NCBI RefSeq assembly: GCF_900156725.1
Contig: NZ_FTOI01000004.1
Location: forward strand, 124,001-188,000
Length of the DNA stretch: 64,000 nt
Reading direction: 5' to 3'
Origin: Kaistella chaponensis
Lineage (GTDB): Bacteria; Bacteroidota; Bacteroidia; Flavobacteriales; Weeksellaceae
A model generated the notes under the pieces. The model made no database searches. It was given only the letters and a program-made list of their open reading frames with translations, and had not been told where the DNA came from. The position numbers were made by a program, and so were the translations under genes. This document shows, in pieces, positions 1 to 64,000 of the stretch (the first letter of the stretch is position 1; each line of letters begins with the position of its first letter).

Positions 1-1
1 A

Positions 2-178
2 CCAGATTGCGACGGTCAAGTTTTGGTTTACCACGATATGGTGGGAATGAATCAGGGTTTTTCGCCCAAATTTCTCAGAAGATATTTAGATCTATACACT
101 GAAATTACCGGTGCGGTTTCTCAGTTTGTGAAAGATGTAAAAGCTGTAGATTTCCCTAATGAAAAAGAAAGTTATTAA
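2..178 (+). CDS. panB: 3-methyl-2-oxobutanoate hydroxymethyltransferase, C-terminal part
   Basis: The window opens inside this gene; about 58 codons remain, ending at TAA 176-178. The residues read DCDGQVLVYHDMVGMNQGF and then a region with PKFLRRY, which is the conserved C-terminal part of PanB (the DGQVLV.HD..G segment). PanB moves a hydroxymethyl group from methylene-tetrahydrofolate to 2-oxoisovalerate, the first committed step of pantothenate and CoA synthesis in the cytosol. The next gene begins inside its last codons (20-nt overlap), so the two are probably cotranscribed. The N-terminal part lies outside the window. Confidence 0.85.
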   Translation, partial: PDCDGQVLVYHDMVGMNQGFSPKFLRRYLDLYTEITGAVSQFVKDVKAVDFPNEKESY

Positions 179-1007
179 GTTTTTCTATTTGCTGATTGGT
201 TTTTGTTTTTTTCAATCCTGTGTTTCTCGAAAAACGCAGTTTGGAACAAAGACAGAAATCCGTGATTCTAAGGATTCCGCTCAAAGTTTGGCTAAAATTT
301 CCTTGATTAAAAGTTTAGAATATTCCGAATTCAAGGAAGGTCAATTTAGCAATGAAAATGAATCTTTAAAATATCGCATTTTACGACCAGAAAAATTAGA
401 TTTAAATAAAAAATATCCGCTTATCGTAGTTTTTCACGGTTCTGGCGCAATAGGTTCCGACAACAGATCACAAATGGGAGTTTTGTCTAAAATGTGGCTG
501 CTTCCGGAAAATAGAAAGAAATTTCCTGCGTTTGTTATCGCTCCTCAATTTCCTGGTCGTTCTTCCAATTATCATCTCGATACAACACGTGGAGTTCAGG
601 TTTCCGAATCGAATGAATATCTTGATTTGCTTTTAAAATCCGTTGATTCATTGGCAAGTGCAGAAAATATCGATCGATCCCGAATTTATGTTATGGGATT
701 TTCGATGGGAGGTTCCACCACCACCAATGCGGTTTCTAAAAGACCTGATTTATTTGCCGCAGCGATTAATATTTCGGGAATTTCACAATTCAATAATAAT
801 GAAAACCTTCTAAAAACCCCAATTTGGATGGTTCACGGAAGTTTAGATGCCGATAATTATCCCCAAAGCAATTTGAAATTTTACGAAGAAATGAAAGACA
901 AAGGACAGGTTCTTTTTTGGGAATTTAAAGATAAATATCATAATAATATCATCTCTGCGAAACTCGTAGATGCACTACCAAAATGGCTTTTTAATCAAAA
1001 AAAATAA
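159..1007 (+). CDS. Alpha/beta-hydrolase-fold lipoprotein (esterase/peptidase-like)
   Basis: 282 aa. The N-terminus is a lipoprotein signal with the lipid-anchored Cys at residue 21 (FFQSC), so the protein should sit in the envelope. The hydrolase fold shows an oxyanion-type VFHGSG segment, the nucleophile elbow GFSMGG with Ser182, a probable acid Asp230 (GSLDADN) and a probable His261 (KYHNN), which gives a complete triad. It resembles the predicted-peptidase/PHB-depolymerase-like esterases (COG4099 type). The substrate cannot be read from the sequence. The start overlaps the end of panB by 20 nt, and the next gene follows after 3 nt, so these look like one transcript. Confidence 0.8.
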   Translation: MKKKVIKFFYLLIGFCFFQSCVSRKTQFGTKTEIRDSKDSAQSLAKISLIKSLEYSEFKEGQFSNENESLKYRILRPEKLDLNKKYPLIVVFHGSGAIGSDNRSQMGVLSKMWLLPENRKKFPAFVIAPQFPGRSSNYHLDTTRGVQVSESNEYLDLLLKSVDSLASAENIDRSRIYVMGFSMGGSTTTNAVSKRPDLFAAAINISGISQFNNNENLLKTPIWMVHGSLDADNYPQSNLKFYEEMKDKGQVLFWEFKDKYHNNIISAKLVDALPKWLFNQKK

Positions 1008-1010
1008 ACA

Positions 1011-1340
1011 ATGAATACCAATACCCAAACCATTCAAGGCATCCTTTCAATCGGCGCAATTTTGTGTCTCGTGGTAGGTTTTTTTAACCTTTTTTCTCCT
1101 GAAATCAATGATTTGCTTTACAACAAATTATTTTACATTTTAATCGGAGTAAGCTTCTTTTTTCAAGCGCCCACTTTAGGAAACAAAAATTTGTTATATC
1201 CAATGTATGCAGCGGCAGCTTTGTGCGTAATCGGTGCGTTTTTGCCAAAAGAGTCCCAATTTGGAATGATCAAAACTATTGGACTTTTTGCGGGTGTAAT
1301 TCTCTCTATTTTTAATAGACCGAAAGTTTCGCGACAATAA
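1011..1340 (+). CDS. Small integral membrane protein, unknown function
   Basis: 109 aa with about four hydrophobic stretches (roughly residues 10-28, 38-55, 62-78 and 84-102), short polar loops and a basic C-terminus (NRPKVSRQ), which suggests the C-terminus is cytoplasmic. I do not recognise a family. It starts 3 nt after the esterase-like lipoprotein and is likely cotranscribed with it. It faces a minus-strand gene across about 66 nt. Confidence 0.65.
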   Translation: MNTNTQTIQGILSIGAILCLVVGFFNLFSPEINDLLYNKLFYILIGVSFFFQAPTLGNKNLLYPMYAAAALCVIGAFLPKESQFGMIKTIGLFAGVILSIFNRPKVSRQ

Positions 1341-1406
1341 GATTACGGGGGATTTTTTTCGGTTGTCAAAAGTTTTCTTAGAAGTTTTTTGAGTTTTTAA
1401 GAAAGC

Positions 1407-1865
1407 CTAAAATTTTCCCGATTTCAAGATTTCTTCCAGATAACCGCTCAGTAAAACCCGTTCAGCTTTTGTTAGATTTGCTTTCGGGTGTTTCGCGATA
1501 TAAGCGGTCATCGGCATCGAGTAATCCTTCACCGATTTCGCGGAGTTTTCGAGCATATTTTTCTTCAGATCTTTATTGAAAGTTCCCCATTCCGAGAAAT
1601 TAAGATGTTTTCTGCCCTCATTGATGTGATTTTTTATCGACCAGGAAATGGGCGCTAAATACGCGTAATCTGGATATACAGTTTCGTTGCTGTGACAATC
1701 GTAACACCCTTTTTTTAAAATTTGCTGTACATTTCCCGGCGTCGCAAAAACATTCACGAAATTTACTTTTTCATCTACAGGTTTATTTACCCTGTTAACT
1801 GGAATGAATTGAATCAATGCAATTACAATCAGGAACCAGTAGAGAATATTTTTGAAAATTTTCAT
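1407..1865 (-). CDS. Haem-binding domain protein (Haem_bd family)
   Basis: 152 aa. An N-terminal membrane segment (about residues 7-22) is followed by a c-type haem attachment motif CYDCH (Cys54, Cys57, His58) and a W-S-x-x-x-H segment. This is the layout of the Bacteroidota Haem_bd family (PF14376), a short membrane-tethered monohaem protein facing the periplasm. Residues around 117-121 (SMPM) could supply the second haem ligand. Its ATG overlaps the stop of the upstream Ig-like lipoprotein gene by 4 nt, so translation is probably coupled. An electron-transfer or redox-sensing role is inference only. Confidence 0.8.
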   Translation of the reverse strand: MKIFKNILYWFLIVIALIQFIPVNRVNKPVDEKVNFVNVFATPGNVQQILKKGCYDCHSNETVYPDYAYLAPISWSIKNHINEGRKHLNFSEWGTFNKDLKKNMLENSAKSVKDYSMPMTAYIAKHPKANLTKAERVLLSGYLEEILKSGKF

Positions 1866-3553
1866 TCTTGTTTTTTAGGTGAATCGGTTTTTGTTGGACT
1901 AAGGATTTTCTCCTCGGAAATATTTTTTGTTGGGAGAATTTCTGTCGCTTGAAGATCCCAAGTTTCCCGAATTTCCCAAAGCGGTCGTATTTCTACTTTC
2001 TTCTCATACATAAACACGTCTTCTGCAATAATTGCATTTTTGAAATCTGCTGCATCCCAAATTCCATTTCCGTTGTTATCTACTAAAATTCTTGGTTGAT
2101 ATTTTTGAGGTCTTAAGGATTTGAAGATTATTTGCGGATCTTTACCATATTTGGAATAGATCACAGTACCATTTTCATTAACCAACTGAAACCAAAAGTT
2201 TTCGCGTGGCGCATTTTGTAGGGTTAAAAATAACGAACCATACTTTTCGGATTTATCAGTTTCAAAATCAAAACGTTTTGAGATCGTGGTGCTTTCAAAA
2301 AAGGAAGAAATAGTTCCTTTAGGTACGGTAAGCGAATATTTTTTTCCTTCTTTAAAGTTGCTTGTAATTTTAATTTGATACGGATTTTTCTCCCTTATTT
2401 TCGCGGTAAATTCCTGAGAAATGCTGTCTGAAACCAATGTCCATTTTTCGGGTTGTATTTTATCTACAAAATAATTCGAGGTGAGAACGAAATCCTCGTT
2501 CGGTGCTAATAAATTACCACTGTTATTCGTGACCGACATTTCATTTTTCTTGTTGTAGCGATAAAAAACAGAAACCGTATCTTTTTTTACGCCATCATCA
2601 TAGCTGAATTTTAAATTGTCGCTCGCATCGATTCCTAGATTTTGTTCCTTGGCATTGAACCAAATATTAATTGAATCTGATTTTGGCAAATGGGTGACTT
2701 TATAATTCTTAAGTTTTTCGCTGACCGAAAGCACTTTCACCACATCGGGATTTCCTTCGAAAGTCATCAAAATTCCGCCTGGAACTTCCTTCATTTCTTC
2801 ATATTTCAACGCTTTTTTGGAAGGGAACAAATTTATTTTTAAACCAGAAATACTTTTGTCTAAAACAATCTGATCTTTTAAAAAACCAACCTTTTCTTTC
2901 CCCGCATCGTAAACAGAATTCGAGTTGCTGTCTTCAAAAGCCAGAAGGCGATATTTGCCAGGAGATAGATAGTTCAGTTCAAAATAACCATCAGGATCTG
3001 CTTTGGTAATATAATAAGGTTTCTGACGATAATCCATGGAATCTTTAATCTGATAAAGACCCACTACAGAACTGATTTCCTCAGGTTTATTTTTTGTATC
3101 GGGAATTAAACTTTTTAACTCGCCACTTACGAACAAATTATCGATTTTATCACCGGTTGAAAAAGCGAAATTGTAATATTTCAGGGCATTGTTTTCGTTG
3201 TTGTCAACAATAGCATTTCCGAAATTAAAATTGTAAGTGGTATTTGCCTGCAAAGTATCGTCCCACTTGATGAGTAGATATTTGTTCGCCATTCCTGAAG
3301 GAAGAATTTTTTTCATTTTCTTCAATGGCGGCGAAATGATCAGTTGTTTATTGATGTCTTTCAAAGTGATGTATTCATCAAAATCAATTTGCAACTCTTT
3401 GATGTTTCTCGGAACATTCACTCTGGACGAGTCGATATTGCTTGAAACAACGATTGGCGCAATGGTGTCTTTTGCGCCGCCTACAGGTGAACCAACACGT
3501 GCACAGCAAACCATTAAAAAACTGAGGACTAAAAGAAAGAAAATTTTCTTCAT
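1862..3553 (-). CDS. Ig-like (SbsA type) domain lipoprotein
   Basis: 563 aa. The signal ends in a lipobox (LMVC, Cys16), so it is a membrane-anchored lipoprotein. Residues about 28-135 match the bacterial Ig-like SbsA_Ig domain (PF13205): the DTIAPIVVSS start, then VNVPRNIKELQIDFDEYI. The rest is beta-rich, with EF-hand-like DNNGNGIWDAADF near the C-terminus and DSNSNSVYDAGKE near residue 210; both are typical of carboxypeptidase-regulatory-like/SdrD-like beta repeats that end in calcium-type loops. Genes like this are widespread singletons in Flavobacteriia, with no known role. The 4-nt overlap with the haem-binding gene suggests a bicistronic unit. Confidence 0.75.
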   Translation of the reverse strand: MKKIFFLLVLSFLMVCCARVGSPVGGAKDTIAPIVVSSNIDSSRVNVPRNIKELQIDFDEYITLKDINKQLIISPPLKKMKKILPSGMANKYLLIKWDDTLQANTTYNFNFGNAIVDNNENNALKYYNFAFSTGDKIDNLFVSGELKSLIPDTKNKPEEISSVVGLYQIKDSMDYRQKPYYITKADPDGYFELNYLSPGKYRLLAFEDSNSNSVYDAGKEKVGFLKDQIVLDKSISGLKINLFPSKKALKYEEMKEVPGGILMTFEGNPDVVKVLSVSEKLKNYKVTHLPKSDSINIWFNAKEQNLGIDASDNLKFSYDDGVKKDTVSVFYRYNKKNEMSVTNNSGNLLAPNEDFVLTSNYFVDKIQPEKWTLVSDSISQEFTAKIREKNPYQIKITSNFKEGKKYSLTVPKGTISSFFESTTISKRFDFETDKSEKYGSLFLTLQNAPRENFWFQLVNENGTVIYSKYGKDPQIIFKSLRPQKYQPRILVDNNGNGIWDAADFKNAIIAEDVFMYEKKVEIRPLWEIRETWDLQATEILPTKNISEEKILSPTKTDSPKKQE

Positions 3554-3581
3554 TGAGGAATTTTAAACAAAATTAAGAAAA

Positions 3582-4862
3582 TTATTCGCTGTAAGGATCA
3601 CTGGATTCTTTGGCGCCTGTTTTTATGGGCGAGTTCAATAGACTGTCATTTTCATTCATGTCTTTTTGCAATTTAGCGGTTTCGTAGGGGAAATTTTCAA
3701 ATAATCCAGATAGCGCCAAAGCGGTATAAACCCTGCCTGAATATTTATTTCCGATTGCGATAATGGTAACATTTGATTTTAATAAATGTGCGAAAACCGA
3801 ATTTGTTCCATGCCACCATCCGTTGTGATAGGTGAGTTTTTCGCCATTGTCAAAAATTTTCATTCGGAATCCAATTCCGTAATTATTGACTCCTGGTTTT
3901 TCATTGCTGTACGGTTCAAAGATTTTTTCCTGTACATCGCTTCGTAGAAAATTTTTGGCGAACATGGCTTTTGAAAAATTAAGGAGATCGCGTGGTGTTG
4001 TATAAACATTTTTATCACCATAAATTAAGTCTAGCCGATCGTAAGGATATAGTTTTGGACCCCGTTGAAAGAAAGATTTAGCCGCGGTGAGCGTGTCTTT
4101 TTCTTCGAAAACGTAGGTGTTTTTCATCTTCAAAGGTCGAAAAACGATCTGTTTCATCGCCTCAGGAAAGGTAGTTTTTGTGACTTTTTCGATCAAAAGT
4201 GAAAGTAAAGCATAATTCGTATTGCAATACATAAAACCAGTGTTGGTTTCCCGTGCAAGTTCCGGTTTGTAGCGGATGAGCAGATTTAAAATATCTTGAT
4301 TATTAAGGTATTTCTTGTGATATTCTGCCGGTTCGGGTTTGATTTTTTCGATGAGATATTCATATTTTGGCAAACCACTTCTTTGAGACAAAAGTGTAAA
4401 AACAGTTACTTTTGGGTACGGAAATTTCGGAAAATATTTGGTTAATGGATCTTCCAGTTTTATTTTCCCGCTTTCAATCAATTTCATGGTTGCCATTGCA
4501 GTAAGCGTTTTAGAAACAGAAGCTACATGAAGTGCAACCGTATCATTGATGGGAACCTGATTGTTGTCTTGTGCAAAACCTCTGTAATTTTCGTACAGAA
4601 TTTTATCTCCTTTTGCAACTAAAAAGCCTCCCCACAAATCGCCTTTTTCCCAGATGTTTTTATAATACTGATCAATGGTAGCGACTATAGAATCTTGGTT
4701 ATCAAGCTGATTGTCTTTTTGCTTAAAAATATGATCGAGATCGATGTTGCTGTAGTTGGGTAGGGTAGTTTTGGGGTCTTCATTTTTATTGTTGTCTTTT
4801 TTGCAGGATAACAATATGAAGCCAAAAAATAAAATAAAAATGAGGCGCTGTACAAATTTCAT
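3582..4862 (-). CDS. Serine hydrolase, beta-lactamase/class C fold, lipoprotein
   Basis: 426 aa. A lipobox (LLSC, Cys20) shows it is a lipoprotein. The class C beta-lactamase-type motifs are all present: S-x-x-K at Ser115-Lys118 (SVSK), Y-x-N at Tyr212-Asn214 (YCN) and H-x-G at His346-Gly348 (in place of KTG). Proteins of this group (PF00144) are mostly D,D-peptidases or esterases rather than resistance enzymes; the true substrate is unknown. It lies 28 nt downstream of nothing on the same strand except the dehydrogenase, from which a weak hairpin separates it. Confidence 0.82.
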   Translation of the reverse strand: MKFVQRLIFILFFGFILLSCKKDNNKNEDPKTTLPNYSNIDLDHIFKQKDNQLDNQDSIVATIDQYYKNIWEKGDLWGGFLVAKGDKILYENYRGFAQDNNQVPINDTVALHVASVSKTLTAMATMKLIESGKIKLEDPLTKYFPKFPYPKVTVFTLLSQRSGLPKYEYLIEKIKPEPAEYHKKYLNNQDILNLLIRYKPELARETNTGFMYCNTNYALLSLLIEKVTKTTFPEAMKQIVFRPLKMKNTYVFEEKDTLTAAKSFFQRGPKLYPYDRLDLIYGDKNVYTTPRDLLNFSKAMFAKNFLRSDVQEKIFEPYSNEKPGVNNYGIGFRMKIFDNGEKLTYHNGWWHGTNSVFAHLLKSNVTIIAIGNKYSGRVYTALALSGLFENFPYETAKLQKDMNENDSLLNSPIKTGAKESSDPYSE

Positions 4863-4880
4863 TTAAAGGTTTTTGAACTG

Positions 4881-4906
4881 AAAAATCTCCGCAATATAAG
4901 AGATTT
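4881..4906 (-). terminator. Weak rho-independent terminator
   Basis: Stem AAATCTC/GAGATTT (4883-4889 with 4900-4906) followed on the minus strand by a short T run. It sits just after the 2-hydroxyacid dehydrogenase gene. The stem is AT-rich and short, so this is tentative. Confidence 0.4.
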
Positions 4907-4943
4907 AAGGAAGATTTTATAAGACCGCAATCATAAAGATTTG

Positions 4944-5879
4944 TTAAGACTTTGAAAAGTCTGATAAAATTTTATCCACGATAACTTGCGCCAGTTTTTC
5001 CTTGCTTTGTACTGTCCAACCAGCGATATGTGGGGTTAAGATTGCTTTTTCAGAATGCAAAAGGTATTGTAAATCTTCGTTCCCGGATTCTATATTTTCA
5101 AAAGATGCTTTTTCGTATTCCAAAACATCCAAAGCGGCACCTTTTATTTTACCTGATTTTATTGCTTTTACCAGATCTTGTGTTTTAACATTTTTTCCTC
5201 TCGCTGTATTAATGAAGTAGAAATCCTTTTTCATCTTTGAAATGAATTCTTCGTCAATTAAATAGTTCGTTTCAGCGGATAATGGTAGGTGTAAACTCAG
5301 AATATCTGCATCTCTGTACAATGTTTCCATGGTGGTCTGAGTTGCAAATTCATCGGAAAGGTTGGGAATAATGTCATGAAAAATAACAGATACGCCAAAA
5401 CCGGAAAGTCTTTTTGCAACCGCTTTTCCCATGTTTCCATAGCCTATAATTCCGAAAGTTTTGCCTAAAAGTTCGTCGCCACGGTTCTCTTCTCTCTTCC
5501 AGATTCCATTTTTTACTTCGGTGGAGGCAATAAAAAGTCGGTTCATTAATATAAGAAGCATTCCAACCACATGTTCCGCTACAGAATCGCGGTTTCCTTC
5601 CGGCGAACTGATTAATTTTATGCCCGATTTATGCGCAAATTCAACATCAATGTTTTCCATGCCTGCTCCGACTCTCGCAATGAATTTCAGATTTTTGGCG
5701 TGTTCAATGAAATTTTTATCAATGGGAATTCTGCTTCGGATAATAATGCCATCGTACGTTTCTATTTTCTTTAAAACTTCATCGTAAGTTGACGTGAAAT
5801 CTTCTTCCAACAGAAATCCTTTCGCCGATAGTTGTTCAGTAATTAAGGGATGGTTTTTATCGAGAAGGAGAATTTTCAT
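4944..5879 (-). CDS. NAD(P)-dependent D-2-hydroxyacid dehydrogenase
   Basis: 311 aa, cytosolic. The Rossmann motif G-x-G-x-x-G is at residues 146-151 (GYGNMG). The catalytic set of the D-2-hydroxyacid dehydrogenase family is in place: Arg227 (NTARG), Glu256 (DVLEYE) and His284 (TPHIAG). It looks most like the phosphoglycerate-dehydrogenase branch but has no C-terminal ACT or regulatory domain, so it is either a short SerA-type enzyme or a glyoxylate/hydroxypyruvate-type reductase. No serC or serB lies beside it in the window, so the substrate remains open. Confidence 0.82.
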   Translation of the reverse strand: MKILLLDKNHPLITEQLSAKGFLLEEDFTSTYDEVLKKIETYDGIIIRSRIPIDKNFIEHAKNLKFIARVGAGMENIDVEFAHKSGIKLISSPEGNRDSVAEHVVGMLLILMNRLFIASTEVKNGIWKREENRGDELLGKTFGIIGYGNMGKAVAKRLSGFGVSVIFHDIIPNLSDEFATQTTMETLYRDADILSLHLPLSAETNYLIDEEFISKMKKDFYFINTARGKNVKTQDLVKAIKSGKIKGAALDVLEYEKASFENIESGNEDLQYLLHSEKAILTPHIAGWTVQSKEKLAQVIVDKILSDFSKS

Positions 5880-5971
5880 ATGAATTAAATTCTAAAAGAA
5901 TGAGTACTAACAATTATTAAACACTATATTTTAGAGATTTAGACGATTGATTGTAAGTCTTTTATCTCTAC

Positions 5972-6487
5972 TTAACTGCCAAATAATTTCTTCAATTCTA
6001 CAGAATCTGCAGCGAGCATTCTACCAGAAAGGATTAAAGACAATTCTTTTCTACGCAAAGCAGCTTCAAAGCGTTTTTGTTCTTCTTCTGTTTCAGGTTC
6101 CATCTGCGGAATAGGAATCGGTCTATTAAATTCATCTACCGCAACGAACGTATAAATTCCTTCGTTGGTATGAATTTTTTTCTGATTGATAGGATCATCT
6201 AACCAAACATCAACATAAATTTCCATGGAGGTGGAGAATGCGCGTGAAACTTTACTTTCTAATACAACAATTCCTCCTTCTGGAATAGGAAAGTTAAATG
6301 ATACGTGATTTACAGAAGCGGTTACAACACGTCTTTCGCAGTGTCTTGCTGCAGAAATTGAAGCGCAACGATCCATTTTTGCAAGCAACTCGCCGCCAAA
6401 AAGATTTCGCAAAGAATTGGTTTCGTTTGGTAAAACGATATTGGTCATAACAGTTAACGATTCTGCGGCTTTTTTGCTTTTTTCCAT
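5972..6487 (-). CDS. Acyl-CoA thioesterase, hotdog fold
   Basis: 171 aa. The first part carries the YciA/BACH-type signature: NETNSLRNLFGGELLAKMD with the hotdog helix, then a strand with VTASVNHVSFNFP. It belongs to the acyl-CoA thioesterase II-like hotdog family (PF03061), which hydrolyses cytosolic acyl-CoA to free acid and CoA. Beyond the hotdog core there is a charged C-terminal helix (residues about 130-171). Its start lies 34 nt inside the end of the upstream HU-like membrane protein, in another frame, so the two are probably translated from one mRNA. Confidence 0.85.
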   Translation of the reverse strand: MEKSKKAAESLTVMTNIVLPNETNSLRNLFGGELLAKMDRCASISAARHCERRVVTASVNHVSFNFPIPEGGIVVLESKVSRAFSTSMEIYVDVWLDDPINQKKIHTNEGIYTFVAVDEFNRPIPIPQMEPETEEEQKRFEAALRRKELSLILSGRMLAADSVELKKLFGS

Positions 6488-7233
6488 TTAGAATTAATAT
6501 GTTTTTTGGAACTCCATTTTTTGGAGCTTGTTTTTTGTGGGATGATTGAAGATTTCAGCGTGTCGGTGAGTGATGAATCCAAATTGGGATTCAAAAAAGT
6601 GGCGGAGTCTATTTTAACGGAATCTTTTTTTAGTTTCTGAACCGTTTTTTTATTGAAGCCATCTTTAAAAGATTTCTTGCCAAAGATTTTCTCTGGTTGT
6701 GTAATCCCAAAATAAGTTAAGGCTAAAACACTAATCACCAAAGGAATAACCCAATATACGGACTTGCTGAAAGTGAATGATTTCTTTTCGGCGATGTTTG
6801 TTGATGGAGTGTTTTTGTTCGTAATCTCGGAAATCGTAATTTCTTCTAAACCATAGAAATCAGGGGAGAAATTTTCCGATCGTGTTCCCTTAAAATGGAT
6901 TTGATGATCGGCAAGAAAAAAAGTTCCGAGATTTTCTAGCAGAAGCTTTCCTTCTTTTTCTAAAGTTGAGTTCCAAGAAGTAACTCGTTTTCTGATTTCA
7001 ATTTCGGCTTCAAGCTCCGAAATATTTTTTTGAGCGGAAAGAAATGAAATGAATTCTATTTCTCTTTCACCGGATTTATTTTGGAATGCGACTTCTTTCC
7101 CAGGTGGTAAAATACTTTTGCCTGCTTCATCTACAACCGCATTGATATTTTTTAAGTAAAATATTCCGAAACCGGTAAGGGAAACGCTGCCGTGTTTCTG
7201 TAAAAATTCCAGAAGAAGTTGTGAGAAATTCAT
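6454..7233 (-). CDS. HU-like (CCDC81-type) domain membrane protein
   Basis: 259 aa. Residues about 1-55 and 60-130 look like the paired HU-like domains of the Bacteroidota HU-CCDC81 family: short helices, then GFGIFYLKN and LGTFFLADH, the glycine-turn and strand motifs found in HU arms. One membrane segment follows (about 159-176) and then a lysine/serine-rich tail of about 80 residues. Relatives often end with a SPOR domain that binds septal peptidoglycan; here I see none. The HU part should be cytoplasmic and the tail periplasmic. It overlaps the thioesterase gene by 34 nt. Function unknown; a tie between chromosome and envelope is speculation. Confidence 0.65.
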   Translation of the reverse strand: MNFSQLLLEFLQKHGSVSLTGFGIFYLKNINAVVDEAGKSILPPGKEVAFQNKSGEREIEFISFLSAQKNISELEAEIEIRKRVTSWNSTLEKEGKLLLENLGTFFLADHQIHFKGTRSENFSPDFYGLEEITISEITNKNTPSTNIAEKKSFTFSKSVYWVIPLVISVLALTYFGITQPEKIFGKKSFKDGFNKKTVQKLKKDSVKIDSATFLNPNLDSSLTDTLKSSIIPQKTSSKKWSSKKHINSKWKKAKKPQNR

Positions 7234-7269
7234 ATGGCCACAAATTTATGGTTTTTGTATGATTTAATC

Positions 7270-7299
7270 AAAAAAAAGACTGCCGTGAAAGCAGTCTTT
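7270..7299 (-). terminator. Rho-independent terminator
   Basis: Nine-bp stem AAAGACTGC/GCAGTCTTT (7275-7283 with 7291-7299), loop CGTGAAA, then a run of seven or more T on the minus strand. It ends the transcript of the small T9SS cargo gene. Confidence 0.85.
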
Positions 7300-7318
7300 A
7301 ATTTTAATTGATATCGAA

Positions 7319-7990
7319 TTATTTTGCAAATTTCACAACTTCACTTTCAGAGCCGTTGGTGATTTTCAATAAATAGATTCCGCTTTTATTAATATTCAAA
7401 TCGATTGCATTCCCGTTAGAATTTGCTTTCAAAGATCTTACTAATTTTCCTCCCATTTCATAAATTTCTAGAGATAAATTCCCTGCTAAAGCAGTGCGCA
7501 ATTGACCATTGATTATAGAGGATTTTGCTTTTACTGCTGAAGTAGAAACTCCTAAAGTAATGATTGTTGTTGGTCCATTTGCATAAAAATCGGTAGATTG
7601 CTTGGTTGCACCACTTTGCAAATCTTTAAAAACCATACCAATCTTATTCACTGTTGTTCCTACAGGAATTTTTACGTTGGTTTGTGTAAATGTTTTAGAA
7701 TTTAAATCGATAGTTCCCACATAAGCACCTGCAGTAGTGTCCCAATTCATGGTTACTGTAGAGTTGCTCCATGCATCTTCAAATGCAGTTCCGGCGGTAT
7801 TATCTGCAGCATTTACGAAACAGTGTACGTAAAATGTAGGTACTCCGAAACCTGGATCATAAAAACTATAATCGTTTGCAGCGCCATAAGTGATTTTAAA
7901 AACACCAGCACTAGTTATTTGTGTTTGCAACTGAGCTGTTGCAGTAGTTGTAATAAATAATGCTAATAATAAAGAATAGAATTTTTTCAT
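7319..7990 (-). CDS. Small T9SS type A sorting domain protein
   Basis: 223 aa. An N-terminal Sec signal peptide (residues 1-19, ending in TATA/QLQ) is followed by a beta-rich body of about 130 residues and a C-terminal type IX sorting domain (about 150-223). That domain shows the YEMGGKLVRS strand, GIYLLKI and a final basic VKFAK, the usual type A layout. The protein should therefore be secreted through the Por/T9SS outer-membrane channel. The body (short motifs such as YDPGFGVPTFYVH) does not match a family I recognise. A terminator follows directly, so it is monocistronic. Confidence 0.8.
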   Translation of the reverse strand: MKKFYSLLLALFITTTATAQLQTQITSAGVFKITYGAANDYSFYDPGFGVPTFYVHCFVNAADNTAGTAFEDAWSNSTVTMNWDTTAGAYVGTIDLNSKTFTQTNVKIPVGTTVNKIGMVFKDLQSGATKQSTDFYANGPTTIITLGVSTSAVKAKSSIINGQLRTALAGNLSLEIYEMGGKLVRSLKANSNGNAIDLNINKSGIYLLKITNGSESEVVKFAK

Positions 7991-8014
7991 AATGTTAGTT
8001 TTAAATTTAGGTTA

Positions 8015-8022
8015 CAAAAATA
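8015..8022 (-). promoter_or_regulatory. Bacteroidota -7 promoter box
   Basis: TATTTTTG on the minus strand matches TAnnTTTG, about 25 nt before the ATG of the small T9SS cargo gene. A second copy of the same box lies at 8038-8045. No good -33 box is visible at the usual distance. Confidence 0.4.
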
Positions 8023-8097
8023 ATTTATTTTATCATACAAAAATAATATTTCTATAAAATATTTTTCAATAACTCGCTATGAGACAATGATGTAGCG

Positions 8098-10212
8098 CTA
8101 TTTTGTTACGAAACTCACTCCAAAGAGAAAATTGGTTCCCGCTTGTGAAAAGTAATAAGGTGTACTGTCATAAACAAAGCCATTATTCACATATTTTTTA
8201 TTGAGAACATTATTTACTAAAAGTTTAAAATCAATAGCCAATTTTTTCAATGTTAACGTATATTTTGCATTCAAATCCGCTAGGAAATAAGAAGATAATT
8301 TCAGGTTTTCGTTTTGGGTATTATCTAAGTATTGGGAACCGACAAACTGATTTTGCAGTCCAAAACTGAAATCTTTCGATGGACGATAATTCACCAGTAA
8401 ATTAGCGATGCTTTCTGGAGAAAATGAAATGTTTCTGTTTCCAAGGTTTTCAATTCCGGTCGCCGTTTCGTTTTTAAAGTCGATATTTTCATTTTTACTT
8501 AAAGTCAAATTTCCCGAAAGATTCCATTGTTCTGAGAGTTTTGCCAAAGCTCCAATTTCAATTCCAGCTCTGTAGCTTTTTCCTGAATTGACGCGGATAA
8601 ATTCCCCGATGTCATTAATCTTACCATTCAAAACCAGCTGATTCACGTAATTCATATAATATAAATTGGTCGTGAACGAGAAAATTCCCAGTGTTTTTTC
8701 AAGTCCTGCTTCGAAATCGTACAGTTTTTCGGCTTCCGTTTTTGGATTTGCGAAAAGATCATCGCGGTTTGGTTCCCGATGCGCAATGGCTGCAGAAACG
8801 AAAATTTTTCCCGCTGGAATTTTGTAATTAATTCCTGCTTTCGGATTGAAAAAGAGCCAATTTTGGTCCAAATCTGCGCCTTCGAAATCGCCCTGCGTTA
8901 CGATGGATGTTTTGTAATGAATCGTTCGAAGCTGCAAATCTCCGAAGAATTCGAACCGGTTTTTTGCGAGGATGAATTTCGCAAATCCGGCAAATTCATT
9001 TTTAACCGAATTGTTTCGGTAATATTCACTTTCAAAAATCTGCGGGAAGAAAACGCCGGTCACATTTCCAAAATGCTTTCCTTTATATTGATTTGCAACA
9101 ACGCCGAAATTTAAATCTAGATTGTTGAATTTTCCATAAAGCGTAGAAACTCCACCATAGAAATCATTATCGAGCCATTTTTTTCGAATGAAATCTGTTC
9201 TTTTGATCGTTTGATTGTTCACGAATAAATCTGGTAAATTGTATTTTGAAAATTTCGCGTCTTGCTTGTAATTTTCATAGTATCCTTTTCCTTTCGTGTA
9301 ATGTGCCGTAGTTTCTAAATTCCAGCTTTCATTAAATTTCTGATTCCATAAAAACTGATAATGATTTTGTCGGTAATTATCGGTTTCATTGTCGTAAAAA
9401 CCTACAATATTTTCGTAGTTTGCATCATAGATCGCTCCGGAATAATTGAATCTAGGATTGGTTTCCCAAGTCGCCTTATCAATTGCGTTCCAGGCTTGAT
9501 AGGTTTTTTCTTTACCGCCAAAAGCCAGCAATCTGATTTTGGTTTTGTTTTCTTCAAAAAGTGCTGAAAAATTGTAGGAATCTAAATCGGAAAAAGCACG
9601 GTCAATATATCCGTCAGAATGAATTTTGGTGTATCTTCCCATCAATGATAATCGATTGTTCCAGAATTTTCCAGTTCCAATTTCTGCAGAATATTTGTAA
9701 GTATTGAATGAGCCGTAACTGTTGTCCGATTTCACATAAAATTTTTCTTCAGGATTTTTAGAAATAATATTTACACTCGCACCGAAAGCGGAAACTCCGT
9801 TCGTAGAAGTTCCTACACCGCGCTGAATGATAATTTGAGAGGCAGAGCTTGCCAAATCGGGAACATCAACAAAGAAAGTTCCCTGGCTTTCGGAATCGTT
9901 GTACGGAACGCCGTTCATCATCACATTGATGCCGTTTCCACTGACACCACGAATTCTAAATCCGGTGTATCCAACTCCGTTTCCTGCATCTGAAGTTGAA
10001 ATTACGGAAATCTGATTTTTCAATAAAATCGGTAAATCCTGGCCGAGATTTTTTTGGTTGAGATCTTTGTCAACGTTGATGATTTCTTTGGAAACCGGTA
10101 AACGTTTGGTGAAATTGATACTTTCAATTTCCTGAATTTTTACAGAATCTTGCACGCTTTGCGCAAAATAAAATGGACCTGCGATAAGTCCAAAAAAAAT
10201 AAATCCTTTCAT
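8098..10212 (-). CDS. TonB-dependent receptor under TPP riboswitch (probable thiamin uptake)
   Basis: 704 aa. Signal peptide (about 1-18), plug domain (about 45-155, with FRIRGVSGNGINVMMNGVPY and the GASVNIISK end) and a 22-strand-type beta barrel to the C-terminus, closing with the NNVLNKKYVNN-type segment and a final aromatic-rich strand. There is no CarboxypepD-like N-terminal domain and no SusD partner. It is an outer-membrane active transporter energised by TonB. The leader carries a THI-element about 125 nt upstream, and TPP-controlled receptors of this type are known in Bacteroidota to import thiamin or its precursors. The substrate call rests on that riboswitch, not on the protein sequence. 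Confidence 0.85.
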   Translation of the reverse strand: MKGFIFFGLIAGPFYFAQSVQDSVKIQEIESINFTKRLPVSKEIINVDKDLNQKNLGQDLPILLKNQISVISTSDAGNGVGYTGFRIRGVSGNGINVMMNGVPYNDSESQGTFFVDVPDLASSASQIIIQRGVGTSTNGVSAFGASVNIISKNPEEKFYVKSDNSYGSFNTYKYSAEIGTGKFWNNRLSLMGRYTKIHSDGYIDRAFSDLDSYNFSALFEENKTKIRLLAFGGKEKTYQAWNAIDKATWETNPRFNYSGAIYDANYENIVGFYDNETDNYRQNHYQFLWNQKFNESWNLETTAHYTKGKGYYENYKQDAKFSKYNLPDLFVNNQTIKRTDFIRKKWLDNDFYGGVSTLYGKFNNLDLNFGVVANQYKGKHFGNVTGVFFPQIFESEYYRNNSVKNEFAGFAKFILAKNRFEFFGDLQLRTIHYKTSIVTQGDFEGADLDQNWLFFNPKAGINYKIPAGKIFVSAAIAHREPNRDDLFANPKTEAEKLYDFEAGLEKTLGIFSFTTNLYYMNYVNQLVLNGKINDIGEFIRVNSGKSYRAGIEIGALAKLSEQWNLSGNLTLSKNENIDFKNETATGIENLGNRNISFSPESIANLLVNYRPSKDFSFGLQNQFVGSQYLDNTQNENLKLSSYFLADLNAKYTLTLKKLAIDFKLLVNNVLNKKYVNNGFVYDSTPYYFSQAGTNFLFGVSFVTK

Positions 10213-10335
10213 TCTTTTAATTTTTAAGATTAATTGAATAAAAGGGGCGATTAAAAAAATGTAACAATTTGGTCATTTTACAATCTAACAATAACATTGG
10301 TAAATTGATGCATTGTTAAATTGGTACATTAACAA

Positions 10336-10403
10336 ACTTCCCTAAACAGCATTACCTGTTCCAGGTTCATTGGGTATAATCTCAGCTTATTACAGCACCC
10401 CTT
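10336..10403 (-). ncRNA. TPP riboswitch (THI element)
   Basis: Read on the minus strand, the conserved THI-box blocks occur in order and with normal spacing: GGGGTGC (10395-10401), CTGAGA (about 10380-10385), ACCC (10372-10375), GAACCTG (10362-10368), CAGGTAATGC (10349-10358) and AGGGAA (10338-10343). The P3 arm is short, as in other bacterial examples. It precedes the receptor gene by about 120 nt. Ligand is thiamin pyrophosphate by family knowledge; binding would be expected to lower receptor expression. Confidence 0.92.
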
Positions 10404-10415
10404 ATAATTCTGAAG

Positions 10416-10423
10416 CAAAATTA
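10416..10423 (-). promoter_or_regulatory. -7 promoter box before the TPP riboswitch
   Basis: TAATTTTG on the minus strand fits TAnnTTTG. A start a few bases downstream would put the riboswitch at the very 5' end of the receptor mRNA, as expected. No clear -33 box. Confidence 0.5.
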
Positions 10424-10435
10424 CAACAAATTTTT

Positions 10436-11194
10436 CTAATATTTTCTACTGTTGAGGTCGATATAGAAATAATTCGTGCCGTCTTCTGTTACTTCAAACA
10501 GACGCGCAATTTTCCAGCTGTAATTTCTCTTGATATCCGAATATTGAAAAGGAATAATCGTTTTGTTGTTCACATCGATAATTCCGAATTTATTATCACG
10601 AATAGCTATTATCATTGGGTTTTTTAAGTCATCGCCTTCCAAGATATGAAGGTAATCATATTGCGGATAAATCGTAAATTGGCGATAATCTGCGGCGTTT
10701 TCAAATTTCGAATCTTCTATAATTCCGTAGTATTTTCCTAAAATGTAGCCATGAAAAAGTTGGGTTTTAAATTCGGGTTTGCATTTTCCTAAATCGCTGT
10801 CTATGAATTGATAAACGCGTTTTCCTGCAATATCAATTCTGAAATCTTCACCATTTATGCGAACGGATGCATATTCATTTGAACCATAAATTTTCACTTT
10901 TTCATTGGGGGAATTCAAAAGATTGCAATCTTCTGCAAAAAATCCCACATTGCTGTATTCGGGTTTGATGAGTACTTTTCCTTTCTGATTGATGAAGCCA
11001 AATTTGCCTTCGATTTTCTTAGGAATCAGAGCCGAAACGGAATCATTAATTTTTATGAGATCTGGGTTTGCTTTTAAAGTCAATTGTTTAGAAACGAACG
11101 CTTTTTTAACCATAAATTTTTTCGAGATCCTCTTTTTCTGACCCGATAAAGCAACCGAAAAAATCAATATAAATATGATCAAAATATTCTTCAT
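10436..11194 (-). CDS. WG-repeat protein, secreted
   Basis: 252 aa. A signal peptide (about 1-18) is followed by WG/KWG-like repeats (PF14903): KFGFINQKGKVLIKPEY at about residues 64-80, a less clear copy around 155-175 (YYGIIED then IYPQYDYL), and KFGIIDVNNKTIIPFQY near 203-220. Such repeats form small beta modules of unknown binding role, common in Bacteroidota periplasmic or surface proteins. The gene starts close to the DUF2752 gene upstream (37 nt) and could share its transcript. Its 3' end abuts the promoter of the TPP-controlled receptor. Confidence 0.75.
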   Translation of the reverse strand: MKNILIIFILIFSVALSGQKKRISKKFMVKKAFVSKQLTLKANPDLIKINDSVSALIPKKIEGKFGFINQKGKVLIKPEYSNVGFFAEDCNLLNSPNEKVKIYGSNEYASVRINGEDFRIDIAGKRVYQFIDSDLGKCKPEFKTQLFHGYILGKYYGIIEDSKFENAADYRQFTIYPQYDYLHILEGDDLKNPMIIAIRDNKFGIIDVNNKTIIPFQYSDIKRNYSWKIARLFEVTEDGTNYFYIDLNSRKY

Positions 11195-11231
11195 AAAATT
11201 CTCTTAACAAATTTTCTTCAAAAATAAGATT

Positions 11232-11612
11232 TTAAAAATTCCGGAAAACGAAGAACAAAATAATCACGACCGCAATAATATATATTGCAGTTTTTCCGAA
11301 AAGTGCTTTACGGATTTTAGGAAAGGAATATTTTAAACCGAACCATTCAAATAAGATCCCTATAAAAACATAAGGAATCGCAATAATAAATAAAGGGTTA
11401 TAAGAAAATGCCTGTCTGAATTCACCATGAAGCAGAGCATGCAGCGCTCGTTGACTGCCACAACCTGGACAATCGAATCCGGTGGTAAATTTAAAGGGAC
11501 ATTTTAATAAAAAACGATTTGACTCGGGATTAAAGACATAATAAAAAACCAATCCACTTCCGATAATGATGGCAAAAAGTAAGGTTGAGTAATATTTTTT
11601 ATTGATGATCAT
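11232..11612 (-). CDS. DUF2752 membrane protein
   Basis: 126 aa, three predicted membrane segments (about 9-28, 72-92 and 105-124). Between the first two is the DUF2752 hallmark: Cys38, then the cysteine cluster CPGCGSQRA with Cys48 and Cys51, followed by HALLHG. The family is widespread and has no established function. The ATG overlaps the stop of the dispanin-like gene by one base (TAATG), so the two are translationally coupled. Confidence 0.88.
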   Translation of the reverse strand: MIINKKYYSTLLFAIIIGSGLVFYYVFNPESNRFLLKCPFKFTTGFDCPGCGSQRALHALLHGEFRQAFSYNPLFIIAIPYVFIGILFEWFGLKYSFPKIRKALFGKTAIYIIAVVIILFFVFRNF

Positions 11613-11902
11613 TAACTGTTATAATATCCGGCGAAAACTCCTAAAACTGCCATAATTCCTACTGCAATAACCGCAAAAATCCCAAATGCAACACTTATAA
11701 TGACTAAGGTTTTTGCTGTTTTAGATGAACTTTCGGCTCCTGCAATATCGCCGCGGTAAAATTTAGATTCTACACCAGCTGAATAAATGATACTGATGAT
11801 TCCCAAAATCTGACAACAGAAAATAGTGACTAAAATAGATTCTACCAACCATGTTTTTGGCGGAATCGAATTTGAATTAAGGTTTGAGTCTTGGTTGGTC
11901 AT
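11612..11902 (-). CDS. CD225/dispanin family membrane protein
   Basis: 96 aa. It has the two-helix layout of the CD225/dispanin (interferon-induced transmembrane-like) family, PF04505: the lead helix LVESILVTIFCCQILGIISI (about 20-39), a loop with the conserved Y..G....A (about 48-62), and a second helix (about 67-92). A glycine- and aromatic-rich C-terminus closes it. The gene is translationally coupled to DUF2752 (shared base at 11612). In bacteria, small dispanins are often found with DUF2752 proteins; the role is not known. Confidence 0.85.
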   Translation of the reverse strand: MTNQDSNLNSNSIPPKTWLVESILVTIFCCQILGIISIIYSAGVESKFYRGDIAGAESSSKTAKTLVIISVAFGIFAVIAVGIMAVLGVFAGYYNS

Positions 11903-12000
11903 TTAAATATTTTTGATAAAAATAGTAAAAAATAGATGACGAGCATTATATTTATTTTAATTCTAAATCAGTTTAACCAATATTTCATTCAAAAATTTTG

Positions 12001-12008
12001 TATTTTTG
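12001..12008 (+). promoter_or_regulatory. -7 promoter box of aconitase gene
   Basis: TATTTTTG matches TAnnTTTG, 33 nt before the aconitase ATG. No convincing -33 box at 19-20 nt upstream. Confidence 0.45.
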
Positions 12009-12041
12009 AAATTCTTTAATTTTTACTAAAAATATACAGAT

Positions 12042-14318
12042 ATGACGTTTGACCTTGATATGATTAAAAAAGTGTATGAGCTTTACCCTGAGAGAGTTGC
12101 GAAAGCGCGCGAAGTAGTAGGAAAGCCTCTTACCTTATCAGAAAAGATTCTTTATACCCACCTTTGGGAAGGTAGTGCATCGCAATCTTATGAAAGAGGA
12201 AATTCTTATGTAGATTTCGCTCCAGATAGAGTAGCAATGCAGGATGCAACTGCGCAAATGGCGTTATTGCAATTTATGCAAGCCGGAAAATCAAAAGTTG
12301 CTGTTCCTTCAACTGCTCATGCCGATCACTTGATTCAGGCGAGAGTTGGTGCAGAATCAGATTTACAAGAAGGAATCAATAAAAATTCAGAAGTATTTAA
12401 TTTCTTAAGTTCTGTTTGCGATAAATATGGAATTGGTTTTTGGAAACCAGGAGCTGGAATTATTCATCAAGTTGTTTTAGAAAATTATGCATTTCCAGGT
12501 GGAATGATGATTGGAACAGATTCTCACACCGTAAATGCAGGCGGTTTAGGAATGGTTGCTATCGGAGTTGGTGGTGCAGATGCTGTAGATGTAATGGCAG
12601 GAATGGCGTGGGAATTAAAAATGCCAAAATTAATTGGTATTAAATTAACAGGAAAATTAAACGGCTGGACTGCCGCGAAAGATATTATTTTGAAAGTTGC
12701 CGGAATTCTTACCGTTAAAGGTGGAACTGGTTGCATTGTTGAATATTTCGGTGAAGGTGCAAAATCACTTTCTGCAACAGGAAAAGGAACAATCTGTAAC
12801 ATGGGTGCAGAAATTGGAGCGACCACTTCAACTTTTGGATACGATGATTCCATGAGAAGATACTTAGCCGCAACCGGAAGACAAGATGTTGTAGATGCTG
12901 CAGATCAGATTGCAGAACATTTAACAGGAGATGATGAGGTTTACGCAAACCCGGAATTGTATTTCGATCAGGTTATTGAAATTAATTTGGATGAATTGAC
13001 TCCGCATTTAAATGGACCTTTTACCCCAGATTTAGCAACTCCAGTTGCAGAATTTCATGATAAAGCAGTTGCAAACGGATGGCCAATCGAAGTTGAATGG
13101 GCTTTAATTGGATCTTGTACGAATTCTTCCTACGAAGATTTATCCAGAGCTGCTTCTATTGTAGAAGATGCGTTTGCTAAAGGCGTAAAACCAAAAGCAA
13201 TTTTAGGAATTAACCCAGGGTCTGAACAAGTGAAATTTACGGCAGAAAGAGACGGTTTCTTAGATTCTTTTAGAAAATTTGAATCCGCTAGAATCTTTAC
13301 CAATGCTTGTGGACCATGTATCGGACAATGGGACAGAGAAGGTTCTGATAAAGGCGAGAAAAATTCGATTATTCACTCTTTCAACAGAAACTTTGCGAAA
13401 AGAGCAGATGGAAATCCTAATACGCACGCATTTGTAGCTTCCCCAGAAATGGTTGCTGCAGTTGCAATCTCAGGAAGATTAGATTTTAATCCAATCACCG
13501 ATACTTTGACCAATCAAAATGGAGAACAAGTTAAACTTGATGAACCTGTCGGAATGGAATTGCCTCCAAGAGGTTTCGCTGTAGATGATAACGGTTATCA
13601 AGCACCTTCACAAGATGGTTCTGCAGTTCAGGTTAAGGTAAGTCCTACATCAGATCGCTTACAATTATTAGAACCTTTCCAACCTTGGAACGGGCAAAAT
13701 ATTACAGGAGCGAAAGTTTTAATTAAAGCTTTCGGAAAATGTACAACCGACCATATTTCTATGGCAGGACCTTGGTTGAAATACCGTGGTCATTTGGATA
13801 ATATTTCCAACAACATGTTGATTGGTGCAATCAATGCCTATAACATGGAAACCAATACCGTAAAAAATCTTCTAACCGGAGAATATGGCGAAGTTCCTGC
13901 AGTAGCAAGAGCGTACAAAGCAGCCGGAATTCCTACCATCGTTGTTGGTGATCAAAACTACGGTGAAGGTTCCTCTAGAGAACACGCTGCAATGGAACCG
14001 AGACATCTTGGTGTGAAAGCAGTTTTGGTAAAATCTTTCGCCAGAATTCACGAAACGAATTTGAAAAAACAAGGTATGCTTGGATTGACTTTCGCGAATG
14101 AAGCAGACTATGATAAATTCAGAGAAGATGATTCGGTTAATTTCTTAGATTTGGATCAATTTGCGCCAGGAAAACAATTGACTTTAGAGCTTGTTCATGC
14201 TGATGGAACAGTTGATACCATCTTAACCAACCATACTTACAATGCACAGCAAATCGATTGGTTTAAAGCAGGTTCTGCCTTAAATTTGATCGCTGCCGAA
14301 GCCGCAAGAAACGCTTAA
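12042..14318 (+). CDS. acn: Aconitate hydratase (mitochondrial type)
   Basis: 758 aa, close to the usual length for the mitochondrial-like aconitases of Bacteroidota. It isomerises citrate to isocitrate in the TCA cycle in the cytosol. The three [4Fe-4S] ligands are seen as Cys359 (GSCTN) and the pair Cys423/Cys426 (ACGPCIGQW). The swivelling C-terminal domain includes [15 protein letters not shown], which holds the substrate-binding arginine. It is followed by a strong terminator and is monocistronic; no gltA or icd is adjacent. Confidence 0.96.
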
Positions 14319-14338
14319 TTTATTTTTTCAATATGATC

Positions 14339-14370
14339 AAAACCACCCAAAATATTGGGTGGTTTTTTTA
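14339..14370 (+). terminator. Rho-independent terminator
   Basis: Perfect 10-bp stem AACCACCCAA/TTGGGTGGTT (14341-14350 with 14355-14364) and a following T run. It ends the aconitase transcript. Confidence 0.9.
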
Positions 14371-14427
14371 TTGAAAGTAATGTAACAAATCACGCGAAAA
14401 ATCGTCTAATTCGATAGAAAATCATTT

Positions 14428-16557
14428 ATGACCCTAAAATTATTCCCTGCAGTTGCAGCCTTATTTTTTTTCCAGATTTCCTTTTCCCAGGAAAAATCAT
14501 CATCAGAAACGAAAGAAAAAAATATTGAAGGCGTAACCATTACCAAAGTTAAAAAAGCCATTGAGCAAAAAGCAGATCGAACCATTTTCGATTTCTCCGA
14601 ACAGCCGAATTTAAATTCCGGATCTGTGATGGAAGGAATCAAAAAGCTTCCGGGTTTAATCGCTTCTGATGTTGCCGGAATGCTCTATCAAGGGAAACAA
14701 TTAGCCGTTTTTATGGACGGAAGACCTCTGAATATTTCCAGTAATGAACTGAATTCTTTCTTGGAAGGAATGCCCGCAAATTCTATCGAAAAAATAGAAA
14801 TCATCACCCAACCCGGCGCAGAATTCCCCGCAACTTCTGGTGGCGCAATCATGAATATTGTTACCAGTAAAACGGCGAAGAATTATTTAACAGCGACCTA
14901 TGCAGGCAATTATACTTTCACGAACGAAGAAAAATGGAGAAATCGTACCAATAATTCCATCACCTTAAATGCAAGAAATAAATATTTTGGGTGGCAAATC
15001 AACGCGGGTCAAAATTATCGGGAGAGTTTAATGGATTCTAATCAGGATCAGTTAGCCTTCATTAATTCTGACCGAATTAACCGCGGAATTTTTGCTAAAA
15101 CTGCTGTTACAATTGACTTGGGAATAGATCGATTGCTTTTGAATTATGATTTTTACAAAAACGACAGCGATGTTTATAACCTCAGTTCCGGAAGGTTCGG
15201 TGGGAATTCTTATGTTCAAAATTCCTTTTTGGATTCAGAAAATTACCGAAATGAAGCGGTGGTAACTTATCAGAAAAAATTCAGCGATAAAGGGAAGAAA
15301 TTAGATTTCAAAGCTTCTTATTCACAGGCTGATTCGCAGTTTAATCAGCAAAACGAGAATGTTTCTCTGGATGTTTTAGACAATTCTTCGGTGATGAAAG
15401 TTTCTAATTTTCGGGTTGACTATTCGCAGCCATTGAAAATTTTAGATGATGGAAAAGTAAGTTTCGGTGGACTTTATGAAAAACAAAATTACAATACAGC
15501 GAGTTTTAAATTTACGAATTTAGATTATCAAAAATTAAATGCGGCGGTTTATTTAGAATTTCAGGCGACTTTGAAAAAAGTAGATTTTATTCTAGGAACC
15601 CGTGCTGAAGATTATGATATCTCTGGAACCGCTTTTAATTACTCCAAAAACCGATATGAGGATCTTACGGTGTTTAAAAAATTCAAATTTTTTCCGAATG
15701 CAAGTGTTCAGTATAATTTCGCAAAGCAGGTTTATTTTGCCCTCAATTATAATAAGAAAATTTCTTTACCGAGTGTTTCCGTTTTAAATCCGAATAACAC
15801 CACTTTTGAGGGACCAAATTCCCAATCTGCCGGAAATCCTAATTTAGAACCAACGATCTTTGATAATTATGAAGCGAAACTAAGCGCAGTTGATTATGTT
15901 TTTATAGGATATAATTTGAGTGTGGCGAAAAATCAGGTGGTACAAAAAATCAGCAGGGTAGGAGATGTAATCATCAATTCTCAGGATAATGTATCGCAAT
16001 TAAAAATCCATAATTTTAATGTCGGTTTCCCGATTCCGTTTGCGATTTTTAATACACCAATGAAAGAGTTGTTGAAGTTTAATATGAATCCCGACAAATT
16101 GAATTTTGTTTATATTTATTCTGCCTATCAATTGCATCAATTACCCGATATTAGTACGAAAGGATTCTGGGTTTTCAATTTCATGGCGCAGCTTATTTTG
16201 CCGAAAGACATCAAGTTCGTCGCCAATTATAATTATCTCACCACCAAAGGGAATTACTATTATTTCGTGGCAGATCAACCATTCAGCAATTCTTTAAATC
16301 TTACCATTTCCAAAAAATTCATGAGTGATCGATTGAATGTTTCGCTTTTTGCGGATGATGTTTTCAACACGCAGGAGACAGCGCTGCATTCCATTTCCAG
16401 TATTCCAAATGTTAATCTTTCGAGTAAATATGATTCGCAAAGATTTGGAATCTCGTTAAATTATAAAATCCCAACGAAAAATAAAAACGCGAAAATTGAT
16501 CCAAACCTTTTAGATAAAGAAAAAAAGGAAGAAGGTGGTTTAATTCCGGCGCAATAA
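14428..16557 (+). CDS. TonB-dependent receptor / outer-membrane beta-barrel family
   Basis: 709 aa. Signal peptide (about 1-20, ending SFSQ), then a plug with MEGIKKLPGL, AVFMDGRPL and IEKIEIITQPGAEF ... GGAIMNIVTSK (about 70-155). The rest is a beta-barrel of the outer-membrane beta-barrel family typical of Bacteroidota (the OMP_b-brl_3 type), with a C-terminal extension IDPNLLDKEKKEEGG. It differs from the SusC type: no carboxypeptidase-like domain and no SusD neighbour. The ligand is unknown, and no metal- or vitamin-responsive element is visible upstream. Confidence 0.82.
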   Translation: MTLKLFPAVAALFFFQISFSQEKSSSETKEKNIEGVTITKVKKAIEQKADRTIFDFSEQPNLNSGSVMEGIKKLPGLIASDVAGMLYQGKQLAVFMDGRPLNISSNELNSFLEGMPANSIEKIEIITQPGAEFPATSGGAIMNIVTSKTAKNYLTATYAGNYTFTNEEKWRNRTNNSITLNARNKYFGWQINAGQNYRESLMDSNQDQLAFINSDRINRGIFAKTAVTIDLGIDRLLLNYDFYKNDSDVYNLSSGRFGGNSYVQNSFLDSENYRNEAVVTYQKKFSDKGKKLDFKASYSQADSQFNQQNENVSLDVLDNSSVMKVSNFRVDYSQPLKILDDGKVSFGGLYEKQNYNTASFKFTNLDYQKLNAAVYLEFQATLKKVDFILGTRAEDYDISGTAFNYSKNRYEDLTVFKKFKFFPNASVQYNFAKQVYFALNYNKKISLPSVSVLNPNNTTFEGPNSQSAGNPNLEPTIFDNYEAKLSAVDYVFIGYNLSVAKNQVVQKISRVGDVIINSQDNVSQLKIHNFNVGFPIPFAIFNTPMKELLKFNMNPDKLNFVYIYSAYQLHQLPDISTKGFWVFNFMAQLILPKDIKFVANYNYLTTKGNYYYFVADQPFSNSLNLTISKKFMSDRLNVSLFADDVFNTQETALHSISSIPNVNLSSKYDSQRFGISLNYKIPTKNKNAKIDPNLLDKEKKEEGGLIPAQ

Positions 16558-16634
16558 TATTCCATAATTGATCAAAAAAAAATTCCGCATTATTCGTGTG
16601 TAATTTTTTTTAGGTCAAAATTTTCGTTAAAAAA

Positions 16635-17312
16635 TTAATCTTCACATGCGTTCCAAACCGGATCGTTTTCCGGAACTTTTGCGGTAAGTATTATATTTTC
16701 GTTTGAAACGGGATGTTTAAATTCTAATTTTCTGGCATGAAGGTGAATTCCACCATCAGGATTTGACCGCGGAGAACCATATTTTAGATCACCTTTGATC
16801 GGAACACCAATTTTTGAAAGTTGTGCCCGGATTTGATGATGACGCCCAGTTTCCAGATCGATTTCCAAGAGTTGAAAATTATCTAAAGTTTTGATGATTT
16901 CATAATTGAGAATCGATTCTTTCGCTCCGTCTGTAACTTTCGGGAAAACCGTGGCTTTGTTATTTTTTTCGTTTTTTTTCAGGTAATGAACCAACCGTTG
17001 CGATGGTGGAATGGCAACTTTTGGAACTACCGCCCAATACGTTTTTTTGATTTCGCGGTTTTTTACCATTTGCGTTAAACGCGTCAAAGCTTTGGACGTT
17101 TTAGCGTAAATAACAAGTCCAGAAGTAGGTCTGTCAATTCGGTGAACCAAACCAAGAAATACATTTCCGGGTTTTTTATCCTTTATTTTAATGAAATTTT
17201 TCAGAGAATCGAGAAGAGATTCGTCGCCAGTTTTATCGCCCTGAACAAGTTGCCCGGCTTTTTTATTGATGACTAACAGATGATTATCTTCGAAAACGAC
17301 TTGTTCCTGCAT
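16635..17312 (-). CDS. RluA-family pseudouridine synthase
   Basis: 225 aa, one domain without an S4 RNA-binding domain. The catalytic motif is LVHRIDRPTSG with Asp60. The downstream conserved block RHHQIRAQL and the KYG segment are also present. The enzyme converts uridine to pseudouridine in rRNA or tRNA; the short S4-less form suits the RluA/TruC/RluC-like group, but the target site cannot be read from sequence. Confidence 0.9.
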   Translation of the reverse strand: MQEQVVFEDNHLLVINKKAGQLVQGDKTGDESLLDSLKNFIKIKDKKPGNVFLGLVHRIDRPTSGLVIYAKTSKALTRLTQMVKNREIKKTYWAVVPKVAIPPSQRLVHYLKKNEKNNKATVFPKVTDGAKESILNYEIIKTLDNFQLLEIDLETGRHHQIRAQLSKIGVPIKGDLKYGSPRSNPDGGIHLHARKLEFKHPVSNENIILTAKVPENDPVWNACED

Positions 17313-17380
17313 GGTGATAAATTACGAACCGCAAATTTACGGTAAAAAAGACTGTTTACGAATGGCGCAGAAGAGTTTTA

Positions 17381-17893
17381 TTAGGAACTGAGATATTTTT
17401 TTAAAAACGTTTGTTGGGAGTCAAACGCGATTTCGTTTAGATCGATGTCTGCTTTTTTTATCCACACGGTTTCAGAAATCTCAGAAATTTCCATTTCGAC
17501 GGTGAATTTTTCAGAAACTTCGTACTTGTAAAAAAGATCTAGCGTATTGTAAAGGATATTTTTGTATTCGTAGGTATTGGGTAAAGCGGCGAGATATTTT
17601 AACTTAGAAAGGTCCACTTTAATTTTCATTTCTTCGAAAAGCTCGCGAACGCAGGTTTCTTCAACACTTTCTTTAGGATCTACGAAACCTCCTGCTAAAT
17701 CGAGTTTTCCTTTTTTGGGATCCTGATTTCTTCGGGTGAAAAGAATTTCATCTTTAAAGGTAATTAAAACTGCAACTGCACCCGCAACATTATGGTACAA
17801 AACAAAGTTACATTGGGAGCAAGACCATTTTTTTTCTTGGTCCCAAATTAAGGTTTCGTGTCCACATTTTGGGCAGAAATTCAATTCGTTCAT
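17381..17893 (-). CDS. NUDIX hydrolase with N-terminal zinc ribbon
   Basis: 170 aa. A zinc ribbon with CPKC and CSQC (Cys7, Cys10, Cys25, Cys28) precedes the Nudix domain. The Nudix box runs from Gly69 to Ile91 and fits GX5EX7REUXEEXGU, with Glu75 and the metal-binding R-E-x-x-E-E core at 83-88. Such proteins hydrolyse nucleoside-diphosphate-linked substrates; the ribbon is reminiscent of NudC-like NAD pyrophosphatases but the protein is shorter. Its ATG overlaps the xerD stop by 4 nt, so it is the second gene of a xerD unit. Confidence 0.85.
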   Translation of the reverse strand: MNELNFCPKCGHETLIWDQEKKWSCSQCNFVLYHNVAGAVAVLITFKDEILFTRRNQDPKKGKLDLAGGFVDPKESVEETCVRELFEEMKIKVDLSKLKYLAALPNTYEYKNILYNTLDLFYKYEVSEKFTVEMEISEISETVWIKKADIDLNEIAFDSQQTFLKKYLSS

Positions 17894-18801
17894 ACGGCTT
17901 TATTTCTGGGATGGAAATTTAAAATCACATCGCGCAATTCTTCGTTTTTCAGGTGGGTGTAGATTTCAGTTGTTGTGATGCTCGAATGTCCCAACATTTC
18001 TTGAATATAGCGTAAATCTGCACCGTTTTGTAAAAGATGGGTTGCAAAAGAATGCCGGAAAGTATGTGGAGAAATTTTCTTGTTGATGCCTGCTTTTTCG
18101 GTTAATTCTTTGATAATAATAAATACAATTACCCGGGACATTGCAGAGCCGCGACTGTTCAAAAATAAGATATCTTCACACTTTTTGTTGATTTTATATT
18201 TTGATCGGATGTCGCGAATATAATCTTTGATTAATTTTGAGGTGAAGCTTGCCATAGGAACGAACCGGGATTTGTCGCCTTTTCCTTCCACTTTTAAGTA
18301 AGATTCTTTAAAATTGATATTCGAAATTGTCAGATCGATCAGTTCCGAGACGCGCAAACCGCAACCGTATAAAACTTCGACCATACAATGGTTTCTGCGT
18401 CCCAGATCAGTATCGTTATTAATCACCGCAATAATTCGGTTAACATCTTCGAAACTTAATGTATCGGGAAGATAAAGTCCTAGTTTAGGGCCTTCTAAAA
18501 GAGTGGTCGGATTATCCGCACGAAATTCGTCTTCTACCAAATATTTAAAAAAAGATTTAATAGAAGAGATCCATCTTGCTTGTGACCGCTCACTGAATTT
18601 TTTCTTGGAGAGTTGAAATAAATATTCTTGAATATTTTCGTAAGTTATTTCAAAAGGTCCGGTGTTTTCGAGGTCAAATTCGGCGTAATCTCGTAGTTTT
18701 TTGATGTCCCTTAAATAGGCATCTAAAGTGTTTTCAGAAAAATTCCTTTCGAATCGTAAGAAATTTTCGAAGTCATTAATTTTTTCGTTCCAAGTCATCA
18801 T
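17890..18801 (-). CDS. xerD: Site-specific tyrosine recombinase XerD
   Basis: 303 aa. An N-terminal SAM-like core-binding domain (about 4-92) is followed by the catalytic domain with all the key residues: Arg150 (GCGLRVSEL), Lys174 (GKGDKS), His246 and Arg249 (HTFRH), His272 (LGHSS) and nucleophile Tyr281 (EIYTH). The length and context fit a chromosomal XerC/D-type enzyme that resolves chromosome dimers at dif. No attachment site or cargo flanks it, so it is not evidence of a mobile element. Two adjacent ATG codons open the gene; either could be used. Confidence 0.92.
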   Translation of the reverse strand: MMTWNEKINDFENFLRFERNFSENTLDAYLRDIKKLRDYAEFDLENTGPFEITYENIQEYLFQLSKKKFSERSQARWISSIKSFFKYLVEDEFRADNPTTLLEGPKLGLYLPDTLSFEDVNRIIAVINNDTDLGRRNHCMVEVLYGCGLRVSELIDLTISNINFKESYLKVEGKGDKSRFVPMASFTSKLIKDYIRDIRSKYKINKKCEDILFLNSRGSAMSRVIVFIIIKELTEKAGINKKISPHTFRHSFATHLLQNGADLRYIQEMLGHSSITTTEIYTHLKNEELRDVILNFHPRNKAV

Positions 18802-18812
18802 TTGTGTGTGTT

Positions 18813-19238
18813 TTATTTTAATTCATAGTCGGGAATCCGTAAAATTTTAATTCCGTGATTTTTAAGAAATTCTATTCCGTCACTGTCGGAGTAATGATCT
18901 ATGTAAACCAGTTTTTTTATTCCGGCCTGTAAAATGAGTTTGCTGCATTCTTTGCACGGTGAAAGTGTAAGATAAAGCGTGGCGTCTCTTGCGGATTGCG
19001 CAGAACCTGCCAATTTTAAAATTGCGTTTGCTTCTGCATGTAAAACGAACCATTGTGTTTTTCCGTTTTCATCTTCACAGCAGTTTTCGAATCCAGAAGG
19101 AGTTCCATTATAACCATCGGAGATGATCATACGATCTTTTACGATTAATGCACCAACTTTTTTCCTTTCGCAATATGATAATTTAGACCATTCGATAGCC
19201 ATTTTCAAGTATGCTTTGTCAAATTTCGTTGGTTCCAA
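18813..19238 (-). CDS. dCMP deaminase family protein (ComEB-like)
   Basis: 141 aa. The zinc-binding cytidine/deoxycytidylate deaminase motifs are intact: His67-Ala-Glu69 (HAEAN) and Pro-Cys95-x-x-Cys98 (PCKEC). The enzyme should deaminate dCMP to dUMP to feed thymidylate synthesis. The extra Cys at 53-54 (NCCED) is common in the family. It is 11 nt upstream of xerD on the same strand, suggesting a dCMP deaminase-xerD-NUDIX operon. Confidence 0.88.
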   Translation of the reverse strand: MEPTKFDKAYLKMAIEWSKLSYCERKKVGALIVKDRMIISDGYNGTPSGFENCCEDENGKTQWFVLHAEANAILKLAGSAQSARDATLYLTLSPCKECSKLILQAGIKKLVYIDHYSDSDGIEFLKNHGIKILRIPDYELK

Positions 19239-19274
19239 AGGTGTTTTTTTTATAGTTTGGTGAGTAGATTTTTT

Positions 19275-20042
19275 TTAGAAAGAAGGTTTACGTTTGTCTA
19301 AAAACGCTTGTACTCCTTCTTTTTTGTCTTCCATTTCAAATAATTCGCCGAACGCTTTTATTTCCGTTTCAAATCCAGTTTCTTTATCAGATTGGTTAAC
19401 TGCAATAATTGCTTTTGAGATTCCCATTGGAGAATTTCTGGAAATTTGGCTTGCCAATTCCTTGGTTTTCATCAGGAGTTCTTCTAGGCTATAAACTTCG
19501 TTGACAAGACCGATTTCTTTCGCTTTTTGGGCAGAAATCATTTTGGCAGAAAATATCATTTCATTGGCCAAACCTTTTCCGACCAGTTTTGGTAATCTCT
19601 GAGTTCCTCCATATCCTGGAATTAAACCTAAAGTTACTTCTGGAAGACCGAGTTTTGCGTTCTCCGAAGCGTATCGAATATGACATGCCATTGCTAATTC
19701 TAAACCACCACCAAGGGAAAATCCGTTTATTGCAGCGATGACCGGTTTGCTGAGGTTTTCTATTTTATCGAATAATATTTTTTGTCCGTTTCGTGAGAGC
19801 TCTTCTGCGGCTTTTGTACCAAAATCTGAAAATTCTTTAATGTCGGCTCCTGCGATAAAGGATTTTTCTCCGCTTCCTGTGATTATAATGGCTCTAATTG
19901 AGGTGTTGTTTTCTAATTCTTCAAAAGCACTGCTTAATTCTTGAATTGTTTTAGAATTTAGAGCATTCAAACTTTCAGGTCGATTAATCGTAATAAGAGC
20001 TGTTCTTTCTTCTGTTTCGAGAATAATATTATTGTAATTCAT
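19275..20042 (-). CDS. Enoyl-CoA hydratase/isomerase
   Basis: 255 aa from ATG 20042 (MNYNNIILE). This start is chosen because the conserved family N-terminus begins there; an in-frame ATG at 20075 would add 11 unconserved residues. The crotonase oxyanion-hole segments are IAGADIKEF and GFSLGGGLELAMACH, and Glu in GLPEVTLGLIPGYGGTQRL matches the catalytic glutamate region. It hydrates 2-enoyl-CoA in fatty-acid oxidation. No fadA or fadB is next to it. Confidence 0.87.
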   Translation of the reverse strand: MNYNNIILETEERTALITINRPESLNALNSKTIQELSSAFEELENNTSIRAIIITGSGEKSFIAGADIKEFSDFGTKAAEELSRNGQKILFDKIENLSKPVIAAINGFSLGGGLELAMACHIRYASENAKLGLPEVTLGLIPGYGGTQRLPKLVGKGLANEMIFSAKMISAQKAKEIGLVNEVYSLEELLMKTKELASQISRNSPMGISKAIIAVNQSDKETGFETEIKAFGELFEMEDKKEGVQAFLDKRKPSF

Positions 20043-20091
20043 TTGTGTTGTAAAATTGTTATTAATAAAATGCAAATTAGTGAATTTTTCT

Positions 20092-20115
20092 AAAAAAATG
20101 CGCTCGTTAAAGCGC
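20092..20115 (-). terminator. Rho-independent terminator of katA
   Basis: Short stem GCGCT/AGCGC (20100-20104 with 20111-20115), then ATTTTTTT on the minus strand, just after the catalase stop. Confidence 0.55.
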
Positions 20116-20136
20116 TAAATAATAATTTGTACTTTT

Positions 20137-21633
20137 TTACTCGTGACTTTTAGTGTGTGTCATCATATTTGCATCGATGTTAACTTGCAAACCGATCGCG
20201 ATTTTCATTCCTAATTCAATGTTTGCGCGAAAGAAATGACAAAGTTGGCGGTTGATAATTTCTTCTCTTTTAGGTCCCGAAATATCGTTCATCGAATCGA
20301 CGATGTTTTTTATTAAATGAGCGCGATCCTCCTGATTCATTGCTTTGGTGTATAGCAATCCGGGTTGCGTATAATGATCATCGTCATTTTCATTTCGGTT
20401 AAAATGGGCAACTCTTGTACTGTCTAAATCGTATTCTAAAAATTTGTAGTCAGAATCGGCTTTAATTTCATCAAAACTATTGGGATAATAATTGGGAGCA
20501 TCTTTATAATTTGATGAATTCGCCATTGCGCCATCTCTTTTATAATTATTAACAGAGAAAGGACATCGGTTAACCTCTAGCAAATGTGAATTCACACCCA
20601 CTCTATAGCGGTGCGCATCAGGATAGGAAAATAATCTTCCTTGCAGCATTTTATCAGGGGAAAAACTGATTCCGGAGATCAAATTACTCGGCGAAAAAGT
20701 AGCCTGTTCTACGTGTGCAAAGAAATTATCTGGGATTTCGTTCAGTTCCATTTCGCCCACTTCAAGGAGCGGGAATTCATCGTGGAACCAAACTTTTGTT
20801 ACATCAAAGGGATTCCAGCGGAATTCTTGCGCTTGTTCTTCGGTCATCACCTGGATAAACAAAGTCCATTTCGGAAATTCATTGTTTTCGATGGCGTTTA
20901 CTAAATCTTCTTGCGCGAAATCTGGGTTTTCACCGCTCATCTTTTGGGCATCTTCTGCGGTGAAATTTTTGATTCCTTGTTTTGATTTAAAATGAAATTT
21001 AACCCAAACTCGTTCATGATCATTATTAATCATCGAAAAAGTGTGCGATCCGAATCCGTGCATATGTCTGTATCCATAAGGTGTTCCCCTATCCGACATT
21101 AAAATTAAAACCTGATGGAGTGATTCTGGATTGAAACTCCAAAAATCCCACTTCATGGTTGCGCTTTTCAGATTTGTTTTGGGGATTCTTTTTTGGGTAT
21201 GTATAAAATCGGGAAATTTCTTCGCATCTTTAATGAAAAAAACAGGCGTGTTGTTTCCTACCAAATCCCAATTTCCGTCTTCGGTATAAAATTTTAATGC
21301 AAATCCGCGCGGATCTCTTTCTGTATCTGCACTGCCTTTTTCGCCTCCAACGGTTGAAAATCTTGCAAACATTCTGCACTCATTCCCAACTTTGGAAAAT
21401 AATTTTGCTTTGGTATATTTTGAAATATCATGCGTAACGGTGAATTTTCCGTACGCGCCACTTCCTTTGGCGTGCACAATCCTTTCGGGAATTCGCTCTC
21501 TCACAAAATGTGCTAGATTTTCCTGTAAGATAAAGTCTTGTAGCAAAACGGGGCCTCTTGGACCAACCGTTTGGGAGTCTTGATGTTCAAAATAGGGAGC
21601 TCCTGAATCGGTAGTGAGTTTTTTAGTAGCCAT
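20137..21633 (-). CDS. katA: Monofunctional haem catalase
   Basis: 498 aa, the small-subunit (clade 3) size. It has the distal His54 (RIVHAKG), Asn127 (GNNTPVFF) and proximal haem ligand Tyr337 (RLFSYPDAHRYR). The 73-residue spacing of His and Asn is that of classical catalases. It degrades hydrogen peroxide in the cytosol or periplasm; no signal peptide is seen. The gene is divergent from oxyR with 108 nt between starts, which fits control by the peroxide sensor. Confidence 0.95.
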   Translation of the reverse strand: MATKKLTTDSGAPYFEHQDSQTVGPRGPVLLQDFILQENLAHFVRERIPERIVHAKGSGAYGKFTVTHDISKYTKAKLFSKVGNECRMFARFSTVGGEKGSADTERDPRGFALKFYTEDGNWDLVGNNTPVFFIKDAKKFPDFIHTQKRIPKTNLKSATMKWDFWSFNPESLHQVLILMSDRGTPYGYRHMHGFGSHTFSMINNDHERVWVKFHFKSKQGIKNFTAEDAQKMSGENPDFAQEDLVNAIENNEFPKWTLFIQVMTEEQAQEFRWNPFDVTKVWFHDEFPLLEVGEMELNEIPDNFFAHVEQATFSPSNLISGISFSPDKMLQGRLFSYPDAHRYRVGVNSHLLEVNRCPFSVNNYKRDGAMANSSNYKDAPNYYPNSFDEIKADSDYKFLEYDLDSTRVAHFNRNENDDDHYTQPGLLYTKAMNQEDRAHLIKNIVDSMNDISGPKREEIINRQLCHFFRANIELGMKIAIGLQVNIDANMMTHTKSHE

Positions 21634-21652
21634 TTTTCTAAATTTTCAAACA

Positions 21653-21660
21653 CAAATTTA
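21653..21660 (-). promoter_or_regulatory. -7 promoter box of katA
   Basis: TAAATTTG on the minus strand fits TAnnTTTG, about 20 nt before the katA ATG. A start just below it would leave a very short leader. The -33 region lacks a clear match, as expected for an activator-dependent promoter. Confidence 0.5.
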
Positions 21661-21713
21661 ACAATTTCGAATCTGAAATCACGGTAATTATTTAATAAAT
21701 GAGGATAAGGTTG

Positions 21714-21721
21714 TACATTTG
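21714..21721 (+). promoter_or_regulatory. -7 promoter box of oxyR
   Basis: TACATTTG matches TAnnTTTG; TTTA sits 19 nt upstream in the -33 place. Its position shows that translation cannot begin at the in-frame GTG 21721, and favours the ATG at 21742. Confidence 0.55.
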
Positions 21722-21741
21722 TGATAGATAAAATAAATCAT

Positions 21742-22704
21742 ATGAACATTCAGCAACTAGAGTATCTTATCGCAGTTGATAAATATAAACATTTTGGTAA
21801 AGCGGCGCAAGCATGTTTTATCACGCAACCCACTCTGAGCGCGATGATACAAAAATTTGAAGATGAACTTGATGTTAAAATTTTTGACCGCACCACACAT
21901 CCCATTCGAACTACCGATATTGGACTTGAACTAATTACAGAAGCCAAGAGAGTCATCGATTCTGTGAATGAACTCCGCAATAAAGCGAGTCTTCTTAATA
22001 ATGTTTTGGCGGGGAAAGTTAATTTAGGAATTATTCCTACCGTGTCTAGTTTCATCTTGCCTACCGAAATTTTTGCTTTTCTAAGGGAAAACCCAAAAAT
22101 TGAATTTAATGTAAAGGAAATGACCACCGAAAGCATTATTAAAGCTCTAAAATCCGGAGAGTTAGATGCGGGAATTATTTCAACACCTTATGATGCGGCG
22201 AACGAATTTTACCACGATCATCTTTTTAACGAAGAACTGATGTTGTATTCTTCTGAAAATACCTTGAGTAAAAAAGAAGATACTTTCGTGATTCCGGAAG
22301 AAATTAATGTTGATAAAGTATGGCTACTAGAAGAAGGGAATTGTTTGCGAACGCAATTTGAAAATATTTGCCATTTAAAAGAAAATTCTATGAAACCGAG
22401 TAATCTTGAGTTTTCGGCTTCAAATATTAATACCTTAGTTCAAATGGTTGATCAAGTAGGCGGAATAAGCATTCTACCGGAATTGGGTATTATCCAATTA
22501 TCTGAAGAGCAGAAAAATAAGGTCGCAAGATTCAGGAAACCATTTCCGTATCGGGAAATAAGCATCATTTATTATAAGCCAACTTATAAACAAAAAATCA
22601 TTGATGAATTTGTAATTTTTGTAAAACAGTCTCTTGAGCAAAAATTAAATTTCAATAAAGACCCGGAATCTTTTGCCAACGTAAACCCTCAAGTCATTAA
22701 ATAA
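21742..22704 (+). CDS. oxyR: Hydrogen-peroxide sensing LysR-family activator OxyR
   Basis: 320 aa from ATG 21742; the in-frame GTG at 21721 lies inside the -7 box and is rejected. The winged-helix domain (about 1-60) reads MNIQQLEYLIAV with KAAQACFITQPTLS. The effector domain keeps the two redox cysteines at Cys201 and Cys210 (GNCLR and NICHL), nine residues apart as in the E. coli pair Cys199/Cys208. That makes it a true OxyR rather than a general LysR protein. It is divergent from katA, its expected target. Confidence 0.93.
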   Translation: MNIQQLEYLIAVDKYKHFGKAAQACFITQPTLSAMIQKFEDELDVKIFDRTTHPIRTTDIGLELITEAKRVIDSVNELRNKASLLNNVLAGKVNLGIIPTVSSFILPTEIFAFLRENPKIEFNVKEMTTESIIKALKSGELDAGIISTPYDAANEFYHDHLFNEELMLYSSENTLSKKEDTFVIPEEINVDKVWLLEEGNCLRTQFENICHLKENSMKPSNLEFSASNINTLVQMVDQVGGISILPELGIIQLSEEQKNKVARFRKPFPYREISIIYYKPTYKQKIIDEFVIFVKQSLEQKLNFNKDPESFANVNPQVIK

Positions 22705-22784
22705 AACTGATTCAATTTTTTTTAAAGGCGGTTCCGACAAAAATATTGAAACTTTAAAATTAAAATATTTCCAATTGAATTAAT

Positions 22785-22938
22785 GTTTTGTTCCATAATA
22801 GAGGAAGGCAAAGAACAGCGGTCCACTTTAGGGAAAATTAATTGTACTGAAACCTACACAAGCACTTAGCTTCTTATAATTAAGGAAATGGAATTTAAAT
22901 AAACTTCAAAATGTTTTTAGATTCCATTTCCTTTTTAT
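22785..22938 (+). ncRNA. Candidate structured RNA (possibly 6S-like)
   Basis: A 5' arm (about 22791-22813, TTCCATAATAG then AGGAAGGCAAAG) can pair imperfectly with a 3' arm (about 22865-22887, CTTAGCTTCTTATAATTAAG then GAA), enclosing a large irregular middle; this rod shape resembles the 6S class of RNA. The unit ends in a strong terminator. It lies alone between two genes on the same strand. Promoter boxes before it are weak, and I have not matched it to a family, so it could also be the 3' leader of oxyR. Confidence 0.35.
22882..22938 (+). terminator. Rho-independent terminator
   Basis: Thirteen-bp stem AAGGAAATGGAAT (22882-22894) with its complement (22921-22933), a 26-nt loop that can pair further inside, and TTTTTATAG after it. 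Confidence 0.75.
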
Positions 22939-23086
22939 AGTTTTGCACTCGAATACTTCACGAGGAAAATTTTGAACTGATTGCAACCTCCCAAAAAAAT
23001 GCTAAAACAGAATTTCTATTTTAGTTTCTTTTGTAATCACTTCCGTTTCCTTTAAAAATAAATTTTTTAAAAAAAACAAAAGAAAT

Positions 23087-24367
23087 ATGGCCTATCTATT
23101 TACATCTGAATCTGTTTCAGAAGGACATCCGGATAAAATCGCTGATCAAATTTCCGATGCACTCATCGATAATTTTCTAGCAAATGATCCCAATTCAAAA
23201 GTTGCGTGTGAAACATTAGTAACCACCGGACAAGTAGTTTTGGCAGGAGAAGTAAAATCTACCGCTTATCTTGATGTACAGGATATCGCCAGAAAAGTAA
23301 TCAACGGAATTGGTTATACCAAAGGAGAATACATGTTTAATGGTGATTCTTGTGGGGTGATTTCTTGTATTCACGAGCAGTCTGCAGATATTAATCAAGG
23401 GGTTGACCGGAATTCAGAAAATACCGATTTCGAAACCAAAGCAAACAATCAAGGAGCAGGAGATCAGGGAATGATGTTTGGTTACGCGACCAACGAAACT
23501 GAAAATTACATGCCATTAGCATTGGATTTGGCACACACGATTCTTAAAGAACTAGCAATCTTAAGAAGAGAAAATAATGCAATCAAATACCTTCGTCCTG
23601 ATGCAAAATCTCAAGTTACCATCGAATATTCTGATGATCATAAACCTGTAAGAATCGATTCTATTGTAGTTTCTACGCAACATGATGACTTCGGTAGTGA
23701 TGAAGCGATGTCTGCAAAAATCGAGAAAGACATCATTGAAATTTTGATTCCGAAAGTGAAAGCCAATCAAAAGAAAGATATTCAAGATCTTTTCAACGAT
23801 AAAATAAAATACCATATCAATCCAACCGGAAAATTTGTAATCGGTGGTCCACACGGAGATACGGGTTTAACTGGTCGTAAAATTATCGTAGATACTTACG
23901 GTGGTAAAGGAGCACACGGTGGTGGTGCTTTCTCTGGAAAAGATCCTTCAAAAGTAGATAGAAGTGCTGCTTATGCAGTTCGTCATATCGCTAAAAATCT
24001 GGTTGCAGCAGGAGTTGCAGATGAGGTTTTGGTGCAGGTTTCTTATGCGATTGGTGTTGCAAAACCTTGTGGTTTATATGTAAATACTTACGGAACGTCA
24101 AAACTCGGTTTACACGATGGCGAAATTGCAGAAAGAATTCAAAAGATTTTCGATTTGAGACCTTATGCAATTGAGCAAAATTTGAAATTAAGAAATCCTA
24201 TTTATCAAGAAACTGCTTCTTATGGACACATGGGAAGAGAACCTTATGTTGCTGATAAAACCTTCAGAAAAGCAGATGGGACAGATTTAGTGATCAAGGA
24301 TTTAGAGTTTTTCACTTGGGAAAAATTAGATAAAGTTGATGACATTAAGAAAGAATTTGGACTATAA
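23087..24367 (+). CDS. metK: S-adenosylmethionine synthase
   Basis: 426 aa. All three MAT signatures are seen: [14 protein letters not shown] near the N-terminus, [12 protein letters not shown] around residues 123-134, and the phosphate loop [20 protein letters not shown] around 282-301. The enzyme makes SAM from methionine and ATP in the cytosol. It is monocistronic and ends at a strong terminator. No SAM riboswitch is visible in its leader. Confidence 0.97.
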
Positions 24368-24383
24368 TCATCTTCCAATATTT

Positions 24384-24420
24384 AAACTGCTTTATCAGAA
24401 ACGATAAAGCAGTTTTTTTT
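24384..24420 (+). terminator. Rho-independent terminator of metK
   Basis: Perfect 13-bp stem AAACTGCTTTATC/GATAAAGCAGTTT (24384-24396 with 24403-24415), loop AGAAAC, then a T run. Confidence 0.93.
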
Positions 24421-24448
24421 ACCTTTACACACCGAATAAATTTCCCCT

Positions 24449-24937
24449 ATGAAGAAAATCCTTCTTTACTGCCTTTTGATAATGATGTTTTCCGTAAGTT
24501 TTGTCAAAGCTCAATATACCATGCACAAAATGATTCATGTCGGTTACGCTTATCAGAACCAGAGTTTCGGTGAAATTGGCGGTCGTTTGCTATTTCTGAA
24601 AACCGATGATGTTATTTACAGAATCGGAGCTTCCGGTTTGATGGGCGATGCGAACAGTGAGTTTGCGATCATGCCGAAAGTACAGGGAGATGTTTTAATT
24701 AATTTTGAAAGAAATGTAGATTTGTACCATTCCTATTATTTCTTGGCAGGAGCAGAAGTAACCACCAAATATGCCGCTCCAAAAATCGGTGTAAACTTAC
24801 TTGGTCTTTTAGATTTAACTGCAGGTTACGCTTTCTCTCTCGATAAAAAGGGAATCAATGGGAAAGAATTGAAAGGCCTCAATATCAATTTTACACTCAA
24901 CATACCACTAGTTCTGTTGAATGATTTAATAAAATAG
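24449..24937 (+). CDS. Conserved hypothetical exported protein (outer-membrane-like)
   Basis: 162 aa. A signal peptide (about 1-21, ending VKAQ) is followed by alternating hydrophobic strands (IHVGYAYQNQSFGEIGGRLL, VIYRIGASGLMG, VDLYHSYYFLAG) typical of a small outer-membrane barrel or surface protein; it ends in VLLNDLIK without a sorting domain. No family name comes to mind. It sits alone between the metK terminator and the sigma-factor gene. Confidence 0.65.
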   Translation: MKKILLYCLLIMMFSVSFVKAQYTMHKMIHVGYAYQNQSFGEIGGRLLFLKTDDVIYRIGASGLMGDANSEFAIMPKVQGDVLINFERNVDLYHSYYFLAGAEVTTKYAAPKIGVNLLGLLDLTAGYAFSLDKKGINGKELKGLNINFTLNIPLVLLNDLIK

Positions 24938-25116
24938 GAAAGTTTTTGTAAATAGTTGAAATATTTTAACAGAGTATTAACTTTTTTACTATTTTTACCA
25001 CATCAACAATAAGCAAGATACTATCGATTAAAACTATACTTCTTTAAATCAAACCGAAATCAAAATCCCGAATATAATATTTGGCGTGTTAATCGGGAAT
25101 TAAACAGAAGTGAGTT

Positions 25117-25710
25117 ATGACAACACAAACCGATAGCTGGTTGATCTCAGAATACAGGAACGGCAATGAACAGACGCTTCCCGTTTTGATCAAGAGGCAC
25201 CAAAAAGATCTTTTTTCATTTATATTTTATAAGTTAATGGATGAAGATTTGGCCAACGATATTTTCCAAGATACTTTTATGAAAATCATTGTTACTTTGA
25301 AAGAAGGGCGATACAATGAAGAAGGCAAATTTATCCTTTGGGCAAAACGCATTGCATACAACCTCATCATCGACCATTTCCGGCTGAAATCGAAACATGT
25401 GAAAGTTTCTGAAACGACTTATGAAAATGACGAGTTTTCGATTTTCGATTTAATTTCAGAAAAAGAAGAGAACATCGAGGAACGATTAATCAGTCAGCAA
25501 ATTCAGCAAGACCTCATGAAAATGTTGGTTTTCTTGCCCGAAAATCAGCAAGAAGTCATCAGTTTGCGCTTTTTTGATGGTTTAAGTTTCAAGGAAATTG
25601 CAGATCAAACCCATACAAGTATCAATACCACACTGGGAAGAGTGCGGTATGCGCTGATCAATTTGCGAAAAATTATGGATGAACATAAGATTATTTTAAC
25701 TCGTTCATAA
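25117..25710 (+). CDS. Sigma-70 family (ECF) RNA polymerase sigma factor
   Basis: 197 aa. Region 2 (about 22-95) has DLANDIFQDTFMKI, the -10-binding helix; region 4 (about 130-190) has the helix-turn-helix VISLRFFDGLSFKEIADQTH with NTTLGRVRYALINLRK. It is an extracytoplasmic-function type sigma without sigma regions 1 or 3. No FecR-type anti-sigma gene lies beside it; instead a 44-aa gene follows after 45 nt. Its signal is therefore unclear. Confidence 0.9.
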   Translation: MTTQTDSWLISEYRNGNEQTLPVLIKRHQKDLFSFIFYKLMDEDLANDIFQDTFMKIIVTLKEGRYNEEGKFILWAKRIAYNLIIDHFRLKSKHVKVSETTYENDEFSIFDLISEKEENIEERLISQQIQQDLMKMLVFLPENQQEVISLRFFDGLSFKEIADQTHTSINTTLGRVRYALINLRKIMDEHKIILTRS

Positions 25711-25755
25711 TAATTAAATTAAAGTTTCGTTTTTAGGGAAATAAATGTTCCGCCT

Positions 25756-25890
25756 ATGAAAAAAAATGACACTTTAAATAAAAACCTTTTGAAACCAAAA
25801 AGACAAACAATCGATTTTCTCCTGAGCTACTCCAAAAGTATTGCTGTTCTGAAAACCAAAACTAAAAATCAGATTGTTTCCCAAAACTAA
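25756..25890 (+). CDS. Small basic protein, 44 aa, downstream of sigma factor
   Basis: ATG 25756 to TAA 25888-25890 encodes 44 aa, beginning MKKNDTLNKN and including KPKRQTIDFLLSYSKS and NQIVSQN at the end. It is lysine/arginine-rich with no membrane segment. It lies 45 nt after the sigma-factor stop, on the same strand, and the same reading frame is uninterrupted. Sister genes after sigma factors in related genomes are plausible but not checked. A role in controlling the sigma factor is a guess. Confidence 0.5.
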   Translation: MKKNDTLNKNLLKPKRQTIDFLLSYSKSIAVLKTKTKNQIVSQN

Positions 25891-25916
25891 TCTTAAATTA
25901 ATTAAATTTGTGCTGT

Positions 25917-26612
25917 ATGAAAATTCAGCACATTTTTTTTGACCTCGACAATACGCTTTGGGATCACCGCAGAAATGCCTATCTCACTTTGAAAGAAATC
26001 TTTAACAAAGAACAAGTAAGCGATCGATATCCACTTGGCTTCGAAGAATTCCACACCGAATATTTTACCATTAACGAAAGACTGTGGGAACAAATTCGAG
26101 ATGGGGAGATTGATAAAGATTATCTTCGGAAACACCGCTTCTACGACTCTTTTCTCTTTTTCGGAATTGATGATTTCGAGCTTGCACAAACCTTCGAAAA
26201 TAATTTTCTCGATGAAATTCTAAACCATAATGATTTGGTAGAAGGCGCGTTTGAGATCCTGGAATATCTTTCTAATAAAAAGTACAAACTCCACATTCTT
26301 TCCAACGGTTTTAAGGAAGTTACCTACAAAAAATGCGAACTTTCTGGCATCAAGAATTATTTTCAAACCATTACGAGTGCGGATGAAATCAACATTCGGA
26401 AACCACACCCCGAAGTTTATGAATATGCTTTAAAGAAAGCCGGTGCAAAAACAGAAGAATCAATGATGATTGGTGATGATTGGATCGCCGATGTAGAAGG
26501 CGGAAAAGCTTGCGGTTTAGAAGTAGTTTTCCTCGATGTTTTTAATGATAATTTCGAAGCAGATGGCGTGAAAACCATTAAAAAACTGAAGGAGCTGGAA
26601 ACCCTCTTATAG
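25917..26612 (+). CDS. HAD-family hydrolase, YjjG-type
   Basis: 231 aa from ATG 25917 (MKIQHIFFDLDNT); an upstream TTG would add three unlikely residues. HAD motifs: nucleophile DLDNT (Asp9/Asp11), motif II in LSNGF, motif III Lys in IRKPHPE, and motif IV GDDWIADVEG. It matches the YjjG group, which dephosphorylates pyrimidine nucleoside monophosphates including damaged or non-canonical ones. A repeat-rich intergenic patch follows. Confidence 0.87.
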   Translation: MKIQHIFFDLDNTLWDHRRNAYLTLKEIFNKEQVSDRYPLGFEEFHTEYFTINERLWEQIRDGEIDKDYLRKHRFYDSFLFFGIDDFELAQTFENNFLDEILNHNDLVEGAFEILEYLSNKKYKLHILSNGFKEVTYKKCELSGIKNYFQTITSADEINIRKPHPEVYEYALKKAGAKTEESMMIGDDWIADVEGGKACGLEVVFLDVFNDNFEADGVKTIKKLKELETLL

Positions 26613-26622
26613 CCGAGGTTAC

Positions 26623-26707
26623 AAAACGTCCTTACGTTTCACTTAAAACGTCCTTACGTTTTCATCAAAACGTCCTTACGTTTTTGCAAAAACATAAGGA
26701 CGTTTTT
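26623..26707. repeat. Three tandem 17-nt repeats with an inverted copy
   Basis: AAAACGTCCTTACGTTT occurs at 26623-26639, 26645-26661 and 26667-26683, with a 22-nt period and non-identical 5-nt spacers. A near-complement (26689-26707) pairs with the third copy into a hairpin with a single C/A mismatch in its lower stem, ending in a T run. The hairpin can act as a terminator for the HAD gene. The first two copies are not needed for that. Confidence 0.9.
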
Positions 26708-26710
26708 TTT
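26686..26710 (+). terminator. Terminator formed by the last repeat and its inverted copy
   Basis: The right arm (26689-26707, including TAAGGACGTTTT) pairs with the repeat at 26667-26683 and is followed by eight T. It ends the HAD-gene transcript. The reverse orientation also has T-rich flanks, so it may work both ways between the convergent genes. Confidence 0.7.
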
Positions 26711-26737
26711 ATTTGATACGAATCAAGGTCTAAAACG

Positions 26738-26767
26738 ACACGTACCACTTCATGAAGTGGTACGTGT
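26738..26767. repeat. Perfect 30-nt palindrome
   Basis: ACACGTACCACTTCA (26738-26752) is followed at once by its exact reverse complement (26753-26767), with no loop. It lies between the convergent HAD and trpS genes, before the weak T run at 26770-26774. It may serve as a terminator or as a protein-binding or repeat-family palindrome. Confidence 0.9.
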
Positions 26768-26799
26768 TATTTTTAGGAAAGATATTGGAAAAGGGAAGA

Positions 26800-27768
26800 T
26801 TATACCCCCAAACTTGCTCGAACTTTCGCCAAAGTTTCCTTCGCGATTACTTTAGCTTTAGCAGCGCCTTGCTGTAACTTTTCTTCCAGTTCCGGCAGAT
26901 TGTTCATGTAATAATTAAAGAGTTCTCTTTCATTCGCAAAACGGGCCAAAACTAAATTCAGCAGTTCTGTCTTTGCATGTCCGTATCCGAAGTTTCCAGC
27001 CAAGTATTTTTGTCTGAAAGTCTCGGTTTCAGCAGTTGTAGCGATGAGTTCGTATAAAGCAAATACTTTATCGGTTTCAGGATCTTTGGGCTCTTCCAGT
27101 GATTTAGAATCGGTTTCAATTCCCATAATCTGTTTTTTCAATTCCTTTTCGGGCAAGAAAATATTGATGATGTTCCCCCTCGATTTGCTCATTTTCTGTC
27201 CATCGGTTCCGGGAACATACTTGGTTTCTTCCTGTAATTCAGCACTTGGAAGCACGAAAACTTCGCCCATTTGACGATTGAATTTTTCTGCCACATCTCG
27301 TGTGATTTCTAAATGTTGAAGCTGATCTTTCCCAACCGGTACAATTTCGGCGTTATAGAGTAAAATATCTGCAGCCATCAAAATCGGATAATTAAACAAT
27401 CCCGCATTCACATCCTGCAAACGATCTGATTTGTCTTTGAACGAGTGCGCCAATGTTAACCTTTGAAAAGGAAAAAAGCAATCCAGATACCACGTAAGTT
27501 CGCAGGTTTCTGGGATGTCGCTCTGTCTGTAGAAAAAAGTTTTTTCAGGATCTAAACCACAAGCAAGCCACGCAGCAGCAGTTTCGTACGTATTTTGTTT
27601 AAGGATTTTTGCATCTTTAATCAAGGTTAAAGAGTGCAGGTTTGCGATAAATAGAAATGATTCGTTTTCTGCTTTTTTCGAAAGTTCGATTGCGGGAATA
27701 ATGGCGCCGAGTAAATTTCCCAAGTGTGGCGTTCCAGTCGCTTGTATTCCTGTAAGTATTCTAGACAT
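26800..27768 (-). CDS. trpS: Tryptophan-tRNA ligase
   Basis: 322 aa, a class I synthetase of the usual bacterial length. The HIGH-type motif is HLGN at 15-18 (TGTPHLGN) and the KMSKS loop is at 192-196 (GQKMSKSRGN). It charges tRNA-Trp in the cytosol. The C-terminal helix ends in AKVRASLGV. It is followed by a palindrome-bearing intergenic region, and the upstream neighbour lspA is 83 nt away. Confidence 0.96.
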   Translation of the reverse strand: MSRILTGIQATGTPHLGNLLGAIIPAIELSKKAENESFLFIANLHSLTLIKDAKILKQNTYETAAAWLACGLDPEKTFFYRQSDIPETCELTWYLDCFFPFQRLTLAHSFKDKSDRLQDVNAGLFNYPILMAADILLYNAEIVPVGKDQLQHLEITRDVAEKFNRQMGEVFVLPSAELQEETKYVPGTDGQKMSKSRGNIINIFLPEKELKKQIMGIETDSKSLEEPKDPETDKVFALYELIATTAETETFRQKYLAGNFGYGHAKTELLNLVLARFANERELFNYYMNNLPELEEKLQQGAAKAKVIAKETLAKVRASLGV

Positions 27769-27850
27769 TTTGTGATGAATGATAAGTGATGATTTCTTTT
27801 AAATTGAGATGGTTATCAAAATAATTAAAGAGTTCTTTAGGGTAAATCAA

Positions 27851-28489
27851 TTAAAAATCAAATCCGTTCGGAAAGGCTTTTTTTCTGAAAATAATAAGAA
27901 GTGCGGCTCCAACGGTAATTGCGGAATCTGCAACATTAAAAATATATTTAAAAAACTCGATGTGTTTTCCGCCGATTAATGGCCAACTTGCAGGAACATT
28001 CCAGTCTACTAAAGGGAAATGCAGCATATCGACGACGCAACCTTTCATAAAGGTAGAATAACCACTGCCGAACTCGACCACTTTAGAAATTCCACCGTAG
28101 TCAATCCATCGTTCGATGCTTTCGTCGTACACGGTTCCGCTGTCGAAAAGCATTCCGTAGAACATTCCATCGATCAAATTACCGATTGCTCCGGCAAAAA
28201 TGATCGCCATCGGAATGATCAGATAATTAGATTGCCCTTCTTTCAGCCATTTACTGAAAAGATAAATCATAAAACCGATGAGCGCAATTCGTACGATCAC
28301 AAGGAAGTATTTCCCGAGTAAACCGCCAAAATGAAATCCATACGCCATTCCTGGATTCTCTACGAAAGTCAATTTAAAACCCGGAAAAACAGGCACGCTT
28401 TCGCCGAGATTAAAATGGGTTTTGATATAAAATTTCGAGGCTTGGTCGATGAAAAGAATGATTAAAGTGATGAGTGCTATTTTCTTCAT
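27851..28489 (-). CDS. lspA: Lipoprotein signal peptidase (signal peptidase II)
   Basis: 212 aa, longer than the 160-170 aa of most bacteria. The four membrane segments and the aspartyl-protease signatures are present: GNLIDGMFYG and FNVADSAITVGA hold the two catalytic aspartates. An additional segment of about 45 residues (GMLFDSGTVYDES... GCVVDMLHF) lies between them, as in Bacteroidota versions. It cleaves lipoprotein signals in the inner membrane; many lipoproteins in this window are its substrates. The start overlaps the DUF2683 stop by one base. Confidence 0.94.
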   Translation of the reverse strand: MKKIALITLIILFIDQASKFYIKTHFNLGESVPVFPGFKLTFVENPGMAYGFHFGGLLGKYFLVIVRIALIGFMIYLFSKWLKEGQSNYLIIPMAIIFAGAIGNLIDGMFYGMLFDSGTVYDESIERWIDYGGISKVVEFGSGYSTFMKGCVVDMLHFPLVDWNVPASWPLIGGKHIEFFKYIFNVADSAITVGAALLIIFRKKAFPNGFDF

Positions 28490-28686
28490 TATTCCCTGGT
28501 CTTTGGTTTGTCTTTAAAGGTTTTTAGCGGTTTTTCTTTTTTTACGGGAGTTGTTCTTGGCTCAAAATTTTGAGTTTTTGCTCCTCTGGTGTGAAATTTT
28601 TCGTACCGTATTCCCATGTCTTTCATCACGCTTTTTAAGGCATTCAGTTCCATTTGGTTTTTAGGATGTACAATTAATGCTTCCAT
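28489..28686 (-). CDS. DUF2683 family small protein
   Basis: 65 aa. It opens MEALIVHPKNQMELNAL, which is the DUF2683 pattern, then a short linker and a basic tail (KKEKPLKTFKDKPKTRE). The family seems to be a small regulatory or toxin-antitoxin-like group with no proven role; here it sits between lspA and a small membrane protein, so I would not infer a toxin. It shares a base with the lspA start. Confidence 0.7.
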   Translation of the reverse strand: MEALIVHPKNQMELNALKSVMKDMGIRYEKFHTRGAKTQNFEPRTTPVKKEKPLKTFKDKPKTRE

Positions 28687-28691
28687 TTTAA

Positions 28692-28934
28692 TTATTTTTT
28701 TGAGAGTTCGTCTAGTCGTTTTTGATCAGCTGAGGAAAGGTCATTTACTCCATTTTTACCCATTTTGCTAAGGATATGATCAATTTCTTTTTCCCGTTTT
28801 TTCTTCTCAGCGTTATACCGATCGTCGATGGTGTAATTTTTTTCTTTGTCGGGAATGATTTTTTCTTTAATGTCTTTTCGGAAAAAATAGATGAAAATCA
28901 CTGCTACGGCGAGTAAAACGTAAACAAGTGTCAT
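28692..28934 (-). CDS. Small membrane-anchored charged protein
   Basis: 80 aa. One N-terminal membrane segment (about 2-18) is followed by a strongly charged helix (ekkKREKEID) and a tail ending SSADQKRLDELSKK, which resembles the short Ser-x-x-E/D-x-x-x-L-x-x-L-S-K tail seen on many Bacteroidota membrane proteins, such as rhomboid proteins. No function can be assigned. It lies in the run lspA-DUF2683-this gene-traR. Confidence 0.65.
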   Translation of the reverse strand: MTLVYVLLAVAVIFIYFFRKDIKEKIIPDKEKNYTIDDRYNAEKKKREKEIDHILSKMGKNGVNDLSSADQKRLDELSKK

Positions 28935-28951
28935 GATGAATTTTTATTAAT

Positions 28952-29020
28952 GTAAAAAGTACAAAGTACAAGGTGTTCTTGGTTAAAAAACACGCTATAC
29001 TTTGTACGTTATACTTTGTT
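28952..29020 (-). terminator. Terminator with repeated TACAAAGTA arms
   Basis: On the minus strand, a stem with arms GTACAAAGTA and TACTTTGTAC (about 29002-29011 and 28954-28963) plus an inner GTGTT/AACAC pair is followed by TTTTT. It lies after the TraR/DksA-type gene. The arms also form direct repeats of ATACTTTGT. Confidence 0.6.
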
Positions 29021-29032
29021 TCTGAAGTGATT

Positions 29033-29413
29033 CTATCGTTGCATATTTTTCGCCTCAATGCTTAATGTCGCGTGAGGAACAGCTCTAAGACGGTCTTTTC
29101 CGATGAGTTTACCAGTTACTCTACAAATTCCGTATGTTTTATTTTCAATACGAATTAAGGCGTTTTTCAGCTCGCGTAGAAATTTCTCTTGTCTTCCGGC
29201 TAAAATAGCGTTTTGTTCTTTGCTTAAAGTTTCTGCTCCTTCTTCAAACGCTTTGAAAGTAGGAGAGGTGTCGTCGGTTCCGTTATTTTGATCGTTGATA
29301 AAACTCTCGCGAACGAGCATTAAATCTCTTTCTGCTTTTAAAATTTTTGCCTGAATTAGTTCTTTAAATTCATTCAAATCGCTGTCGCTGTATCTTTGTC
29401 TTTCTTCTGCCAT
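29033..29413 (-). CDS. TraR/DksA-family protein with reduced zinc finger
   Basis: 126 aa. The coiled-coil part (about 1-80) has ELIQAKILKAERDLMLVRES. The C-terminal globular part reads YGICRVTGKLIGKDRLRAVP, where the expected second Cys is Thr and the downstream CxxC is absent. So the DksA zinc finger is incomplete, as in many Bacteroidota relatives. It probably binds RNA polymerase through the secondary channel to adjust transcription; no DksA-type DD pair is clear at the coiled-coil tip. Downstream of ileS by 59 nt. Confidence 0.82.
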   Translation of the reverse strand: MAEERQRYSDSDLNEFKELIQAKILKAERDLMLVRESFINDQNNGTDDTSPTFKAFEEGAETLSKEQNAILAGRQEKFLRELKNALIRIENKTYGICRVTGKLIGKDRLRAVPHATLSIEAKNMQR

Positions 29414-29471
29414 AGTTTTCGTGTTTAATTTTTTATTTGGAAAAAGAATACACTCAATTCTTTATTCCAAA

Positions 29472-32400
29472 CTATTTCGCTCTATTAATATTGACTTTAA
29501 ATTTCTGCTCTTCAATTTCAATTTCATCGAAATTTGCGAGTGAATTTACAATTTCTATTTGATCCGACAATACTTCTTCTGAAATATATGTAGTGTTATT
29601 CAGGATTTCTTTTTCAAAGGGTGAGTTTTCTTCCAATTGAATTGAAATTCTATCAGTTAACTCAAAATCTTTTTCTTTTCTTAAATTTTGGATACGGTTG
29701 ATAAACTCTCTTGCTACACCTTCAGCTTTCAATTCTTTGGTCAATGTTAAATCTAACGCCACAGTCATTTTTCCTTCATTTGCGACGGTCCAACCTGGAA
29801 TGTCTTTGGTGAAAATTTCGACATCAGCTAAAGAAATTTCATAACTCTGAATTTCCATTTTCCCGTCTTTTTCTAAAGTTGAAATCTGTTCCGCGGTAAA
29901 ATTGGTGATTTCACCTGCAACCAGTTTCATGTCTTTCCCGAGTCGAGCTCCTAAAGTTTTGAAATTGGGTTTAATCTGTTTCACAATCAAATGTGAAGCT
30001 TCATCCGCATTGATTAAAACGAGTTCTTTTACGTTTACTTCCTGTTTGATAAGATCCGAAACGGCTAAAATCTGTTGTTCGATTTTTGCATCCATCACAG
30101 GAATCATGACTTTTTGCAAAGGTTGCCGGACTCGGATATTTTCTTTTTTTCTTAGTGAAAATACCATTGAGGTAATTTGCTGCGCCAAATGCGTTTTTTC
30201 TACCAAATCCTGATCGATCAAACGTTCATCTGCTTTCGGGAAGTCAGTTAAATGAATGGATGTTGCTGCATTTTTACCCGTACTTTTATTCAAATCCTGG
30301 TACAACTGATCCATAAAAAATGGTGCAATTGGGGCTGCAATTTTTGCAATTGTTTCAAGACAGGTATATAAGGTTTGGTAAGCAGAGATTTTATCCTCGG
30401 AATAATCGCCTTTCCAGAATCTCCTTCTGCAAAGTCTTACGTACCAGTTGCTTAAGTTATCATTGACAAAATTATTGATGGCTCTTGCCACTTTTGTCGG
30501 TTCGTAATCATTGTAAAATTCTGTGACCTCTTTTACTAATAAATTCAGTTCAGATAAAACCCAGCGATCAATTTCCGGTCGGTTTTCGACCTCTTTTTCT
30601 GAATAATTAAATCCATCAACATTTGCGTAAAGCACGAAGAATGAATAGGTGTTGTAAAGTGTTCCGAAGAATTTTCTGCGAACTTCATCAATTCCTTCTA
30701 CATCGAATTTTAAATTTTCCCAAGGATTAGCGTTCGAAATCATGTACCAACGCGTCGCATCGGGACCATATTTGTCCAAAGTTGTGAACGGATCTACTGC
30801 ATTACCAAGTCGTTTCGACATTTTTTGGCCGTTTTTATCCAAAACTAAACCATTCGACATTACATTTTTATAAGCTACAGAATCGAAAACCGCTGTTCCA
30901 ATCGCATGAAGCGTATAAAACCAACCACGGGTTTGGTCTACACCTTCTGCAATAAAATCTGCAGGAAACGCCTTTCTTTCATCGATCATTTCTTTGTTTT
31001 CGAACGGATAGTGCAACTGCGCATAAGGCATTGCTCCAGAATCAAACCACACGTCAATCAAGTCGGATTCTCTGTTCATCGGTTTTCCGGAAGGTGAAAC
31101 CAAAATGATTTCATCTACAATATTTTTATGCAGATCTATTTTTGCATAATTTTCTTTCGACATGTTTCCGCTTTCAAAACCTTCAAAAGGATTTTGGGTC
31201 ATGAAACCTTTTTCCAAAGATTTTTTAATTTCAGCCATTAGTTCTTCTACAGAACCGATGATGATTTCTTCTTTCAAATCTTCTGTACGCCATATTGGCA
31301 AAGGAATTCCCCAATATCTGGAGCGCGAAAGATTCCAGTCGTTTACGTTTTCGAGCCAGTTTGCAAATCTGCCTTCACCTGTAGATTTAGGTTTCCAGTT
31401 GATGGTTTCGTTTAAAGCTACCAAACGGTCTTTTACCGCGGTCATTTTCACAAACCAAGAATCGAGTGGATAATACAAAACGGGTTTATCGGTTCGCCAA
31501 CAATGCGGATAACTGTGAACGTATTTTTCTACTTTAAAGGCTTTGTTTTCTGTTTTTAAAAGAATTGCCAATTCGACATCCCAAGATTTTTCGGGTGCAG
31601 TTCCGGTTTCGTAATATTCGTTTTTAATATATTTTCCGGCAAAAAGTTCGGGTACATGTTCTCCTTTCAAGAATTTTCCCTGCAAATCAACTAGCGGAAC
31701 GAGGTTGTCGTTTTCGTCTTTGATCAACATTGGTGGAATTCCGTTTTCTTTTGCTACACGTGCATCATCTGCACCAAAAGTCGGTGCAATGTGAACGATT
31801 CCGGTTCCATCTTCAGTCGTCACAAAATCTCCGATGATTACTTTAAAAGCGTTTTCAGGATTTTCCGCTGGTAAAAACCACGGAATCAATTGTTCGTATT
31901 CTGCTCCGGCTAAATCTGCTCCGGTAAATTCATTTAAGATTTGATAAGGGATGTTTTTATCGTCGGCTTTGTAGTTTGCGAAATCTTCTTCAGTAGCAGC
32001 AAAGTATTTTTTACCAAAATTTTTCTCCAGAAGAACTTTAGCCAAAATAATATGAACAGGTTCAAAAGTATATTGGTTAAAGGTTTTCACCAAAACATAT
32101 TCGATGTCTCTACCAACTGCTAAAGCGGTGTTGGAAGGTAAAGTCCATGGAGTGGTCGTCCAAGCCAAAATGTAGATTGGTTCTTGGTTTTTGGTTTTTG
32201 GTTCTTGGCTCTCTTTATCAAATTCTGCCCAATGATTAACACCTCCGCAGGTTTCATTTTCTAAATTAATGATTTGAGTTAAATGATTCAGCTTCTCGTT
32301 CAAAGAATCTGAAAGTTTTTTAACCTTAAACTGCGCAACTACGGTCGTATCAGAAACATCGCGATAGGTTCCGGGCTGATTCAATTCGTGGGAAGACAAA

Positions 32401-32966
32401 CCGGTTCCTGCAGCGGGAGAGTAAGGTTGAATGGTGTAGCCTTTGTATAATAGATCTTTGGTGTATAATTGCTTCAGAAGCCACCAAACGGTTTCCATAT
32501 ATTTGGGTTCGTACGTGATATATGGATCTTCCAAATCTACCCAATATCCAATTTTTTCTGTCAGATCATTCCAAACATCGGTATAACGCATTACAGCATT
32601 ACGACAAGCTTGATTGTAATCTTCAACGGAAATTTTCTTTCCGATATCTTCTTTTGTGATGCCTAATTCTTTCTCAACACCTAGTTCTATAGGTAAACCG
32701 TGAGTATCCCATCCTGCTTTGCGAAAAACCTGTTTTCCTTGTTGGGTTTGGTAGCGGCAGAAAATGTCTTTCAGCGCTCTTGCCATCACATGATGAATTC
32801 CGGGCATTCCGTTGGCAGAAGGCGGTCCTTCATAGAATACATATTCCGGTTTCCCCTCGCGGATTTCTACGGATTTTTTAAAAGTTTCGTTTTCGGTCCA
32901 AAACTGGGTGATGTTTTGGGCAACTGCGGTTAAATCGAGATTTTTATATTCGGTAAACTTCTTCAT
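29472..32966 (-). CDS. ileS: Isoleucine-tRNA ligase with GxHH signature
   Basis: 1164 aa from ATG 32966 (MKKFTEYKNL); an upstream TTG in frame adds only two residues and is rejected. The size and the lack of a C-terminal zinc finger fit the type 2 IleRS. The KMSKS motif is intact at 715-719 (KMSKR). The first signature, normally H-x-G-H, reads G56-I57-H58-H59 (MPGIHHVMA), so first and third positions are swapped. This swap is known from type 2 IleRS with very high mupirocin resistance. The editing domain is present between the halves of the Rossmann fold. Confidence 0.96.
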   Translation of the reverse strand: MKKFTEYKNLDLTAVAQNITQFWTENETFKKSVEIREGKPEYVFYEGPPSANGMPGIHHVMARALKDIFCRYQTQQGKQVFRKAGWDTHGLPIELGVEKELGITKEDIGKKISVEDYNQACRNAVMRYTDVWNDLTEKIGYWVDLEDPYITYEPKYMETVWWLLKQLYTKDLLYKGYTIQPYSPAAGTGLSSHELNQPGTYRDVSDTTVVAQFKVKKLSDSLNEKLNHLTQIINLENETCGGVNHWAEFDKESQEPKTKNQEPIYILAWTTTPWTLPSNTALAVGRDIEYVLVKTFNQYTFEPVHIILAKVLLEKNFGKKYFAATEEDFANYKADDKNIPYQILNEFTGADLAGAEYEQLIPWFLPAENPENAFKVIIGDFVTTEDGTGIVHIAPTFGADDARVAKENGIPPMLIKDENDNLVPLVDLQGKFLKGEHVPELFAGKYIKNEYYETGTAPEKSWDVELAILLKTENKAFKVEKYVHSYPHCWRTDKPVLYYPLDSWFVKMTAVKDRLVALNETINWKPKSTGEGRFANWLENVNDWNLSRSRYWGIPLPIWRTEDLKEEIIIGSVEELMAEIKKSLEKGFMTQNPFEGFESGNMSKENYAKIDLHKNIVDEIILVSPSGKPMNRESDLIDVWFDSGAMPYAQLHYPFENKEMIDERKAFPADFIAEGVDQTRGWFYTLHAIGTAVFDSVAYKNVMSNGLVLDKNGQKMSKRLGNAVDPFTTLDKYGPDATRWYMISNANPWENLKFDVEGIDEVRRKFFGTLYNTYSFFVLYANVDGFNYSEKEVENRPEIDRWVLSELNLLVKEVTEFYNDYEPTKVARAINNFVNDNLSNWYVRLCRRRFWKGDYSEDKISAYQTLYTCLETIAKIAAPIAPFFMDQLYQDLNKSTGKNAATSIHLTDFPKADERLIDQDLVEKTHLAQQITSMVFSLRKKENIRVRQPLQKVMIPVMDAKIEQQILAVSDLIKQEVNVKELVLINADEASHLIVKQIKPNFKTLGARLGKDMKLVAGEITNFTAEQISTLEKDGKMEIQSYEISLADVEIFTKDIPGWTVANEGKMTVALDLTLTKELKAEGVAREFINRIQNLRKEKDFELTDRISIQLEENSPFEKEILNNTTYISEEVLSDQIEIVNSLANFDEIEIEEQKFKVNINRAK

Positions 32967-33054
32967 TTTCAATCAGTTTAACAGGTTTTATCCTAATTAA
33001 TTAAGTTTGCGAATATAAGGAATTTTCGGGAAATTTCAGAGGGTAAATTCCAGC

Positions 33055-33561
33055 TTATTTTGATCGTGATGGTTTGAAATTTTCGAGAATAAAATACGTG
33101 GAAAAACCAATGACTAAACTGGATGACGCAGCTAAAATTGATGATCCGATTACGTATTGCAAAAGATGAGATTTGGCAAATTCCAAATCGAGAGTTTCGT
33201 ACGTAAACTGAGCTTGTTCGCCTACAAAAGGTCCTCCAACAACCATTGAAAGAAAAATAATAAATGGAATAAACAGCGGAAAACTTACATGAGTTCCCAT
33301 ATACGACAAGAGTTTGTTGAGTTTTAAAACAGACGCTAAAAACAAAATGACAACGGTATGAAATCCCCAAAGTGGCGTTAATCCTACGAAAACTCCCAGT
33401 GCAATCGATTTTGCTTTGATCTCATTGCTTCCTTCACTATCCAAAATATTTTGTTTAAAGAATCTTTTAAAACCTTTTTTACGAAAATATCGGTAGAATA
33501 CTTTCTGGCTTTGGATGGTATTTTGAATGAAATTATGCAAATCGGTTCTTTTTTTTGTCAA
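33055..33561 (-). CDS. DUF2062 membrane protein
   Basis: 168 aa. Three predicted membrane segments (about 54-75, 91-112 and 135-155) and the DUF2062 layout, with ALGVFVGLTPLWGFHTVVIL and SFPLFIPFIIF. The start appears to be TTG 33561 (MTKKRTDLHN); no ATG upstream fits and none is suitably close downstream. The family is common in Bacteroidota and Proteobacteria, with no known role. Divergent from topA. Confidence 0.78.
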   Translation of the reverse strand: MTKKRTDLHNFIQNTIQSQKVFYRYFRKKGFKRFFKQNILDSEGSNEIKAKSIALGVFVGLTPLWGFHTVVILFLASVLKLNKLLSYMGTHVSFPLFIPFIIFLSMVVGGPFVGEQAQFTYETLDLEFAKSHLLQYVIGSSILAASSSLVIGFSTYFILENFKPSRSK

Positions 33562-33643
33562 AGATAAGCGTTTTCAGATTTTAGAGTTGTAGCATATTAA
33601 GGTGTAAAATTTCTGTAAAAAGCCACTATTAAAAAAAAACTTC

Positions 33644-33651
33644 TACTTTTG
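33644..33651 (+). promoter_or_regulatory. -7 promoter box of topA
   Basis: TACTTTTG fits TAnnTTTG, 15 nt before the topA ATG. No good -33 box. Confidence 0.5.
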
Positions 33652-33665
33652 CAAAAATTTCGAGG

Positions 33666-36224
33666 ATGTCAAAAAATTTAGTGATCGTAGAATCACCGGC
33701 AAAAGCCAAAACGATTCAAAAATATTTGGGGAAAGATTTCGAAGTGAAATCGAGCTTCGGACATATTCGCGATTTACCCAAAAAAGGAATGGGAATCGAC
33801 CTTCAATCCTTCACTCCCGATTATGAAGTTTCTGCAGATAAAAAGAAACTCGTAACCGAATTGAAAGCAGCAGTAAAAAAAGCAGAAATGATTTGGCTTG
33901 CTTCCGATGAGGACCGTGAAGGGGAAGCTATTGCATGGCATTTGTCGCAAGAGCTTAAACTCAATGACGATAATACCAAACGGATCGTTTTTCATGAAAT
34001 TACGAAGAATGCTATTTTAAAAGCGATAGAAAATCCCAGAAAAATTGATCAAAATCTTGTAGATGCGCAACAAGCGCGAAGAATTCTCGATAGAATTGTA
34101 GGTTTTGAAATGTCGCCTGTTCTTTGGAAAAAGGTGAAAACTGGTCTTTCTGCGGGAAGAGTACAATCTGTTGCAGTTCGCTTGGTAGTCGAGAGAGAAC
34201 TAGAAATTCGAGGTTTTCAATCGAAATCTTCTTACAAAGTCGAAGGCATATTCTTAAACAATACCGGTCAGGAAATTTCTGCAAAACTCAAAAAAGATTT
34301 TGTGAAAGAAACGGAAGCTGAAGCGTTTTTGGAACTTTCTAAAGATACAGAATTTAAAGTGCTGAATGTTGAAACAAAACCGGGTTCTCGTTCTGCTTCT
34401 GCACCTTTTACCACTTCAACTTTGCAGCAAGAAGCGAGTAATCGTCTTGGTTACGGAGTGACTGGAACGATGAGAGTTGCGCAAAGACTTTATGAAGAAG
34501 GATTTATTACTTACATGAGAACAGACTCTGTAAACCTTTCGCAAGAAGCCATTAATGGCGCAAAAGCTCAGATTATATCAGAATTTGGAGAAAATTATTC
34601 TAATCCAAGAAATTATACCACGAAATCTGCTTCAGCACAAGAAGCGCACGAGGCGATTCGGCCAACCGATTTTTCTGTCAAAAGTATTGGTGATGCGCAG
34701 TTGAATAAATTGTACCAACTCATTTATAAAAGAACTTTAGCTTCTCAAATGACGAATGCTAAAATTGAAAAAACGGTTATTGAAATAGGAAATAATAAGC
34801 TTTCACACCATTTTGAAGCCCAAGGAGAAGTGATCGTTTTTGATGGTTTTTTAAAGGTGTATGGAATTGTAAAAGCAGAAGATGATGATGAAGAAAACAA
34901 CGAAAAATTATTGCCGAAAGTTTCTGTTGGTGAAGCTTTAGATTATAAAAAAATAGAAGCCACACAAAAATTCACACGTCCTTCCGCTCGATACACCGAA
35001 GCTGGTTTGGTAAAGAAATTAGAAGAACTTGGTATCGGAAGACCATCTACTTATGCACCGACGATTCAAACGATTCAGAATCGCGAGTATGTGGATAAAA
35101 AAGAAATTATTCCGCAGGAAAGAGAGATCATGAAGATGACCTTGGGAAAAACGGGATTGAAAAAAGAACTGTTGACCGAGAAGTTTGGTGGCGATAAAAA
35201 TAAATTTGTTCCTACCGATATCGGCGAAGTGGTGAATGATTTCTTAACGCAAAATTTTGCAGAAATTCTTGATTATGGGTTTACTGCAAAAGTAGAAGCA
35301 GATTTCGACAACATTGCAAATGGTGGCGAAAAATGGAAAGAAGTTTTAGAGGGTTTTTACAAAGATTTTCACCCGAAAATTACAGATGTTGAAGAAAATG
35401 CTGATCGCGCAAATGGAGAAAGAATTCTAGGGGTAGATCCTAAAAGCGGTAAGAATGTTTTGGTAAGGATCGGAAGGTTTGGACCGATGGTTCAGATTGG
35501 AGAGCAGGATGATGAAGACAAACCCATCTTCGCCAGTTTGATGGCGAGTCAAAATATTGCAACCATTACTTTAGAAGAGGCTTTAGAGTTGTTTAAAATA
35601 CCTTTTGATTTAAAAGAATTTGAAGGACAAACAGTTACGATCGGAGTGGGGAGATTTGGACCTTACGTGAAATGGGGTGAAGCGTTCATCAGTATTCCAA
35701 GAGGAGAAGATCCACTTTCTATCACCCAGGAAAGAGCCGAAGAAATCATCATGGAAAAGAAAGTTGCCGATGCGCCGATTGCGACTTTCAAAGGAGAACC
35801 GGTAACCAAAGGAACGGGGAGATTTGGTCCTTTTATCAAGTATCAATCGATCTTCATTAATGTACCAAAACGGTATGATTTTGATAATCTTTCGCAAAGT
35901 GACATCAATGAATTGATTGAAGCGAAGTTAGAAAAAGAAGCCAACCGATATATCCAACATTGGGAGACAGAGAAAGTTTCTATTGAAAATGCGAGATGGG
36001 GACCAATTGTTAAACATGGTAAAAATATTTTTAAAATCCCAAAAAATTCAAAAGATGAAAAATATACACCAGAAGAACTTGGTGATGTTTCGTTGGAGGA
36101 GGTGAAAAAATGGATTACTGCTCAGGATAAAAATGCCTTTAAGGAAAAACCTAAAAAAGCACCTGCAAAGAAAACAGTGGCTAAAAAAGCACCAGTAAAA
36201 AAAGCAGTTGCCAAAAAGAAATAG
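33666..36224 (+). CDS. topA: DNA topoisomerase I
   Basis: 852 aa. The Toprim domain is at the N-terminus (LVIVESPAKAKTIQKYLG, then DEDREGEAIAWH). The catalytic tyrosine is Tyr283 (TYMRTDSVN). The C-terminus has no cysteine zinc fingers; instead it carries four short Topoisom_C_Rpt units, each with a FGP or WGP motif (about 580-790; GRFGPMVQIG, GRFGPYVKWG, GRFGPFIKY, ARWGPIVKHG). A basic AK/KK-rich tail follows (about 825-852). It relaxes negative supercoils. A terminator follows, so it is monocistronic. Confidence 0.96.
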   Translation: MSKNLVIVESPAKAKTIQKYLGKDFEVKSSFGHIRDLPKKGMGIDLQSFTPDYEVSADKKKLVTELKAAVKKAEMIWLASDEDREGEAIAWHLSQELKLNDDNTKRIVFHEITKNAILKAIENPRKIDQNLVDAQQARRILDRIVGFEMSPVLWKKVKTGLSAGRVQSVAVRLVVERELEIRGFQSKSSYKVEGIFLNNTGQEISAKLKKDFVKETEAEAFLELSKDTEFKVLNVETKPGSRSASAPFTTSTLQQEASNRLGYGVTGTMRVAQRLYEEGFITYMRTDSVNLSQEAINGAKAQIISEFGENYSNPRNYTTKSASAQEAHEAIRPTDFSVKSIGDAQLNKLYQLIYKRTLASQMTNAKIEKTVIEIGNNKLSHHFEAQGEVIVFDGFLKVYGIVKAEDDDEENNEKLLPKVSVGEALDYKKIEATQKFTRPSARYTEAGLVKKLEELGIGRPSTYAPTIQTIQNREYVDKKEIIPQEREIMKMTLGKTGLKKELLTEKFGGDKNKFVPTDIGEVVNDFLTQNFAEILDYGFTAKVEADFDNIANGGEKWKEVLEGFYKDFHPKITDVEENADRANGERILGVDPKSGKNVLVRIGRFGPMVQIGEQDDEDKPIFASLMASQNIATITLEEALELFKIPFDLKEFEGQTVTIGVGRFGPYVKWGEAFISIPRGEDPLSITQERAEEIIMEKKVADAPIATFKGEPVTKGTGRFGPFIKYQSIFINVPKRYDFDNLSQSDINELIEAKLEKEANRYIQHWETEKVSIENARWGPIVKHGKNIFKIPKNSKDEKYTPEELGDVSLEEVKKWITAQDKNAFKEKPKKAPAKKTVAKKAPVKKAVAKKK

Positions 36225-36250
36225 AATACCGAATTCCAATTATAAATTAG

Positions 36251-36289
36251 AATCTTCAGATGCTTTGTCATTTGAAGATTTTTTTTTTC
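36251..36289 (+). terminator. Rho-independent terminator of topA
   Basis: Stem AATCTTCA (36251-36258) with TGAAGATT (36273-36280), then nine T. It stands 27 nt after the topA stop. Confidence 0.82.
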
Positions 36290-36529
36290 ATCGAGATCTC
36301 GAATCTGCTTTTTTTTTGAATTTAAAACTGAACTTTTTGGAACAATTCTATAGAAAATAAGTCCATTTAGCTGTACAATAATTAAACAGCTGGGTTTTAA
36401 TTTTTAGTTTTAAAGGTTTTTTTATAATAGCAATTCGGATACAAAGTCCTATTGATTAAAGTTTGGCGTTCTGCATAACAAAAATAGAAGCGAGAATTAA
36501 ATTTAAACAGAATTATTTTAAAAGAATTG

Positions 36530-36560
36530 TTTGGTAATGCAAAATATATTTTTACATTTG
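36530..36560 (+). promoter_or_regulatory. Consensus TTTG-N19-TAnnTTTG promoter
   Basis: TTTG at 36530-36533 and TACATTTG at 36553-36560 are exactly 19 nt apart, the full Bacteroidota vegetative promoter. It drives the T9SS surface protein gene with a leader of about 100 nt. Confidence 0.72.
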
Positions 36561-36668
36561 ACCCAACACAATAGAAAAAAAACAAACACAAAACACACTT
36601 GATTTAAGGAAAAGGAAGCACACAAAAGATGTTAAAAAAAATATAATATTAATTTATAATTTTTTTTA

Positions 36669-39600
36669 ATGATGATTAAGTATCAACTGTTAGTTTTATG
36701 TTTTTTTGCTAATTTTTATTTCGCTCAAGCTCCCATTGGAGCCAAAGCCCCGAACAGCTATATCTACGATATCGGGCTTGCCAATTCTCAAAATTATGGT
36801 GGGATCAAAATTCCCGTAAAAAAAGCCTACGAAATGTGGTCCAAATACGAGTATTTGAAATCGAATGGTGTTTCCACACCAATTCCTGCAGGAGTGCAAT
36901 CTGCATCAATTTACTGGGAAGATGTTCCAGGACTGGTTCAAAATGTACAAATTGAAGGTGCAGCAGATCCAAGCAATTCAAAAATTGTAGTGGAAATAAA
37001 TAAAGGAAGAGGAAAGGGAAATGCTGTCGTGGCCTTCAAAGTAAATGGAACAATATATTGGAGTTGGCATATTTGGGTAACCGATAATCCCGGAAGTGGA
37101 GTCTACTACAATTACGGAATGGAAACAGATATTGATCTGAATCCCATAAGCATTCAATACATGGATCGGAATCTGGGTGCTACAAGCAAAAGTTTTCTCG
37201 ATGATCAATGGCAAAAATCAGGAGGATTAATGTATGAATGGGGAAGGAAAGATCCCTTTCCACCGCTCGTTTACAAAGATTCTAACTTCTACGAAATTAC
37301 TGGTGAAGTGGGTGTGCTGAAACATAAACAGATTGATCCCGTAAACACGATTCCTGTTCAGGTAAGACCTTTTAATGAAATTGAGAAAAATATTCAATAT
37401 TCCGTTAAAAATCCTATTACTTACATCGTCAATACCGACGCAGGAGGAAACTGGTTTTCAAGCAGCCGGTACAAAGTAGCCGGAGTAAGTCCGAATTATA
37501 TCACTTGGGATTTGTGGTCAGATAATGCAAAAGGTGGAAACAGCAATGCCAACAGTTCTAGTACTACTTTGAAAAATGAAAGTCGCTCGTATGAATTGAA
37601 ATCCGAATTGGATCCTTGTCCGAACGGATGGCGCGTTCCTTCATACAAAGGAAGAGAAACCCAAAATAACAATTTGGCTTTTTTTGGAAAAAACGACTGG
37701 AATAATGATGATATTGTGGTGGCGAACAGACAACTTTTTCCAACTTCAGTCAATCCAAGTTTGAATGGTATAAAAGTTTATCCTGGTTTAGGAATGGATT
37801 TTACAAGTGCACAAGGTGGCGCAAGAAATTTAGGAATGTTGCCAATATCTGGCGGTTATGTTTACTATCCCAATTCGGCGGCACCTGCAGCTCCAGTGGG
37901 AGTAACATTTCAAGATAATGCAGCCAACGGTGGTCTTTGGAGCGCTACTTTCGGTTATGATGGAGCGCGATTGTTCTCGATGATTTCAGATCCTTTGCGC
38001 ACCAATACAAGTGTGGGACTTCATGCGATTTACAACAATCAAACCAATCCGACAAGATCTGGAAATGCGGTAAAGTGTATGAGAGATCCGAATCTATTAA
38101 AAATAGGAAATTTTGCAACCGAGTATTTTAATAGTGTGAAAGAAAATTATGTTGATGGTTTAGAAAATCCCAATTCTTATATTGTCGTAAACCAAGAACA
38201 TTTGTATATTCCTGTAAATAAAGCATTTTCGGTTTATAACCAGTTGCTTTCAGATCAGGGTATGCTTCCATATGATGATTTAATGGTAAAACTTTTATGG
38301 AGTACAAATCCAAAATTAATTACTTCAATTACATTTAATGCAGATCCGACCGATCCTAGATCGTCTATTATCGATGTAGAAATTAATCCTACTCAAAAGG
38401 GTAACGCAGTCATTTCACTTCATAATGGGGACCTTTCAGAAAATGCACTTTGGAGTTGGCATATTTGGGCGCCAGAAGAAGATCCCACAATCAATACCGT
38501 TACTTATACTACGGAAACACCAATCCCTGTTTCGTATAATTTTATCAATGCATCCAACAGTAAATTGCCCGCGCTGAAAACTGTTTTTATGGATCGTAAT
38601 TTGGGTGCACGAAGCAGTTCCGTGGAGTCCATTTTTGCAAATGGTCTTCAATATCAATGGGGCAGAAAAGACCCTTTACCCAACTTTATCAATAGAAATT
38701 TCAGGTATATTTTCGTCTATAATGGTCAACGAACCAGTTTACGTCAAGGAAAGAAATTTTTACAACCGATCGACAATTTAGAGATCGATATGGAATATTA
38801 CTCAGATCACTTTACTCAACCCTACGAATTGTATGGTTCGTTGAACGGGGTCGCTCATAAGAAAGTTCAGGAAAATATTATTTATACCATTAACAATCCG
38901 CTTAGCTTCGTCTATAAAGATAGTACAGGTGAGTTATATGATGGTGGCAATCATTATGCAAACGATTTAACTAAAATTAATGACTGGGTTTCGGATAATC
39001 GGGGAGAAGCTGATGACCGATGGGGACACGCTGACAAAAAATCACCGTATGATCCTTGTCCGGAAGGTTGGAGAGTTCCGGATGTTTCTTTCACGAATCT
39101 TTATACCGGATCCAAAGGAAATTCGCCGTGGTACAATGGTTACCAAAATGATGCATATGGTAAAGCGGGCGTTATTCAGGATCAGTGGTACAATGTCGCA
39201 AATTTTTACGGTGGAACTGTAGTTACAACCGGCAGCAAAGGCTGGAAATTTGAAAGTACCAACTTTAACATCGGATCTTTTCCACAAGATGGTATTCGAG
39301 GAGAATTGGGCGGAAAAAATATTGATGGTACACGTTCCGGCGTTTGGACTGCTTCTTTAGCGGATTTACATACTGGTTTTGCTTTAGCAATGCAATTTCA
39401 GGGCAACACCATGCAAACTGGTACAGGAGTTTATCCACAAGCAGCGATGAGTGTGCGTTGTGCAAAAGACGAAAATAGACTGCTTGGAACACCGGTGAGT
39501 AAAAATAAACCACCCGTGATAATTCAGTCAATTACAGAAAAATTAGTTACACAATCGGAAAACAATGAATTGAAAATTTATCCGAATCCTTTTAAAGAGG

Positions 39601-39785
39601 AGTTCTCTATCAGCAATTCTAATGCAATGAGTTATGAAATTTATGACTTAAGTGGAAAATTGGTGCTGAAAGGAAATGTAGAGAACGCAAGAGTCAACGC
39701 TTCTCCAATTCAAAAAGGAATTTACTTGTTGAAAATTAATATGAAAGACGGTGCGGCAGTAACCAAAAAATTGATCAAACAATAA
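36669..39785 (+). CDS. Large duplicated T9SS surface protein, FISUMP-like
   Basis: 1038 aa. A signal peptide (about 1-20, FYFAQ) leads to two homologous halves (about 25-480 and 490-935). Both contain the sequence order KxxYxx(N/D)-type strand, WSWHIW, MDRNLGA, WGRKDP and DPCP(N/E)GWRVP, which are Fibrobacter-succinogenes-major-paralogue-type (FISUMP) features. A C-terminal type A sorting domain (about 960-1038; IYPNPF then YEIYDLSGKLVLKG and KGIYLLKIN) targets it to T9SS. It should be secreted and probably surface-anchored. Binding partner unknown. Confidence 0.85.
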   Translation: MMIKYQLLVLCFFANFYFAQAPIGAKAPNSYIYDIGLANSQNYGGIKIPVKKAYEMWSKYEYLKSNGVSTPIPAGVQSASIYWEDVPGLVQNVQIEGAADPSNSKIVVEINKGRGKGNAVVAFKVNGTIYWSWHIWVTDNPGSGVYYNYGMETDIDLNPISIQYMDRNLGATSKSFLDDQWQKSGGLMYEWGRKDPFPPLVYKDSNFYEITGEVGVLKHKQIDPVNTIPVQVRPFNEIEKNIQYSVKNPITYIVNTDAGGNWFSSSRYKVAGVSPNYITWDLWSDNAKGGNSNANSSSTTLKNESRSYELKSELDPCPNGWRVPSYKGRETQNNNLAFFGKNDWNNDDIVVANRQLFPTSVNPSLNGIKVYPGLGMDFTSAQGGARNLGMLPISGGYVYYPNSAAPAAPVGVTFQDNAANGGLWSATFGYDGARLFSMISDPLRTNTSVGLHAIYNNQTNPTRSGNAVKCMRDPNLLKIGNFATEYFNSVKENYVDGLENPNSYIVVNQEHLYIPVNKAFSVYNQLLSDQGMLPYDDLMVKLLWSTNPKLITSITFNADPTDPRSSIIDVEINPTQKGNAVISLHNGDLSENALWSWHIWAPEEDPTINTVTYTTETPIPVSYNFINASNSKLPALKTVFMDRNLGARSSSVESIFANGLQYQWGRKDPLPNFINRNFRYIFVYNGQRTSLRQGKKFLQPIDNLEIDMEYYSDHFTQPYELYGSLNGVAHKKVQENIIYTINNPLSFVYKDSTGELYDGGNHYANDLTKINDWVSDNRGEADDRWGHADKKSPYDPCPEGWRVPDVSFTNLYTGSKGNSPWYNGYQNDAYGKAGVIQDQWYNVANFYGGTVVTTGSKGWKFESTNFNIGSFPQDGIRGELGGKNIDGTRSGVWTASLADLHTGFALAMQFQGNTMQTGTGVYPQAAMSVRCAKDENRLLGTPVSKNKPPVIIQSITEKLVTQSENNELKIYPNPFKEEFSISNSNAMSYEIYDLSGKLVLKGNVENARVNASPIQKGIYLLKINMKDGAAVTKKLIKQ

Positions 39786-39808
39786 TTTCCGAGTCGGAAT
39801 AATGAAAG

Positions 39809-39838
39809 AGCACAATCGTTTTGATTGTGCTTTTTTTG
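39809..39838 (+). terminator. Rho-independent terminator
   Basis: Nine-bp stem AGCACAATC/GATTGTGCT (39809-39817 with 39823-39831), loop GTTTT, then seven T. It ends the duplicated T9SS gene. Confidence 0.9.
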
Positions 39839-39885
39839 TTACTTTTGTTAAAAATCGTTTTACGCTAACTGTTCAATAAAAATCA

Positions 39886-40962
39886 ATGAATATCGAAGAC
39901 ATTCTCTTGCCGCCAAAACCACTTAAAACCGAAAAATGGCAACTTGGAACTTTATTATCCAATGAAATCCCAGAAAACGGAATCGTCTTGGTTTTCTGTT
40001 CTGATTATCGTGGTTTGAAAAATGGCAGCGCAGAAATCCTTGATTTCAAAAAAGTGCGAAAAGAACTCTATCAGCTTTCAAGGCTCGATTTTGAGATGCC
40101 GATCTGTGATTTGGGCGATTTGATTTCGGGCAAATCTCATCAGGATACGCATTATATTTTACAAGAGGTTTTGTCGATGTGTCATTACAAAAACTCGATT
40201 TCTGTGATTGTAGGAGGAAGCAACGATTTGGCATTTTCGCTTTTTTCCGCTTTAAATTTTCATCAGAAAAACATTAATTATACTCAGATTTCGAATATTA
40301 TTTCTTTGTTGAATGATAGCGAAGAAATTACCGAGAAGAATTTCCTTGCCAAAATTTTCAGTTCCAAAGAATTCAGCCTCAAAAACTATCATCATCTTGG
40401 TTATCAGAAGCATCTCAATGAAGTTGATTCGGTTAAACTTATGAAAGAAGTCGCTTTCGATGTTATTCGATTAGCAGAAATGATGAATTCCACAGAACGT
40501 ACCGAACCATTTTTCCGACGGGCTGATTTGGTAACATTAAATTGTGATGCGGTCGAAAGTCGTGGCGATGGTTTCTCTGTAAATCCACAAATCAATGGCT
40601 TAAATAACCGGGAAATTTGTGCGTATATGAAAGAAATCGGCTTGAGTGAAAACTTGAAATCTGTTGGGATTTTTAACTTTAATGCAAATTCTGAAGCGCT
40701 TTTGAATCATCAACTTTTGGCACAAATCATTTGGCATCTGATCGAAGGCATCAATATTCAAAAATCGCATCCGGTGGAAAGGTTGTACGAAACTTTTTGG
40801 GTATTGATCGATGATGATCAGTTTGCTTTCAAACGCGACACTTTCACTGATTTATGGTACTTTGGGGAAGATGAAAAGGTGGCAAACCTTATTCCTTGTT
40901 CAAGATTTGAATATGAAGAAGCGATACGCGGTGTTCTAAACCCACGGTTGATAAAAAATTAA
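39886..40962 (+). CDS. Ureohydrolase-fold protein, eroded metal site (formimidoylglutamase-like)
   Basis: 358 aa. The fold and length match the arginase/agmatinase/formimidoylglutamase superfamily as annotated in flavobacteria. The usual metal motifs are altered: the position of GGxH reads VIVGGSNDLAF, and the S-x-D-x-D-x-x-D block reads LVTLNCDAVESRGDG with only part of the aspartates; the D-A-H-x-D block is not recognisable. Normal activity is therefore doubtful. The order topA-(cargo)-this gene is found in relatives as far as I recall. It is a candidate pseudoenzyme or altered-function enzyme. Confidence 0.7.
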   Translation: MNIEDILLPPKPLKTEKWQLGTLLSNEIPENGIVLVFCSDYRGLKNGSAEILDFKKVRKELYQLSRLDFEMPICDLGDLISGKSHQDTHYILQEVLSMCHYKNSISVIVGGSNDLAFSLFSALNFHQKNINYTQISNIISLLNDSEEITEKNFLAKIFSSKEFSLKNYHHLGYQKHLNEVDSVKLMKEVAFDVIRLAEMMNSTERTEPFFRRADLVTLNCDAVESRGDGFSVNPQINGLNNREICAYMKEIGLSENLKSVGIFNFNANSEALLNHQLLAQIIWHLIEGINIQKSHPVERLYETFWVLIDDDQFAFKRDTFTDLWYFGEDEKVANLIPCSRFEYEEAIRGVLNPRLIKN

Positions 40963-41023
40963 AAATTTTCTTCCCATTCTGCCTCTGAATTAAAATACTT
41001 ATTTTTACGCCATAAACACCTGA

Positions 41024-42556
41024 ATGAAAAGCGTTTTATCTAAAATTTTCAGCAACTTTTTTATTTTAATCATCATTACGGCCATCATCAAGTTGCCGTT
41101 ATTGTTCACGAAGAATATTCAGGAAGATTCCTTTATTACGTGGCGTGTTGCTAGAAATCTGATCAATTATGGCGTGATCGGTTTCAATGGTGAAGAAAGA
41201 ATTTCTGCGTCTACCACGCATTTATATGTTCTGATTACGGCGTTTTTTCAACTTGTTTTTGGGGAGTATTTTATTGTGCCACTGCTTGTTTTCAGTGGAA
41301 TTCTTTTTGCCGTTGGTTCTTTGTGGTTGGCGAAAATTCTTTTTCCAGACGATATTTTAAAACGCGGATTTTTTGTTGTTTTATTAAATATGCTTCCACC
41401 AGCACTCACTGCTTCTGCTTTGGGAATGGAATATGGTATTTTGTTTTTCCTCTACAACGCCCTAATTTATTTCGGTGTTTTCAAAGGTAAAAACTGGGCT
41501 TACTTGATCTTACCAATTTTACTGCTTTGGACAAGAATTGATACCGTGATTTTCCTCGGAGTCTTTTTTTGGGCTGATTTAATCATCAAAAGGAAAATCA
41601 ATGCCCTTTTTATTATAGGGGGAATTTTGGGAGTAGTGAGTGTAGTTTCCTTTAATTATTTGTATTTCGGAGAGTTGGTGAATCACACCATTACCGCAAA
41701 AAAAATAGCGTATAAAAATTTGATCCAAAATGACAGTCTTGTTCATTCCCTTTACCAATGGGCGTATTACGGTGGTTTGATCAAGAAATATTCAATCTAT
41801 ACCTTTCTCTTGTTTATTGCATTTTTCGGATTTCTGTTGTATTGTATCTTTAGAATTGTAAAAGAGCGATCGCTCCTTTCTTTTAAAACAAAAGTTATTT
41901 TGATTGCAGTGGTGTCTTTTGCTTTGTTAAAAATTACGCTTTTTTCTTATTTTAAAGCTTATTTCGATTGGTACTATTGGCTTCCGAGGGTTTTTATGTT
42001 TGTGTTGATCTTATATTATGTCCTCCAGTTTTTACCGGTAAAACAAAAAATTTTAATTCCAATTGCATTTTTGGCCACTTTTGGTTTGTACAGTTTTCAG
42101 TTTCTTCAATCCTATACCATTGGTTATATGGAAGAGCGTCAAAGAATGCAGATTGCTGCAGATATCAAGAATGACAAGGTGGGAATGAACCAGTCAATTC
42201 TCCTGGAACCAGCCGGAATTATTCCGTTTTATACCAATCTTTATACTTATGATGAGGTTGGTTTGGTCGATAAAAGGATTAATGATGAAATGCTAAAAGA
42301 TGAAAATTTTTGGTGGATCAATTCGGTGAACAGATTTAGACCCAATTATATTTTGACCATCGCGAAAAAACCTGGAGATTCTGGAAGTTTTTATAAAATT
42401 AAACCAGAAGATATGGTTACTTTTAATCAACATTACAAACTAGAGAAAACGTATCCTATTTCAAAAATTCACGAGAATGCACCTAAAATTCTGAGATGGA
42501 TTTACAAAATACGACCGATCGGGAAAGATTATTTTCTTTATAAAATCGTGAAATAA
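41024..42556 (+). CDS. Multi-pass membrane protein, GT-C glycosyltransferase-like
   Basis: 510 aa, about ten membrane helices with a charged periplasmic C-terminal part (about 385-510). The N-terminal loop with EDSFITWRVARNL and an acidic residue after the first helix (QED) resembles the GT-C fold of PMT/ArnT-type lipid-sugar transferases. No exact family is recognised. It is the first gene of the polysaccharide operon; the next starts 10 nt after its stop. Probably transfers a sugar from a polyprenyl carrier in the inner membrane. Confidence 0.65.
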   Translation: MKSVLSKIFSNFFILIIITAIIKLPLLFTKNIQEDSFITWRVARNLINYGVIGFNGEERISASTTHLYVLITAFFQLVFGEYFIVPLLVFSGILFAVGSLWLAKILFPDDILKRGFFVVLLNMLPPALTASALGMEYGILFFLYNALIYFGVFKGKNWAYLILPILLLWTRIDTVIFLGVFFWADLIIKRKINALFIIGGILGVVSVVSFNYLYFGELVNHTITAKKIAYKNLIQNDSLVHSLYQWAYYGGLIKKYSIYTFLLFIAFFGFLLYCIFRIVKERSLLSFKTKVILIAVVSFALLKITLFSYFKAYFDWYYWLPRVFMFVLILYYVLQFLPVKQKILIPIAFLATFGLYSFQFLQSYTIGYMEERQRMQIAADIKNDKVGMNQSILLEPAGIIPFYTNLYTYDEVGLVDKRINDEMLKDENFWWINSVNRFRPNYILTIAKKPGDSGSFYKIKPEDMVTFNQHYKLEKTYPISKIHENAPKILRWIYKIRPIGKDYFLYKIVK

Positions 42557-42566
42557 ATAATGTTGA

Positions 42567-43556
42567 ATGGATAAAGTTTCGATAATCGTCCCGGTTTATA
42601 ATGTTGAAAAATACCTGAGAAAATGTTTAGATTCTCTGGTGAATCAAACTTTGCAGGAAATTGAAATTTTGGTGATTGATGATGGTAGTACAGATGGATC
42701 GGCTAAAATAATCGAAGAATTTCAGGTGCAATTTCCTTTAAAAATCAAAGCATTTACTAAGGAAAATGGCGGGTTGAGTGATGCGCGGAATTTTGGTTTA
42801 GAGCAAGCAAAAGGCGAATTTATTGGGTTTGTTGATAGTGATGACTATGTCACCGAAAATATGTTTGATGAAATGTATCATTTGGCGCAAAAACACGCTG
42901 CGGAAATCGTCATCTGCAATTTGCAAAAAGTAGATGAAAACGGAAAGGTTACCCAAAAGCTCACGCAAATTCCGAATATGGCAGAAAAAATGAATTTGGA
43001 AGAAAATTTTTCTCTCTTTTCAGACATCAGTTATTTCGCGTGTAACAAAATTTTCAGCAAAAAATTATTTCAGAATAAGCGGTTTAAAAGAGGAGTTCAT
43101 TTCGAAGATATTCAGCTGATTCCGCAATTGGTTTTAGAGTCTAAGATCATCGCCCAAACTCAAACCTATCATTATCAGTATCTTGAACGCAGCGATTCAA
43201 TTACAAAAACACATACCGAAAAGGGACTTGATATATTAAAAGCCGTTACCGACGTGGAAGTTGCATTTAGAAATTCGGTGTACTCTCATAAAAATTCGGA
43301 GTGGAAGAATTTTCAGATTTTAGAAGGGGTTTATACTTTTCTGGCCTATCTGGCTTTTGTAAAAGACGATGAATTGTACGTAAAAATGTCGGAAGAGTTA
43401 AAAAAATTCATTAGTAAAAATGCGATTTCAGTTGTAGAAATCTTCTTTTATCAACGCTTCGGAAAGAATTATCTGTTATCTTTGCCGCTACGAAAAAAAA
43501 TTTATTATCTACTCTATTTTTGCCGGCAGGAGAAACTGTTGAGAAAATTAGTTTAA
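42567..43556 (+). CDS. Glycosyltransferase family 2
   Basis: 329 aa, cytosolic face. The GT-A fold is obvious: VSIIVPVYNVEKYLRKCLDS at residues 4-23, the nucleotide-binding DDGSTDGS (38-45), NGGLSDARN, and the DxD site in FVDSDDY (88-94). The remaining part (about 215-329) is helical with no second domain. It should add one sugar to the growing lipid-linked repeat unit. It is the only GT2 in the operon. Confidence 0.92.
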   Translation: MDKVSIIVPVYNVEKYLRKCLDSLVNQTLQEIEILVIDDGSTDGSAKIIEEFQVQFPLKIKAFTKENGGLSDARNFGLEQAKGEFIGFVDSDDYVTENMFDEMYHLAQKHAAEIVICNLQKVDENGKVTQKLTQIPNMAEKMNLEENFSLFSDISYFACNKIFSKKLFQNKRFKRGVHFEDIQLIPQLVLESKIIAQTQTYHYQYLERSDSITKTHTEKGLDILKAVTDVEVAFRNSVYSHKNSEWKNFQILEGVYTFLAYLAFVKDDELYVKMSEELKKFISKNAISVVEIFFYQRFGKNYLLSLPLRKKIYYLLYFCRQEKLLRKLV

Positions 43557-43571
43557 AACACAATTTTGCCG

Positions 43572-44702
43572 ATGCCGATTCTGCACCCTATTTTTATTTT
43601 GATTTTTCTCTTTCTTGCGGCGGCGAGTTACTGGGAAATTTTCAAATTAGAAAAAAAGCAAAGTGTATTTGTTTGGGTTGCAGCCATTTTGATTGTTGTC
43701 GCGGTAGGTTTTCGTGTGAATGTAGGTGCAGATTATCCTGTGTATAAAGCCCTTTTCTCTGGTTTTGCTCTGTATACCACTTACGGTGATGTTTTAGATA
43801 AAGCCCTATTCCGGCCGAATACGGAAGAAATCGAATGGATATTTGTCTTGATCAACAAAATTATTTTTGATTTTGGTTTTCCTTTCTATATTGTAACTTT
43901 CGTAATGGCTCTTATTACGGTATCTTTAAAATTTACTACGATTTACAAAAATGTTGCCTATCCCTCTTTAGCTCTACTGTTCTACTTTATGCCCATTATG
44001 TTTTTTGAAGATTCAGGACAAATGCGGCAAGGTTTGGGAATTGCGGTTTGTGTGGCATCTTTTAAATTTATCAAGGAGCGGAATTTATTCATGTTTCTTT
44101 TATGTATGTATATTGCATTGGGTTTTCATAAAACTGCAATCGTATTCTTGCCTGCTTATTGGATTGTAAAAATTCCTCTGAATAGTAATAGAATTTTTTG
44201 GATTTTGGTAGGTTCATTACTGGCTTCGCCATTCGAAATCTATCGTTTAGGTGGAAATTTCTTCAGTACCATTTCTCCAGATGATGTTTCTGGAGCTTAT
44301 ACGGGTTATTTAAATGATCGTTATTATGGGAACGAAGTTGCAACAGGGTTAAATGATATTGTGAAATTATTTTTTATTGTAATTTTAATAAAATATGATA
44401 AGAAGGGTTGTGACGAGGTTTGGTGGTACGAGTACATGAGGAATCTATCGGTGTTTGGGTTGGCTATATTTTATATTTTCCGGTCGAATGAAATTTTTGC
44501 GGTTCGCCTTCCGGGAGCTTATATGTTTTTTGTAACCATGTTCTGCCTTAGCAATCTAGTATATGCGGTACAGGGTAGAGCTCGACAAATTCTCTATCTC
44601 GGATTTATGACGTATTTTGTCGCAATGTTTTTTTATTTTGGCAGTGGCAATGGTCACCGTGGCAGTTTTACCTCAGAAAGATATAATAATGCACTATGGT
44701 AA
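43572..44702 (+). CDS. EpsG-type polysaccharide polymerase
   Basis: 376 aa from ATG 43572 (MPILHPIF); an in-frame TTG two codons earlier is less likely. About ten membrane helices with a polar loop; the GFRVNVGADYPVYKALF segment (about 45-60) with conserved R and D and the SGQMRQGLGIAVC segment (about 155-170) are typical of EpsG/Wzy-like polymerases. It probably links repeat units in the periplasm. It lies 15 nt after the GT2 gene and 6 nt before the initiating transferase. Confidence 0.8.
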   Translation: MPILHPIFILIFLFLAAASYWEIFKLEKKQSVFVWVAAILIVVAVGFRVNVGADYPVYKALFSGFALYTTYGDVLDKALFRPNTEEIEWIFVLINKIIFDFGFPFYIVTFVMALITVSLKFTTIYKNVAYPSLALLFYFMPIMFFEDSGQMRQGLGIAVCVASFKFIKERNLFMFLLCMYIALGFHKTAIVFLPAYWIVKIPLNSNRIFWILVGSLLASPFEIYRLGGNFFSTISPDDVSGAYTGYLNDRYYGNEVATGLNDIVKLFFIVILIKYDKKGCDEVWWYEYMRNLSVFGLAIFYIFRSNEIFAVRLPGAYMFFVTMFCLSNLVYAVQGRARQILYLGFMTYFVAMFFYFGSGNGHRGSFTSERYNNALW

Positions 44703-44708
44703 AGAAAT

Positions 44709-45827
44709 ATGAATGAAATTAAAGAGATTATTACCAACGTAGGAATCCCACAGTTTTATCTGAAATTGGGGCTTGGTATGCTGTGTTCCTTTTTATTGAC
44801 TTTTTTATCCATCCCAACCATTGCGAAAATCTCGCGGCGGAAAAATTTGATGGATGAACCTGGTTCCCGAAGTTCGCATCTTCGAAAAATTCCCAATTTA
44901 GGAGGAATTGCCATTTTCTATTCCTTGTCGGTTTGTGCTTCTATTTTTGCGTTTGAATTGTTTGATCTTTATAAGTTTTTGTTCGCGTCTTTGGTGATTT
45001 TGCTTTATATCGGCGTGATGGATGATATTGTGGTCATGCGTGCTTACAAAAAATTATTTGCCCAAATTATTGTTACCTCGTTGATGGTGATCGGCTCCGA
45101 CGTCCGAATCAGAAGTTTCTTCGGTCTTTTTGGCATCTATGAACTTTCCTATTTTTTTAGTGTGATCATCAGTATATTTACCTTTATTGTCTTGATCAAT
45201 GCTTTTAATTTAATTGATGGAATAGACGGTTTAGCGGGAGGTTATTCGATTATCTGCAGTGCTTTATTTGGCATCAGTTACTTTCGACTGGGAGCTTACA
45301 ATTATCCTTTAGTGATCCTTTCTGCAGTAATTATTGGCTCGGTTGTGGGCTTTTTATACTATAATTTATCGAATAAGCGTTCAGCAAAAATATTTATGGG
45401 CGATACAGGATCCATGATTCTAGGTTTTCTCTTAGCATTTACTGCGATTTGTTTTATCGATATTTTTATTGATAAAAAACTTCCCAATGTGCCAAGATAT
45501 TATCTTCAGGCGGCGCCCGCAATTACGATGGCAATTCTTATTCTGCCGATTGTAGATACGTTACATGTATTCATTCTCCGGCTCTCCGCAGGTAAATCTC
45601 CTTTTGTCGCTGATAAAAACCATATCCATCATTCTCTTTTAAATTTAGGCTTAACTCACAGGCGATCTACCTTTTATATTATTTTATACTATGTCTTCAT
45701 TGTTACTGTTGCTTATTACTTTAGGCATCTTAATGTGAATATACTGTTGTTGATCATTATGGTTCTAGGATTCATCGGTGCTTATATACCGCGATTTATT
45801 TTGGCAACCAGAAAAACAACTAATTAA
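44709..45827 (+). CDS. MraY/WecA-like undecaprenyl-phosphate sugar-1-phosphate transferase
   Basis: 372 aa with about ten membrane helices. Catalytic features of the MraY/WecA family: Asp105/Asp106 (GVMDDIV), NLIDGIDGLAGG (167-178), FMGDTGSM (229-236) and the HIHH block (305-308). The length and the absence of MraY-specific features favour the WecA/TagO type. It loads the first sugar phosphate onto the carrier and so starts the polymer made by this operon. Undecaprenyl phosphate is supplied by the uppS gene nearby. Confidence 0.9.
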   Translation: MNEIKEIITNVGIPQFYLKLGLGMLCSFLLTFLSIPTIAKISRRKNLMDEPGSRSSHLRKIPNLGGIAIFYSLSVCASIFAFELFDLYKFLFASLVILLYIGVMDDIVVMRAYKKLFAQIIVTSLMVIGSDVRIRSFFGLFGIYELSYFFSVIISIFTFIVLINAFNLIDGIDGLAGGYSIICSALFGISYFRLGAYNYPLVILSAVIIGSVVGFLYYNLSNKRSAKIFMGDTGSMILGFLLAFTAICFIDIFIDKKLPNVPRYYLQAAPAITMAILILPIVDTLHVFILRLSAGKSPFVADKNHIHHSLLNLGLTHRRSTFYIILYYVFIVTVAYYFRHLNVNILLLIIMVLGFIGAYIPRFILATRKTTN

Positions 45828-45835
45828 ATTATTAT

Positions 45836-45843
45836 TATTTTTG
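45836..45843 (+). promoter_or_regulatory. -7 promoter box before the export lipoprotein gene
   Basis: TATTTTTG fits TAnnTTTG in the 37-nt gap. It could allow separate expression of the export genes. No -33 match. Confidence 0.35.
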
Positions 45844-45864
45844 TAAAATTACACCCTCTAACTG

Positions 45865-46716
45865 ATGAAAATTAATAAACTTCTCCTTCTTTTTATTTTA
45901 CCATTTTTGCTTTATTCTTGCATTTCAACCAAAGATGTACGATATATGCAGCCCAATGAAAATCTTGTGATTAATGAAGAGGGCTTGATTCCTTACAATA
46001 TTCCAACTTACAAGGTAACCAAAAATGATATGTTGAATCTGAATATTGTTACCACTCCCAAAGGTGATGCTGCACAGTTTTATTCCGCACTCAATACTTC
46101 TTCCTCCACGAGTGGAGTTTCGGCTATAAGTGCTTCCGCAGGATCTGGGACGGGTTCGCAAAGCGGGAGCTCTAATTTTTATTTCAGTGGACTAAAAGTT
46201 GATTCTAAAGGCGACCTCAATATCATGGGAATAGGTTTTGTAAAGGCGGAAGGAAGAACCATTGAAGAGATCACGCAGGAAATTCAAACCCGGGTGAACG
46301 AAAATTTTTTGGAAGGAAAATCTGAAGTTCGTCTGAATACCGATGGAATCACCTATTATATTTTAGGCGACGTAGAAACGGTGGAGGTAAGCGGCGAAAA
46401 GAAAGCGCATAAAAATACCTTAACTCTTACAGAAGCAATTGCAAGTAACGGCGGATTGAATAGAACAGTAGATCGTACCAATATTGTTATCCACAGAAAA
46501 TTACCCGAAGGTATAAAAATCGCAAAAATTGATCTAACCCGGGAAGATGTGATGAACTCTCCCTATTATTGGGTTCAAAATGGAGATGAAATTTTTCTGA
46601 ATACACGATCCAAAAACTTAAATGGATTAGGGAAAGATCCTATTCAGACTCTAACTACCGGAGTTTCGGTCATCACTACCGCAATCTCAATTTACTTAAT
46701 TTTAACAAGACTCTAA
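45865..46716 (+). CDS. Polysaccharide export lipoprotein (Wza/BexD-like)
   Basis: 283 aa. Lipobox LLYSC with Cys19. The Poly_export domain (PF02563) spans about 45-150, with a serine/glycine-rich insertion (SASAGSGTGSQSGS) between its strands; a SLBB-type domain follows (about 160-235, YILGDVETVEVSGEKK). A C-terminal hydrophobic segment (about 265-281) is present. It should be the outer-membrane or OM-linked component of the polymer exporter, partnering the kinase encoded next (1 nt gap). Confidence 0.9.
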   Translation: MKINKLLLLFILPFLLYSCISTKDVRYMQPNENLVINEEGLIPYNIPTYKVTKNDMLNLNIVTTPKGDAAQFYSALNTSSSTSGVSAISASAGSGTGSQSGSSNFYFSGLKVDSKGDLNIMGIGFVKAEGRTIEEITQEIQTRVNENFLEGKSEVRLNTDGITYYILGDVETVEVSGEKKAHKNTLTLTEAIASNGGLNRTVDRTNIVIHRKLPEGIKIAKIDLTREDVMNSPYYWVQNGDEIFLNTRSKNLNGLGKDPIQTLTTGVSVITTAISIYLILTRL

Positions 46717-46717
46717 G

Positions 46718-49219
46718 ATGATTCCGGGAAAAGAAAATTTAGAAAGATCTGGTAGCAACACAACTGAAAAGGAAGGTACTTTTGCACTTTTCGATTTTGA
46801 ACACTTTTTAAGTCGGGTGATCAAATCTTGGTATTGGTTTGTCTTAATGGCAGCTTTGGGATATGGTATTTCTTGGGTTTATAGTACCTACTATGCACAG
46901 CGAATCTATGCTTCCAACTTGTCCTTAAGCATTTCTAATAATACAGCGAGTTATTTTACCCCGAACCAATCCATTAATTTTATTTGGGGTCAAAATGGTA
47001 ATCAAGATGGGATTTATTTGAAAAAAATGCTTCTTTCACGTTCGCATAATGAATATCTGGTGAAACAACTCGATTTGTTTGTTAATTACGCCACCAAAGG
47101 TTTCATCAAGCAAACGTATCTGGACAAATATGATTCTCCTGTTTTTTTAGAAATTGACAAATCGCATCTTCAACAGGTCAATTATTCGATAACGCTAATT
47201 CCGAAAGGTGGTGACCGCTACGAAATTGTTTTACCAGAAGAGGGTGAAACAACCTCCCTGTATTCTTTTGTTACAGAAAATTTTAGCAACGTTTCCCGTT
47301 ATAATAGACCAGCCAATAAAGTTGTTTCTATTAACGAATGGTATGTTTCCCCGAATCTTAAATTCAAATTGGTCAAAAATCCGCAACCGAGCCAGATTAA
47401 ATTTGAAAACATCATTTTTTCGCTCTCTACTGTTAACCAAACCGTAAACAGTCTTGTAGCAACTATTGGAGTAGATTTCGATAAAGAAATCAATTCGATT
47501 ATGATTATTACGAAAAGTGGCTATAACCTAAACGGAACAGTGAATTTCTTAAATACTTCCGTTGATGAATTACAGAAAAAAAGGTTGATAGATAGAAATA
47601 CCGTTGATAAAAACACCGAAGATTACCTGTTTGAGAATCTGGCAAAAATTCGTAAAAAATTAGATTCTAGCGCCGCTCTTCTTAATCACATGAAAATTAC
47701 AGAAGGTTTATATGATATTAAAGACCGCGACGAAAAAGCCCTGCAAAGAATTAAAGATCTTGAGAGCAAAAAAGCCGTAATCATCACCAAAATAAATTCT
47801 TTAAATAATATAAAAAATACTTTAGCGTCGCAGAACTTAGATCGCATGATCAGTATGAATGCTGCAGGAATAGAAGATGGCACGTTTAACGCTTCAGTCT
47901 CGGAACTAAAGGCACTTTTTCTGAAGAGAAGAGAACTTGCACTGATCTATACGCCCAATTCTGAACCGATCCGCGAAATTAATAGATTGATCGGAGAAGC
48001 AAGAGGAAATTCAACAGGCTCCCTCAAAAATTATTATACCAACTACGTCAATGAACTATCTAAAATTGATCAACAGATTGCAGGGGAAAGTGTAGACTTG
48101 GTAACCTATCCCGAAAAAGAGCGTCGATACTTGGATGCAGAGCGAGGTTATAACATGATTGAAGCGACTTACAACACCTTGCTCACCAAGCAAAATGAAA
48201 CGCAGATTCGCGTAGCAACCAATAAATCAGATATTACCGTTATCGATAATGCAAAAAATTTAGGACAAGGTCCCATTGCGCCAGATGTAAATAAAACCAA
48301 ATACACAATTATTGGCGGTTTACTGCTTTTACCACTTTTAATTTTAGGTCTTTCGGAAGCCATGGATAATAGGGTTCGGAATATTAAAGAATTGCTTCAA
48401 GCTACCAAAATTCCATTACTAGGTGTTGTCGGAAAAAACAACCATGAAAATAATCTAACTGTTCTCGAACAGCCTCGGTCTTCAATTTCTGAAGCTTTTA
48501 GGGGGATTCGAGCAAATTTGAGGTTTTTGCACAAAGAGAATAATCAATCAAAAGTCATCCTTGTAACTTCTTCTGTAGGTGGCGAAGGTAAAACTTACGT
48601 ATCGATCAACATTGCATCGGTTCTTGGATTGAGTGGTAAAAAAACCATCTTACTCGGAATGGACTTAAGAAAGCCGAAAATTTTCGGAGATTTTAAAATC
48701 GACAATAAATACGGAATCTCAAATTACCTCACCGGTGAAGTGAAGATGGAAGAAATCATCAACAAAACGCGAATAGCTGATCTCGATGTGGCGACTTCTG
48801 GTCCGATCCCACCGAATCCTTCTGAGCTTTTGATGAGTCAGCGTAATGTTGAATTCATTACAGAATTGAAAAATCATTATGATTTTATTATTATCGATTC
48901 GCCGCCAGTAGGTTTGGTTGCCGATTCATTTGAATTGATGAAATATGCAGATGCCAGTATCTATGTGGTAAGACATGAATATTCCGAGAAATATATGCTC
49001 AAGATGATTACCGAAAAGTATCAAAAACATGAAGTGCAAAATCTTGGTTTAGTTTATAACGATTACCAAACTCAAAAAGGCTATGGATATGGTTACGGAT
49101 ATGGGTATGGTTACGGATATGGGTACGGTTACGGATATTTTGATGAAGATAAAAATTATCGGGAGCCAACCCTCATTAAATTAAGAAATAGATTAAGAAA
49201 GCTTTTCGGAAATTCTTAA
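46718..49219 (+). CDS. Wzc-like chain-length regulator with tyrosine kinase domain
   Basis: 833 aa. The N-terminal Wzz part has membrane segments near 38-57 and 525-545 with a coiled coil between (about 275-510). The C-terminal BY-kinase domain shows Walker A (GGEGKT, Lys625-Thr626), Walker A' (ILLGMDLRKPK) and Walker B (FIIIDSPP, Asp727). The tail is a tyrosine-rich YG repeat (about residues 788-807), the usual autophosphorylation cluster, here unusually regular. It controls polymer length and export with the Wza-like partner. Confidence 0.95.
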   Translation: MIPGKENLERSGSNTTEKEGTFALFDFEHFLSRVIKSWYWFVLMAALGYGISWVYSTYYAQRIYASNLSLSISNNTASYFTPNQSINFIWGQNGNQDGIYLKKMLLSRSHNEYLVKQLDLFVNYATKGFIKQTYLDKYDSPVFLEIDKSHLQQVNYSITLIPKGGDRYEIVLPEEGETTSLYSFVTENFSNVSRYNRPANKVVSINEWYVSPNLKFKLVKNPQPSQIKFENIIFSLSTVNQTVNSLVATIGVDFDKEINSIMIITKSGYNLNGTVNFLNTSVDELQKKRLIDRNTVDKNTEDYLFENLAKIRKKLDSSAALLNHMKITEGLYDIKDRDEKALQRIKDLESKKAVIITKINSLNNIKNTLASQNLDRMISMNAAGIEDGTFNASVSELKALFLKRRELALIYTPNSEPIREINRLIGEARGNSTGSLKNYYTNYVNELSKIDQQIAGESVDLVTYPEKERRYLDAERGYNMIEATYNTLLTKQNETQIRVATNKSDITVIDNAKNLGQGPIAPDVNKTKYTIIGGLLLLPLLILGLSEAMDNRVRNIKELLQATKIPLLGVVGKNNHENNLTVLEQPRSSISEAFRGIRANLRFLHKENNQSKVILVTSSVGGEGKTYVSINIASVLGLSGKKTILLGMDLRKPKIFGDFKIDNKYGISNYLTGEVKMEEIINKTRIADLDVATSGPIPPNPSELLMSQRNVEFITELKNHYDFIIIDSPPVGLVADSFELMKYADASIYVVRHEYSEKYMLKMITEKYQKHEVQNLGLVYNDYQTQKGYGYGYGYGYGYGYGYGYGYFDEDKNYREPTLIKLRNRLRKLFGNS
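49081..49139 (+). repeat. 6-nt microsatellite encoding Tyr-Gly repeats
   Basis: About ten units of GGNTAY (TATGGN/TACGGN mixed) encode ten alternating Tyr-Gly pairs in the tail of the Wzc-like kinase. Units vary at silent positions (for example TATGGTTACGGA), so the array is not a recent perfect expansion, but could still vary in copy number. Confidence 0.85.
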
Positions 49220-49357
49220 ATATAAAACACCCACGATGGAGATTTATATTTTAGTGAAATCATAAAAACATTTAATTGTCGTTTTTAATTCAATAAATTA
49301 TGCTTTTTTGAGGGTATTTAACTAAAAATTAAGAATTTCCTTAAACTAAAATTGTTT

Positions 49358-49365
49358 TATATTTG
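49358..49365 (+). promoter_or_regulatory. -7 promoter box of the outer-membrane assembly operon
   Basis: TATATTTG fits TAnnTTTG. Its location, 12 nt before ATG 49377, suggests that the second in-frame ATG (49401) is the true start. Confidence 0.5.
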
Positions 49366-49400
49366 CAAAATTATTTATGAAAATAGTCGTCAAGTTTTTC

Positions 49401-50294
49401 ATGCAAAAGAATATTTTATATTCCCTGATCGCGATCCTTTTTATTTCGGGTTCCTACAAAGGACAACGCCACGAAATCGGGGTGCAGTTCGGGATGAGTA
49501 ATTTGGTAGGTGATATTGGTAGAACCAATTATATTCTACAGCAACCAGTTCTCAGCGATATTTCGGTGTATGGAGTGCCTTTGTATGCGGGAGTTTTATA
49601 CCGAATGAATTTCAATCCTTACCAAACCGTTCGGTTAAATTTAGGGTATACCAATGTGCAGTTTATTGATGCTTTAGCAAAAGAAAATTACAGGCGCAAC
49701 CGAAAACTTTCAGGAAGCAATTCAATTTATGAAGCAAATTTAATTTTTGAATATAATTTCTTTCCTGTTAATAATGAACAGAAAAGTCTTCTGAGTCCAT
49801 ACATTTTTGGTGGAATCGGCGGTTTGCTTGCGAACGACACGAAAGTTACGCTCGAAAATGATTTTAGAAGAGATGCAAGTGGCAATGCAATCAGACCAAC
49901 AAGCAATGCTGATTTTTTAAGTACTCCTGCGTATGTTGAAGGGCAACAATTTACCATGGCGATCCCATTCGGTGTTGGTTTGAAGTATAAATTTAATTAT
50001 AATTGGGCGCTATTTGGCGAGTTGATGTTTAGGCCAACTTTTTCAGACTCCATTGATTATAGCGTAATTGACGAAAAAAGTTTAAAACAAACCTATAATA
50101 AAGACATTGTGGTCGCCGGAACTACAAATTCCATTTTGCAAGAAAGCCCTTACAAAGAAATTGCAGATGCAAGAGCAGAAGCATTCTTGAAAAATCGCCA
50201 GATCGGAAACACAAATTCAAAAGATTGGGTAAATACAGTATCACTAGGACTTACTTACTCATTCGGAAGACCACCTTGTTATTGTGAACAGTAA
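49401..50294 (+). CDS. DUF6089 outer-membrane beta-barrel protein
   Basis: 297 aa from ATG 49401 (MQKNILYSLI), chosen because a -7 box ends only 12 nt before the earlier ATG 49377, which would leave almost no leader. Signal peptide, then RHEIGVQFGMSNLVGDIG and a beta-barrel with YNFFPVNNE and the final GLTYSFGRPPCYCEQ. It matches the DUF6089 family found ahead of uppS-bamA in Flavobacteriia. The cysteine pair at the C-terminus may form a disulphide. Role in the outer membrane unknown. Confidence 0.8.
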   Translation: MQKNILYSLIAILFISGSYKGQRHEIGVQFGMSNLVGDIGRTNYILQQPVLSDISVYGVPLYAGVLYRMNFNPYQTVRLNLGYTNVQFIDALAKENYRRNRKLSGSNSIYEANLIFEYNFFPVNNEQKSLLSPYIFGGIGGLLANDTKVTLENDFRRDASGNAIRPTSNADFLSTPAYVEGQQFTMAIPFGVGLKYKFNYNWALFGELMFRPTFSDSIDYSVIDEKSLKQTYNKDIVVAGTTNSILQESPYKEIADARAEAFLKNRQIGNTNSKDWVNTVSLGLTYSFGRPPCYCEQ

Positions 50295-50296
50295 AA

Positions 50297-51049
50297 ATGC
50301 AGTCGATAAAAGATAAATTAAATTTGGATCAACTTCCGCAACATGTTGCCATCATTATGGATGGGAATGGAAGATGGGCAAAATCCCGTGGCGAAAAACG
50401 TACTTTTGGCCATAAAAATGCTATAAAAGCAGTTCGTGAAGTGGTAAATGCCTGTAACGAAATCAATATTCCTTACCTTACGCTCTATACCTTTTCCTCC
50501 GAAAATTGGAATCGCCCAAATGATGAGGTAAACACTTTGATGAGTCTAATTTCGGAAACTTTGCTTTTAGAAGCTGAAGAAATATTCTCCAAAGGTTTAA
50601 GGATGCACGTCATCGGAGATATCGCTAAATTACCCGAATTGGTAAGAGATCAGATGTTACGTCTGGTTGAAATTACCAAAAATAATACACGGGGAAATTT
50701 AATTTTAGCCTTAAGTTATGGTTCTCAGGATGAAATTCTAAATGCCGTAAAACAAATCAGCGCTAAAGTAAAATCAGGTGAGCTTCAAGAAGATCAAATC
50801 ACCGAGAAAGTTTTTGAAAATCATTTATACACCAAAGATTTTCCACCCGTAGATTTGCTCATCAGAACAAGTGGCGAAGTCCGAATCAGTAATTTTCTTC
50901 TTTGGCAAATTGCATATTCAGAGTTACAATTTCTAGAAATTCTGTGGCCCGATTTCGGTAAAGAAGATTTTTTCAAATGTATTGATGATTATCAAAACAA
51001 AGAAAGAAGATTCGGCAAAACCAGTGAACAGCTCGACGAAAATATATAA
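50297..51049 (+). CDS. uppS: Isoprenyl transferase (undecaprenyl diphosphate synthase)
   Basis: 250 aa. The cis-prenyltransferase signatures are present: IIMDGNGRWA with Asp22, TLYTFSSENWNRP, and the C-terminal RTSGEVRISNFLLWQ and SELQF. It makes C55-PP, the carrier for peptidoglycan and the polysaccharide operon just upstream. It begins 2 nt after the DUF6089 stop and belongs to the uppS-bamA-ompH operon. Confidence 0.95.
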   Translation: MQSIKDKLNLDQLPQHVAIIMDGNGRWAKSRGEKRTFGHKNAIKAVREVVNACNEINIPYLTLYTFSSENWNRPNDEVNTLMSLISETLLLEAEEIFSKGLRMHVIGDIAKLPELVRDQMLRLVEITKNNTRGNLILALSYGSQDEILNAVKQISAKVKSGELQEDQITEKVFENHLYTKDFPPVDLLIRTSGEVRISNFLLWQIAYSELQFLEILWPDFGKEDFFKCIDDYQNKERRFGKTSEQLDENI

Positions 51050-51074
51050 AAAAAGAAAGTTAGCAAGTTAAAAA

Positions 51075-53612
51075 ATGAAGTTTAAATTCTTACCCATCAT
51101 CATGTTTGTGGCTTCGGCACATTTCTATGGTCAGATTACCCCGGAACAGAATACCCCGGAAAAAAATCCTGTTCATGCTCAAAGCGAAGCTGGAACTTAT
51201 ATTCTAAAAGACATTGTTGTAGATGGTGTAAAAAAATATACCCCCGCTCAAATTTTAAGATTTACAGGTCTTAATAAAAATGAAAGCGTAGAAATCCCGG
51301 GACAAAAAATAAGCAACGCGATTAAAAAACTGTGGGAAACACAATCTTTTTCAGAGGTCGAAGTGTACATTCAAAGTATTGAAGGTGATCAAATTGTTTT
51401 GAGATTTAACCTTCAAGATTTAAAAGATTTAGGTGAAGTGAAATTTACCGGAAAAGGAATCGGCAAATCTAAAAGCGAAAAACTTGCGAAGGATAATGGT
51501 CTGAAACCAGGTACCAAAATTACTCAGAATTTAATTTCTACCCTGAAAACGAATATTCCTAAAGAATACGTAAAAAAAGGTTTTGCCGATGCCAAAGTTA
51601 CCATTCAGGATAAAGTGAATGCACAAGATCCGAATTTGGTAGACTGGACGATTAATGTTCAAAAAGGGAAGAAGGTAAAAATTAGTCATATCGAATTTGA
51701 AGGAAATACAAGTGTTTCCGATGCGAAGTTGCGCAAAAAAGCCTTCAAGGAAACGAAGCAAAAGAGATTCGGAATCCAAGGAATCTTGAAGCCTTCGAAA
51801 TTTATTGAAGAAAAATATGATGACGATAAAGTTAACCTCGTTAATTATTACCGCTCTTTAGGTTTCCGTGATGCCAAAATCGTATCTGATTCAGTTTGGA
51901 GAAATCCTAAAAATCATTATGAAATCAACGTTAAATTAAGCGAAGGAAAAAAATATTATATCGGCGACATCAGTTTTCTAGGAAACACTGCGTTCTCTAC
52001 AGAATATTTGCAGAAAATTCTAGGATACAAAACCGGTGATATTTACGATGCTGTTGGATTCAACAAGAAAGTGGGCGAAGATGGAGGTAAAGAAGACGAT
52101 TCCGATTTGAAATCTATTTACATGAACAATGGATATTTGTTCTCCAACGTAACTCCCATCGAAAAATCAGTAGAGGGCGATTCCATCAATGTGGAAATTA
52201 GAATTAACGAAGGTGAAAAAGCAACTTGGAACCGCGTAACTTGGAGTGGAAATACAACAACACATGACCACGTAATTCTTCGTTCATTGCGAACAAAACC
52301 AGGAAGTTTATTTGCAAAAAGCGACATCAAAAGAACCTATTTTGATTTAGCTGGAATGCAGTTTTTTGATCCGCAACAAGTTGGTCAACAAATTACACCA
52401 AACCCACAAGATAATACGGTAGATGTTCACTGGACTTTAGTTGAAAAGGGATCTTCACAGGTTCAGCTTCAGGCAGGTTACGGTGGTGGATCATTCATCG
52501 GAACTTTAGGACTTACTTTCAATAATTTCTCTCTTAGAAATTTTTTGAAACTTAAGGATTTCAAACCTGTACCTCAAGGTGATGGGCAAACTCTCTCTAT
52601 TCAAGCTCAAGCAGGGCAGTATTTTCAAAATTATGGGATTTCATTCACAGAGCCTTGGTTATTTGGGAAAAAACCTACCGCACTTTCTGTAAGTTTGAAC
52701 CAATCTCTAGTACGATATACCGATCAGTTTGGAGCAACTCAAAAATTAAATATTTTCTCTGCAAGTGCGGGTTTAAACAGATTGTTGAGATGGCCGGATG
52801 ATTATTTCTCCCTTTACACTGGGATTCAGTATCAAAGTTATGACTTCACTAACTACCCATTCCAGTTTGGTAATACCACAGAATATAACGGTTCAGCGAA
52901 AAACTTTAGTTTCAATGTAGGTTTAAGCAGAAACTCTGCAGGATTAGACCCTATTTTCCCAACGCAAGGTTCAAACATTGAAGCATCTGTAAAATTCACG
53001 CCGCCTTATTCCCTCTTTGACAAAAAGGATTATTCAAACATCACACCGGTTGAAAAATATAAATTGTTAGAGTTTTATAAAATTAAATTAAAAGCCGATA
53101 TTTACAATACAGTTGTTGGTAAATTGGTTCTTAGAAGCACCGCCGAAATGGGCTTTCTTGATGGATACAATAAAGATCTCGGTGCGCCGCCTTTCGAACG
53201 ATTTTATGTAGGAGGAACAGGACTAATTGGTGGAAGATATGACGGACGAGAATTGGTTCCATTAAGAGGGTACGAAAACTCATCATCCACTGGTGGTGAA
53301 GCAGCTGATGTAACGCCTTATGGTGGTGCTACAGTTTATAACCGTTTTGCATTGGAGCTGAGATATCCAATTTCAATGAATCAAACGGCGAAAATTTATG
53401 CGCTTTCTTTCTTAGAGGGAGGAAATGCTTGGAATTCTTTTGGTACCTATAACCCATTCCAGCTGAAACGTGCTGCAGGATTCGGAATTAGAGTTTATAT
53501 GGGAGCTTTCGGATTAATTGGATTTGACTTCGCTTACGGATTCGATAAAACATTGAATGGTACAGTTCCTTCAGGTTCGAAAACACACTTTCTGATGAAC
53601 CAGACCTTATAA
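51075..53612 (+). CDS. bamA: Outer membrane protein assembly factor BamA
   Basis: 845 aa. Signal peptide (about 1-19), then repeated POTRA-type units (about 45-440, with YTPAQILRFTGLNK, VDWTINVQKG, ITPNPQDNTVDVHW) and the 16-strand barrel with VGGTGLIGGRYDGRELVPLRG (the conserved R-G-Y/F loop region). The last strand ends HFLMNQTL. It folds and inserts outer-membrane proteins and lies between uppS and two Skp-like genes, as in other Bacteroidota. Confidence 0.95.
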   Translation: MKFKFLPIIMFVASAHFYGQITPEQNTPEKNPVHAQSEAGTYILKDIVVDGVKKYTPAQILRFTGLNKNESVEIPGQKISNAIKKLWETQSFSEVEVYIQSIEGDQIVLRFNLQDLKDLGEVKFTGKGIGKSKSEKLAKDNGLKPGTKITQNLISTLKTNIPKEYVKKGFADAKVTIQDKVNAQDPNLVDWTINVQKGKKVKISHIEFEGNTSVSDAKLRKKAFKETKQKRFGIQGILKPSKFIEEKYDDDKVNLVNYYRSLGFRDAKIVSDSVWRNPKNHYEINVKLSEGKKYYIGDISFLGNTAFSTEYLQKILGYKTGDIYDAVGFNKKVGEDGGKEDDSDLKSIYMNNGYLFSNVTPIEKSVEGDSINVEIRINEGEKATWNRVTWSGNTTTHDHVILRSLRTKPGSLFAKSDIKRTYFDLAGMQFFDPQQVGQQITPNPQDNTVDVHWTLVEKGSSQVQLQAGYGGGSFIGTLGLTFNNFSLRNFLKLKDFKPVPQGDGQTLSIQAQAGQYFQNYGISFTEPWLFGKKPTALSVSLNQSLVRYTDQFGATQKLNIFSASAGLNRLLRWPDDYFSLYTGIQYQSYDFTNYPFQFGNTTEYNGSAKNFSFNVGLSRNSAGLDPIFPTQGSNIEASVKFTPPYSLFDKKDYSNITPVEKYKLLEFYKIKLKADIYNTVVGKLVLRSTAEMGFLDGYNKDLGAPPFERFYVGGTGLIGGRYDGRELVPLRGYENSSSTGGEAADVTPYGGATVYNRFALELRYPISMNQTAKIYALSFLEGGNAWNSFGTYNPFQLKRAAGFGIRVYMGAFGLIGFDFAYGFDKTLNGTVPSGSKTHFLMNQTL

Positions 53613-53623
53613 ATACATTTACT

Positions 53624-54268
53624 ATGAAAAAGTTTAAATTATTTTCCGCGCTTTTCATACTCTTTACAGGACTATTAAGTGCCCAAAAGTTAGGAGTTGT
53701 CGATACCAATTATATTTTAAGCAAACTTCCGCAGTATAAAGATGCAGAAGACCGACTGAATGCTCAGATCGCAAGTTGGCAAACAGAAATTCAAACCCTG
53801 CAATCAGAGTTTGATAAGAAAAAATTGCTCTTGGAAAATGAACGCGTACTTTTGGTCGGCGACCAACTAAAGCAACGTCAAAAAGAAGTTGATGATCTGG
53901 ATAAAAAAATAAAAACCATGATCAATAACCGTTTTGGTTCTTTGGGTGAAATTAACAATGCGAGATCTAATTTAACCAAACCTTTTCAGGATCAGATTTG
54001 GAACGCGATCAAGACCGTATCAGAGAAAAACAGCTTAGGCATCATTCTTGATAAAAGCAATAACATCAGTGTAATTTTTCTTGAAAAAAGATATGATTAC
54101 ACAGATAAAGTATTAGATTTGCTTCTGAAAAATTCGGGATCTAAAAAGGCAGAGTCACCAAACAGACCCAATAGAAATTCCGAAGATTCAAGAGAAATAA
54201 AAGCGAAGATGATGAAAGAAGAAGGTACGACAAAAATGGAAAGTATCGAATCTAAAAAAGCAAAATAA
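53624..54268 (+). CDS. OmpH/Skp-family periplasmic chaperone 1
   Basis: 214 aa. Signal peptide (about 1-20, SAQ), then the OmpH start KLGVVDTNYILSKLPQY and a long coiled coil (about 45-150) that forms the tentacles of Skp. The C-terminal tail is charged and disordered (NRPNRNSEDSREIK). It should escort unfolded outer-membrane proteins to BamA, encoded 11 nt upstream. Paired with a second, shorter copy. Confidence 0.9.
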   Translation: MKKFKLFSALFILFTGLLSAQKLGVVDTNYILSKLPQYKDAEDRLNAQIASWQTEIQTLQSEFDKKKLLLENERVLLVGDQLKQRQKEVDDLDKKIKTMINNRFGSLGEINNARSNLTKPFQDQIWNAIKTVSEKNSLGIILDKSNNISVIFLEKRYDYTDKVLDLLLKNSGSKKAESPNRPNRNSEDSREIKAKMMKEEGTTKMESIESKKAK

Positions 54269-54301
54269 ATTTTAAAAACAATAAATTATTTATCTCTAAT
54301 T

Positions 54302-54796
54302 ATGAAAAAATTAAGTGTATTATTTGCAGCAGTAATGATGTTTGTAACCGTAGGAGTTGCAAATGCTCAAAAAGTTGCCTCTATTGATTATGAAGCAATC
54401 TTAGCTTCAATGCCAGAAACTAAAAAAATGACAACTGATCTAGATACTTTTAGTAAAACCAAAGGGGATGAGTTGAACAAACAAGCGGAAGCTTTTCAAA
54501 AAGAAGTTCAACAATACCAAGCAGAAGGCGCTAAAATGACAGAAGCACAAAGACAGGCAAAAGAAGGTGAATTGCAGAAAAAACAACAAAATTTGCAAGC
54601 TCTTCAACAAACTGCTCAAGCTGATTTAGCACAAAGAAGAGACGCTGCTGTAAAACCAATTATCGAAAAATTAAATGGTGCAGTGAACAAAGTTGCTAAA
54701 GCTAGCGGATTTGATTTCATTATCGATTCTACTGCTTTAATTTACAAAAGCGGTCCAGATGCAACTCCATTAGTGAAAAAAGAATTAGGTCTTTAA
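54302..54796 (+). CDS. OmpH/Skp-family periplasmic chaperone 2
   Basis: 164 aa. Signal peptide (about 1-22, ANAQ), OmpH core with KVASIDYEAILASMPETKKM, then a glutamine-rich coiled coil (about 60-125) and FDFIIDSTALIYKSGPDAT. Same family as the gene 33 nt upstream, probably an old duplication. A terminator closes the operon. Confidence 0.92.
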   Translation: MKKLSVLFAAVMMFVTVGVANAQKVASIDYEAILASMPETKKMTTDLDTFSKTKGDELNKQAEAFQKEVQQYQAEGAKMTEAQRQAKEGELQKKQQNLQALQQTAQADLAQRRDAAVKPIIEKLNGAVNKVAKASGFDFIIDSTALIYKSGPDATPLVKKELGL

Positions 54797-54814
54797 AAAA
54801 TATCGACTATAAAC

Positions 54815-54847
54815 AAAACCATCTCGACCTTTCGGGATGGTTTTTTT
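54815..54847 (+). terminator. Rho-independent terminator of the bam operon
   Basis: Stem AAACCATCTCG with CGGGATGGTTT (54816-54826 and 54833-54843, one T-G pair), loop ACCTTT, then T run. Confidence 0.88.
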
Positions 54848-54858
54848 AATTTTATAAA

Positions 54859-55347
54859 ATGCAACAAGAAATATCTAGCCAGGTAAAAGTAAGATTCAGC
54901 GACTGCGACCCAATTGGTCATCTCAACAATGTGAAATATCTTGATTACATGCTCAATGCAAGAGAAGATCATGTCGAAAGTGGTTACGGTTTCACCTACG
55001 AAGAATATACCCGTAAAACGGGCTGTACCTGGATCACGGTTCAAAACGAAATCGCCTATCTTAAAGAAGTGCGGTATAATGCCAAAGTTATTATTTCTAG
55101 TAAAACAATAGAAGTTGGGGATCGCCTTTCAAAAGTAGAAATCCTGATGAAAAGTGAAGATGGTAAAACCATTCACAGCGTTTTGTGGCTTACTGTCATC
55201 TATTTCGATATGAAAACTCGTGCATCTGCTTCGCAACCAGAAGATACAAAGAATCTATTCCGAAAATTTTTAATTAATTTAGAAGAAAAAGATTTTCAAA
55301 GCAGAGTCGCCCATCTTAGAAAACACAATAAAGCAGCACAGAAATAA
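54859..55347 (+). CDS. Acyl-CoA thioesterase, 4HBT hotdog family
   Basis: 162 aa. The 4-hydroxybenzoyl-CoA thioesterase-type motif VRFSDCDPIGHLNNVKYLDY shows the catalytic Asp (D17 or the neighbouring residue), and GCTWITVQNEIAYLKEV follows. It belongs to the YbgC/FadM-like cytosolic thioesterases. It overlaps the rfbD start by one base, suggesting coupled translation, though the pathways are unrelated. Confidence 0.88.
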   Translation: MQQEISSQVKVRFSDCDPIGHLNNVKYLDYMLNAREDHVESGYGFTYEEYTRKTGCTWITVQNEIAYLKEVRYNAKVIISSKTIEVGDRLSKVEILMKSEDGKTIHSVLWLTVIYFDMKTRASASQPEDTKNLFRKFLINLEEKDFQSRVAHLRKHNKAAQK

Positions 55348-56210
55348 TGAAGAAAATACTAATAATCGGCGGAAACGGACAACTCGGCAACTGTTTTAGA
55401 AAATTAGCTCCCGAATATGAGGATCGTTTTGAATTCGATTTTACAGACTCCCAAACGCTAAATATCATTGATAGAGATCAGGTTTCAGATTATTTTTATG
55501 ATTTCAAACCCGATTATTGCATCAATGCTTCAGCTTATACTGCAGTTGATCTAGCCGAAACTGAATCTGAAAAGGCTTTTGCCGTCAATGCAGATGGCGT
55601 CGGAAATCTTGCGGAAGCTTGCGCAGAAAACAAAACCATTTTCATTCATATTTCCACCGACTATGTTTTCGATGGCGAAACCAATATTTCCTATTCTGAG
55701 GACGATTTTACCAATCCGCAAGGAGTATATGGCGCTTCAAAAGAAAAAGGTGAAGACTTGGCGATGGACCTTCAACCAAAAACAATCATCTTGCGAACTT
55801 CCTGGCTTTATTCAGAATTCAACAAAAATTTTGTAAAAACCATGTTGCATTTGTTTGAGGTGAAAGAAGAATTGGGAATTGTCGATGATCAATTTGGTCA
55901 ACCAACCAATGCGAATGATTTGGCACAAGCGGTAATGAACATTGTTGAAAAAGAAACAAAAACTTACGGCATTTTCCACTTTTCAAATTATCCGGAGACT
56001 ACTTGGTTTAATTTTGCCCAGAAAATAGCAGATTTCTCCGGCTCCAAAATTAAATTGAATCCCATCACAACTTCTGAATTCCCAACAGCTGCAAAACGCC
56101 CAAAACGTAGTACAATGTCTTTAGATAAAATTGAAGAGGTCTACAAAATCGAACCCAAATATTGGCAAAACTCCCTCGAAGAATGTATCCAAATCTTACA
56201 GAAATCATGA
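55347..56210 (+). CDS. rfbD: dTDP-4-dehydrorhamnose reductase
   Basis: 287 aa SDR-type protein. Rossmann motif IIGGNGQLGNCF (residues 6-17), STDYVFDG (103-110), YGASK with Tyr128/Lys132 of the Y-x-x-x-K pair. It reduces dTDP-4-keto-L-rhamnose to dTDP-L-rhamnose. rfbA, rfbB and rfbC are not in the window, so rhamnose supply must come from elsewhere; rhamnose could feed the polysaccharide operon 6 kb away. Confidence 0.93.
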   Translation: MKKILIIGGNGQLGNCFRKLAPEYEDRFEFDFTDSQTLNIIDRDQVSDYFYDFKPDYCINASAYTAVDLAETESEKAFAVNADGVGNLAEACAENKTIFIHISTDYVFDGETNISYSEDDFTNPQGVYGASKEKGEDLAMDLQPKTIILRTSWLYSEFNKNFVKTMLHLFEVKEELGIVDDQFGQPTNANDLAQAVMNIVEKETKTYGIFHFSNYPETTWFNFAQKIADFSGSKIKLNPITTSEFPTAAKRPKRSTMSLDKIEEVYKIEPKYWQNSLEECIQILQKS

Positions 56211-56884
56211 AAAAATTAATCTGTTTAAGTGTCTTATTTTTTGGTCAAATCTTTTTTGGTCAAACCGTAATTCTAAACAAAGTCGTGAAATCCAACCAGA
56301 ATTCCGAAAAAATATTTTATAAAATCAATGCGAATAACAGCAATGCCGAATATTTAGGGGAACTCGAAGTTCAGGGCTTTTCCGATGACGACGTCAAAGT
56401 TTTTGGCATGATCTACAAAAAAGCCAAAGAAATCGGTGCAAATGCCTTTTCGTATCAACCTTTTGAAACGGTTGATGGTCTGGTTCAGAAGTTCGATGAA
56501 GCGCATTACCGCCTCAATCTCTACCATGTTCCCGCAAATGCTTTTCCCAAAGAAAACAACGTTTTTTATCTCATTGCTTCACCATACACCAAACAGGCGA
56601 TTGCCGTAAACAAAGACAATATCGTGTTCAAGCCTAGAACTTTTATCAAGAAAACCCTTTCGGCAGGCGAAATTATGACTGTTTCTACGAAGAAACTTTT
56701 AGGATCCACCATTAAACTTGCAGCGCAGGAAAACCAGCCAATGCAGTTTTTTCAATTCTCAGCGTTTTCGGTCAATTCAAATGCTTCTGGAACTGCGGGA
56801 ATCAATCTAAAATCTGGTGATATCACTCGTTTAGAGCAGTCTTATGGCCAGTTTCTTACCACGATTTACGAAGAATTGAAATAA
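56207..56884 (+). CDS. Conserved hypothetical exported protein
   Basis: 225 aa from ATG 56207 (MKKLICLSVLFFGQIFFGQ), which overlaps the rfbD stop by 4 nt (ATGA). This start gives a clean signal peptide ending FGQ; an earlier start inside rfbD would not. The mature part has a KANNSNAEYLGELEVQG-like start and an ANAFPKENNVFYLIASP segment; no family recognised. It is probably periplasmic or surface-located, translationally coupled to rfbD. Confidence 0.72.
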   Translation: MKKLICLSVLFFGQIFFGQTVILNKVVKSNQNSEKIFYKINANNSNAEYLGELEVQGFSDDDVKVFGMIYKKAKEIGANAFSYQPFETVDGLVQKFDEAHYRLNLYHVPANAFPKENNVFYLIASPYTKQAIAVNKDNIVFKPRTFIKKTLSAGEIMTVSTKKLLGSTIKLAAQENQPMQFFQFSAFSVNSNASGTAGINLKSGDITRLEQSYGQFLTTIYEELK

Positions 56885-56889
56885 TTTTT

Positions 56890-57022
56890 TTAGGAGCAAC
56901 AACAGTTTTGCTTCTTATCAAAACCCGTCCCGCTCTTCACTCTATCTTTTTTGCCAGAAAAAAAATCTTCAAAACTTTAATGACAGTTGGCAAAAAAGGA
57001 TGCCGTTGCGATCGGGGCTAAA
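56890..57022. repeat. Structured intergenic element with TTTTTTGCCA inverted repeats
   Basis: About 130 nt with TTTTTTGCCA (56947-56956) and its complement TGGCAAAAAA (56988-56997) around an AT core, flanked on one side by GGAGCAACAACAG and CCCGTCCCGCTC, and on the other by GGATGCCGTTGCGATCGGGG. The shape AGCCC...GGCATCC...inverted repeat...GATA.AG recalls a repeated intergenic element I know from other flavobacterial genomes. Not checked by comparison. Confidence 0.6.
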
Positions 57023-57076
57023 ATGAAGGGCAGTTTGTCGCTCAACGAAAATTCTCCCACAAAAATCTCAATGTTG

Positions 57077-57084
57077 TATCTTTG
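57077..57084 (+). promoter_or_regulatory. -7 promoter box of bshB1, close to its start codon
   Basis: TATCTTTG fits TAnnTTTG and ends four nt before the bshB1 ATG at 57089, which implies a leaderless or nearly leaderless mRNA. Confidence 0.5.
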
Positions 57085-57088
57085 AATT

Positions 57089-57808
57089 ATGAAAACAGAT
57101 ATTTTAGCCATCGGAGCTCATCCAGATGATATAGAGCTCGGTTGCGGCGGAACAATTGCCAAATTGATAAGCGAAGGAAAAAAGGTAGTCATCGTCGATC
57201 TTACGCAAGGAGAGCTCGGAACACGTGGTACCAATTTTACCAGAGCAGAAGAAGCAGCGGAAGCCTCCAAAATATTGGGGATTTCTAAGCGAGAAAATTT
57301 GAAAATGAAGGACGGTTTTCTACTGAATTCAGAAGAATACCAAATGCAAATCGTAAAAATGATTCGCAAATACCAACCGGAAATTATTTTTGCAAACGCC
57401 ATCGATGATCGACATCCTGATCACGCAAAAGCTGCAAAATTGGTTTCAGATGCGTGTTTTCTTTCAGGTTTGGTTAAGATTGAAACCGTTTCTGAGGGCG
57501 AAAATCAAAAACCATGGCGACCAAAACAAATATTTCACTACATCCAATGGAAAAATGTCACCCCAGATTTCGTATTTGATATTTCTGACTTTATGGAGAA
57601 AAAAATTGAAGCGTGTCTTGCGTACAAAACCCAGTTTTATGATCCCAATTCCACAGAACCAATGACGCCAATTGCGACAAAGGATTTTCTGGAAAGCCTC
57701 ACTTATAGAGCTCAGGATTTAGGCAGACTCTCTGGTGTAGCCTTTGCAGAGGGCTTCACAACAGAAAAATTGCTAGCATTTAAAAATTTTGACGGAATAG
57801 TTTGTTAA
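57089..57808 (+). CDS. bshB1: Bacillithiol biosynthesis deacetylase BshB1
   Basis: 239 aa. The PIG-L/LmbE zinc-deacetylase motif is HPDD at residues 11-14 (GAHPDD), with the second zinc-binding His in DDRHPDHAKAAK. TQGELGTRGT matches the BshB1 subgroup. It deacetylates GlcNAc-malate to GlcN-malate in bacillithiol synthesis, the cytosolic thiol of this group, which complements the OxyR/catalase defences here. bshA and bshC are not in the window. Confidence 0.94.
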   Translation: MKTDILAIGAHPDDIELGCGGTIAKLISEGKKVVIVDLTQGELGTRGTNFTRAEEAAEASKILGISKRENLKMKDGFLLNSEEYQMQIVKMIRKYQPEIIFANAIDDRHPDHAKAAKLVSDACFLSGLVKIETVSEGENQKPWRPKQIFHYIQWKNVTPDFVFDISDFMEKKIEACLAYKTQFYDPNSTEPMTPIATKDFLESLTYRAQDLGRLSGVAFAEGFTTEKLLAFKNFDGIVC

Positions 57809-57831
57809 TTTTACAGAAAATCTTATATTTG
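57801..57831 (+). promoter_or_regulatory. Consensus promoter of tRNA-His
   Basis: TTTG at 57801-57804 and TATATTTG at 57824-57831 are exactly 19 nt apart. The start lies just before the tRNA at 57845. The -33 box overlaps the last codons of bshB1. Confidence 0.8.
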
Positions 57832-57844
57832 CACTTCTGAAAAC

Positions 57845-57919
57845 GGTGGTTGTAGTTCAGTTGGTTAGAACGTCGGTTTGTGGTACCGAAGGTCGTGGGT
57901 TCGAGACCCATCATCCACC
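57845..57919 (+). tRNA. tRNA-His (anticodon GTG)
   Basis: Complete cloverleaf. G-1 (57845) is present and can pair with C73 (57919), the His identity element. The acceptor is GTGGTTG with CATCCAC, with one U5-U68 mismatch. D stem GTTC/GAAC, anticodon stem TCGGT/ACCGA with the loop TTGTGGT (anticodon GTG), and T arm GTGGG/TTCGAGA/CCCAT (G49-U65 wobble). CCA is not encoded. Confidence 0.95.
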
Positions 57920-57925
57920 CAAAGC

Positions 57926-57957
57926 AAAACGCATTGATTATCAATGCGTTTTTTTTA
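57926..57957 (+). terminator. Rho-independent terminator of tRNA-His
   Basis: Stem AACGCATTGA/TCAATGCGTT (57928-57937 and 57941-57950), loop TTA, then T run. Confidence 0.9.
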
Positions 57958-58005
57958 TTTATTCGTTTCTCGTCGTTGGAGAATTGTTTTTTTGAGAAAA
58001 TGACA

Positions 58006-58031
58006 TAAAAAAAGCACCCGATAGAGTGCTT
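58006..58031 (-). terminator. Rho-independent terminator
   Basis: On the minus strand AAGCACTC pairs with GGGTGCTT (58024-58031 with 58012-58019, one T-G pair), followed by seven T. It ends the PUR-domain gene. Confidence 0.82.
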
Positions 58032-58039
58032 TATAGTAT

Positions 58040-58375
58040 TTATACTTCGTCGTCAGATTCGATGGTAAAAGTTTTCGATTTGTAATCTTTGTCGTGTTTT
58101 TCAGAAATTACATCTTCACCTTTTTCGTTGACTATAAAATCGGTAGAATCTTTAAACATTTCTTCAAAACTTTTGAAATCTTCTTTGTAAAGATAGATTT
58201 TGTGTTTTTCGAATGATGCTTCTCCATTATCGCCAAAATGCTTTTTACTTTCGGTAATGGTAAGATAGTAATCTCCTGCTTTTGTTTCGCGTACATCAAA
58301 GAAGTAAGTTCTTCTCCCTGCTTTTAAAACCTTCGTGAAAATTTCGTTTTCGTTGCGGTCCTTGTAATCACTCAT
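58040..58375 (-). CDS. DUF3276 / PUR-alpha-like nucleic acid-binding protein
   Basis: 111 aa. The central part RTYFFDVRETKAGDYYLTI (about 22-40) and the helix HKIYLYKEDFKSFEEMF match the DUF3276 family, whose structure is a bacterial PUR repeat that binds single-stranded nucleic acid. The tail is acidic (DEV). It is a single gene with its own terminator. The function in Bacteroidota is not settled. Confidence 0.85.
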   Translation of the reverse strand: MSDYKDRNENEIFTKVLKAGRRTYFFDVRETKAGDYYLTITESKKHFGDNGEASFEKHKIYLYKEDFKSFEEMFKDSTDFIVNEKGEDVISEKHDKDYKSKTFTIESDDEV

Positions 58376-58487
58376 TTTTACTATTTTTTGAAATCTTGTT
58401 TAACAAATATAAAAGATTTCTTTTAATTTCAAAATATATTTTTATGTTTTCATTAATAAAATAGAATAATCACTAACAAATCTACAT

Positions 58488-60149
58488 TTACATGGAATCG
58501 GAATTTTCTACTTTGTTGAGATTCAATATTTTATCTGCGCGTTTTGCACTACTTTCCCGGTGAGTGATGATAATTGAACTGCTTTTCTGAATCTCGTTTT
58601 CTATGTTTTGCAGAATATTTTCTTCCGTTTCTGTGTCTAAAGCCGAAAGTGAATCATCAAAAATAAGAATCTTCGGTTCTTTAATGAGCGCTCTTGCAAT
58701 ACAAATCCTCTGCTTTTGTCCACCCGAAAGCATTACACCTCGTTCTCCGACCATGGTTTTGTATTGGTCTTTGAACTCCACGATGTTTTTATGAACATCT
58801 GCTTTTATCGCAAATTCTTCCACCAGTTTTAGAGAAGGTTGATCAATCGAAAATCCAATATTATTTTCGATGGTATCTGAAAAAAGGAAACTTTCCTGTG
58901 GAATATATCCGATGAATTTCCGGTAGTTAACCAGATTATGTTCTTTCAAATTCTTACCGTCAATGAGTATTTCCCCTTCTGTAGGATCTATCAATCTGCA
59001 AAGCAAAAGCGCAATCGTAGATTTTCCGCTTCCCGTTTTTCCCATGATCGCAAGAGATTTTCCGGCTTCGATTTTAAAACTGAGATTATCCAGCGCTTTA
59101 ATTCCGGTGTTTGGGTAAACGTAGGAAACATTTCGAAATTCAATATCTCCTTTAATGGGATAATTTTCATGATTCGTATTAACAATATCGGTTTTCATAT
59201 CCAAAAACTCGTTAATTCTAGCCATCGACGCAGCTGCTCTTTGGTTAACCGAAGTTACCCAACCAAGCATCGAAAATGGAAAAATAAGGATATTGATGTA
59301 AAGAAAGAAATCTGCAATTTTCCCGACAGAAAGTTCGTTGCTCATGTATTTTTGTCCACCAATAAAAAGAATAACTACATTCAGCATTCCGATCACAAAT
59401 AAAATGATGGTAAAGAAATACGCTTCCGTTTTCGCAAGATCTAAAGCTTTGTCTTGGTAATCTTTTACTTTGGTGCCGTAATTATTTTCTATGTATTTTT
59501 CTTTTGCGAAAAATTTCACCACCCGAATTCCCGAGAAACTATCTTGAACGAAAGTTGAAATTGCAGACTGGCTTTTCTGCATTATTTTGGATTTCTTGTT
59601 GATGATCGAACTTACTTTGTAGATGCCAAAAGAAAGAATGGGTAAAGGTAAAAGCGACCAGATTGTCATGGTAACATCGGTTCGCAACATGTAAATACAG
59701 GTAATGAGCAGTAATATGAGGAGATTTGCTACATACATTACACCGGGTCCGAGATACATTCTAACTGCTACAACATCTTCACTCAAACGGTTCATTAAAT
59801 CTCCGATCGTGGTTTTTTTAAAATCGGTGAGCGATAAATCTTGGTAGTGGCTGTAAATTTTATTTTTTAATTCGTATTCAATTCTGCGAGATGCAACGAT
59901 GATGGTTTGTCGCATCATAAAGGTGAAAAAACCAGTGAGTAAAGACGATCCCACAATTATTCCAACGTAAATTAAAACCTGCTTATTAAAACCCAGATTG
60001 GTGGTATTTGAAATTTCATCTACGGATTTTCCAACAAATTGAACCTTGAAAATGTTGAAGAAATTACTTGCGATAATGAAGAAGAATCCATAAAATAATA
60101 ATATTCTATGTTTCCAGAAATAGGGGTTGAGCGTTTTTAGTGCGTTCAT
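58488..60149 (-). CDS. ABC transporter, fused membrane and ATPase domains
   Basis: 553 aa half-transporter. Six membrane segments in the first 310 residues, then the ATPase with Walker A GKTGSGKST (Lys376), signature LSGGQKQR (Ser475), Walker B ILIFDDSLSALD and the H-loop THRES. It looks like a homodimeric exporter of the lipid/drug type (MsbA/MdlB-like group); the substrate is not evident. It is divergent from nusB with 159 nt between; a -7 box TACTTTTG (60197-60204, minus) could serve it. Confidence 0.9.
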   Translation of the reverse strand: MNALKTLNPYFWKHRILLFYGFFFIIASNFFNIFKVQFVGKSVDEISNTTNLGFNKQVLIYVGIIVGSSLLTGFFTFMMRQTIIVASRRIEYELKNKIYSHYQDLSLTDFKKTTIGDLMNRLSEDVVAVRMYLGPGVMYVANLLILLLITCIYMLRTDVTMTIWSLLPLPILSFGIYKVSSIINKKSKIMQKSQSAISTFVQDSFSGIRVVKFFAKEKYIENNYGTKVKDYQDKALDLAKTEAYFFTIILFVIGMLNVVILFIGGQKYMSNELSVGKIADFFLYINILIFPFSMLGWVTSVNQRAAASMARINEFLDMKTDIVNTNHENYPIKGDIEFRNVSYVYPNTGIKALDNLSFKIEAGKSLAIMGKTGSGKSTIALLLCRLIDPTEGEILIDGKNLKEHNLVNYRKFIGYIPQESFLFSDTIENNIGFSIDQPSLKLVEEFAIKADVHKNIVEFKDQYKTMVGERGVMLSGGQKQRICIARALIKEPKILIFDDSLSALDTETEENILQNIENEIQKSSSIIITHRESSAKRADKILNLNKVENSDSM

Positions 60150-60278
60150 AATTTTCTTGCGGTTTTCAGCTTTATTCGCCCTGCATTAATAAGATACAAA
60201 AGTAATAAATTGAAATTTGATTTTGTTTTATTTATCGATTGAGGCATTATAAACCAAAACTCGTTTCCAAAAAAATGT

Positions 60279-60286
60279 TATCTTTG
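60279..60286 (+). promoter_or_regulatory. -7 promoter box of nusB
   Basis: TATCTTTG fits TAnnTTTG, 23 nt before the nusB ATG. No -33 match. Confidence 0.5.
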
Positions 60287-60308
60287 CAGCCACAAAAAGT
60301 TCTTTGAA

Positions 60309-61214
60309 ATGTTAGGAAGAAGACAAATCCGCGAAAAGGTAGTAGAATCGTTATATTCTTACTGCCAAAACCCCATTAAATTCGATGTTTTAGAGAAAAA
60401 CATGTTTTCTGAAATCGAAAAAATCTATCATCTTTACATTTATCAACTTAATTTTCTCGTAGCTTTGAAAGCTTTGGCAGAAAAGCAGATGGAAATCGGG
60501 AAGAATAAATACATCAAAACTGATGAAAATGTAAACCCGAATCAGAAATTTATCAATAATCAAATCTTGTTGAAATTAGAAGAAAACACAGAAAGGCTTT
60601 CTTTTACCTCCAAACATCAGGAGCTGAAATGGGATATTAATGATGAATTATTGGTGAAAACTTTCCAAAGAATGACTGCCGGAAAAAGGTATCAGGATTT
60701 CATGAAAGAAGAAGGTTACTCTTTTATTGAAGATCAGAAATTTATCGGAAAATTATTTTTAAGATACATTGCCGAGAACGATGATTTTCATGAACATCTC
60801 GAGGAAAAAGAAATGAGTTGGGCCGATGATTTTCACATCTCCAATTCCATGATGCAAAAAACGATTGGTTTCTTGAAAGAAGATGAACCAAGTCACACTT
60901 TAATCAAAATGATTAAAAATGAAGAAGACCGTGAATTTGCAGGGAGATTGCTAAAAGACGCGTTGAATCATTTTGAAGAAACCGAAAAAAAAATCGGATC
61001 GATGTTGGATAACTGGGATTTGGATCGGATTTCCCTACTCGATAAAATCATATTGATTGCCGCAATATCAGAAATTGAATATTTCCCATTAACACCGGGA
61101 AGAGTAATTATTAATGAATATATCGAGATTTCAAAAGTCTTTTCTACAGACCGTTCCAATATCTTTATCAACGGAATTTTAGATAAATACACCAAAGATA
61201 TCAACAGAAATTAA
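60309..61214 (+). CDS. nusB: Transcription antitermination protein NusB
   Basis: 301 aa, about twice the usual bacterial NusB length. The NusB fold lies in the C-terminal part (about 175-300), with IISLLDKIILIAAISEIEYFP and INEYIEISKVFSTDRSNIFINGILDK. The first 150 residues are helical, beginning MLGRRQIREKVVESLYSY, as in Bacteroidota NusB. It binds boxA with S10 to control rRNA transcription. First gene of nusB-DUF1573-yajC. Confidence 0.93.
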   Translation: MLGRRQIREKVVESLYSYCQNPIKFDVLEKNMFSEIEKIYHLYIYQLNFLVALKALAEKQMEIGKNKYIKTDENVNPNQKFINNQILLKLEENTERLSFTSKHQELKWDINDELLVKTFQRMTAGKRYQDFMKEEGYSFIEDQKFIGKLFLRYIAENDDFHEHLEEKEMSWADDFHISNSMMQKTIGFLKEDEPSHTLIKMIKNEEDREFAGRLLKDALNHFEETEKKIGSMLDNWDLDRISLLDKIILIAAISEIEYFPLTPGRVIINEYIEISKVFSTDRSNIFINGILDKYTKDINRN

Positions 61215-61224
61215 TAAGAAATTT

Positions 61225-61743
61225 ATGAAAAATTTAATTAAAATTGTGCCTTTAGTTGCCGCTTTAAGTTTAGTATCTTGCAAAAAAGACCAATCTGCAG
61301 ATCAGTTAATCGTAAAAGAAGAAACTACAGCAACTGCGCCGGATTCAGTTTCAACTGAAGCACAAGCTCCAACGCAAGATGCAACACTTGTTACTGCAGA
61401 TGATAGAGCAAGTGAAGCACAATCTAAACCTTTAACCACCGTTGCACTTTCAGAATCAAGTTTTGAATTCGGAAAGATCAAAAAAGGGGATCACAAAGAA
61501 CACACGTACGAAATCACCAATACAGGGAAAAATCCTTTGATTATTTCTCAGGTAAAACCAGGTTGTGGCTGTACCGTTCCAGATTATACGAAAGACCCAA
61601 TTATGCCCGGAAAAAAAGGAAAAATCACTTTGAAATTTGATTCATCAAATTTTGATGGATTGGTTAGCAAACAGGCAGAAATTTACGCAAACGTAGAAAA
61701 AGCACCGATGGTGATTACTTTTACAGCAGACATTCAACCGTAG
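61225..61743 (+). CDS. DUF1573 lipoprotein
   Basis: 172 aa. Lipobox LVSC with Cys19. A serine/threonine-rich linker (about 25-70) precedes the DUF1573 domain (about 75-172): FEFGKIKKGDHKEHTYEITNTG, then PGCGCTVPDYTK with conserved cysteines and GKITLKFDS. This is an Ig-like or ASH-type fold, found as single copies in Bacteroidota. The place between nusB and yajC is well conserved. Function unknown. Confidence 0.87.
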   Translation: MKNLIKIVPLVAALSLVSCKKDQSADQLIVKEETTATAPDSVSTEAQAPTQDATLVTADDRASEAQSKPLTTVALSESSFEFGKIKKGDHKEHTYEITNTGKNPLIISQVKPGCGCTVPDYTKDPIMPGKKGKITLKFDSSNFDGLVSKQAEIYANVEKAPMVITFTADIQP

Positions 61744-61766
61744 TATTTTAATTTTAAATAACAATA

Positions 61767-62096
61767 ATGATTGCAATATTTTTACAAGCAGCAGCACCCG
61801 AAAGTTCCTTAATGCCAACAATGTTGATGATGGGTTTAATGTTTGTCGGATTTTATTTTCTGATGATTCGCCCACAGATGAAAAAATCGAAGCAGGAAAA
61901 AAACTTTCAATCTGAATTGAAAGTTGGCAGCAGAGTAGTTACTACTTCTGGAATGCACGGAAGAATTGCTCAAATTCAAGAAGATGGAGTTGTCATTGAA
62001 ACGCTATCTGGAAAATTGAAATTTGAAAAAGCAGCAATCTCCAGAGAATTTACTCAACAAAGATTTCCCGACGCAACTATTGAGGAAAAAAAGTAG
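61767..62096 (+). CDS. yajC: Preprotein translocase accessory subunit YajC
   Basis: 109 aa. One membrane segment (about 12-32, MLMMGLMFVGFYFLMIR) followed by the conserved PQMKKSKQEKNF and the cytoplasmic domain VGSRVVTTSGMHGRI. It associates with SecDF in the inner membrane. Last gene of the nusB operon; a strong terminator follows. Confidence 0.95.
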   Translation: MIAIFLQAAAPESSLMPTMLMMGLMFVGFYFLMIRPQMKKSKQEKNFQSELKVGSRVVTTSGMHGRIAQIQEDGVVIETLSGKLKFEKAAISREFTQQRFPDATIEEKK

Positions 62097-62115
62097 TATT
62101 TCTAAATACCTAAAA

Positions 62116-62148
62116 AAAAAGCAACCCCATTTGAGGTTGCTTTTTTTT
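62116..62148. terminator. Bidirectional rho-independent terminator
   Basis: AAAAAGCAACC pairs with GGTTGCTTTTT (62116-62126 with 62135-62145), loop CCATTTGA; T on the plus strand and A/T on the other side, so it can end both yajC and the minus-strand transporter gene. Confidence 0.88.
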
Positions 62149-63836
62149 TATGAAAAAATCAATATCAGTAAACTCGCTACGAATATCCTAAAGATCGTAA
62201 CTAAAGGATAAACCTGCGCATAACTTTGAATCGGAATGTCGGAATCTAAATAGTTCGTGCTAAACGATAATGCAGCAGGATCGGTGTAGCTTCCGCTCAT
62301 AATTCCTGCCAGTTGCAGGTAATTGATTTTCAGGATAAACCTGCCCACAATAACCATTGCTATAAGTGGAATAAAAGTGATTGCAGAACCGAAAAGCAAC
62401 CAGTTCCAGCCGTTGTATTTGACAAAATTCTCGTAAAATCCGTCTCCTGCATGGATTCCCACTGCAGCAAAAAAGAGGCAAATCCCAAAGTCTTTCATAA
62501 AATAGATGGCTCCATTATTAATGTAGGAATGTATAAAAGAAATCCCGCCATATCTTGAAATTAAAAGCGCTACAATCAGTGGTCCAGCTGCAAATCCCAA
62601 TTTAATGGGTACCGGTAAACTTGGGATTACAATCGGAATAGATCCTAAAATAACGCCTAACAATAAGCCGGCAAACAAAGAAAGGAAATCGGGTTCTAAT
62701 AATTTTTTCTCTGAGTTTCCAATGATTTTTTCTACCTCGTCAATCGCTTCTTGGGAGCCGATGACTCTTAATTTATCTCCATAAAATAATTCTAAAGAAG
62801 GTCTGGGTAAAATTTCTTTTCCTGCGCGAAAAACTCGGGTAACTTTTAAATCATAGGTATTAAACAGATCGAGTTCGGAAAGGTTTTTATGAAGGACAGA
62901 AGATTTGGTCACAAAAATATTTTTTTTGTGAAGGTCAGAATCAGATTCTATAAAAAGGTCCGTTGAAGGTCGCCCTATTTGAGAAATAAATTCATCTAAA
63001 TCTTTTTCGATTCCCACAATCATTAAAACATCTCGATCGCGCAATTCGTGGTCTAAAGTAGGGGATTTCACCGCAATACTACCACTGTGTTTTAATCTTG
63101 AAATCACAATTCCCCCGCCAAATTCTTTCAAAATCTGATGCAATGTTTTCCCAAAAAAGGCAGGATTCGTAACGCGCATTTTTTTGTGAACCAAAGGCAA
63201 TTCACTGTTAAGTTTTGCTTTTCGAAATTTTTTCATTTCTTCCTCCGGATCAATTTTCAATAAGATCTTGGAGAAAATAATGGTTCCGATAATACCAAAA
63301 ACACCAAGCGGATAGGTAATTGCGTACCCAATGGTTGGATCATCAAAGGTTTTATTTGGAAAAGAATTTTTTATTTCTTCAATGGTATTTTTTGCGGCAC
63401 CTAAACCCGGAGTATTGGTAACGGAGCCACTCATGATTCCAACCAAATTTTCTATTTTAAGACCCGTAAATTTAAAGAGGATTAAAGTGACAACTCCGCC
63501 AAAAAGCACCGTAGAAACGGCCAGAATATTAAATTTTAATCCATCATTCTTAAAGGAGGAAAAGAAGGACGGTCCAACCTGTAATCCAATTCCATATACG
63601 AAAAGAATTAAACCAAAATCTCTAATAAAATCTAAAATCCCGGGTTGAATTCGGTACCCGAAATGTCCCAATAATAATCCTGTAAACATCACCGCCGAAA
63701 CGCCGAACGTGATTTTTCCTAGTTTTAGCCTCCCGAAAAAAATGCCAGTTGCTATTGCAAGCATGATGGCGACAAGGGAATTTGTAACAGTTGGATTCTC
63801 AACAGGAAGCAGAAGCATTTTTAACCAATCAAACAT
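62148..63836 (-). CDS. AspT/YidE-type transporter with TrkA-C domains
   Basis: 562 aa. Two AspT/YidE/YbjL transporter repeats (about 15-190 and 385-560), each of five to six helices with a glycine-rich motif LVGIMSGSVTNTPGLGAA or LAGIMSGSYTDPAALSF, flank two RCK_C/TrkA-C ligand-binding domains (about 210-285 and 290-375). The architecture matches the aspartate:alanine antiporter family, though most members have other or unknown substrates. A -7 box TAGTTTTG (63852-63859, minus) precedes it. Confidence 0.88.
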   Translation of the reverse strand: MFDWLKMLLLPVENPTVTNSLVAIMLAIATGIFFGRLKLGKITFGVSAVMFTGLLLGHFGYRIQPGILDFIRDFGLILFVYGIGLQVGPSFFSSFKNDGLKFNILAVSTVLFGGVVTLILFKFTGLKIENLVGIMSGSVTNTPGLGAAKNTIEEIKNSFPNKTFDDPTIGYAITYPLGVFGIIGTIIFSKILLKIDPEEEMKKFRKAKLNSELPLVHKKMRVTNPAFFGKTLHQILKEFGGGIVISRLKHSGSIAVKSPTLDHELRDRDVLMIVGIEKDLDEFISQIGRPSTDLFIESDSDLHKKNIFVTKSSVLHKNLSELDLFNTYDLKVTRVFRAGKEILPRPSLELFYGDKLRVIGSQEAIDEVEKIIGNSEKKLLEPDFLSLFAGLLLGVILGSIPIVIPSLPVPIKLGFAAGPLIVALLISRYGGISFIHSYINNGAIYFMKDFGICLFFAAVGIHAGDGFYENFVKYNGWNWLLFGSAITFIPLIAMVIVGRFILKINYLQLAGIMSGSYTDPAALSFSTNYLDSDIPIQSYAQVYPLVTIFRIFVASLLILIFS

Positions 63837-63851
63837 TATTTAATTTTTATA

Positions 63852-63859
63852 CAAAACTA
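63852..63859 (-). promoter_or_regulatory. -7 promoter box of the AspT-type gene
   Basis: TAGTTTTG on the minus strand fits TAnnTTTG, about 16 nt before the ATG. No clear -33. Confidence 0.4.
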
Positions 63860-64000
63860 AACCTAAAAAGATCAAAAACAGTTGAAATTATAATGAACTT
63901 TGTCAGAATTGAATTATTTTTATTTTATTGGTGGCTTTGCAATAATTGAAATCCAATGCCACAATTTAAACAGTTCTTTTTCTCGCAGTAATGCTTATGA

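What the first reader, a model, noticed from the sequence alone, without database searches (positions are those of the whole stretch)
32790..32801. IleRS with swapped HIGH motif (G-I-H-H)
The class I synthetase signature H-x-G-H reads G56-I57-H58-H59, with first and third positions exchanged. The enzyme is the long, zinc-less type 2 IleRS, and KMSKR is intact. From memory, this exact swap in type 2 IleRS has been tied to very strong resistance to the antibiotic mupirocin. If this is the only IleRS in the genome, the bacterium should be naturally highly resistant.
Basis: partly seen in the sequence, partly recalled or inferred. Interest (0 to 1): 0.7.

Follow-up and report, generated by a model that had tools for sequence, protein, structure and literature searches.

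The report
Bacteroidota isoleucyl-tRNA synthetase with swapped motif
This is the ordinary, apparently single-copy isoleucine-charging enzyme of a Kaistella-like bacterium; its rearranged active-site motif is a published feature tied to near-insensitivity to the antibiotic mupirocin, and every relative read here from its phylum carries it too.

Summary
Window 32790-32801 (minus strand) encodes Gly56-Ile57-His58-His59 of a 1,164-aa isoleucyl-tRNA synthetase, in the place of the class I HxGH motif; no HxGH occurs elsewhere in the protein. The enzyme is type 2: HYPFE present, type 1 signatures absent, no IleRS zinc finger (E. coli IleRS1, the control, has it), no cysteine in the last 250 residues. 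One place passes the ileS cut-off in a draft genome estimated 99.97% complete. The interpretation matches published work: natural G/AxHH IleRS2 enzymes have millimolar mupirocin Ki (Brkic 2023, PMC10485003). It is not special to this bacterium: all 165 genomes read, of 296 sampled in the phylum, carry GxHH (49 of 50 families), and all 80 named relatives carry GIHH. The gene sits in a conserved ileS-TraR/DksA-lspA order. So it is a housekeeping enzyme, probably vertically inherited (no tree built), with a known variant motif and probably mupirocin hyper-resistant. I found no measured Ki or MIC for it. My idea that GxHH requires an aliphatic residue on the adenine side failed (3 of 54 exceptions).

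The parts
29472..32966 (-). ileS, type 2 isoleucyl-tRNA synthetase, 1164 aa from the ATG at 32966 (an in-frame TTG lies at 32972)
   Evidence: ORF; NCBIfam TIGR00392 985 bits against cut-off 621; Pfam tRNA-synt_1, Anticodon_1, DUF5915
32790..32801 (-). GIHH, swapped HxGH signature motif (residues 56-59)
30810..30824 (-). KMSKR, second class I signature motif (residues 715-719)
32175..32321 (-). lineage-variable insertion in CP1 just before the editing domain (residues 216-264, borders approximate)
32177..32212 (-). imperfect heptamer tandem repeat (5.1 copies, 89% matches) inside that insertion, read as ...SQEPKTKNQEP...
29033..29413 (-). TraR/DksA-type zinc-finger protein gene, downstream neighbour (named by the YGICR.TG stretch and by synteny; no family scan run)
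   Evidence: annotated neighbours
27851..28489 (-). lipoprotein signal peptidase gene (lspA), named by synteny (no family scan run)
   Evidence: annotated neighbours

Best explanation
The window encodes the only detected, housekeeping, type 2 isoleucyl-tRNA synthetase of a Kaistella-like member of the Weeksellaceae, with the natural non-canonical GxHH form of the HxGH motif. [quoted passage not shown] The same side chain occupies space that mupirocin needs, so Ki should be about millimolar and the cell's target hyper-resistant. Shown here: sequence, type, copy number in the draft, conservation, gene order. Inferred from characterised homologues: catalytic role of His58, Ki, cellular resistance. 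Inferred from conservation and synteny, without a tree: the motif is an old, vertically inherited trait of the phylum and not an acquired resistance gene.
For: Motif and frame. Type 2 mark HYPFE present; Tyr59, NKIL and SSL of type 1 absent (marks from PMC4861432 section 21; alignment). No PF06827 zinc finger reported up to E 1, while E. coli IleRS1 gives it at 6.2e-11; no cysteine in the last 250 residues. One match over the ileS cut-off in G000; the other matches lie in ORFs of 891, 940 and 688 aa and stay below it. Published Ki: 6600 uM for natural ALHH D. radiodurans IleRS2, 8.1 uM after exchange to HVGH, 0.20 and 1.08 uM for two natural HVGH IleRS2 (Table 1); 10 mM for S. griseus (passage), which says bears the non-canonical motif. 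Conservation: 165 of 165 phylum genomes read and 80 of 80 named records. Downstream TraR/DksA motif in 75 of 80 named loci.
Against: I found no Ki or MIC for this enzyme or organism. The enzymes measured differ: DrIleRS2 has ALHH, and TtIleRS2 given GVHH reached only 35 uM, PmIleRS2 460 uM, so GxHH alone does not guarantee a millimolar Ki. The genome is a draft of 34 contigs. Five of 80 named loci lack the downstream TraR/DksA motif.
Confidence: 0.93

Rival explanations
1. The gene is an acquired, mobile resistance ileS like the mupA/mupB genes.
For: It is of the same broad type, and NCBIfam MupA and MupB models match at 713.5 and 728.4 bits. A few Bacteroidota records of the plasmid collection carry ileS.
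Against: Both scores are far below the 1900-bit cut-offs of those models. It is the only place over the ileS cut-off in the genome, and the TraR/DksA neighbour is kept in 75 of 80 named loci. The three Bacteroidota plasmid records opened hold the same block among housekeeping genes and are typed non-mobilizable.
Confidence: 0.02
2. GxHH is kept for catalytic or epistatic reasons; mupirocin resistance is a by-product with no ecological meaning in this phylum.
For: It is invariant in 165 of 165 genomes read in 49 of 50 families, with no reversion seen; named Bacteroides and Parabacteroides records have it too. Exchange to GVHH cost PmIleRS2 and TtIleRS2 up to tenfold in kcat or KM, whereas natural ALHH DrIleRS2 shows no loss of kcat/KM, so natural enzymes seem adjusted to it.
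Against: Reversion is inferred in Deinococcus-Thermus, so it is possible in principle; the authors favour antibiotic selection. Fixation by descent alone would look the same.
Confidence: 0.35
3. The motif is a sequencing or annotation artefact.
For: None found.
Against: Same motif in 80 of 80 named records.
Confidence: 0.005

Closest known systems
Non-canonical G/AxHH IleRS2 (Brkic et al. 2023, PMC10485003): D. radiodurans and S. griseus enzymes
   Same: Type 2 enzyme with the first and third positions of the motif exchanged
   Different: Bacteroidota branch: GIHH where DrIleRS2 has ALHH, KMSKR in the class loci read, Ser in GPPxANG, longer and variable CP1; not measured biochemically
Canonical IleRS2 of Priestia megaterium (8c8u, 8c8v) and T. 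thermophilus (1ile)
   Same: Among the best sequence matches in solved structures (E 8.4e-229, 5e-229 and 9.1e-209); the GVHH mutant 8c8w is the top match (8.9e-231)
   Different: They carry HVGH; mupirocin Ki 1.08 and 0.20 uM
MupA/MupB IleRS of staphylococci
   Same: Type 2-like, tied to mupirocin resistance
   Different: About 36% identity in the listed mupA rows, window protein below the family cut-offs, found on plasmids; their motif was not read here

Membership tests
Isoleucyl-tRNA synthetase (TIGR00392) | Score over curated cut-off | tested here: met
   985.2 bits against 621.4
Type 2 (eukaryote-like) IleRS | HYPFE present; Tyr59, NKIL, SSL of type 1 absent | tested here: met
   marks. 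Nonomuraea in the same alignment lacks HYPFE, so that mark is not universal
Type 2 (eukaryote-like) IleRS | No C-terminal zinc finger of type 1 | tested here: met
   PF06827 not reported up to E 1 (HMMER filters drop most matches above about 0.1); present in the E. coli IleRS1 control; no Cys in the last 250 residues
G/AxHH hyper-resistant IleRS2 | G/A-x-H-H in place of H-x-G-H | tested here: met
G/AxHH hyper-resistant IleRS2 | Mupirocin Ki in the millimolar range | not testable with these tools
   Needs purified enzyme
MupA / MupB | Score over curated cut-off (1900 bits) | tested here: not met
   713.5 and 728.4 bits

The most novel reading that the evidence does not exclude
The swapped motif is an ancestral, entrenched catalytic state of the whole phylum Bacteroidota, with no reversion in the genomes read, so hyper-resistance to mupirocin there is a by-product of active-site history and not an adaptation to the antibiotic. 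The phylum would be a natural collection in which to find which other residues make the swap cost-free.
Probability: 0.35. Interest if true: 0.35.

Novelty: already known. Interest (0 to 1): 0.15.

Why it matters
It is a correct reading of a subtle but published feature. The only addition is scope: the swap holds in every genome of the phylum that I read. If the published mechanism carries over, Bacteroidota would be insensitive to mupirocin at the target level, and their enzymes would be a large natural set for studying how a class I synthetase tolerates a rearranged HIGH motif. The main text of the key paper does not name the phylum; its figures and supplements were not available to me.

Tried and rejected
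1. Covariation idea: GxHH needs an aliphatic residue at the place of PmIleRS1 Phe586 / PmIleRS2 His582 (window Leu707). In one search the 14 GxHH enzymes (12 Bacteroidota, Acetoanaerobium, Nonomuraea) have Leu or Met there, the two Bacilli with HxGH have His and E. coli IleRS1 has Phe. But of the 60 phylum loci, 54 could be read there: 48 Leu, 3 Met, 3 His (all GVHH: L080, L081, L082); and canonical T. thermophilus IleRS2 has Leu. Rejected as a strict rule.

2. An apparent internal TAG in one relative (G057) suggested read-through of ileS; in the fetched DNA the stops lie upstream of the likely start. Rejected.

3. Heptamer repeat in the CP1 insertion as a genome-wide element. A first search used a pattern too strict to find even the window's own tract, and the four-unit expression was likewise too strict. 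Repeated with three units and A or G at the last place: in the genome only this tract (2 overlapping matches), and in 0 of 80 named loci (which finds the window's tract as control). A local, recent tract; nothing more shown.

4. Physiological evidence: the listings (20 of 55 papers shown) showed no title or abstract start giving a Ki or MIC for a Bacteroidota enzyme or strain; I opened three of those papers in passages only. PMC13085705: mupirocin at 0.005 mg/ml is predicted to raise recovered Bacteroidaceae diversity, but Enterobacteriaceae yield too, so it does not discriminate. PMC11064412: 100 mg/l mupirocin media gave mainly clostridia; Bacteroides is listed among species from the selected media as a whole, so it tells nothing either way. 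PMC10835994 lists the IleRS of Ornithobacterium among resistance-related genes with mupirocin; no measurement in the passage seen.

5. No tree and no structure prediction were made; sequence matches to solved type 2 structures were strong.

Full report
What is there. The reported bases 32790-32801 encode, on the minus strand, Gly-Ile-His-His. The protein scores 985 bits against the isoleucyl-tRNA synthetase model with cut-off 621. In alignments with E. coli IleRS1 and Priestia megaterium IleRS2 the GIHH occupies the HxGH columns, and no HxGH occurs elsewhere in the protein.

Type. The published marks of type 1 (Tyr59, NKIL, SSL) are absent and the type 2 mark HYPFE is present (marks from PMC4861432 section 21; alignment). 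The type 1 zinc finger PF06827 is found in E. coli IleRS1 at 6.2e-11 and is not reported in the window protein up to E 1; that protein ends in DUF5915 and has no cysteine in its last 250 residues. The editing-domain stretches WTTTPWTLPSN and GTGIVHIAPTFGADD align with those of the other enzymes without gaps.

Genome context. The window lies in a 3.04-Mb draft of 34 contigs, estimated 99.97% complete. One place passes the ileS cut-off; weaker matches fall in frames of 891, 940 and 688 aa, presumably ValRS, LeuRS and MetRS by size (my labels). The closest named relatives are Kaistella gelatinilytica (91%), K. jeonii (90%) and K. soli (89%) (which may leave out the window's own or a very near genome). 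Downstream come a TraR/DksA-type gene and lspA; the TraR/DksA motif follows ileS in 75 of 80 named loci, the other 5 having at least 700 bases of downstream DNA without it. Annotated Riemerella, Parabacteroides and Bacteroides records show the order ileS-TraR/DksA-lspA.

Distribution. Of 296 genomes sampled across the phylum, the window's own included, 294 have a match at 1e-100. I read the motif in 165: the window's own and 4 more from the loci, 60 (61 genomes asked, chosen to spread over families; G291, 88% complete, had no match), and 100 from places listed. All 165 have GxHH: the 5 are GIHH; the 60 are 50 GIHH, 8 GVHH, 1 GLHH, 1 GMHH (one of them, G176, is a contig-end fragment); the 100 are 82 GIHH, 17 GVHH, 1 GLHH. 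They cover 49 of the 50 families (f42 not read). 131 sampled genomes were not read, and the 100 came from the better-scoring, listed matches, so the choice was not random. All 80 named records are GIHH (the best 80 of more, so close relatives). Outside the phylum I read only four type 2 enzymes, from records of the plasmid collection: Acetoanaerobium GIHH, Nonomuraea GVHH, Sutcliffiella HAGH, Paenibacillus HIGH.

Mechanism. Brkic et al. 2023 (PMC10485003; sections 6-11 read, plus abstract and opening part) report that natural ALHH D. radiodurans IleRS2 has a mupirocin Ki of 6.6 mM, that exchange to HVGH lowers it 823-fold, that GVHH raises Ki of two canonical IleRS2 (0.20 to 35 uM and 1.08 to 460 uM by their Table 1), and that in crystal structures the third-position His takes the position of the first, while a model shows it clashing with mupirocin. 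Applied here: His58 does the work of the canonical first His and excludes mupirocin. This transfer is inference. The window enzyme has Leu707 where PmIleRS1 has the stacking Phe586 and PmIleRS2 has His582, possibly one contact fewer; but that residue is not tied strictly to the motif (3 of 54 GxHH enzymes have His).

Is it new? No. The motif, its presence in 86 of the 379 sequences of their tree and its effect are published. The main text of that paper has no word with Bacteroid or Flavobacteri, nor has PMC4861432; figures and supplements were not seen, so the phylum may well be in their tree. Phylum-wide conservation is at most a small extension.

Mobility. A protein search of the plasmid collection gave 247 records (30 listed): among those listed are four Riemerella records (80%) and Parabacteroides, Phocaeicola, Bacteroides and Prevotella records (49.6-58.7%); 143 of the 247 are staphylococcal, the listed ones annotated mupA at 35.8% identity. 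Of the Bacteroidota ones I opened three: all hold ileS-TraR/DksA-lspA among housekeeping genes and look like stretches of chromosome labelled plasmid (inference; I did not check whether those strains have another ileS).

Verdict. Observation confirmed, interpretation supported by published work, subject ordinary for its phylum.

Noticed in passing
window 32175-32321 (minus): The CP1 segment just before the IleRS editing domain varies strongly in length and sequence among relatives, yet 12 of 80 named loci (Kaistella, Bergeyella, Soonwooa and others) share a CGGxxHWxE stretch inside it; the window has CGGVNHWAE. Role unknown.
   Followed up: partly
window 32177-32212: An imperfect heptamer repeat (about 5 copies) lies in the coding sequence of this essential gene, inside that insertion; three-unit arrays occur nowhere else in the genome and in 0 of 80 named loci.
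   Followed up: partly
window 30810-30824 and loci L083-L162: The second signature motif varies between KMSKR (53) and KMSKS (27) among 80 named relatives, while phylum loci outside the window's class mostly have KMSKS.
   Followed up: no
L163 (NZ_CP081938.1), L165 (NZ_OY725767.1), L166 (NZ_OY725923.1): Records labelled plasmids that carry the housekeeping ileS-TraR/DksA-lspA block (lepA too in Riemerella); possibly chromosome stretches mislabelled as plasmids.
   Followed up: partly
G115:C10:537-770: A second, partial IleRS-like frame (205 aa, 49% to the window) besides the full-length gene in one relative of the class; fragment, pseudogene or contamination.
   Followed up: no
window 22956-23015 (+): SAM-II riboswitch match (54.6 bits, gathering 44) upstream of the ORF at 23087.
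   Followed up: no
window 56922-57023 (-): Flavo-1 RNA match (Rfam RF01705, 67.8 bits, gathering 42) on the minus strand between the plus-strand ORFs 56162-56884 and 57089-57808; a tRNA-His lies at 57846.
   Followed up: no
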